Source: Bacillota bacterium (GTDB lineage Bacteria; Bacillota; GCA-003054495; Carboxydocellales; JAJZSN01). Taken from it: 34,130 nucleotides of DNA. Each line of letters starts with the position of its first letter. The first letter of the stretch is position 1. Shown one piece after another: positions 1 to 34,130 of this stretch. The stretch lies in assembly GCA_021849745.1 (NCBI GenBank), contig JAJZSN010000021.1:1-34130 (forward strand), written 5' to 3'. Position numbers and translations under genes: made by a program. A model generated the notes under the pieces. That model was not told the DNA's origin, searched no databases, and worked only from the letters and a program-made list of their open reading frames with translations.

Positions 1-136
1 TACCCCAAGGGCTTGTTCTGTTATTGGACGAAAGAGAAACGCCTAAACGGTGTCGGTGATAAACGGGAATCGCCCCCGTCATTTTCGGTTCCGATATTGC
101 CGTCAACTAGCGTGATTAATAACAACATCCACATAG

Positions 137-213
137 TTGTCCACAGAAAAACGCACTATTTGCAAGGTTATTAACAGACTTATCCACATTATCCACAGGA
201 AATTGTGTCCACA
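137..213 (+). other. DnaA-box cluster, possible origin-related region
   Basis: Two perfect TTATCCACA boxes lie back to back at 180-188 and 189-197. TTGTCCACA is at 137-145 and GTGTCCACA at 205-213, all in the same orientation; a weaker CATCCACA sits near 126-133. TTATCCACA is the established DnaA-box consensus in Firmicutes. Four boxes in under 80 bp is typical of an oriC or a DnaA-titrating site. No dnaA, dnaN or rpmH is visible, so origin status is inference. The rest of 1-404 contains no gene I can support apart from the promoter at 332-360. Confidence 0.6.
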
Positions 214-331
214 GGCTTGTTTTTTTCGACAAAAGGTAACTTCAATTGGGTAGCAAGTGAACCATTGGGATGGTGGGTATACGAAAAAACAAGGTTGATT
301 TTGCCATAACCTTTGACGTGAAAATATCTGA

Positions 332-370
332 TTGCCTATTAATTAATCAGAATGTATAATTAATATGCAA
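332..370 (+). promoter_or_regulatory. Promoter of amino acid ABC operon with possible ARG box
   Basis: TTGCCT at 332-337 and TATAAT at 355-360 are 17 bp apart, a good sigma-A promoter. TGTATAATTAATAT at 353-366, followed by ATGCAAG, resembles the ArgR operator form TGNAT-N4-ATNCA and covers the -10. A small inverted repeat, CTGATT at 328-333 and AATCAG at 345-350, lies between the hexamers. The promoter is well supported; the ArgR reading is tentative, resting on similarity to the clearer boxes at argC. Confidence 0.6.
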
Positions 371-404
371 GCTACATATATTACTAATTTGGGAGGTTGG
401 CACA

Positions 405-1226
405 GTGAAAAAGTTTCTGAAAGGATTTATGACAACCCTGTTGGTTCTCGGATTGGCCGTTTCTCTGACCGGATGTGGCGGACAAGCAAATACAGGCAGT
501 GATGGGGAGAAGAAGGCTGACACGACAAGTTCAGAACCTGCGAAAACAAAAATAGTCGTAGGCTCTGAAGCCGCTTACGCACCCTTTGAGTTCGTGGATG
601 AGAAAACTGGTGAGGTGGTTGGTTTTGACGCTGAACTGATTAAGGCTATCGGTGAAGCCGTCGGTTTGGAAGTTGAGATTAAGAATACCGCCTGGAAAGG
701 GCTTATTCCAGGTCTGGAGGCCGGTACTCTTGATGCGGTTATCTCCGCTATGACCATCACCGATGAAAGAAAGCAAAACGCTGATTTCTCTGATCCGTAC
801 TTTACCGCCTATCAGTTTTTTGCGGTGAAAGAGGGTTCGACCATTAAAATAGACAAAGATTTGGTGGGTAAAAAAGTAGGGGTACAGACTAATACCACCG
901 GTCATTATGCCGTGGAAAAAATCGAAGGGGTGAAGGATTCCGATATTAAGAAATTCGACACTACTCCCCTGGCCCTCATTGAGCTGCAGAACGGTAAGGT
1001 TGAAGCTGTAGTGGCTGATTCCCCAGTGGTTCTGGAGTTTATTAATAAAAACCCTGAAGCTAAAATTGTGGCTGTGGATCCCAAGTTACCCGGTAAAGAT
1101 GAATATGGAATTGCTATCAAAAAGGGTAATGCCGAGGTATTGGCTAAAATTAATGAAGGTTTAAAAAAGGTTAAAGACAGCGGTAAATACGATGAGATTT
1201 ATGCCAAGTATTTTGGTACGAAGTAG
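405..1226 (+). CDS. Polar amino acid ABC transporter substrate-binding lipoprotein
   Basis: This is the extracellular receptor of an amino acid importer, 273 aa, the usual size for SBP family 3. Residues 1-23 form a lipoprotein signal ending in LTGC, so the mature protein should be anchored through Cys24. After a Ser/Thr/Lys-rich linker, the ligand-binding domain starts at KIVVGSEAAYAPFEF and contains the family motif GFDAELIKAIGEAVG and the hinge-region stretch AVISAMTITDERK. Translation starts at GTG, 8 nt after GGGAGG. It is followed by its permease and ATPase genes. The ligand (arginine, glutamine, histidine or other) cannot be read from sequence. An ARG-box-like site at the promoter hints at a basic amino acid. 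Confidence 0.9.
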   Translation: MKKFLKGFMTTLLVLGLAVSLTGCGGQANTGSDGEKKADTTSSEPAKTKIVVGSEAAYAPFEFVDEKTGEVVGFDAELIKAIGEAVGLEVEIKNTAWKGLIPGLEAGTLDAVISAMTITDERKQNADFSDPYFTAYQFFAVKEGSTIKIDKDLVGKKVGVQTNTTGHYAVEKIEGVKDSDIKKFDTTPLALIELQNGKVEAVVADSPVVLEFINKNPEAKIVAVDPKLPGKDEYGIAIKKGNAEVLAKINEGLKKVKDSGKYDEIYAKYFGTK

Positions 1227-1267
1227 TTAATAGTAATTAGTAGACAAGCCCTTGGGAACGGGTATAT

Positions 1268-1305
1268 AATTAAGGCGTGATACTGTAAAGTATTGCGCCT
1301 TAATT
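1268..1305 (+). promoter_or_regulatory. Intercistronic 17-bp stem-loop
   Basis: A near-perfect stem (1268-1284 with 1289-1305, loop GTAA, only two G-T wobbles) lies between the binding protein and permease genes. No T-run follows, so it is not a classical terminator. In importer operons such hairpins commonly stabilise the upstream mRNA, giving more binding protein than permease. That role here is inference. Confidence 0.65.
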
Positions 1306-1326
1306 GAATTTAGAGAGGAAAGTAGC

Positions 1327-1986
1327 ATGAATTGGGAGCTTATTGTAAGATATCTGCCTTATTTATTAGAAGGTGCTGTTTTAACTGTTCAGCTTACCGT
1401 GATGGGAGTGGCCTTCGGGTCTGTTCTGGGCGTAATTTTAGGTCTGGCCAGGGTATCGCCTTTCAGGTTCTTAAGATGGCTGGCCATCGGCTATATTGAT
1501 TTTTTTCGCGGGACACCTTTGCTGGTACAGATTTTCTTGATTCACATGGGTCTCCCTCAACTGGGGATTGATTTGGGCAGCGCCATTAATTCGGCTATTA
1601 TTGCTTTGACTTTAAACAGCGGCGCCTATATTGGGGAGATTTTCAGGGCCGGTATCCAGTCTATCGATAGGGGCCAGATGGAAGCCGCCCGTTCGCTGGG
1701 GATGAGTTATCTCCAGTCCATGAGACATATTATTTTGCCTCAGGCTTTTAAAAGGGTAATTCCTCCTTTGGGTAACGAATTCATCACCCTGCTTAAAGAT
1801 TCTTCTCTGGTTTCTGTTATCTCAGCGGAAGAGTTGATGATGAAAGCCAATGTGATGCAGGGGACAACCTATAGGCCTTTTGAGGCGTATCTTACTGCGG
1901 CGGCGATTTATCTGATTCTCACTTTAACCATCTCACAACTGGTGGCCTATGCCGAAAGGAGGCTAAAGACCGGTGATTCGCATTAA
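1327..1986 (+). CDS. Amino acid ABC transporter permease
   Basis: A 219-aa inner-membrane permease of the HisMQ/GlnP type. It has several hydrophobic segments starting at [21 protein letters not shown]. The coupling-helix (EAA) loop [35 protein letters not shown], given here only as a description of its position near residues 118-153, is the contact site for the ATPase. The early TPLLVQIF motif is also family-typical. A single permease gene suggests a homodimeric channel. The ATG follows GAGAGGAAAG. The end overlaps the ATPase gene by 14 nt, implying translational coupling. Confidence 0.92.
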
Positions 1987-2692
1987 TAACCTTTATAAGA
2001 ACTTCGGCTCCTTGGAGGTTTTAAAAGATGTTAACTGCCATGTCCAGGAAAAGGAAGTGGTGGTGGTCATCGGCCCCAGCGGTTCGGGTAAAAGCACCAT
2101 GTTGCGGTGCATCAATAAGCTGGAGGATGCCACCGGTGGGGAGATTGTGGTGGATAACATCCCTCTTAATTCGGAGGCCAATATTAACGCCATTCGCCAG
2201 GAAGTGGGGATGGTTTTTCAGCGGTTTAACCTGTTTCCCCATATGAAGGCCTTGGATAATATAACCCTAGCCCCTATGAAGGTACGGGGGATGAGTAAGG
2301 ATGAAGCGGTAGTTATCGCCAGGGATTTGCTGAATAAGGTGGGCTTGGCCGATAAGGCTGATGCCTATCCTGACCAGTTATCCGGTGGGCAGCAGCAGCG
2401 GGTGGCCATTGCCAGGGCCCTGGCCATGCGGCCCAAGGTGATGCTCTTTGATGAGCCTACGTCGGCCCTTGACCCGGAGATGGTGGGGGAGGTATTGGGG
2501 GTTATGAAGGATCTGGCCAAGGAAGGGATGACCATGGTGGTGGTGACCCACGAGATGGGCTTTGCCCGGGAGGTGGGGGACCGGGTTATCTTTATGGATG
2601 AGGGCCGGATTATCGAAGAAGGTACTCCGGAGGAGATTTTTAACAACCCTAAAAATGAAAGGTTGAAGGGGTTCTTAAGTAAGGTGTTATAA
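1973..2692 (+). CDS. Amino acid ABC transporter ATP-binding protein
   Basis: A 239-aa cytoplasmic ATPase of the GlnQ/HisP family that powers the importer. It has Walker [10 protein letters not shown] (about residues 33-41), Q-loop [10 protein letters not shown], signature [15 protein letters not shown], Walker [14 protein letters not shown] and the H-loop VTHEMGF. The GTG start lies inside the permease gene and follows AAAGGAGGC. Length and motifs are complete. No clear terminator follows before the cold-shock promoter. Confidence 0.95.
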
Positions 2693-2736
2693 AATCTGTC
2701 CTATTTTAGAAAAGATTAAGAATACTGGTAAAAGGT

Positions 2737-2791
2737 TTGACATTCTCTCTTCGTGTATGGTAGTATTAAGTAGTGAGTTCGCCTAACTCAC
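2737..2791 (+). promoter_or_regulatory. Cold-shock gene promoter and 5' UTR hairpin
   Basis: TTGACA at 2737-2742 and TAGTAT at 2761-2766 (18-bp spacer) form a promoter. A perfect 7-bp hairpin, GTGAGTT/AACTCAC with loop CGCCT, follows at 2773-2791 in the leader. The GGGGGAATG ribosome site is downstream of it. Structured cold-shock leaders often act in mRNA stability or temperature control; that function is inferred here. Confidence 0.55.
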
Positions 2792-2823
2792 ATGATTTCA
2801 AATTTTTAGGGGGAATGTAAAGA

Positions 2824-3021
2824 ATGCAAGGCAAGGTAAAATGGTTTAACCAGGAAAAAGGATTTGGCTTCATTGAAAGAGAAGATGGCGGCGATGTATT
2901 CGTTCACTTTTCTGCTATTCAGGAAGAAGGTTTCAAATCCCTGGCTGAAGGTCAGCAAGTAGAGTTCGACATCGTCGAAGGCGCTCGTGGCCCTCAGGCT
3001 GCTAATGTTGTAAAACTGTAA
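2824..3021 (+). CDS. Cold shock protein, CspA family
   Basis: A 65-aa single cold-shock domain that binds single-stranded nucleic acid and acts as an RNA chaperone. The RNA-binding motifs KGFGFI (residues 12-17) and VFVHF (25-29) are intact, and the start MQGKVKWFN and end NVVKL are typical of the family. It is a monocistronic unit with its own promoter and terminator. The ATG at 2824 follows an AGGGGGAATG ribosome site. Confidence 0.95.
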
Positions 3022-3056
3022 TACCCATATAGAGGTTAACTGATTTTGCAACCAAA

Positions 3057-3093
3057 CCCCGGAAGATAATTCCGGGGCTTATTAATTTTTTTA
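3057..3093 (+). terminator. Rho-independent terminator of csp
   Basis: CCCCGGAA/TTCCGGGG is a perfect 8-bp stem (3057-3064 with 3070-3077, loop GATAA), followed by an AT-rich tail ending in seven Ts. It lies just after the cold-shock gene. Confidence 0.85.
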
Positions 3094-3113
3094 TCCAGAA
3101 TAATTATATTTTG

Positions 3114-3142
3114 GCAGGATTTTAAGTAAACTAGAAGAATAA
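3114..3142 (+). promoter_or_regulatory. Sigma-H-type promoter of hpf
   Basis: GCAGGATTT at 3114-3122 fits the B. subtilis sigma-H -35 consensus RnAGGAwWW at every position. GAAGAATAA at 3134-3142 fits the -10 consensus RnnGAATww. The 11-bp gap is in the normal range. B. subtilis hpf (yvyD) is known to be under sigma-H and sigma-B, which agrees. There is no convincing sigma-A promoter in this gap. Confidence 0.65.
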
Positions 3143-3175
3143 TATTTAGTTAACAGCTGAAAGGAGTGAAGTGAA

Positions 3176-3703
3176 ATGAATATCGTAGTGAGAGGGAAAA
3201 ACGTCGAAGTCACTGATGCTCTAAAAGATTATGTAGAGAAACGAATTGGGAAATTGGACAAGTATTTTGAAAACCTCCAGGAAGCTCAAGTGACTCTTGT
3301 TGTGGAAAAGGGGACCCACCGGGTAGAGGTAACTGTTCCAATTAACGGAATGATCCTTAGAGGTGAAGAGACTACTGGCGATATGTACGCTTCGGTTGAT
3401 TTGGTTATTGAGAAGTTGGAGCGCCAGGTTGAGAAACATAAGGCCAAGTTGAGTAAGAAACTGCAGCGTAGTTATCAGGGCGAGGTTTTGACAGCCCTTG
3501 CTGAGTCCCATAAGGATGAGGAGCTGGAGATTATCAAGACCAAGCGTTTTGCTCTGAAGCCTATGCCCGTTGAGGAAGCCGTTATGCAGATGAATCTAGT
3601 GGGGCATAATTTCTTCGTGTTCTCCAATGCGGAGACTGAAGAGGTCAATGTTGTGTATAAGAGGAAAGATGGAAAATACGGGTTGATTGAACCTGAGTAT
3701 TAA
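3176..3703 (+). CDS. hpf: Ribosome hibernation promoting factor, long form
   Basis: A 175-aa long HPF that dimerises 70S ribosomes into inactive 100S particles in stationary phase or stress. The N-terminal S30AE domain starts MNIVVRGKNVEVTDALKDYV and runs to about residue 100. After a linker comes the C-terminal dimerisation domain, about 118-175, with KTKRFALKPMPVEEAVMQMN and the YKRKDGKYGLIEPEY ending typical of long HPFs. The start follows GAAAGGAGTG. It is a single-gene unit between a sigma-H-like promoter and a terminator. Confidence 0.95.
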   Translation: MNIVVRGKNVEVTDALKDYVEKRIGKLDKYFENLQEAQVTLVVEKGTHRVEVTVPINGMILRGEETTGDMYASVDLVIEKLERQVEKHKAKLSKKLQRSYQGEVLTALAESHKDEELEIIKTKRFALKPMPVEEAVMQMNLVGHNFFVFSNAETEEVNVVYKRKDGKYGLIEPEY

Positions 3704-3711
3704 GAAGAAGC

Positions 3712-3740
3712 AGCCGGCCAGTTGGTCGGCTTTTTTCTTT
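3712..3740 (+). terminator. Rho-independent terminator of hpf
   Basis: AGCCGGCC at 3712-3719 pairs with GGTCGGCT at 3724-3731 (one G-T wobble, loop AGTT), followed by a T-run. It ends the hpf unit ahead of the arginine operon. Confidence 0.85.
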
Positions 3741-3827
3741 AAGCGTTGTATTGGCTGGGTAAAATTATAATTAAAACTTTTATAGCAGATGAATTTATGC
3801 TAAACTTAATACTAATGGACAACTTTG

Positions 3828-3849
3828 CCCCAGGTTTCTCGACCAGGGG
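3828..3849 (+). other. Small hairpin upstream of arginine promoter
   Basis: CCCC at 3828-3831 pairs with GGGG at 3846-3849, with GGT/ACC above an A-A mismatch, and TATTTT follows. It could be a weak second terminator or part of the argC control region. The remainder of 3741-3877 shows nothing else I recognise. Confidence 0.35.
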
Positions 3850-3877
3850 TATTTTGATGTATAAAAGAAAAAAGTAA

Positions 3878-3913
3878 TTGCATTTTTATGCATTTTAAAT
3901 GTATAATTATAAA
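3878..3913 (+). promoter_or_regulatory. argC promoter covered by tandem ARG boxes
   Basis: TTGCAT at 3878-3883 and TATAAT at 3902-3907 (18-bp spacer) form the promoter. A perfect palindrome TGCATTTTTATGCA (3879-3892) and a second box TGTATAATTATAAA (3900-3913) match the ArgR operator form TGNAT-N4-ATNCA. Their centres are 21 bp apart, two helical turns, the spacing used by the ArgR hexamer. Both boxes overlap core promoter elements, so repression by ArgR with arginine is expected. No argR gene is in the window. Confidence 0.82.
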
Positions 3914-3958
3914 AGAATTATCCTGGGTTTAGTCTACCGGGACAAGGGGGAGTTATGG

Positions 3959-4999
3959 TTGGTTAAGGTGAGTATCGTGGGGGCCACGGGGTATACCGGG
4001 GCCGAATTGGTGAGGTTTCTGGCCCGGCACCCGGAAGTGGAGTTGGTGGCCTTGACTTCCCAGAGTTATGTGGGGGAAAGTTTTGTCGATGTATATCCCA
4101 GTCTGGGAAAATATACAGACCTTTTGTGCGCCGAGCAGGATATTCCTAAGTTGGCGGCAGAGTCGGATGTGATTTTTACTGCATTACCTCATGGGTTGTC
4201 CATGGAGGTGGTGGCCGAGGCGGCCCGGGCCGGGAAGAAGGTCATTGATCTGGGGGCGGATTTTCGCTTGGATGACGCCGGGGTTTATGAGGAATGGTAT
4301 AAGGTGAGGCATACTAACCCGGAACTATTGCCCGAGGCGGTTTACGGTCTGCCGGAGATTAACCGGGAGAAGATCCGCAGGGCCAGGATTATTGGCAATC
4401 CAGGGTGTTATCCTACCAGTGTTACTCTGGGCTTGGCACCTTTGTTGAAGTCCGGGTTAATTAAGACGGATACCATAATTATCGATTCGAAGTCCGGTGT
4501 TTCCGGGGCGGGCCGGACCTTAAACCTAGGCGCTCATTACGCCGAATGTAATGAGAATATCAAGGCTTATAATATTGGTACACACCGCCACTTGCCGGAG
4601 ATTGAACAGGAGTTAGGGAAGCTGGCCGGGGGGCGGTTGACGGTGTCTTTTACCCCTCATTTGACCCCTATGACCAGGGGGATTTTGAGCACAATTTATG
4701 CCTCGCTGGATAGGCCGTTGAGTCAGGAGGAAGCTACCGCTTTGTACCGGGAGTTCTACGGTAATGAGCCCTTTGTGCGGGTGTTGTCTGCAGAACAGCT
4801 GCCCCAAACCAAATGGGTAGCGGGGTCTAACTATTGTGATGTTGCTGTTACCGTAGATCCCCGGACTTACCGGGTGGTGGTCACTTCAGCCATCGACAAC
4901 CTGGTCAAAGGGGCCTCCGGCCAGGCCATCCAGAACATGAACATCATGTGCGGCCTGCCGGAAAAGACGGGATTGGATTATCCGGGACTTTACCCGTGA
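3959..4999 (+). CDS. argC: N-acetyl-gamma-glutamyl-phosphate reductase
   Basis: It reduces N-acetylglutamyl phosphate to the semialdehyde with NADPH, the third step of arginine synthesis. The Rossmann motif GATGYTGAELVRF is at the N terminus, and the catalytic cysteine lies in NPGCYPT. HRHLPEIEQEL and TPHLTPMTRGI are also family-typical. I choose TTG 3959: it gives a 346-aa protein starting (M)VKVSIVGATGYTG, normal for the family, and sits 6 nt after AAGGGGGAG. The longer ATG at 3899 lies inside the ARG box and just upstream of the expected transcript start. First gene of the arginine operon. Confidence 0.93.
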   Translation: MVKVSIVGATGYTGAELVRFLARHPEVELVALTSQSYVGESFVDVYPSLGKYTDLLCAEQDIPKLAAESDVIFTALPHGLSMEVVAEAARAGKKVIDLGADFRLDDAGVYEEWYKVRHTNPELLPEAVYGLPEINREKIRRARIIGNPGCYPTSVTLGLAPLLKSGLIKTDTIIIDSKSGVSGAGRTLNLGAHYAECNENIKAYNIGTHRHLPEIEQELGKLAGGRLTVSFTPHLTPMTRGILSTIYASLDRPLSQEEATALYREFYGNEPFVRVLSAEQLPQTKWVAGSNYCDVAVTVDPRTYRVVVTSAIDNLVKGASGQAIQNMNIMCGLPEKTGLDYPGLYP

Positions 5000-5003
5000 G
5001 AAT

Positions 5004-5137
5004 AGCTTGTAGCTGATAGCTTGTAGCTTGTAGCTTTGGGGTAGGCTGTTGAGAAAAAAGACCCTAAAGACATGCATTGAAGGCTATAAGCTACAAGCTA
5101 CCAGCTATCAGCTATATTATGCTATCAGCTACCAGCT
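5004..5137. repeat. Inverted pair of heptamer repeat arrays
   Basis: The argC-argJ gap holds AGCTTGT/AGCTGAT-type 7-nt units at 5004-5035 and reverse-complement units (GCTACAA, GCTATCA, GCTACCA) at 5083-5137. The two arms can fold into a long imperfect hairpin with a loop of about 47 nt. The array ends just before the argJ ribosome site, AGGGAGG at 5142-5148. Confidence 0.8.
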
Positions 5138-5155
5138 AAAACAGGGAGGCAAAGC

Positions 5156-6379
5156 ATGTATCGCAATCAATTCATTCATCAACAAATTGAAGGGGGCGTC
5201 ACTGCTCCCCAGGGTTTTCGGGCCGCTGGAGTGGCCGCCGGTATTAAAAAGAACGGCAATAAAGACTTGGCTATTCTGGTTTCTGATGTGCCGGCCAATG
5301 CTGCCGGGGTTTTTACTACTAATAAAGTGAAAGCGGCGCCTCTTTTGGTGACTATGGAAAACCTTCAGGGGGGCAAGGCCCAGGCGGTGGTGGTCAATGC
5401 TGGGAATGCCAATGCCTGTACCGGTCAGCAGGGCCTGGATAATGCCAGGGCCACCATCGGGGCTGTCAGACAAGCCCTTAATGTGGAGGAAGCCCATGTT
5501 CTGGTGACCTCTACCGGGGTAATCGGAGTGCAGCTCCCCATGGAGAAGGTGCTTTCCGGAGTGGGCCAGGCGGTCAAGGAATTGAGCTATCATGGCGGTA
5601 GTGAAGCGGCGGAGGCCATTATGACTACTGATACTTTTCCTAAGGAGTTGGCAATAACCCTGGAACTGGGCGACCAAAAGGTGACAATTGGGGCCATGGC
5701 CAAGGGATCGGGGATGATTCACCCTAATATGGCTACCATGCTGGGATTTATCACTACCGATGCGGCTATATCCAGCGATCTGCTGTATAGCGCTTTACGG
5801 GAAACTACGGAAAAGTCTTTCAACATGGTTTCCGTAGATGGTGATACCAGCACCAATGACATGGTGGTTATCCTGGCCAACGGGTTGGCCGGTAATAAGG
5901 AGATTACCGCCAAAGGCGATGATTATATTAAGTTTAAAAACGCCCTGGAAGAGGTTTGCATAGTGCTGGCAAAGGCTATTGCCAGAGATGGCGAAGGGGC
6001 CACTAAACTGGTGGAAATCCGGGTGCTTAACGCCCCTAGTGATAGCGATGCCATTAAGGCGGCCAAAGCAATAGCTACCTCAAGCTTGGTCAAGACCGCC
6101 ATCTTCGGGTCCGACGCCAACTGGGGCCGGATTATCTGCGCAGCAGGATATTCCGGAGCCGACTTTGACCCTAACCGAGTAGACATCTTCCTGGGCGACG
6201 AGAAAATGGCCCAAGACGGCTGCGGCCTTGATTTCAGTGAAGAACGGGCTAGGGAGATACTGGAGCAAGAGGTGGTCGTTATCACGGTTGACTTGAAGAT
6301 AGGTGAACATAAAGCTACTGCCTGGGGCTGTGATTTGACATACGATTATGTAAAGATAAATGGGGCGTATAGGACGTAG
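5156..6379 (+). CDS. argJ: Glutamate N-acetyltransferase / amino-acid acetyltransferase
   Basis: A 407-aa ArgJ that moves the acetyl group from N-acetylornithine to glutamate, closing the acetyl cycle; bifunctional forms also make N-acetylglutamate from acetyl-CoA. The self-cleavage site is seen as KGSGMIHPNMATML: the proenzyme is cut before the Thr of ATML, which becomes the catalytic nucleophile. The C-terminal part has SSLVKTAIFGSDANWGRI and ends DYVKINGAYRT, both typical. ATG follows AGGGAGG by 7 nt. With no argA or argE here, the bifunctional type is plausible but not proven. Confidence 0.95.
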   Translation: MYRNQFIHQQIEGGVTAPQGFRAAGVAAGIKKNGNKDLAILVSDVPANAAGVFTTNKVKAAPLLVTMENLQGGKAQAVVVNAGNANACTGQQGLDNARATIGAVRQALNVEEAHVLVTSTGVIGVQLPMEKVLSGVGQAVKELSYHGGSEAAEAIMTTDTFPKELAITLELGDQKVTIGAMAKGSGMIHPNMATMLGFITTDAAISSDLLYSALRETTEKSFNMVSVDGDTSTNDMVVILANGLAGNKEITAKGDDYIKFKNALEEVCIVLAKAIARDGEGATKLVEIRVLNAPSDSDAIKAAKAIATSSLVKTAIFGSDANWGRIICAAGYSGADFDPNRVDIFLGDEKMAQDGCGLDFSEERAREILEQEVVVITVDLKIGEHKATAWGCDLTYDYVKINGAYRT

Positions 6380-6396
6380 CTCTAGGGCTGTTCTTG

Positions 6397-6460
6397 GGTG
6401 TCAGGGGTTAGGGTTGGGGTATTCTTGCAGGTTGGGTTCGTAGTTCATAGTTCGTAGTTG
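6397..6460. repeat. Heptamer arrays (CAGGGGTTAGGG and GTTCGTA types)
   Basis: Two short arrays lie 3' of argJ: G-rich units at 6397-6419 and GTTCGTA/GTTCATA units at 6436-6460, joined by GGTATTCTTGCAGGTTGG. The same order of blocks and the same joining sequence recur, inverted, at 32431-32510. This shows a larger composite repeat rather than chance low complexity. Confidence 0.75.
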
Positions 6461-6487
6461 TCTTGGTAAAATTTCAGGGTTTTATTT

Positions 6488-6498
6488 AGCTGATAGCT
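6488..6498. repeat. Short AGCTGAT heptamer stub
   Basis: AGCTGATAGCT is one and a half heptamers of the family found at 6749-6787. Together they bracket the structured element at 6533-6722. Confidence 0.5.
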
Positions 6499-6504
6499 GC
6501 CCTT

Positions 6505-6743
6505 GAGGAATACCTATATGCTCGACATGCATGGGGTGTTGATAATTGATAAGCAGTCGACTTTGCGGAGGGTACATAGTGCTGCTTAGCGAACCGAGGA
6601 GCAAAAAGAGTCGGGCTGGCGCCCTCAAGATTACGTGCATAGCAGAACCGACCTTTTTGCCCGAGGTGAGCTTAGCAGCACTGTGCCCGGAGCATGGGAG
6701 CGCGTTCAATTATCAACACCCCGCCCACCACAACCGACCCAAT
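6505..6743. repeat. Structured palindromic element C
   Basis: A 17-bp perfect terminal inverted repeat, GGGGTGTTGATAATTGA (6533-6549) with its complement at 6706-6722, bounds a 190-bp element. Inside, AGTGCTGCT...GCAAAAA...TCGG pairs again with the far side, so nearly the whole element can fold as one long bulged stem with a central loop near 6618-6645. A leader (6505-6532, ending GACATGCAT) and trailer (6723-6743, CCACCACAACCGACC) are shared with other copies. It is about 95% identical to the inverse of 32193-32381. Open frames on both strands are by-products of the palindrome. Confidence 0.85.
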
Positions 6744-6748
6744 AGGCC

Positions 6749-6787
6749 AGCTCAAAGCTGATAGCTGATAGCTGATAGCTGACAGCT
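6749..6787. repeat. AGCTGAT heptamer array
   Basis: Five and a half 7-nt units (AGCTCAA, AGCTGAT three times, AGCTGAC, AGCT) run up to the ribosome site of the radical SAM gene. The 7-nt period is exact. Confidence 0.85.
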
Positions 6788-6807
6788 ATAACTTCGGGGG
6801 TGAACAA

Positions 6808-7707
6808 ATGAAATTAACCCAGGTTGCCTACCTGGCAGGATATTACCTTAAGACCAAGATATTCAGCCAAAAAACCCCCATCCTGGGCGGAATCAAGGTA
6901 ACCCACCGTTGTACCCTCAAGTGCCGCCAATGTCCTTACTGGCGGCGGCCCATGGAGGAGATGAGTTTTTCCCATGTGGTGGGGGTAATGGAGCGGATGT
7001 ATAGCGATGGGGTGCGGATACTCATTTTCGAAGGCGGGGAGCCTCTTTTGTGGCGGGATGGCCACCATAGCTTCCGAGACCTGGTGAGGGAGGCTAAGAA
7101 ACGGTTTCCTACAGTGGGGGTGACCACCAACGGGACTTTGCCTTTGGATGTGGAGACCGATGTCATCTGGGTCAGTATAGACGGTCTGGAGGAGACCCAT
7201 GATGCATTACGGGGCAAGTCCTTTGGGAAAATCATAAGCCATATCACCCAATCTCGACATCCTAAGATTTTGGCCAACATCACCATCAGCAAAGGCAATG
7301 TAGCTGAGCTCCCTGACCTGGTGAAGTTTCTGGCTCCTTTGGTGAAGGGGATAACCATCCAGTTTTTCTACCCCTACCCGGAGAGCGAAGATTTATCTCT
7401 AAGTTGGGAAGAACGGCGTTGGGCATTGGAACGTTTGATTGATTTAAAAAAAGAAGGGTTTCCCATTGCCGACTCGGTGACGGCCTTAGGGGCTTTAATG
7501 GATAATAGCTGGCGGTGTGAGCCTTGGATGTTGTGCAATGTGGAACCGGACGGAACCTATAACCACGGGTGTTATTTAAAGAACCGTACGCCGGAGACTA
7601 ATCCGTGCCGGTTGTGCGGATTTGCCGCTCATACGGAGATATCCCTAGCCTACCAGTTCAGGTGGGAGGCCATTATGGCCGGCAAGAAGATATTGGATAT
7701 TTTCTAG
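6808..7707 (+). CDS. Radical SAM protein of unknown role
   Basis: A 299-aa radical SAM enzyme. The [4Fe-4S]/SAM motif C35-xxx-C39-xx-C42 (HRCTLKCRQCPYW) and the SAM-binding EGGEP (75-79) are intact, as are TTNGT (106-110) and a DGLEETHDALRG stretch typical of MoaA/SPASM-like members. Five further cysteines (237, 243, 255, 267, 270) near the C terminus could hold a second cluster. The substrate is unknown. It sits inside the arginine operon with a following FMN-barrel gene 11 nt downstream, suggesting a joint function unrelated to any known arginine step. ATG follows GGGGGTG. It could be a peptide- or cofactor-modifying enzyme; I do not assign one. Confidence 0.85.
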   Translation: MKLTQVAYLAGYYLKTKIFSQKTPILGGIKVTHRCTLKCRQCPYWRRPMEEMSFSHVVGVMERMYSDGVRILIFEGGEPLLWRDGHHSFRDLVREAKKRFPTVGVTTNGTLPLDVETDVIWVSIDGLEETHDALRGKSFGKIISHITQSRHPKILANITISKGNVAELPDLVKFLAPLVKGITIQFFYPYPESEDLSLSWEERRWALERLIDLKKEGFPIADSVTALGALMDNSWRCEPWMLCNVEPDGTYNHGCYLKNRTPETNPCRLCGFAAHTEISLAYQFRWEAIMAGKKILDIF

Positions 7708-7718
7708 GAGGAGAAGAG

Positions 7719-8183
7719 ATGCCGACAAAAGATATTCCCTTTGAAGAATGTGTGGAATTATTAAAGCAAGCTGATTATGGTTCTCTGGCTATGAGTATGT
7801 ATGGACAGCCTTACGTGGTGCTCATGAGCTATGTTTATGATGATAATGAGAAGATTTACTTGCACAGCGGCCTGGAGGGGCGGAAGATTGATTATATGAC
7901 CATGAATCCGTCCATTTGTTTTAATGTCACCGGGGTGGAAAAGAAGGTTAAGGGGAAAAAGCCCTGTTCTTATGGATACCGTTACTGGAGTGTTAATGTT
8001 TTCGGATATGCCGGTTTTGTGGAAGAAAAGGACCGAAAAAAGACTCTTTTACATATGTTCAGCGAGAAATTTTGCCAAGGGGAAGTGGAACCTATCCCTG
8101 ATGAGGCTGTAGATAAAGTAAAGATTATTGCGATTGATTTTAAAGAGGTTTTGGGTAAAAGAAATTACGACCCCGATGAATAG
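7719..8183 (+). CDS. Pyridoxamine 5'-phosphate oxidase-like FMN-barrel protein
   Basis: A 154-aa protein of the PNPOx-like split-barrel flavin-binding group. Seen features are an N-terminal LKQADYGSLAMSMYGQPYVVLMSYVYDD strand pair, IYLHSGLEGRKIDYMTMNPSICFNVTG (the usual HSA..GRK-type FMN region) and a C-terminal VDKVKIIAIDFKEVLGKRN. Related proteins include nitroimidazole-resistance (NimA-like) proteins and small flavin reductases, so the reaction cannot be fixed. I use ATG 7719 because AGGAGGAG lies just upstream; the longer open frame overlaps the radical SAM gene. It is coupled closely with that gene. Confidence 0.8.
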   Translation: MPTKDIPFEECVELLKQADYGSLAMSMYGQPYVVLMSYVYDDNEKIYLHSGLEGRKIDYMTMNPSICFNVTGVEKKVKGKKPCSYGYRYWSVNVFGYAGFVEEKDRKKTLLHMFSEKFCQGEVEPIPDEAVDKVKIIAIDFKEVLGKRNYDPDE

Positions 8184-8204
8184 AGCAGCGAGGAGGCAGG
8201 AAGG

Positions 8205-9092
8205 ATGATTAACCCCATGGAACGGGCGCAGATATTGGTTGAGGCCTTACCATACATAAAAAAGTTTCAGGGTAAGACCATTGTTATCAAGTACGGCGGC
8301 AATGCCATGATTAGCGATGAGTTGAAAAATGCAGTGATGCAGGATGTTATCTTGATGAAATTCGTGGGGATGAACCCGGTCATCGTCCACGGGGGCGGCC
8401 CTGAGATTACCGGGATGCTGAAAAGAGTGGGCAAAGAAACGGAATTCGTGGGCGGTCTGCGCATGACCGACCGGGAGACTATGGAGATAGTAGAAATGGT
8501 GCTGGTGGGGAAGATTAATAAGGAGATTGTGGCCCTCATCAACCAGTTTGGCGGCCGGGCAGTGGGTTTGTCGGGCAAGGATGACAACCTTATTCGGGCC
8601 GAGAAGAAGCTGGGCCGGGTGCGGACCCCTGACGGTCAGGATGAATTCCATGACATCGGTTATGTAGGGGATGTGGCGGAAATAAATCCTCGATTGCTGG
8701 AAAACCTGATGAATGAAGGGTTTATCCCTGTGGTAGCTCCTGTGGGCGTTGGTGAAGACGGGGCCGGGTATAACATCAATGCCGATTATGTGGCCGGGGA
8801 GATTGCGGCGGCCCTGAAGGCAGATAAGTTGATTCTCCTTACTGATGTGGAAGGGATTTTCGAGGATTACAGCAATAAGGAGACTTTGCTTTCGGAACTT
8901 AAGGTGGGCGAAATTGACGATAAAATTAGGCAGGGGGTTATCAGCGGCGGCATGATTCCTAAGGTGGAGTGCTGCGTGGCGGCCCTTGACGGCGGGGTTA
9001 ACAAGACCCATATTATTGATGGGCGGATTGCTCATTCTATTCTGTTGGAGATTTTCACCGATCAGGGGATAGGGACGATGGTGGTGAAATAG
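8205..9092 (+). CDS. argB: Acetylglutamate kinase
   Basis: A 295-aa amino-acid kinase that phosphorylates N-acetylglutamate, usually the arginine-feedback step where ArgJ recycles acetyl groups. The family motifs IKYGGNAM, IVHGGGPEI, VGGLRMTDRETMEIVEMVL and GGMIPKVECCVAAL are present. The N-terminal helix MERAQILVEALPYIKKF is the kind seen in the arginine-sensitive hexameric form, which supports feedback inhibition (inference). Start follows AGGAGGCAGGAAGG. The TAG stop overlaps the first base pairs of a heptamer array at 9091. Confidence 0.96.
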   Translation: MINPMERAQILVEALPYIKKFQGKTIVIKYGGNAMISDELKNAVMQDVILMKFVGMNPVIVHGGGPEITGMLKRVGKETEFVGGLRMTDRETMEIVEMVLVGKINKEIVALINQFGGRAVGLSGKDDNLIRAEKKLGRVRTPDGQDEFHDIGYVGDVAEINPRLLENLMNEGFIPVVAPVGVGEDGAGYNINADYVAGEIAAALKADKLILLTDVEGIFEDYSNKETLLSELKVGEIDDKIRQGVISGGMIPKVECCVAALDGGVNKTHIIDGRIAHSILLEIFTDQGIGTMVVK

Positions 9093-9115
9093 CTGTCAGC
9101 TGTCAGCTATCAGCT
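9091..9115. repeat. AGCTGTC heptamer array at argB stop
   Basis: AGCTGTC twice, AGCTATC and AGCT follow in exact 7-nt steps. The first two bases are the AG of the argB stop codon, so the array abuts or created the gene end. GGTATTCC just after it is the complement of a motif found in the leaders of the structured elements. Confidence 0.75.
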
Positions 9116-9155
9116 CATGGTATTCCTTTAAAGGTCAAAGATTTGGAGGGGGATT

Positions 9156-10358
9156 ATGTCTAAGACGCAGGAGATTATTGAGGCGGGGCAGCAGTTTGTG
9201 ATGAATACATATGGTCGGAATCCTATTGCTTTGGTAGAGGGGAATGGGGTTTTGGTTTGGGATGCGGAAGGGAAGAAGTATCTGGATTTTGTGGCGGGGA
9301 TTGCTGTTAATGCTTTGGGGCACTGTCACCCGGCGGTGGTGGAGGCTGTTGAGGAGCAGGCCAAGACCTTGATGCATTGTTCCAATCTTTACTGGAATGA
9401 ACCCCAGGTGAATCTGGCCAAGTTTTTGGTTAAGAACACCTGTTGTGATAAGGCTTTTTTCTGTAACAGCGGGGCCGAGGCTAATGAGGGGGCCATTAAG
9501 CTGGCTAGGAAATACGCCAAGTTGAACAGCGGTGCGGATAAATACGAGATTATCAGCGCTCTGGAATCTTTTCACGGCAGGACATTAGCGGCTATTACTG
9601 CTACCGGGCAGTTGAATTATCAAAAGGGCTTTGAACCCCTGCCTGAAGGGTTTAAGCACGTGGTTTTCAACGATTTAAAGGCATTGGAGGAAGCCATTTC
9701 TCCCAACACCTGTGCCATCATGTTGGAATCTATCCAGGCGGAAGGTGGGATAAATATAGCCACTGCAGAATATTTGCAGGGGGTTAAGGAACTCTGTGAA
9801 AAGCATGATTTGTTATTGATTATGGACGAAGTTCAGACCGGCATCGGCAGGACCGGTAAATTCATGGGATATCAGCATTATGACATTGAGCCGGATATCA
9901 TTACTCTGGCCAAGGCTCTAGGGGGAGGGTTCCCTATCGGGGCTATGCTGGCCAAGGCTCATGTGGCGGTGGCCTTCCAGCCGGGGGATCATGCATCCAC
10001 CTTTGGGGGCAACCCCTTGGCCTGTGCGGCGGCCCTGGCCACCATGGAGACCATGATTAACCGCAATGTGTTGGAAAATGTGGTTGAGGTTGGGGAGTAT
10101 TTCATGGGCAAGTTGCAGGCTTTGGGTGAAAAGTATGCTACTATTACTGAGATTAGGGGTAGGGGCTTGATTATCGGGGTAGATGTTACGGTGGAAGTAG
10201 CCGAAGTCATGACCAAGTGCCGGGAAGCCGGTTTGCTGATAGTCAGGGCCGGGGCCAATACCCTACGCTTCATCCCGCCTCTGAATATCACCACCGGCCA
10301 TGTGGATCAGGCTGTGGCCATTCTGGATCAGGTGCTGACGGAAATGGGGGGTCAATAA
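9156..10358 (+). CDS. argD: Acetylornithine aminotransferase
   Basis: A 400-aa class III PLP aminotransferase that converts N-acetylglutamate semialdehyde to N-acetylornithine. Seen motifs include [38 protein letters not shown], the PLP-phosphate and aspartate segment [14 protein letters not shown] and the Schiff-base lysine in [28 protein letters not shown] completes the active site. ATG follows TTGGAGGGGG. The stop codon overlaps the carA start by one base (TAATG), implying translational coupling. Confidence 0.96.
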
Positions 10359-11446
10359 TGAAGGGTTATTTGGTGCTGGAGGACGGTGCCCTTTTCACCG
10401 GACGGGCCTTCGGGGCTACCGGGGAGACCTTAGGGGAAGTGGTTTTCAACACCGGGATGACGGGTTATCAGGAAATTCTCACCGACCCGTCATATTGCGG
10501 CCAGATTGTCACTATGACTTACCCCCTTATTGGAAATTACGGTATAAATGAAGAGGATTTTGAGAGCAAAAAGCCTTTTGTAAGGGGATTTGTAGTTCGG
10601 GAACATTGTCCCAAGCCCAGTAACTGGCGTTCCCAAAATACCTTGGATGATTACCTAAAGGATATGAGGATTATGGGCCTATCCGGGGTGGATACCAGGG
10701 CCTTGACCCGGCGGTTGCGTAATACCGGGGCTATGAAGGGTATGCTCACTACCAATGAGGAAGAAGCCGCCCAACTGGTGGCCAAGGTGCAGACCAGCCC
10801 AGGGGTTTTCGGCCCGGAGTTGGTTAAGCAAGTGACCACCCCGGAAGTATACCATCTGCCGGGGGACGGTCCGCGGGTGGTGGTATTGGACTTCGGAGCC
10901 AAGGAGAACATTATCCGCAGCCTGAAGAGCTACGATTGTGACCTCACCGTGGTACCCGCTTCTACTACTTTTCAAGAAATCCTATCTCTAAATCCCCAAG
11001 GTATTATGTTATCCAACGGCCCGGGGGATCCCACCGATGTACCATACGCCATCGAAACTGTAGCCCAACTGGTTGGTAAAATTCCCATCTTCGGCATCTG
11101 CCTCGGCCACCAGATTATTGGACTGGCCCTAGGAGGCAGGACATATAAACTCAAATTCGGCCACCGCGGCTCCAACCACCCGGTCCAAGACATACGCACC
11201 GGCCGGGTCTATATCACCGCCCAAAACCACGGCTTTGCCATAGATAAAGAAAGCCTGGAAGGCAAAGACGTAGAAATAACCCACATCAACCTCAACGACG
11301 GCACGGTAGAAGGCATCCGCCACCGTAAGCTACCAGTCTTTTCTGTCCAATACCACCCCGAAGCCGCCCCAGGCCCGGAGGATTCGGAGTATTTGTTTGG
11401 GGAGTTTCTTGCAAGTATGGGTTTGCGGTCAGGGGTAAGGTGTTAG
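10358..11446 (+). CDS. carA: Carbamoyl-phosphate synthase small subunit
   Basis: A 362-aa glutamine amidotransferase subunit delivering ammonia to CarB for carbamoyl phosphate. The N-terminal CPSase-small domain begins [20 protein letters not shown]. The class I amidotransferase domain has LSNGPGDP, the nucleophile Cys in [17 protein letters not shown] and the catalytic His/Glu in [14 protein letters not shown] 10358 overlaps the argD stop and follows AAATGGGGGG. The last residues, RSGVRC, are encoded by a heptamer repeat array that also supplies the TAG stop. It is separated from carB by 378 bp, unusual for a pair normally adjacent. Confidence 0.96.
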
Positions 11447-11504
11447 GGGTAAGATTTGAGCGTGCTTGGGTGTATACTATAACCTAACCCCTGACCCCTG
11501 ACCT
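11427..11504. repeat. Inverted heptamer pair at carA 3' end
   Basis: GGTCAGGGGTAAGG-type units at 11427-11453 overlap the end of carA. Complementary CCCCTGA/CCTAACC units at 11481-11504 lie just downstream, so the two can fold into a hairpin enclosing about 27 nt. The stop codon of carA lies in the first arm. Confidence 0.75.
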
Positions 11505-11555
11505 GAAAGAAAGCTCAATAGGTTCGTAGTTGGAAGGCCTAACAATGGGGCTAAT

Positions 11556-11580
11556 AGCTGACAGCTGACAGCTGATAGCT
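11556..11580. repeat. AGCTGAC heptamer array
   Basis: Three and a half exact 7-nt units (AGCTGAC twice, AGCTGAT, AGCT) stand just before the leader of structured element A. A GTTCGTAGTTGG stub of another heptamer family lies at 11522-11533. Confidence 0.8.
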
Positions 11581-11585
11581 TCCCC

Positions 11586-11807
11586 GGTAATACTTATAAG
11601 CTACATTCATAGGTTGGGGGTTTTTGCGGAGTAACTTTTCACCAGCGTGCGATAGACAGCCCGTCGGATGCCGAGACATTACCCTAAAAGGGCGTAAAGG
11701 TGCAGTCACCTCTCATTGAAGACGGAAAAGAACAATCATGGTAGCTCGCTTGAAGCCTGAAAAGTTACGGAGCAAATGCCCCCAACCTCCCACCACAACT
11801 GACCTAA
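11586..11807. repeat. Structured element A between carA and carB
   Basis: A 174-bp element (11613-11786) is bounded by 27-nt imperfect inverted ends: GTTGGGGG pairs with CCCCCAAC, and GTAACTTTT with AAAAGTTAC. The inside has small hairpins, including AGGTG/CACCT, and CCGTC (11661-11665) pairs with GACGG (11721-11725). Motifs AGCCCGT (11658), ACATTAC (11676), AAAGGGCGTAAAG (11687) and CCTCTCATT (11709) recur in the same order in element B. Leader 11586-11612 and trailer 11787-11807 (CCACCACAACTGACC) match those of the other copies. It should be transcribed within the arginine operon. It could be a structured RNA or a small non-autonomous mobile element. Confidence 0.8.
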
Positions 11808-11824
11808 GAGGGAGGCGATGAAAC

Positions 11825-14800
11825 TTGCCCAAAAAAGAAGGACTACGCAAAGTCATGGTCATCGGCTCCGGTCCCATCATCATCGGCCAGGCGGCCGAAT
11901 TTGACTATGCCGGAACCCAGGCCTGCAAAGCGTTGAAAGAAGAAGGATTGGAAGTGGTCCTGGTCAACAGCAATCCGGCCACCATTATGACCGATGATAA
12001 TATTGCCGACCGGGTTTACATAGAGCCTCTGACCTGGGAGTCTGTAGCCAAAATTATTGCCAAGGAAAAGCCCGATGGCTTGGTGCCAACTCTAGGTGGC
12101 CAGACGGGGCTCAACCTGGCGGTAGAACTGGCTAAAAAGGGCGTTCTGCGCAAAGAAGGGGTAACCCTGCTGGGGACTTCCCTGGAGGCCATTCAGAAAG
12201 CCGAAGACCGGGAATTGTTCAAGAACCTGATGCTGGAGATCGGGGAGCCGATTCCTGAAAGCGTTATCATCAGTAATGTGGAAGATGCCTTGGAATTTGT
12301 CCAAAAGATTGGTTATCCTGTCATCATCCGCCCTGCCTATACCTTGGGGGGTTCCGGGGGCGGTATTGCCTATAATGAAAAGGACCTTCGGACCATTGTA
12401 GCCAAAGGGATAATGTACAGCGCCATTGGTCAGGTTCTCTTGGAGCAGAGCGTCCTGGGCTGGAAGGAAATTGAGTATGAGGTAATGCGGGATGGGGCAG
12501 ATAACTGTATCACCATCTGTAACATGGAAAACCTTGACCCGGTGGGTGTTCATACAGGGGACAGTATCGTGGTGGCTCCGTCCCAAACTTTGGCTGATAA
12601 AGAATATCAAATGCTGCGGACGGCATCGCTGAAGATTATTCGGGCCCTGAAGATTGAAGGAGGCTGTAATGTCCAGTTGGCCCTAGACCCCTATAGCATG
12701 AACTACGTAATTATCGAAGTGAACCCCAGGGTTAGCCGTTCCAGCGCCCTGGCTTCTAAGGCTACCGGATATCCCATCGCCAAGATGGCAGCTAAGATTG
12801 CCATTGGTATGACCTTAGACGAAATAACCAATCCGGTGACAGGGAAAACCACCGCCTGTTTTGAACCGGCCCTGGATTATGTGGTGGTGAAAATCCCCCG
12901 CTGGCCCTTTGATAAGTTTGTTACTGCCGACCGGAGTCTAGGGACCCAGATGAAGGCCACCGGTGAGGTGATGTCCATCGACCGGAGCTTCGAAGCGGCC
13001 CTGTTGAAGGCGGTGAGATCCCTGGAGATAGGGGCCAACAGCCTGCGGTTGAAGCATTCCTCCCAATGGACGGATATGGAGATTGAGCATAAATTGGCCC
13101 ATGCCGATGATGAGCGTCTTTTCGTAGTGGCTGAGGCTTTCCGCCGTTACATGACGGTGCGGGAGATTCACCAGTTGTCCAAGATTGATTACTGGTTTCT
13201 TAATAAAATAAAAGACCTGGTAGAAATGGAGCAAACCTTGCGGGATAATGCCAATTCCTTACCGCCGGAACTTCTTCGCCAGGCCAAAGAAATTGGTTTT
13301 ACCGATCATCAGATTGGGGTGTTAACAAGCCGCAAGGAAGGTCAAGTACGGGATTTACGCCTTTCCCAAGGTCTCGCTCCGGTTTATAAGATGGTTGATA
13401 CCTGTGCTGCCGAATTTGAGTCGGCCACTCCCTATTATTATTCTACTTACGACCAGGAGGACGAGGTGGAGGTTACTGACCGCAAGAAGGTGCTGGTGCT
13501 GGGCTCCGGGCCTATTCGCATCGGTCAGGGAATTGAGTTCGATTACTGTTCTGTTCACTCGGTGTGGGGGTTGAAGGAAGAAGGGGTAGAATCTATTATC
13601 ATTAATAACAACCCCGAAACGGTGAGTACTGATTTTGATACCGCCGATAAGTTATATTTTGAGCCCCTGACGGTGGAAGACGTGATGAATATTATTGATA
13701 AGGAAAAACCTTACGGAGTGGTGGTTCAGTTTGGCGGCCAGACGGCCATCAATCTGGCCGGAGACCTTCATGAACTGGGAATCAATATCCTCGGCACTCC
13801 GGTGGAGTCAATTGACGCTGCTGAAGACAGGGAGAAATTTGAGAAACTATTAAAATCCCTAAATATTCCTCAGACGGAAGGGAAAACCGCCTTTACCGTG
13901 GAAGAAGCAAAAAACATTGCCGAGGGCCTCGGTTATCCCGTTCTGGTGCGTCCTTCCTACGTGCTGGGGGGCCGGGCTATGGAAATAGTACATAATACCG
14001 AAGAACTTCTGAAATACATGGAAACGGCAGTTCAAGTCACTCCCAAGCACCCCGTGCTGGTAGATAAGTACGTCAGGGGCAAGGAAGTGGAAGTGGATGC
14101 TATTGGCGATGGGGAGAATATTTTGATTCCCGGCATCATGGAGCATATTGAGCGGGCCGGGGTTCATTCAGGGGACAGCATCGCTGTTTACCCGCCCCAG
14201 ACCTTGTCCCAAAATGAGCTTGATCAGGTGGTGGATTATACCACTAGGATTTGTAAAGCTCTTAAGGTTAAGGGCTTGCTCAACATTCAGTACGTGGTAG
14301 GGGACGGCCAGGTTTATGTCCTGGAAGTTAACCCAAGAGCCTCCCGGACGGTGCCCATTTTGAGCAAGGTCACCGGGGTTCCCATGGTAAAAGTAGCCAC
14401 CAAGGCCATGCTGGGTAAGACTTTGGCTCAGCAGGGATACCCCACCGGTCTGTGGGTGGCCCCTGAATACGTCACGGTTAAGGCGCCTGTGTTCTCCTTC
14501 GAGAAACTAGCTCTGGTAGATACTTCACTGGGGCCGGAGATGAAATCTACCGGGGAAGTAATGGGTGTAGATCGCAACTTCGATGATGCCTTGTATAAGG
14601 CGTTACTTTCTGCCGGGTTCCGCTTGCCTACAGGGGGTTCGGTACTGGTGTCCATAGCGGATAAGGATAAGGAAGAAGCTTTGCCTATAGTGGCTGAATA
14701 TGCGCGACTGGGCTTTAAGATTTATGCCACCGGTGAAACGGCGGCTGCGCTGACGGCCGGCGGGGTGGCGGCCCAGGAGGTGGCTGTATCTGCCGATGGT

Positions 14801-15055
14801 TCCTGTGAAGCCATAAACTTAATTCGTAACGGTGAGATTAAACTGACCATTAACACCCCAACAAAAGGGAAAAACCCAGGTCGGGTAGGTTTCAAAATCC
14901 GCCGGGCCGCTTCCGAATTCAAGGTTCCATGCTTAACTTCCCTGGATACTGCAAATGCTATACTGGGCATTATCCGTTTCCTCCAACAGGGCCGGGTGCC
15001 AACGGCGGTGGCTCTGGATGAATTTGCGATAAAGCAGTCATCAGTCGTCAGTTGA
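11825..15055 (+). CDS. carB: Carbamoyl-phosphate synthase large subunit
   Basis: A 1076-aa synthase with two homologous ATP-grasp halves. The first half begins [25 protein letters not shown] and phosphorylates bicarbonate; the second begins [22 protein letters not shown] near residue 555 and phosphorylates carbamate. The glycine-rich loops [12 protein letters not shown] and [12 protein letters not shown] and a C-terminal MGS-like allosteric domain (about 940-1076) are present. I use TTG 11825: it lies 9 nt after GGGAGG, and the ATG at 11818 is out of frame. The final residues QSSVVS and the stop come from a CAGTCAT/CAGTCGT/CAGTTGA heptamer tract. The product also feeds pyrimidine synthesis. 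Confidence 0.96.
15035..15055. repeat. Heptamer tract forming carB 3' end
   Basis: Three exact 7-nt units of CAGTNNN form the last seven codons of carB, with the TGA stop inside the third unit. It is a short example of the intergenic heptamers reaching into coding sequence. Confidence 0.7.
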
Positions 15056-15077
15056 CCGGAAAGGAGTTCATGCAATC

Positions 15078-16028
15078 ATGCTTGAAAGCAACAATATACA
15101 GAAACAACTTCATGGGAAGGATCTCCTTTCCCTACATAGATTGACCAGTGAAGAAATTTTGGAAATCCTGAAGGTGGCTGGGGAGTTGAAGGAACAGCAG
15201 AAAAAGGGGGTTCCTCATCCTATTCTGCAGGGGAAGACTTTGGGGATGATTTTCGCTAAGTCTTCAACTCGGACCAGGGTTTCCTTTGAAGTGGGGATGT
15301 ATCAACTGGGGGGTAATGCCCTGTTCTTAAGCAGTAACGACATCCAATTAGGCCGTGGGGAAACTATTGCCGATACGGCTAAGGTACTGTCCCGTTACTT
15401 GGACGGGATTATGATTCGTACTTTTGCCCAGTCTGATGTGGAAGAGTTGGCGGAACATGCCTCCATTCCTGTTATCAACGGTCTTACCGACCTGCTCCAT
15501 CCCTGCCAGGTACTGGCTGATCTTCAGACTATCTTGGAACATAAGGGCCGCCTCAAAGGGTTGAAACTGGCCTATGTAGGGGATGGTAACAACATGGCCC
15601 ATTCTTTGATGTTTGGCTCCGCTAAGGTTGGCATGGACATTATTGTGGCCAGCCCCAAGGGGTATCAGCCTAATCAGGAAATAGTTAAGCTGGCTCGTCA
15701 GGATGCCGAAGCCACGGGTGTTAAGGTGGAGATTGTGGAAGACCCCGCTGAGGCAGTAACCGGGGCCGATGTGGTGGTTACCGATGTCTGGGCCAGCATG
15801 GGCCAGGAAGCTGAACAGGCCCAACGGGTCAAGGACTTTGCCGGATATCAGATTAACAATAAGCTGATGAGCCTGGCCAAACCGGACTATATTTTCCTCC
15901 ACTGCCTCCCCGCCCACCGGGGCGAAGAAGTGGCGGCAGAGGTTATCGACGGCCCCCATTCTGTGATTTTTGACGAAGCCGAAAACCGTCTCTACGCTCA
16001 AAAAGCAGTCATGGCCCTATTGATGTAA
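15078..16028 (+). CDS. argF: Ornithine carbamoyltransferase
   Basis: A 316-aa enzyme that joins ornithine and carbamoyl phosphate to give citrulline. The carbamoyl-phosphate loop [12 protein letters not shown], the [11 protein letters not shown] motif and the ornithine/catalytic loop [11 protein letters not shown] are all present, as is the Asp-rich DVWASMGQE segment. ATG 15078 follows AAAGGAG; the earlier ATG at 15070 is out of frame. It lies 22 nt after carB, so the genes that make and use carbamoyl phosphate are adjacent. Confidence 0.96.
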
Positions 16029-16048
16029 TGATAAAAATTGTATATAAT
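16020..16048 (+). promoter_or_regulatory. Possible promoter for aminotransferase/argG section
   Basis: TTGATG at 16020-16025 and TATAAT at 16043-16048 are 17 bp apart, overlapping the argF stop. It could drive the following genes independently of the distant argC promoter. No ARG box is evident. Confidence 0.45.
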
Positions 16049-16081
16049 TGATTAAATAACCCTGGCGGGAATTTAATTAGA

Positions 16082-16117
16082 TCTGATAGCTGACGGTTGA
16101 TAGCTGACAGCTGACAG
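16082..16117. repeat. CTGATAG/CTGACAG heptamer array
   Basis: Five 7-nt units fill most of the gap ahead of the aminotransferase gene, ending 5 bp before its AGGAGG site. Confidence 0.75.
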
Positions 16118-16136
16118 GATCAGGAGGTCATGCAAG

Positions 16137-17318
16137 ATGTTACGTTTTGCCAAAAGATTCGAGAATTTAAGTGGGTCTGTAGTAAGGGAAATCCTGAAAC
16201 TTACCCAGCAGAAAGACATTATCTCCTTCGGTGGGGGAATGCCTTCTGCCGACAGTTTTCCTGTAGAGGAACTGGCCCAACTGGCCGCTGATACTTTTGC
16301 CGATCATGGGGCCCAGATGCTTCAATACGGTACAACCGAAGGCTATCAGCCCTTACGGGAATGGATTGCCGGTTGGCTCCAGGCCAAGGGCTGGAAGGTC
16401 ACAGTGGACAACATTCTCATCATTTCCGGCTCCCAGCAGGGGTTGGATCTTACCAGCAAGGCTTTTTTAGATCCCGGCGACCAGGTGGTAATTGAAAGTC
16501 CTTCATACCTTGCTGCTTTCCAGATTTTCAGCAGCTACCAGGCCAGTTACCTAGCAGTACCCAGTGATGATGAGGGTATGAGGATGGATGAGTTGGAAAA
16601 AGTATTAGCCAATAACTCACCAAAGCTGATGTATACTATTCCTACCTTCCAGAACCCCACCGGGATTACCATGACCCTGGAAAGGCGGAAGAAGCTCATT
16701 GAGCTTGCTAACAAATACAATGTAATTGTTATCGAAGATGATCCCTATGGTTACTTACGGTATTCCGGTGAAGAATTGCCTTCGCTGAAGGCCCTGGATA
16801 CCGAAGATAAGGTTATATATATGGGCAGTTTCTCGAAAATTGTCGCCCCTGGTTTGAGGGTGGGCTTTGCCGTGGCTAATCAAGAGATTCTTGGCAAGCT
16901 GGTTATCGGCAAACAGGCTTCTGATGTACATACCAGCAACCTGTCTCAGCAGATAATCTATCGTTATTGCAGTCAGGGAATGTTAGAACCCCATGTTGAA
17001 AAGATATGCGCAACATATAAAGCCAAGCGGGACGCTATGTTGGCGGCCATGGATAAGCACTTCCCCAAGAGTGTTACCTGGACTAAACCGGAAGGGGGCC
17101 TGTTTATCTGGTGTACCCTACCCGAAGGCTTGGTAAGTACAGAACTTTTGAAAGAAGCGGTAGAAAAGCAGGTTGCCTTCATCCCGGGCGCCCCTTTCTA
17201 CTTAAACGGCCAAGGCCAAAACATGCTACGCCTCAACTTCTCCAATTCTGAGATGGCTTCGATTGAAGAGGGCATCAGACGCATTGGCGAAGTGTTTAGT
17301 AAGGCAGTGAGTAGGTAG
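16137..17318 (+). CDS. PLP-dependent aminotransferase, class I/II (LysN/MocR-like)
   Basis: A 393-aa fold-type I aminotransferase. Visible are ISFGGGMPSADSFP at the N terminus, SGSQQGLDLTSKAF (cofactor-phosphate region), PTFQNPTGITM, the PLP-contacting VIEDDPYGYLRY and the Schiff-base lysine in GSFSKIVAPGLRVGF. The pattern matches 2-aminoadipate/aromatic or branched-chain transaminases related to the MocR C-terminal domain. The substrate is not determined by these motifs. Its place between argF and argG suggests a glutamate- or amino-acid-linked role, but it may simply ride with the operon. ATG follows AGGAGG by 8 nt. Confidence 0.88.
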   Translation: MLRFAKRFENLSGSVVREILKLTQQKDIISFGGGMPSADSFPVEELAQLAADTFADHGAQMLQYGTTEGYQPLREWIAGWLQAKGWKVTVDNILIISGSQQGLDLTSKAFLDPGDQVVIESPSYLAAFQIFSSYQASYLAVPSDDEGMRMDELEKVLANNSPKLMYTIPTFQNPTGITMTLERRKKLIELANKYNVIVIEDDPYGYLRYSGEELPSLKALDTEDKVIYMGSFSKIVAPGLRVGFAVANQEILGKLVIGKQASDVHTSNLSQQIIYRYCSQGMLEPHVEKICATYKAKRDAMLAAMDKHFPKSVTWTKPEGGLFIWCTLPEGLVSTELLKEAVEKQVAFIPGAPFYLNGQGQNMLRLNFSNSEMASIEEGIRRIGEVFSKAVSR

Positions 17319-17332
17319 GCCTGAACTTTTTT

Positions 17333-17367
17333 GTCAGTCGTTAGTCCTTAGTCGTTAGCTGTTAGCT
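17333..17367. repeat. GTTAGTC/GTTAGCT heptamer array
   Basis: Exactly five 7-nt units (GTCAGTC to GTTAGCT) lie downstream of the aminotransferase gene and upstream of structured element B. Confidence 0.75.
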
Positions 17368-17390
17368 ACTTGTGATTAGACTTGAAATAA

Positions 17391-17597
17391 GGAATGCCTG
17401 ATTAGCCCGACGTGCATAGGAAAGGGGTTATTCTGGAATGGAGTCCGCATCCGGGTGCGTTACTTAGCCCGTGAAGGCCTACATTACTACCCCCAAAGGG
17501 CGTAAAGTAACTAGCGCCTCTCATTACTCTGCGTAACCAAAACTAAATCGTACAACCAAAGTCTAGTTGCGGCGCAATGGAAGAATAACCCCTTTCC
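17391..17597. repeat. Structured element B upstream of argG
   Basis: A perfect 16-bp terminal inverted repeat, GGAAAGGGGTTATTCT (17419-17434) with its complement at 17582-17597, bounds 179 bp. The leader GGAATGCCT...GACGTGCATAGG (17391-17420) matches the other copies; the right flank does not clearly carry the usual CCACCACAACTGACC. Internal motifs AGCCCGT (17466), ACATTAC (17481), AAAGGGCGTAAAG (17495) and CCTCTCATT (17517) match element A in order, while the stems differ and stay paired. No terminator or protein is seen here. Confidence 0.75.
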
Positions 17598-17648
17598 GCA
17601 GTATACCTAACGCTTAGGTGATTATGACAAGAAAGGAGTCCCCAATTA

Positions 17649-18863
17649 ATGACCAAGAAAATAGTCCTGGCATACTCCGGAGGCCTCGACACCTCCATCA
17701 TCATACCCTGGCTCAAAGAAAACTACGGCTATGAAGTAATCGCCATGGCCGCTGACGTAGGCCAGGGGGAAGAACTTGACCCCCTCAATGAAAAAGCCAT
17801 TAAAACAGGGGCCAGCAAAATCTACATCGAAAACGTTGTAGAAGAATTCGTTACTGACTTCATCTGGCCTACCTTAAAGGCCGGTGCGGTTTACGAAGGT
17901 AAATACCTGTTGGGCACCTCTTTTGCCCGTCCCCTCATTGCTAAGAGGATGGTGGAAATCGCTCGGGCCGAGGGTGCTGAGGCTGTGGCCCACGGTGCAA
18001 CCGGTAAGGGCAATGACCAGGTACGGTTTGAACTGGCGGTGAAGGCCCTGGCTCCCGATCTGAAAATCATCGCTCCCTGGCGGGAGTGGGACATTCGCTC
18101 CCGTGAAGACGCCATTGACTATGCCCAGGAGAGGGGTATCCCTATACCGGTAACCAAGGCCCGTCCCTACAGCATGGACCGCAACCTGTGGCACTTAAGC
18201 CATGAAGGGGCAGACCTGGAAGACCCTTGGAACGAGCCCCAGAACGACTTGTATATGTTACTAACCCCGCCTGAACAGGCTCCGGACAAGCCTACTTATG
18301 TGGAGTTGGAGTTTGAAAAAGGTATTCCTGTTAAATTGAACGGTAAAGCCCTCGGTCCGGTGGAATTAATCACTGAGCTGAATAAAATCGCCGGGGAAAA
18401 TGGTGTGGGTATCGTTGACCTAGTGGAAAACCGTCTGGTGGGTATGAAATCCCGGGGTGTATACGAGACTCCTGCCGGAACTGTGCTCTATGCCGCTCAC
18501 CGGGAGTTGGAGTTGCTGTGCTTAGACAGAGCGACCCTTCATTATAAAGATCAAGTGGCTCTGCGTTACTCCGAATTGGTATATGACGGTGTTTGGTACC
18601 ATCCCCTGCGGGCGGCCCTGGATGCCTTTGTGGACAGCACCCAGCAGACCGTCACCGGAATTGTGCGGATGAAGCTATATAAGGGAAGTTGTAGCCCTGC
18701 GGGTTCAAAGTCCCCTTACTCTCTGTATAATGAAGAGTTCTCCACCTTTGGCCGGGATGAGGTCTATAACCAGAAGGATGCCGAAGGATTTATCAACCTT
18801 TTTGGTCTTCCCTTAAAGGTTCGGGCCATCATGGAGGAAAAGGCAGGACTGCGGAAAAAATAG
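17649..18863 (+). CDS. argG: Argininosuccinate synthase
   Basis: A 404-aa ATP-dependent ligase that condenses citrulline and aspartate. The N-type ATP pyrophosphatase loop [15 protein letters not shown] is at residues 8-22. [14 protein letters not shown] (about 116-129), APWREWD, and the citrulline/aspartate region [20 protein letters not shown] are complete. Start ATG follows GAAAGGAGTCC. The gene lies behind structured element B rather than directly coupled to an upstream gene. Confidence 0.97.
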
Positions 18864-18901
18864 ATAAATAGGATAATGTTTCATCCCCTTAGTAAGGTAT
18901 A

Positions 18902-18930
18902 TTGCGGCAAAATAGCGGCAATGGTATAAT
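18902..18930 (+). promoter_or_regulatory. Promoter of Fic gene
   Basis: TTGCGG at 18902-18907 and TATAAT at 18925-18930 (17-bp spacer) lie just upstream of the Fic start, with GGGGGTT as the likely ribosome site. This suggests the inserted gene has its own transcription start. Confidence 0.55.
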
Positions 18931-18948
18931 ATACTAGGGGGTTATTTT

Positions 18949-20076
18949 ATGACTTTTCAACCGAAGTTTACCATTACCACAACCATAGCCACGAACTTGA
19001 TGGATATTCAGGCTGCCAACATATTGGTGGAACAGCTACCTTTGCCTGCCTATATCTTGCAGGATTTAAAACGTGAGTCCCTATTAGAAACAGTTATCCT
19101 TTCCACAAAAATAGAGGGTAATTTGCTGGACGAAAAGCGAAAAAGGGTTGCTATAACCAGAGCAAGAACATCAGAAGAACAGGAAGTCCATAATCTATGG
19201 AAAGCCTTTGAATTTCTTGAGAAGTGTGAAAGCAGAAAGCTTCCCGTAACTGAGGAACTAATTAAAAAGTTACACGCCACCATCCAGGTCATTCTGTCAG
19301 GTCGGCGGCCTAAACTAAGCGAATATAGGATTATTCAAAATAAGGTGGGCGAAAAAGGTTCCGGAAAAATAGTCTATTTACCTCCTGAGCCTCAAGATGT
19401 TGTTGGTCTAATGGAGGATTTAGTAGCTTGGGTCAATGACCTTGATAATGCCAATATGCCTTCCCCTCTCAAGGCCGGAATTTTCCTTTATCAATTTTTG
19501 ACTATTCACCCCTATCTGGATGGTAATGGCAGGACAGGAAGAGCTTTGGCCACCTATATCTTGCGAATGGCGGGATTGGGACTAAAAGGGCTTTTTGTGT
19601 TGGAAAGGTATTATGACCGGAACTTGAAAGGTTATTACGACAACTTGCAAATGGGATTACATCACAATTATTATTTCGGCAGAAATGAAGCCGATTTGAC
19701 TCCGTGGTTAGAGTTTTTTATCGTCGGGCTGGCAGAAGTTTATCAAGAAGCAGCCGAGATTGTGAAAATAAAAAGCGCTGAATTCACCGCTATTGAACCT
19801 AAAGCTTTGCGAGAACTTGATGTCTACCAAAAGCCCGTATTTGCTCAATTAGTCTTCAAATATGAGCAGCTTACAACCACGGACTTGAGAAGACTTACCG
19901 GATTAGCTGACCGTACTGTAAGGGAAAAGGTGAAGAAGTGGATTGAAAATGGTTTTTTGATTCCGGCAGACCCAAAAGCACAACGCATCAGGGCTGTTAA
20001 ACTGGCGCCGAAATACCAAAAACTTGCTGATGAAATCAGCATAGAACCTGATAGGTACCGGTATCTTCTGAAATAA
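18949..20076 (+). CDS. Fic domain protein with N-terminal inhibitory motif
   Basis: A 375-aa Fic protein, a family that usually transfers AMP from ATP to target proteins. The catalytic motif HPYLDGNGRTGR (187-198) is complete. S52-xxx-E56-G57 in the N-terminal region fits the class II inhibitory helix [S/T]xxxE[G/N], whose Glu blocks ATP binding, so the enzyme is probably self-restrained. A C-terminal winged-helix-like region (about 285-375) has the LTTTDLRRLTGLADRTVREKV pattern and may bind DNA. Targets are unknown. It interrupts the order argG-argH, is AT-richer than its neighbours and has its own promoter, so acquisition by transfer is plausible. Confidence 0.9.
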   Translation: MTFQPKFTITTTIATNLMDIQAANILVEQLPLPAYILQDLKRESLLETVILSTKIEGNLLDEKRKRVAITRARTSEEQEVHNLWKAFEFLEKCESRKLPVTEELIKKLHATIQVILSGRRPKLSEYRIIQNKVGEKGSGKIVYLPPEPQDVVGLMEDLVAWVNDLDNANMPSPLKAGIFLYQFLTIHPYLDGNGRTGRALATYILRMAGLGLKGLFVLERYYDRNLKGYYDNLQMGLHHNYYFGRNEADLTPWLEFFIVGLAEVYQEAAEIVKIKSAEFTAIEPKALRELDVYQKPVFAQLVFKYEQLTTTDLRRLTGLADRTVREKVKKWIENGFLIPADPKAQRIRAVKLAPKYQKLADEISIEPDRYRYLLK

Positions 20077-20117
20077 ATATGTTTTAAGGAATTAGAATGA
20101 CTATTGAGGTGACAGTG

Positions 20118-21494
20118 ATGAAACTTTGGGGTGGGCGTTTTGCCAAAACCACCGACAAATTGGTGGAGGATTTTCATTCCTCCATTTCCTTTGACCAGCG
20201 GCTTTATCAACAGGATATCCGGGGCAGCATAGCCCATGCCTCTATGCTGGCCAAGGTAGGGGTAATCTCCCAGGATGAGGCCGGGCAGATTATCAAGGCC
20301 CTGGAGGAAATCCTGGCCGATATCGAAGCCGGGAAGGTGGAATTCGAGGTGGGAGCCGAGGATATCCACATGAATATCGAGAAGCTCCTCACTGAGCGTA
20401 TCGGGGACGTGGGTAAGAAGCTCCATACAGCCCGGAGCCGTAACGATCAGGTGGCCCTGGATGTGAGGATGTACCTGAAAGAAGAGATTAAAGAAATCAT
20501 CGGGCTGTTGGTGAAACTCCAGGAGACCCTCCTGGATGTAGCCGATGACAATAAAGAAACCATCATGCCCGGTTACACCCACCTGCAGCGGGCCCAGCCC
20601 ATTACCTTGGCCCACCACCTGCTGGCCTATTTCCAGATGTTCCAGCGGGATGTGGACAGGCTGCGGGATTGCTATAAGCGCACTAATGTAATGCCCCTTG
20701 GTTCAGGGGCTCTGGCCGGGACCACTTTCCCTCTGGACAGGCATATGGTGGCCGATTCTTTAGGGTTTGCTGCCATTACAGATAACAGCCTGGACGGGGT
20801 CAGCGATCGAGACTTTGCCATCGAATTCTGTGCCGCCGGTTCCTTGATTATGATGCACTTGAGCCGGTTCTGTGAGGAGTTAATTCTCTGGTCCTCGGGG
20901 GAATTCGAGTTTATCGAGATGGATGATGCCTACAGCACCGGAAGCAGCATCATGCCCCAGAAGAAAAACCCCGATGTGGCCGAACTTATCAGGGGTAAGA
21001 CGGGCCGGGTTTATGGGGACCTGATGGCTCTCCTGACGGTGATGAAATCCCTGCCCCTGGCTTATAACAAGGACATGCAGGAGGATAAGGAAGCCCTTTT
21101 TGACGCCATTGATACGGTGAAGAAAAGCCTGCTGGTCTTTGCCCCCATGGTGGCCACCATGAAGGTGAAGAAAGAGGCCATGCACCGGGCGGCCCGGGGC
21201 GGGTTTACCAATGCCACCGATGTTGCCGATTACTTGGCCAAGAAGGGTGTGCCCTTCCGCCAGGCCCATGAGATAGTGGGCAAATTGGTGCTTTCCTGTA
21301 TCCGGGAGGGCCGGAATCTGGATGATCTCTCTTTGGAGGAGTACCGGGAGATTTCGGAGGTTTTCGGGGAGGATATTTTCAAGGCCATTAGTGTGGAGGA
21401 ATGTGTCCGGGCCAGGAACATCCCCGGCGGCCCGGCCCCGGAGCAAGTGGCGGAGGCCATTGCCAGGGGCAGGAAGTTGATAAGGGAAAATTAG
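20118..21494 (+). CDS. argH: Argininosuccinate lyase
   Basis: A 458-aa lyase of the fumarase/aspartase superfamily that splits argininosuccinate into arginine and fumarate, the last step of the pathway. The conserved signature [12 protein letters not shown] holds the catalytic Ser region, [13 protein letters not shown] and [18 protein letters not shown] are also present. I prefer ATG 20118, giving the usual MKLWGGRF start 6 nt after GAGGTG. The ATG at 20097 adds seven residues and has a weaker AAGGA site. It ends the set of arginine genes. Confidence 0.95.
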
Positions 21495-21608
21495 TGAAAA
21501 AGAAGGTGCAAGGGCATCTGCTTTAATATTTACCTTATCTGGCAGGAAAATCAAATAATGAGTCGAATACTTATCTCTGATTTCTTATATTATTTGGAGG
21601 TGCCGATC

Positions 21609-23225
21609 GTGATAAGGTTTTTCCCTTCTTTTTTGACTTTGGTAATATTACTGACATTGATCCCAGCAGCTTGGGGTGCTCAGCTTCAAACTCCCCTAAA
21701 GAAAGAGAAGGCTATGGAATTAGCTAAAAAAGAAATAAAAGTTCCGGCCGATTTTAAATTGTACCGCACAACTTTTAGTATGAATGAGAAGGGCGTTCAG
21801 AGCTGGACCTTCCAGTGGATGACCCCAAAACCAAACCAGATAGGAAACATTATTATTTCAATTGATGCATCCGATGGAAAGGTACTCAGTTTTACCTGGA
21901 GAACGCCGGAGCATACCGGGCTGAAAAAGTATTCCCTAAAGGAAGCACAAAATATAGCCAAGAATTTTCTCATGGCTAAGGACCCGTCAATGGTAAAAGA
22001 AACCAAAGTAGACCCGCTGCCCAAAATCTATACAGATAATAATAAAGACGGAATGGAAGTGCCTTTTCGCTTTACCCGTATAGTCAATGGTTATCCATAT
22101 TGGGATAATTGGGTGGATGTAAATGTCAGCACCGCCAGTGGGAAAGTGGTTAGTTATAGCTTCATGTGGGATCATGAACCGATACCTGCTTCGGGGCCGG
22201 TTATCAATGCTGATAAGGCCAGTGCAATAATTAATGCACAGGTTGGCTTAGAATTAGGCTACTTGCGAATTTTTCCGGAATCGCCTTCCAAAGGAGAAGG
22301 AAAATCTAAGGAATCTCTGAACCAACAGCCTCAATACCAGTTACTGCCGGCCTATTATCCTAAGTCTATGTTTCCTACTGTAATCGATGCTATTTATGGT
22401 GATGTTATGAGTACAGATGGGAAGCCCGTTAGTCTGATTGGTTCAGTATATAAAATGGATTTAGGCGATGTGGTTATACCTAAACCACCGGATAGACCCC
22501 TTCATATGGAAGAGGCATTGGCGAGGGCCGCTTACATGGCCGATATACCCTCTGATATTAAGCCTCATTGGGTAAGTTACAACGAGGAAAATGCGGCAGG
22601 CTTTCAACCCATCTGGTATTTCACCTGGGATCTTCCCAATGAAGGGAACAAAAGACGCTTTTCTATAGGTATCAATGCCCTCACCGGAGAGGTAAACAAT
22701 CTGGAATCCTATGATGCAATACCATATATTGTTCCGGTTCCGGATTTATCGGAAGAACAAGCCCGGGAAGCGGCCATAAAATATTTCAAAAGATTATTCC
22801 CCAGTAAGGTGAAAGAGGTACAGTTGGAAAAAAACGGAAGTGTTATTGCCCAAGACTATACTTCCGGTGCAGAAGGGAAACGGCCTTTCTATCAATTTCA
22901 GTTTACACGGTTAATCAACGGTCATCCTTTCAGGGAAAACGGAATCTGGTTGACCATTGACGCTAAGGGAAGGATTATGAATTTCTACTCAACTTGGGAA
23001 AATATCCAAGTCCCCCGGTTCGAAGCAGGAATTTCCTTAGAACAGGCTACTCAGAAATATTACAAGAAAAATCCCTTAGAAATAGGATACCTTCGCCTGT
23101 ATAAACCCGACGGTAATTATGAAATCCGTTTGGTGTACCGTATGGTTCCCCCATCGGAGATGGTAATCAATGCCCGGACCGGCCAATTTGTTATCCCGCA
23201 TAATGGTATACCGGTAAAACAATAA
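21609..23225 (+). CDS. Exported YcdB/YcdC-type repeat protein
   Basis: A 538-aa secreted protein. From the GTG at 21609 (8 nt after TTGGAGG) it begins with a signal peptide, IRFFPSFLTLVILLTLIPAAWGA, with a likely cut after AWG/A. The rest consists of PepSY/YcdB-like units: helices rich in Ala/Lys of the form LKKEKAMELAKKEI, SLKEAQNIAKNFL, SEEQAREAAIKYF and LEQATQKYYKK, each followed by strands with FRFTRIVNGYPYWDN or FQFTRLINGHPFREN and SGKVVSYSF. Family members are often in spore-forming Firmicutes; the function is unknown. The longer ATG at 21558 would place 17 residues before the signal peptide and is rejected. Confidence 0.82.
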   Translation: MIRFFPSFLTLVILLTLIPAAWGAQLQTPLKKEKAMELAKKEIKVPADFKLYRTTFSMNEKGVQSWTFQWMTPKPNQIGNIIISIDASDGKVLSFTWRTPEHTGLKKYSLKEAQNIAKNFLMAKDPSMVKETKVDPLPKIYTDNNKDGMEVPFRFTRIVNGYPYWDNWVDVNVSTASGKVVSYSFMWDHEPIPASGPVINADKASAIINAQVGLELGYLRIFPESPSKGEGKSKESLNQQPQYQLLPAYYPKSMFPTVIDAIYGDVMSTDGKPVSLIGSVYKMDLGDVVIPKPPDRPLHMEEALARAAYMADIPSDIKPHWVSYNEENAAGFQPIWYFTWDLPNEGNKRRFSIGINALTGEVNNLESYDAIPYIVPVPDLSEEQAREAAIKYFKRLFPSKVKEVQLEKNGSVIAQDYTSGAEGKRPFYQFQFTRLINGHPFRENGIWLTIDAKGRIMNFYSTWENIQVPRFEAGISLEQATQKYYKKNPLEIGYLRLYKPDGNYEIRLVYRMVPPSEMVINARTGQFVIPHNGIPVKQ

Positions 23226-23234
23226 GGTAGATAT

Positions 23235-23268
23235 AGAGACTACTTGGGGTAGACTCTTTGCTTTTTTC
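23235..23268 (+). terminator. Terminator after YcdB-like gene
   Basis: AGAGACTAC (23235-23243) pairs with GTAGACTCT (23249-23257) apart from one A-A mismatch, loop TTGGG, followed by TTGCTTTTTT. It closes the plus-strand block that began with the arginine genes. Confidence 0.7.
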
Positions 23269-23310
23269 TATAAAACTATACTTATTATCCTAGGTAAAAA
23301 GATCCCTTAT

Positions 23311-24762
23311 TTACTCACAACCCCGATAGCCTTCCCTTTCGGCATGGCCTAACAGGAACAAAAAAACGAAAGCGGGTATCTTTACAAGGGGATTGGCAGC
23401 AGGGATGGTCATTGTACCATAATCAGTGGGTTTTTTGGTGATGATTAGAGCCCATGTATTTCTATCTTTGGCTTGGCCAACAATGCCATCTTCTAAGGAG
23501 ATATCAATTGTTTCCCGGTATTTTATTTCTGCCAGGATTTTGGTACCGTTGGGCAGGGCCACCACAACATCAATTTCCTTGTCTTTTTTTCCGCCTCGCC
23601 AATAGCCCACTTTAGGCTGTTGATTATAATAAAAAGCGGCGATATGCTTATAAACAGCGGTTTCTACCACCATGCCCATTTCATCGGAATCAGCCAGAAT
23701 GCTTTCGTCCTTTAAAAGCACGGCATTGCGGATAGCAGCATCGGCCAGGTAGATTTTGGGCTTGCTCTTTAGGGCTTTTTTCCCGGAGTTATCGATTAGG
23801 TCGGAGATATATATGATATTAGCCATGGATAAGAGTTTAATGTAGTTCTCCACAGTCGGCCGGGAGGTACCCAGTTGTTGGCTCAAACTCTGAATGGTGA
23901 TGATATTGCCCGATTGCAGACACAAAAAAATGAACAACTTTTCCAATTCATTGATATTTCTGATGCTGTAGATGGCGGTCATATCCCTTTTCAAAACCTT
24001 ATCTACTATGTCTTCGCGGAGTAGTTTCTGACTTAGGGTCAAATCATCCAGCAAAGCAAGTTCCGGAAAGCCACCGATTAATAGATAACGATGAAAAGGG
24101 GGCAATAGGCCGGAACATGCATGCATAACGCTGGTCAGTTCAGAGGGCTTCAGGGCATGGAGTTGGGTCGGTTTGATAGTGGCCGGCAAAGAAGGCAAGG
24201 GTATTTTTTTTAGTTGGCAGTATTCATAAAACGAGAGAGTAGGTATCTTGATATCTACCCAGCGGCCTACCCCTGTTTCGGCTCCCTTAACCGCCAGCAA
24301 AGGACTGGCAGAACCGGTAGCCGCTATCTTGTAATAGGGATAATGATCCACCAGGGTCTTAAGCCAGAAATTCCATTCTTCAGCATAATGGAGTTCATCA
24401 AAAAATAGATAGAGTTCTTCACCTTGGGCTACGTTGTTTTTGAACACGTCAAGAATCCGGTTAATGCTGCAAATTTTGATCATGGGGTGATCGAAAGATA
24501 CATACAGGATGTTCTTGGCCGGAACACCTTTGGTGAGGAGTTCTTCGATTAATTGATAAAGGATAGTGGTTTTTCCAACTCGTCTTAGGCCGGTGAATAA
24601 AACGGCTCGTTTCAATTTTGGATTAAATAAATATTTTTTGGCCTCGTAAAAGGCAAAACGCCGGGTTTCTTTTTTCTCTGCTTCGGGAAATTTCCCTGTT
24701 GTCCACCATTTATTGGTGTTGAATAATAATTGTAGGAGTTGCTCGTCTGAAACAAAAGACAT
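23311..24762 (-). CDS. AAA family ATPase with DUF4143 domain
   Basis: A 483-aa protein on the minus strand. An AAA_14-type ATPase domain has Walker A G58LRRVGKT65 and a Walker B-like LYLFFDELHYAEEW with D122/E123. A middle winged-helix-like part (SQQLGTSRPTVENYIKLL, about 287-304) and a C-terminal DUF4143/nuclease-like part (LAEIKYRETIDISLEDGIVG) follow. Proteins of this type are widespread in bacteria and archaea with poorly defined roles; the C-terminal E-x-K form resembles restriction-endonuclease-like folds. It is a lone gene opposite to its neighbours, probably accessory. Start ATG is preceded on the minus strand by AGGTGG. Confidence 0.85.
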   Translation of the reverse strand: MSFVSDEQLLQLLFNTNKWWTTGKFPEAEKKETRRFAFYEAKKYLFNPKLKRAVLFTGLRRVGKTTILYQLIEELLTKGVPAKNILYVSFDHPMIKICSINRILDVFKNNVAQGEELYLFFDELHYAEEWNFWLKTLVDHYPYYKIAATGSASPLLAVKGAETGVGRWVDIKIPTLSFYEYCQLKKIPLPSLPATIKPTQLHALKPSELTSVMHACSGLLPPFHRYLLIGGFPELALLDDLTLSQKLLREDIVDKVLKRDMTAIYSIRNINELEKLFIFLCLQSGNIITIQSLSQQLGTSRPTVENYIKLLSMANIIYISDLIDNSGKKALKSKPKIYLADAAIRNAVLLKDESILADSDEMGMVVETAVYKHIAAFYYNQQPKVGYWRGGKKDKEIDVVVALPNGTKILAEIKYRETIDISLEDGIVGQAKDRNTWALIITKKPTDYGTMTIPAANPLVKIPAFVFLFLLGHAEREGYRGCE

Positions 24763-24808
24763 AAAAACACCACCTAATTAGATTTTTGTGCATAATAATT
24801 ATAAGTAT

Positions 24809-24839
24809 ACTTTACATTATTGTTTATAAAATGTAAAGT
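24809..24839. promoter_or_regulatory. Perfect 9-bp inverted repeat, possible operator
   Basis: ACTTTACAT (24809-24817) and ATGTAAAGT (24831-24839) are perfectly complementary across 13 bp. They lie in the divergent gap between the ATPase and the sigma factor gene, where promoters of both should be. Operator function is inferred from position. Confidence 0.5.
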
Positions 24840-24922
24840 GGAGCACCAAAGTAATTAATAAATAAAGCGGGTGTATACATTTGCCTTGCCAGTTCGTCTA
24901 TTAAACAGAAGGGAGGATGGAG

Positions 24923-25369
24923 ATGGACAACAGGCTGACTCATGAACTGATTAAAACGAAAATGACTGCCATTTACCGCAGCCTGTTAAAGCTGGGGGCC
25001 GCCCCGGCAGATGCGGAAGACATCGTTCAGGACACCTTTTATAAAGCCTTGTTGTACATAGACTCCGTTGCTCCTGAGAAGTTTTCGGCTTGGTTGATTA
25101 GGGTGGCCTTAAACCGGTACTATGATTTATGCCGAAAACGCCAGAGACATGTGGAGGTACCCCTTGATGAGGTGATTGTGGAAGAAAAGGGCGGCCCGGA
25201 AGAAAGGGCGCTGGATCAAGAGCGAAGGGAAGAGGTGGAAGGGGTTCTGGCAGAGTTGCCGGATATGTACAAACAATTACTTATCCTGAAATACCAACTG
25301 GACTTGTCCTATAAAGAAATTGCGGCTTTGATACCTATGGGATTCTGCAGGCTGTTGACTCCAGCATGA
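24923..25369 (+). pseudogene. ECF-type sigma factor, truncated in region 4
   Basis: A 148-aa sigma-70 family ECF factor. Region 2 is intact (AEDIVQDTFYKALLYI, FSAWLIRVALNRYYDLCRKR). Region 4 begins normally (LPDMYKQLLILKYQLDLSYKEIAAL) but stops after IPMGFCRLLTPA, losing the second helix of the DNA-binding helix-turn-helix, where LGISEGTVK-like sequence is expected. I place the start at ATG 24923, 6 nt after GGGAGG. No anti-sigma gene follows. After the break another frame reads LQAVDSSMTQGNYQAMRTFN, possibly the tail of a second deleted gene. Promoter recognition is probably lost, but a reduced product could exist. Confidence 0.7.
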
Positions 25370-25470
25370 CCCAAGGAAACTACCAAGCTATGAGGACCTT
25401 TAATTATCAGACCGGTCACCGGCAAATCTTTTTTAAAAAAATGGTAATTTTAGTTGCTTCCTATAAACCC

Positions 25471-25499
25471 TTGAAATACCGGGCTGAAAGATATATATT
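25471..25499 (+). promoter_or_regulatory. lysC promoter
   Basis: TTGAAA at 25471-25476 and TATATT at 25494-25499 (17-bp spacer) lie about 38 bp before the GTG start. The leader is short, leaving no room for a lysine riboswitch. Confidence 0.6.
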
Positions 25500-25536
25500 A
25501 TATAATGGAGTATTTTTAGGGAGAGGTGTACATAGA

Positions 25537-26730
25537 GTGCAGATTATTGTCCAGAAATTCGGTGGAACATCGGTGGCAACAGCGGAGGCCAGGGCCCAGG
25601 CGGTGGAGCACATCATCGCCGCCAGGGAAGAGGGTTATGCTCCTGTGGTGGTGGTCTCGGCCATGGGTAGGAATGGCGACCCCTATGCTACTGATACCTT
25701 GATAAATATGGTGCGGACTATAGAGAAGGAAGTGGCTCCCAGGGAGTTGGACTTGCTTACATCCTGCGGAGAGATAATTTCTACAGTGGTTATGGTGCAG
25801 ACCTTGCAGGGCAGGGGTTATGATGCGGTGGCTCTCACCGGGGGCCAGGCGGGGATTCAAACCGATGATAATTTTGGTAATGCTCAGATAAATCAAATCA
25901 AACCCCAGCAGATTTTGGACTTTGCCGGTCAGGGTAAAGTGGTGGTGGTAGCGGGCTTTCAAGGTCTTGCTCCTGATGGCAGCATTACCACTTTGGGCCG
26001 TGGCGGAAGTGATACTACTGCTACCGCTTTGGGGGCGGCCCTGAAGGCGGAAGTGGTGGAAATCTATACAGATGTGGACGGGGTTATGACCGTTGACCCA
26101 CGGCTGGTGCCGGAGGCCAAGATTCTCAACGACCTTACTTACAAGGAGGTTTGTGAGATGGCCTATCAAGGGGCCAAGGTTATCCACCCTAGGGCGGTGG
26201 AAGCGGCCATGTCAGGGGAAGTACCTATCAAGATTAAGAACACCTTCTCCGATGCGGAAGGCACCTTGATTGCCAAGAGTGCTGCTGAACGGGCCATTAC
26301 CGGTCTGGCCCACTTGACCAACATCGCCCAGATTGGGGTCATTGTCCCAGATACCATGTCCAAGCGGGAAGCGGAAGTTAAGGTTTTCCGGTTGCTGGCC
26401 CAGGGGGGTATCAGCTTGGATATGATTAGCGTTATGCCGGACGGAATTTATTTCACTGTTACCGGTGATCAAGGGGAAAAGACGGCAAGCTTGTTGTCCG
26501 AGGCTGGTTTTCAGTACAAACTAACCAGTGGTTGTGCCAAGCTGTCGGTAATCGGGGCCGGAATGCAGGGGCTTCCAGGGGTTATGGCTAACCTGATGGA
26601 GGCCTTATATGAAGCAGGAGTCGCCGTTCTTCAGACCTCTGATTCGGATATAACAATATCATTCCTGGTTATGGAGGATGATATCACCAAGGCAGTTAAG
26701 ATTTTACACGAAACTTTTAAGCTAGGATAG
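25537..26730 (+). CDS. lysC: Aspartate kinase, monofunctional
   Basis: A 397-aa aspartokinase making aspartyl phosphate for lysine, threonine and methionine. The N-terminal kinase domain starts (M)VQIIVQKFGGTSVATAEAR and has FQGLAPDGSITTLGRGGSDTTA and EIYTDVDGVMTVDPR. Two ACT domains follow from about residue 255 (NIAQIGVIVPDTMSKREAEVKVF and KLSVIGAGMQGLPGVMA), the site of feedback control. I use GTG 25537, 10 nt after AGGGAGAGG; the longer frame from 25366 crosses the promoter. No riboswitch is seen upstream. Confidence 0.93.
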   Translation: MQIIVQKFGGTSVATAEARAQAVEHIIAAREEGYAPVVVVSAMGRNGDPYATDTLINMVRTIEKEVAPRELDLLTSCGEIISTVVMVQTLQGRGYDAVALTGGQAGIQTDDNFGNAQINQIKPQQILDFAGQGKVVVVAGFQGLAPDGSITTLGRGGSDTTATALGAALKAEVVEIYTDVDGVMTVDPRLVPEAKILNDLTYKEVCEMAYQGAKVIHPRAVEAAMSGEVPIKIKNTFSDAEGTLIAKSAAERAITGLAHLTNIAQIGVIVPDTMSKREAEVKVFRLLAQGGISLDMISVMPDGIYFTVTGDQGEKTASLLSEAGFQYKLTSGCAKLSVIGAGMQGLPGVMANLMEALYEAGVAVLQTSDSDITISFLVMEDDITKAVKILHETFKLG

Positions 26731-26751
26731 GTTAATTTTCGGTTAATAGTA

Positions 26752-26781
26752 TTGACAGTATCCGTGTTTTTTGTGTATACT
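26752..26781 (+). promoter_or_regulatory. Promoter of ilv-leu T-box leader
   Basis: TTGACA at 26752-26757 and TATACT at 26776-26781 (18-bp spacer) are a strong sigma-A promoter directly ahead of the T-box leader. Confidence 0.8.
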
Positions 26782-26787
26782 ATTATT

Positions 26788-27089
26788 TAACTTATAATAG
26801 GAAATAGGTAATGATGGGGAATAGTTAACTTGTCAAAATTGGCTACAGAGAGCTGGGGTAAGCTGGAAACCGGCGCCATAACTTTTAACTTGCTCGCCCC
26901 TGAACTGTATACTGAAAAACGTTTCTTTAAGAAATGATTTAGTAGGTAGAGCCGGAAACTTGCGTCCGTTATCATGCAAGGTTTATCGTAAGTGGCTGCG
27001 ATGATGCAGCAAACAGGGTGGTACCGCGGAAGGTAACTATAACCTCTCGTCCCTGACAGGAATTTCGGCTGTCCGGGTGAGGGGTTTTT
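26788..27089 (+). promoter_or_regulatory. T-box riboswitch, probably leucine
   Basis: The T-box sequence AGGGTGGTACCGCGG is at 27015-27029, in the antiterminator. Stem I carries AGAGAG (26847-26852) and a GGGG/CCCC pair (26854-26857 with 26897-26900). Directly after it TGAACTG places CTG (26905-26907) as the likely specifier, a Leu codon, fitting the ilv/leu genes downstream. Uncharged tRNA binding should favour readthrough. The specifier frame is by eye and could be off. Confidence 0.9.
27043..27089 (+). terminator. T-box attenuator terminator
   Basis: CCTCTCGTCCCTGACAG pairs imperfectly with CTGTCCGGGTGAGGGG (27069-27084), followed by five Ts. It lies just after the T-box sequence and competes with the antiterminator. 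Confidence 0.88.
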
Positions 27090-27111
27090 ATATTTGTAAG
27101 GGGGAGTAGAG

Positions 27112-28776
27112 ATGCGCAGTGATGCCATGAAAAAAGGTTTCGAAAAAGCGCCCCACAGGTCTTTATTCAAGGCCTCAGGGTACATCGACCAGGAGTTAAA
27201 TCAACCCATCATCGGGATTGTCAACTCGCAAAATGAGGTGATTCCCGGTCATATTCACCTTGATGACATTGCTGACGCTGTCAAAGCAGGAGTGAGGATG
27301 GCAGGAGGGACTCCCATGGAGTTTCCGGCTATCGGGGTTTGTGACGGTATCGCCATGAACCATACGGGGATGAAATATTCCCTGGCCAGCCGGGAGCTGA
27401 TTGCCGATTCCATCGAGATTATGGCCCGGGCCCACGCCTTTGACGGTCTGGTACTCATCCCTAACTGTGATAAAGTAGTGCCCGGTATGCTGATGGCTGC
27501 CGCCAGGCTTAATATCCCTGCGGTGGTGATGAGTGGAGGGCCGATGCTGGCCGGAAAATTTCAGGGGCGCGATGTTTCTTTAAGTCAAGTTTTCGAAGCC
27601 GTTGGTGCGGTGAGCGCTGGGCGAATGAGTGAAGAGGATTTGGCTGAGCTTGAGGACAACGCCTGTCCTGGATGTGGTTCATGTTCCGGGATGTTTACCG
27701 CCAACTCCATGAACTGTATGTCCGAGGTGCTGGGCCTGGCCCTACCGGGGAATGGGACCATCCCTGCTGTGATGGCGTCCCGGCGGAGGCTGGCCAAAAT
27801 GGCCGGGATTCAAGTTATGGAACTAGTGAAAAAGGATATCAAGCCTCTGGATATTCTCACTGCTGACGCCTTCCACAATGCCCTTACAGTAGATATGACT
27901 TTAGGTTGTTCCACCAATACCGTTCTCCACTTGCCGGCCATTGCTTATGAAGCCGGAATTAACATAAATTTGGATCTTATCAATGAAATCAGCAGCGTAA
28001 CCCCCCATCTCAGCAAGTTAAGCCCTGCCGGTTCCCATCACATCGAGGATCTGGACAGAGCCGGGGGAATCCCCGCGGTAATGGCTGAACTTGCCAAGAA
28101 GGGTTTAATCAAAACCGGAAGTCTCACTGTTACAGGCAAAACCGTAGGTGAGAACGTAGCCGGCAAACAAATTCTCGACCCTGAGGTTATCAGGCCGCTA
28201 ACCAATCCTTACAGCCCTGTGGGCGGGCTGGCTGCCTTAAAAGGCAACCTGGCTCCCCAAGGGGCGGTGGTCAAAAGGGCCGCTGTGGCGCCGGAAATGA
28301 TGGTCCACAGCGGACCGGCCCGGGTCTTTGGTTCGGAGGAAGAGGCCGTAGAGGCCATTCTGGGCCAGAAGATTAACAAAGGGGATGTTATCGTCATCCG
28401 TTACGAGGGCCCCAAAGGCGGCCCTGGGATGCGGGAAATGCTGACCCCCACCGCAGCGGTGGCAGGTCAGGGGTTAGACAAGGATGTGGCCTTAATCACC
28501 GATGGCCGTTTTTCCGGAGCTACCAGAGGAGCTTCCATCGGCCACGTTTCGCCGGAAGCCGCCGAGGGCGGGCCCATCGCCTTAATCAAGGACGGGGATA
28601 TTATTAAGATTGATGTCAATAACTGTACACTAGACGTGGACCTAAGTCCCGAAGAATTAGAGAGGCGCAGAGCCCAATTAAAACAGCCTGAACCCAAGAT
28701 AAAAACCGGTTACCTGGCCCGTTACGCTAAACTGGTTACCTCTGCCAGTACGGGTGCTGTGCTGGCTTTGGAGTAG
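27112..28776 (+). CDS. ilvD: Dihydroxy-acid dehydratase
   Basis: A 554-aa iron-sulfur dehydratase that makes the 2-keto acids of valine and isoleucine. The cluster and metal cysteines are in [11 protein letters not shown] (Cys near 120) and [36 protein letters not shown] and the C-terminal [25 protein letters not shown] are typical. Start ATG follows AAGGGGGAG after the T-box terminator. It is the first gene of the branched-chain operon. Confidence 0.96.
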
Positions 28777-28790
28777 GGCTCGGGGGTATG

Positions 28791-28905
28791 GTTCGTAGTT
28801 CATAGTTCATAGTTGGTAGATAAATCTGATAGCTTTAACTATGGGTCAACATCTTAAAAAGAAAGGCCTAAACAACTATGAACTACGAACCACGAACTAC
28901 GAACC
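28791..28905. repeat. Inverted heptamer pair (GTTCATA type) between ilvD and ilvB
   Basis: GTTCGTA/GTTCATA units at 28791-28818 face complementary AACTATG/AACTACG/AACCACG units at 28874-28905. They can fold into a stem of about 28 bp around a loop of about 55 nt. It fills most of the 174-bp gap inside the operon. Confidence 0.8.
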
Positions 28906-28950
28906 GCTTCACAAAATCACATGCATGTCAGGAGAGAGAGGTGCAATTTT

Positions 28951-30618
28951 ATGAATTTTTCCGGAGCGCAGATTCTACTTAAGAGCTTGGAGGCTGAAGG
29001 GGTGGATACCATCTTCGGTTATCCGGGTGGATCTGTTCTTGATATTTATGATGCTATTTTTGATTCAGACATTAACCATTACCTGGTTAGACATGAGCAG
29101 GGGGCGGCTCATGCCGCTGATGGATATGCCAGGGCCACCGGGAAAACCGGAGTCTGTCTGGCTACTTCAGGACCGGGAGCCACTAACCTGGTAACCGGCA
29201 TTGCTAATGCCTATATGGATTCTGTGCCCATGGTGGCCATTACCGGTCAGGTGGGCAGCCATCTATTAGGTAAAGACTCTTTTCAAGAAGCCGATATCAC
29301 TGGAATTACTTTACCTATCACCAAACATAGCTATTTGGTCAAGGACGTAAGTGAATTACCTAGAATAATCAAGGAGGCTTTTCATATCGCCTCCACTGGG
29401 CGGCCAGGACCTGTACTTATTGATATTCCAAAAGATCTTACCGTGGCCCGAGCTGATTATAGTTACCCCGAAAAAGTTCGCCTTAAGGGCTACAAACCAA
29501 CTTTCCACGGCCATAAGGAGCAGATTAACCAGGCGGCTAAAGCTATCGCTGAAGCTAGACGACCGGTAATTTTCGCCGGTGGTGGAGTAATCATTTCCGG
29601 TGCCCATGAGGAGCTAAAGCAACTGGCTGAATTAATCCTGGCCCCGGTGGCCACCAGTATGCTTGGTATTGGCAGTTTCCCTGAAACCCACCCCCTCGCC
29701 TTAGGGATGATTGGAATGCATGGTGCAAAATATGCCAACTATGCTGTTACTGAAAGTGATTTACTGATTTCCATTGGTGTGCGTTTTGCTGACCGGGCCA
29801 CCGGTAAAGTAAGCGCTTTTGCTCCTGATGCCAAAATTATTCATATCGACATTGACCCTGCTGAAATAGGCAAAAACGTACGAGCAGATATTCCCATCGT
29901 AGGGGATGCTCGCAATGTCTTGGTGGAACTTATCGAACGGGTCCAACAAGGCATGGCTACTGAATGGCAGGAAAAAATTCAGGAATGGAAAAAGGAGTTC
30001 CCCCTAGGTTGTGACCAGGCAGAGGAAGGCACTCTTAAGCCCCAGTATGTGGTTAAGCAAATATGTGAAGTCACTCAAGGGGATGCTATTATTGCCACTG
30101 AAGTGGGCCAAAATCAGATGTGGGCGGCCCAGCACTTTAATTTTAGCAAACCCAGGAACTTTATCTCTTCCGGTGGCCTTGGAACCATGGGCTTCGGCTT
30201 ACCGGCGGCCATCGGCGCCCAGGTAGGGCGGCCCGGAGAGACGGTCTTTGATATTGCCGGTGATGGCAGTATTCAGATGAATGTGCAGGAAATGATGACC
30301 GCTGTTCAGTATGAGTTGCCTGTGAATGTGGCTATACTAAATAATCATTTTCTTGGTATGGTGCGCCAGTGGCAGGAATTGTTCTATAAGCGGCGTTATT
30401 CCCATACAGACCTGACCTGCTCCCCGGATTTTGTTAAATTGGCCGAGGCTTATGGCGCTGAAGGGATTAGGGTAACCAAGGTAGCTGAGGTCAAACCCGC
30501 TTTGGAGCAGGCCATCAAGTCAAGCAAACCTGTAATGTTGGATTTCGTGGTGGAACGGGAAGAATGTGTATTTCCCATGGTTCCTGCCGGTGGAGTCCTC
30601 AACAAAATGTTGGGATAG
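28951..30618 (+). CDS. ilvB: Acetolactate synthase large (catalytic) subunit
   Basis: A 555-aa thiamine-diphosphate enzyme forming acetolactate or acetohydroxybutyrate. It has the active-site Glu in [36 protein letters not shown] near the N terminus, the FAD-region [11 protein letters not shown], and the ThDP/Mg motif [12 protein letters not shown]...[13 protein letters not shown] choose ATG 28951, 9 nt after GGAGAGAGAGG; the upstream ATG at 28921 has no ribosome site. It is followed by its regulatory subunit. Confidence 0.95.
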
Positions 30619-30633
30619 GGGAGGTAGGATTTG

Positions 30634-31143
30634 ATGAGACATACTTTGGCTGTTTTAGTAGAAAACAACCCCGGAGTCCTGACAAGGGTGGCCGGTTTGT
30701 TCAGCAGACGGGGCTTCAACATTGACAGCTTGTCTGTGGGAAGAACTCAGAACTCTGCCATTTCCAGGATGACCATTGTGGTTGAAGGCGACGATCTAAT
30801 TTTGGAACAGGTCACCAAGCAGCTCAACAAGCTGATTGATGTAATAAAGATTCAGGATGTTACCCAGGATGAATATGTAGACAGGGAATTGATGTTAATC
30901 AAAGTAGATGCTGACCCTGCGGTGCGGGGGGAAATCATGCAGATAGTTGATATTTTCCGGGCCCGGATTGTGGATATCGGGCGCAAAACCTTAACCATTG
31001 AAGCAACCGGTGATGAAGGGAAAATCAATGCCATTGAAAAATCCCTGAGGCCCTTCGGTATTAGGGAGTTGGTCAGAACCGGTAAGATAGTTATGTTACG
31101 CGGTCACAAGTTCACCGCTTACAATCAAAAGGAGGAAGATTAA
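30634..31143 (+). CDS. ilvN: Acetolactate synthase small (regulatory) subunit
   Basis: A 169-aa regulatory subunit (also named ilvH) that activates IlvB and gives valine feedback control. The N-terminal ACT domain starts [36 protein letters not shown], and a C-terminal ALS_ss domain runs from about residue 85 with DRELMLIKV and [11 protein letters not shown]. The ATG at 30634 is 9 nt after AGGGGAGG; a TTG three bases upstream is possible. It is 15 nt after ilvB and almost abuts ilvC. Confidence 0.95.
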
Positions 31144-31144
31144 A

Positions 31145-32143
31145 TTGGTTAAATGTTACTACAACGAGGATGCAGATTTAAATTTACTTAGTGGAAAGAC
31201 TGTCGCTGTCATCGGCTATGGCAGCCAGGGCCACGCCCAGGCTCAAAACCTTAAGGACAGCGGTGTTAATGTTGTTATTGGTTTACGGGAAGGAAGCCCT
31301 CGTCGGAAGGAAGCCGAGGCAGCTGGTTTGCGGGTAGCCACTGTGGCCGAAGCGGCTCAACAGGCCCAGGTCATTCAGATTCTGACCCCTGATGAAACCC
31401 AAGGCAAAACCTATCGCGAAGACATCGCCCCTTACTTAACAGAAGGCAAATGCTTGATGTTTTCACATGGTTTCAACATCCATTTCGGTCAAATCGTACC
31501 CCCTGCCAATGTGGACGTATTCCTGGTAGCTCCTAAGAGCCCCGGCCACATGGTGCGGAGAATGTATGAAAACGGCGCCGGAGTACCTGGCTTGATTGCT
31601 ATTCACCAGGATTACACCGGTAAGGCCAAGGATATAGCTCTGGCTTATGCCAAGGGCATCGGCTGTACCCATGCTGGGGTTTTCGAGACATCTTTCAAAG
31701 AAGAAACCGAAACCGACCTCTTCGGTGAGCAGGCTGTTCTGTGCGGTGGTGCTTCCGAATTGGTTAAAGCCGGATTTGACACCCTGGTTGAAGCAGGTTA
31801 TGCTCCTGAAATGGCTTACTTCGAGTGTCTCCATGAGCTGAAATTGATTGTTGATCTGATGTATGAAGGCGGCCTGAGCTACATGCGTTACTCCATCAGT
31901 GACACCGCCCAGTACGGAGACTTCATGATTGGTAAGCGGATTATTACTGAGGAAACCCGGAAGGAAATGAAGAAGGTGCTGGCGGAGATTCAGAGCGGAC
32001 AGTTTGCTCGCAACTGGATCAAGGAGAACGAGGACAACCGTCCGGTGTTCAATGCTATTGATAAGGCTGAGCAGGAGCATCCCATTGAGGTTGTAGGTAA
32101 GGAATTGCGGGCTATGATGCCTTGGTTGAAGAATAAGAAGTAG
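31145..32143 (+). CDS. ilvC: Ketol-acid reductoisomerase
   Basis: A 332-aa class I reductoisomerase acting between acetolactate synthase and the dehydratase. The N-terminal Rossmann motif is [19 protein letters not shown] and the cofactor-choice loop is [16 protein letters not shown]; its Ser/Arg content favours NADPH, an inference. [14 protein letters not shown] and the Mg-binding [12 protein letters not shown] segment are present. The start is TTG 31145, 7 nt after AAGGAGG inside the ilvN end. Confidence 0.95.
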
Positions 32144-32171
32144 TTTTTTGGTGTCTGCTTTAAGCGGGTTT

Positions 32172-32411
32172 GTAGGGTCAGTTGTGGCGGGCGGGGTGTT
32201 GATAATTGAACGCGCTCCCGTGCTCCGGGCACAGTGCTGCTAAGCTCACCTCGGGCAAAAAGGTCGGTTCTGCTATGCATGTAATCTTGCGGGCGCCAGC
32301 CCGACCCTTTTTGCTCCACGGTTCGCTAAGCAGCACTATGTGCCCTCCGCAAAGTCGCTGCTTATCAATTATCAACCCCCCTATGCATGCCAAGCATAGG
32401 CGGGTAATTCT
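32172..32411. repeat. Structured palindromic element D (inverse of C)
   Basis: A 189-bp element (32193-32381) with 17-nt ends GGGGTGTTGATAATTGA and a complement with one change. Read as reverse complement it differs from element C at only about eight places. The shared trailer (32172-32192, seen as GTCAGTTGTGGCGGGC) and leader (32382-32411, seen as CTATGCATGCC...GGGTAATTC) flank it. Conserved open frames on both strands come from the palindrome. It fills most of the ilvC-leuA gap. Confidence 0.85.
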
Positions 32412-32430
32412 TGCCAGGAAAAACCCTAAT

Positions 32431-32460
32431 CTACGAACTATGAACTACGAACTATGAACC
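32431..32460. repeat. GAACTAT/GAACTAC heptamer array
   Basis: Four 7-nt units, the reverse complement of the GTTCGTA block at 6436-6460, in the matching place relative to the structured element. Confidence 0.75.
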
Positions 32461-32476
32461 CAACGTACAAAGAATA

Positions 32477-32510
32477 CCCTAACCCTAACCCCTAACCCCT
32501 AACCCCTGCC
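32477..32510. repeat. CCCTAAC telomere-like heptamer array
   Basis: Mostly 7-nt CCCCTAA steps with one 6-nt step. It is the reverse complement of the CAGGGGTTAGGG block at 6397-6419. It ends about 24 bp before the leuA ribosome site. Confidence 0.75.
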
Positions 32511-32547
32511 CAACCAAGCACTACCCCTAAGCCAAGGAGGGAAAGCC

Positions 32548-34074
32548 ATGAGTCGGATATATTTTTTTGATACTACCCTGCGGGATGGGGAACAATCACC
32601 CGGTGTGAGTTTGAATATTAAGGAAAAGCTAGAGATTGCTCGCCAGCTTACAAAGCTGGGGGTGGATATCATTGAAGCGGGGTTTCCGGTGGCTTCTCCC
32701 GGTGATTTCGAGGCTGTGAAAACCATTGCTCAGAATATCAAAGGTGTTACCATTGCCGGTTTGTGCCGGACCTCTTTTGCAGATATCGACAGGGCTTGGG
32801 AAGCGCTTAAATACGCTGACCAGCCTCGGCTCCATACTTTTATTGCTACTTCCGATATTCATTTGAAACATAAATTGTGTAAAACCCGTCCCGAGGTGTT
32901 GGAGGCGGCGGTGGCGGCGGTTAAGCACGCTAAGGGCTATACTTCTGACATTGAATTTTCTGCTGAGGATGCTTTTCGTAGTGACTTGGATTATTTGTGC
33001 CAGGTGTTGGAAGCGGTTATTGAAGCAGGAGCAACCACTGTAAATGTACCTGATACAGTGGGTTATGGTACTCCTAATGAATTGGGGAAATTTATCGCTG
33101 ACATTCGGGAGCGAGTGCCTAATATACATAAGGCCAGAATTAGTGTCCATTGTCACAACGACTTAGGTCTAGCAGTGGCCAATACTTTGGCGGCTATCGC
33201 AAACGGGGCAGAGCAGGTTGAATGTACCATCAACGGCATCGGTGAACGGGCGGGTAATGCGGCTTTAGAGGAGCTCATCATGGCCCTCTATACCAGAAAG
33301 AGCGAGTACGGGAAGGAAGCGGGGATTAATACCGTGGAAATCTACCGTACCAGCAAGCTGGTCAGTTCCCTCACCGGGATGCCGATCCAGCCTAACAAGG
33401 CGGTGGTGGGTAAGAACGCCTTTGTTCATGAGTCCGGGATTCACCAGGACGGGGTGTTAAAGGAACGTACTACCTATGAGATTATGAACCCTGAATTAAT
33501 CGGGTTAAGTGTTAATAATATCGTTTTGGGCAAGCATTCTGGTCGTCATGCTTTTCGTGATCGCTTGAAAGAGCTAGGTTATGCCTTGAGTGACGAAGAA
33601 TTGGGTAAGGCTTTTGTTCGGTTCAAAAACCTGGCCGACCGGAAGAAGGAGATCAGCGATCAGGATCTGGAGGCCATCGTGGAGGAGGAAATCCGGCGGA
33701 TTCCGGAAGCCTACCACATGGAATACATGCATATCTCCAGCGGAACTACGGTGGTTCCTACCGCTACCGTTGGTTTAAGGCTGGAGGAGACCGGGGAGCT
33801 TATAGAGGAAGCCGCCTGCGGGGATGGCCCGGTAGATGCCATTTATAAGGCTATTGATAAGCTGACCGGTGCCGGGGGAACTCTGGTGAATTATGCTTTG
33901 AATGCTATTACCGGTGGTAAAGATGCTCTGGGTGAGGTAACGGTGAAAATCCAGGGGGAAGATAAGCGGGTGGTCACCGGCCGCGGGGTAAGTACCGATG
34001 TTTTGGAGGCTAGCGCCAGGGCTTATGTGAATGCGGTAAATAAGCTGGTTTATGAGCGGGCCAGCGGGCATTAA
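32548..34074 (+). CDS. leuA: 2-isopropylmalate synthase
   Basis: A 508-aa enzyme condensing 2-ketoisovalerate with acetyl-CoA, the first step to leucine. The HMGL-like TIM-barrel has [16 protein letters not shown], the metal-binding [17 protein letters not shown] and [31 protein letters not shown] leads to the C-terminal LeuA allosteric domain (about 390-508, [14 protein letters not shown] and KAIDKLTG), which is the leucine feedback site. ATG follows AAGGAGG by 7 nt. The gene is flanked by structured elements D and E in the same orientation. Confidence 0.96.
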
Positions 34075-34088
34075 GCTTTACCTTTAGC

Positions 34089-34130
34089 CTGTGGGGGGGC
34101 GGGGTTGATGCAATTGAACGCGCTCCGATG
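34089..34130. repeat. Edge of structured element E (cut by window end)
   Basis: GGGCGGGGTTGATGCAATTGAACGCGCTCC-type sequence just after leuA matches the start of element D (GGGGTGTTGATAATTGAACGCGCTCCCG) with a few changes. It is in the same orientation as D. The window ends inside it. Confidence 0.7.

What the first reader, a model, noticed from the sequence alone, without database searches (positions are those of the whole stretch)
11658..11717. Conserved inner core shared by elements A and B
AGCCCGT, ACATTAC, AAAGGGCGTAAAG and CCTCTCATT occur in the same order and near-equal spacing in A (11658-11717) and B (17466-17525), while the sequence around them has diverged. Between AAAGGG and CCTCTC the spacing is identical (22 nt). 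Conserved loops amid changing stems is a hallmark of a functional RNA. Both sit within the arginine cluster, upstream of carB and argG.
Basis: seen in the sequence. Interest (0 to 1): 0.72.

Follow-up and report, generated by a model that had tools for sequence, protein, structure and literature searches.

The report
Mobile repeat with conserved structured core
The two matching blocks are two copies of a roughly 180-base folded mobile repeat that is scattered dozens of times through the genomes of this bacterium and of some Desulfotomaculum-type bacteria; it is real and folded, but it is not a switch for arginine genes.

Summary
In detail: three of the four blocks recur at fixed spacing in A and B (0 expected). 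ACATTAC is three bases out of register and is coincidental. The reading is half right. A (11611-11788) and B (17418-17598) are two subfamilies of one dispersed ~180-nt element: 25 matches in this genome, 37 in Desulfotruncus arcticus, 87 in Desulfallas sp. Bu1-1, and matches in 16 of 113 genomes searched in D. arcticus' order. No Rfam family matches. The outer stem sequence differs between subfamilies but keeps pairing (93.9% of cells paired, 0/500 shuffles reach it), and the core helix GCCC/GGGC is replaced by GCGC/GCGC in nine sequences. It is not an arginine riboswitch: neighbours are ordinary unrelated genes. In Desulfallas the element has ~18-bp terminal inverted repeats and 5-bp target duplications (12 matches, 0.5 expected; p=5e-13), as a MITE does; internal-deletion copies keep the ends. 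The ends differ between lineages while the core stays, which is unusual for MITEs. Whether the core acts as RNA or as DNA hairpin is open: sense orientation is favoured overall (92:26) but not in every lineage, and G-U exceeds A-C only mildly (102:67).

The parts
11611..11788 (+). element A, subfamily with about 19 near-full or partial copies in this genome
11611..11626 (+). A: 5' arm of outer stem P1 (AGGTTGGGGGTTTTTG)
   Evidence: pairs with 11773-11788
11627..11631 (+). A: CGGAG, 5' half of a symmetric internal loop (GGA opposite GGA)
   Evidence: sequence; position conserved in A/B/D families
11632..11641 (+). A: 5' arm of inner stem P2 (TAACTTTTCA)
   Evidence: pairs with 11758-11767
11658..11664 (+). 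A: AGCCCGT, 5' side of core helix P4 (GCCC 11659-11662)
   Evidence: compensatory C-G to G-C change in other subfamilies
11687..11699 (+). A: AAAGGGCGTAAAG, 3' side of core helix P4 (GGGC 11690-11693)
11709..11717 (+). A: CCTCTCATT block, kept only in A, B and partly in G002
11758..11767 (+). A: 3' arm of P2 (TGAAAAGTTA)
11768..11772 (+). A: CGGAG, 3' half of the GGA/GGA internal loop
   Evidence: sequence; alignment
11773..11788 (+). A: 3' arm of P1
11789..11799 (+). A: CCCACCACAAC tail; the form CCTCCC(N)CCACAA recurs after other copies in this genome
17418..17598 (+). element B, second subfamily; 3 full and 2 half copies in this genome
17418..17433 (+). B: 5' arm of P1 (AGGAAAGGGGTTATTC)
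17434..17438 (+). B: TGGAA, 5' half of the GGA/GGA internal loop
   Evidence: closing pairs differ from A
17466..17472 (+). B: AGCCCGT, 5' side of P4
17495..17507 (+). B: AAAGGGCGTAAAG, 3' side of P4
17517..17525 (+). B: CCTCTCATT block
17578..17582 (+). B: TGGAA, 3' half of the GGA/GGA internal loop
17583..17597 (+). B: 3' arm of P1 (GAATAACCCCTTTCC)

Best explanation
A and B are copies of a non-autonomous, MITE-like mobile element of about 180-250 nt that folds into one long hairpin. The hairpin has an outer stem with a GGA/GGA internal loop, an inner stem, and a conserved branched core containing the helix GCCC/GGGC. It spreads as DNA by a transposase acting in trans on the ends (inverted repeats plus 5-bp target duplications shown in one lineage, inferred for this one) and lands between genes. 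The core is kept by selection on base pairing independently of the ends, which differ between lineages. Most likely the core matters once the element is in a transcript (inferred), for example as an RNA structure that makes the insertion tolerable inside operons. It is not a regulator of the arginine genes.
For: 25 matches in own genome, 8 in G002 of the same order; 37 and 87 in the genomes holding L065 (D. arcticus) and L067 (Desulfallas Bu1-1); 16 of 113 genomes of that order. Pairing kept through changes on both sides: 93.9% of cells paired vs 78.2% shuffled, 10 pairs and 70 cells with both sides changed, 0/500 shuffles as high, slid versions 37-51%. Core C-G to G-C double change in nine sequences. 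Desulfallas: TIR TGATTTAACTGCAAAAAC/GTTTTTGCAGCGAAATCA and 5-bp TSD, 12 matches vs 0.52 expected, p=5e-13. Internal-deletion copies keep the ends. Flanking genes ordinary, no recurrent partner. Overall 92 '++' vs 26 '--'; G-U 102 vs A-C 67 in the outer helix.
Against: No transposase was found between inverted-repeat pairs in Desulfallas. No TSD was detectable in this genome, D. arcticus or G002. The orientation excess is absent in G157 (7:8) and G002 (2:4), and at 78% overall it fits a simple leading-strand effect (p=0.52 against 0.75). The G-U excess is mild and absent in G157, G072 and G002. Compensatory changes could also come from template-switch repair of palindromes. No expression data.
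Confidence: 0.68

Rival explanations
1. The structure is needed at the DNA level only: a single-stranded hairpin or cruciform is the substrate of a recombinase or transposase, and the core is its recognition site.
For: TIRs, TSDs and end-keeping deletion derivatives; no strand preference in G157 by orientation or G-U/A-C; GGA/GGA and G-A pairs are also stable in DNA (own knowledge).
Against: Deletion derivatives lack the core, so movement by the ends would not seem to need it; G-U exceeds A-C in G000, G061, G062 (77 vs 40 cells); the ends, not the core, vary between lineages.
Confidence: 0.3
2. Cis-regulatory RNA (riboswitch or protein-binding leader) of arginine or amino-acid biosynthesis.
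For: Sense orientation upstream of carB, argG, carA, proB, leuC in this genome.
Against: Same element before or after unrelated genes (murF-like, rsmE-like, hydrogenase-type, gltX, purC/purF) in several genomes; no recurrent partner gene in 316 flanking ORFs; dispersed copies with TSDs.
Confidence: 0.04
3. A trans-acting small RNA with many gene copies.
For: Conserved fold in many copies.
Against: Copies sit between genes of operons without evident gene boundaries of their own; up to 87 matches per genome is unusual for an sRNA; deletion derivatives are common.
Confidence: 0.05
4. Compensatory changes reflect template-switch correction of a decaying palindrome rather than selection on a folded product.
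For: Within-genome copies already show paired changes (97 cells).
Against: Does not explain invariant unpaired positions of the core across lineages or the conserved GCCC/GGGC to GCGC/GCGC swap.
Confidence: 0.1

Closest known systems
MITEs (miniature inverted-repeat transposable elements)
   Same: Short, non-coding, multi-copy, long inverted repeats, TSDs and end-keeping deletion derivatives in Desulfallas.
   Different: Here a structured interior is conserved between genera while the ends differ; in an ordinary MITE family the ends are the shared part.
Mobile/repeat sequence candidates such as MRSC-65-2 (PMC11109978)
   Same: Structured motif with dozens of copies per genome and covariation in a long stem, judged selfish by its authors.
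   Different: MRSC-65-2 is described as one long stem with UYCCGG repeats in diverse phyla; this one has a branched conserved core and was found only in two lineages here. The two were not compared sequence by sequence.
bcr1-type repeats of the Bacillus cereus group (own knowledge)
   Same: Dispersed ~150-200-bp repeats with predicted RNA folds.
   Different: Different host group; no sequence comparison was made.
HEARO RNA (Rfam HEARO)
   Same: Structured RNA element occurring in many copies in some genomes (own knowledge).
   Different: No Rfam match even at E up to 10; no recurrent neighbouring ORF.

Membership tests
MITE | short non-coding repeat in many copies | tested here: met
   178-250 nt, 25-87 matches per genome
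MITE | terminal inverted repeats | tested here: met
   clear ~18-bp TIR in Desulfallas; in the window's genome the outer stem arms themselves are the inverted repeat, true termini not fixed
MITE | target-site duplication | tested here: inconclusive
   met in Desulfallas (12 vs 0.52 expected); not detected in G000, G061, G002
MITE | related autonomous transposon with the same ends | tested here: inconclusive
   no transposase between TIR pairs in the Desulfallas loci fetched; the genome is a draft and other lineages were not tested
riboswitch / gene-specific leader | consistent downstream gene function | tested here: not met
riboswitch / gene-specific leader | conserved structured core | tested here: met
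   structure conserved; that it acts as RNA is not shown
HEARO or any Rfam 15 family | covariance-model match | tested here: not met
group II or group I intron | Rfam intron match | tested here: not met
MRSC-65-2 | match to its published consensus | not tested
   consensus is a figure not held; text only

The most novel reading that the evidence does not exclude
The core is a functional RNA module of unknown activity (for example one that prevents premature termination or directs processing of operon transcripts) that has been taken up by, or has outlived, several transposon end types, so that selfish repeats in Desulfotomaculum-type bacteria carry an RNA that makes them tolerable inside operons.
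Probability: 0.3. Interest if true: 0.75.

Novelty: new variant of a known kind. Interest (0 to 1): 0.52.

Why it matters
Bacterial MITEs are usually seen as ends with a disposable middle. Here the middle is the conserved, covarying part and the ends differ between lineages, in more than ten genomes' subfamilies, with no Rfam entry. If the core acts as RNA, it would be a testable case of a selfish element that protects operon expression. If it acts as DNA, it points to an unidentified recombinase that reads a folded strand. In either case, copies before carB, argG and similar genes should not be annotated as riboswitches.

Tried and rejected
Rfam at gathering and permissive thresholds for A, the D. 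arcticus form and the half-copy locus: only chance matches. The idea that the L042 half copy runs into a group II intron: no Rfam match; the following part is another long hairpin repeat between punA- and pdp-like genes. Viral contigs: no match to the core pattern. Two viral protein scans (carB, argG) were of no use. Autonomous element in Desulfallas via its TIR: none. TSD search in G000, G061, G002: nothing convincing. Recurrent partner gene: none. Orientation as proof of RNA action: rejected as insufficient because G157 and G002 show none and the overall ratio fits leading-strand co-orientation. Literature searches found no description of this element.

Full report
Observation. The exact pattern AGCCCGT-N22-AAAGGGCGTAAAG-N9-CCTCTCATT is present at 11658-11717 and 17466-17525, twice in the window and never in 100 shuffles. 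The single block AAAGGGCGTAAAG is not significant alone with two mismatches; the combination is. ACATTAC is out of register by three bases between A and B and is a coincidence. The shared part is only the centre of longer elements with long complementary arms: A 11611-11788, B 17418-17598.

Copies. A DNA search of the own genome with A gave 37 matches, of which about 19 are full or large copies at 83-100% identity. B has three full copies and two 5' halves. A pattern for the core across one genome per species (GTDB) hit only Desulfotruncus arcticus and Desulfallas sp. Bu1-1, 15 stretches, and no viral contig. A covariance model of 20 sequences (R1) found 25 matches in the own genome and 8 in G002, the same order but another family, at E down to 3.5e-11. 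It found 37 in G061 (D. arcticus) and 87 in G062 (Desulfallas), and matches in 16 of 113 genomes of D. arcticus' order, several with about 20 or more copies. A second model on 399 genomes of the own phylum found only the own genome and G002. The distribution is therefore narrow and patchy. E-values are rough, and the models contain A and B, so the window's own scores are not independent evidence; the matches in G002 and in the genomes first reached are.

Structure. On 20 sequences RNAalifold gives the outer stem, with 11 of 20 pairs changed on both sides in at least one sequence. On 32 sequences from 13 genomes, 15 pairs in three helices (outer P1, inner P2 GCA/TGC, core P4 GCC/GGC) are paired in 93.9% of cells against 78.2% in shuffles. 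Ten pairs and 70 cells have changes on both sides, 0 of 500 shuffles reach any measure, and slid versions drop to 37-51%. The structure was chosen on the same alignment by a covariation scan, so these counts are optimistic. The most telling change is in the core: AGCCCGT...GGGCGT becomes AGCGCGT...GCGCGT in nine sequences, and G002 extends the same helix to CCCGTC/GACGGG. A GGA opposite GGA internal loop recurs in the stem of A, B and the D. arcticus form with changed closing pairs; this was read from the sequences and not tested by statistics.

Mobility. In Desulfallas the sequence beyond the model ends forms an inverted repeat TGATTTAACTGCAAAAAC...GTTTTTGCAGCGAAATCA. A scan of all boundary offsets finds 5-bp duplications at that boundary, 12 of 46 against 0.52 expected (p=5e-13, about 1e5 combinations tried); nothing comparable appears in G000, G061 or G002. 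Deletion derivatives keep the ends: an 82-nt and a ~54-nt form in the own genome and 61-147-bp forms in Desulfallas. Ends differ by lineage: G157-type GTTCTCGAAAAGGC, G172-type GAAAACTC, the Desulfallas type above. Some copies carry extra hairpins: about 62 nt (GGGGACACACCTCC...GGAGGTATGTCCCC) in G061 and G062, and CTAGTAAGGCT...AGCCTTACTTG in four own copies. No transposase was found between inverted-repeat pairs.

Context. With crude ORF calls, 118 copies between co-directional genes split 92 sense to 26 antisense: G000 18:1, G061 18:4, G062 30:6, G072 16:3, but G157 7:8 and G002 2:4. Against 50% this is p=8e-10, but against 75-80%, the usual leading-strand gene share (own knowledge), it is not significant. 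Within the outer helix, G-U cells exceed A-C cells 102 to 67 (p=0.009). The excess lies in G000, G061 and G062 and is weak or absent in G157, G072 and G002. Both results lean to an RNA role in some lineages and do not prove it. Flanking ORFs (316) show no recurrent family that could be a partner; a few orthologous gene pairs carry the element in two genomes, which may be chance, hot spots or old insertions.

Verdict. Shown: a dispersed, structurally conserved family, with the marks of DNA transposition in at least Desulfallas, not tied to arginine genes. Inferred: mobility of A and B themselves by a trans-acting transposase. Open: whether the core works as RNA. Nearest kinds in the literature are MITEs and the 'mobile/repeat sequence candidates' of PMC11109978.

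Noticed in passing
window 5003-5036, 5083-5138, 6436-6459, 6756-6787, 9091-9115, 11556-11580, 16083-16117, 28791-28814, 28874-28904, 32431-32459, 32477-32507: Many short intergenic arrays of 7-nt units (AGCTGAT, GTTCATA, CCCTAAC and others); one lies just 5' of element A, a 14-nt array lies 5' of B, and similar arrays lie 5' of many other A copies.
   Followed up: partly
window 26802-27057: T-box leader upstream of an ORF at 27112-28776 that looks like ilvD.
   Followed up: no
window 2668-3083: Rfam cspA thermoregulator match spanning a 65-aa cold-shock-like ORF at 2824-3021, followed by a ribosome-hibernation-type ORF.
   Followed up: partly
L042 1646-1836: Another long hairpin repeat (GGGGGAGGCAGTAACCC...GGGTTACTGCCTCCCC) downstream of a truncated B half copy, between punA- and pdp-like genes; no Rfam match.
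   Followed up: partly
L195, L238, L149: Two or more copies of the element in tandem, period about 270 nt in G172 and G157, also close together in Desulfallas.
   Followed up: no
L134-L143: About 62-nt hairpin insert replacing the AGCC part of the core, nearly the same sequence in D. arcticus and Desulfallas, better conserved than the host element.
   Followed up: no
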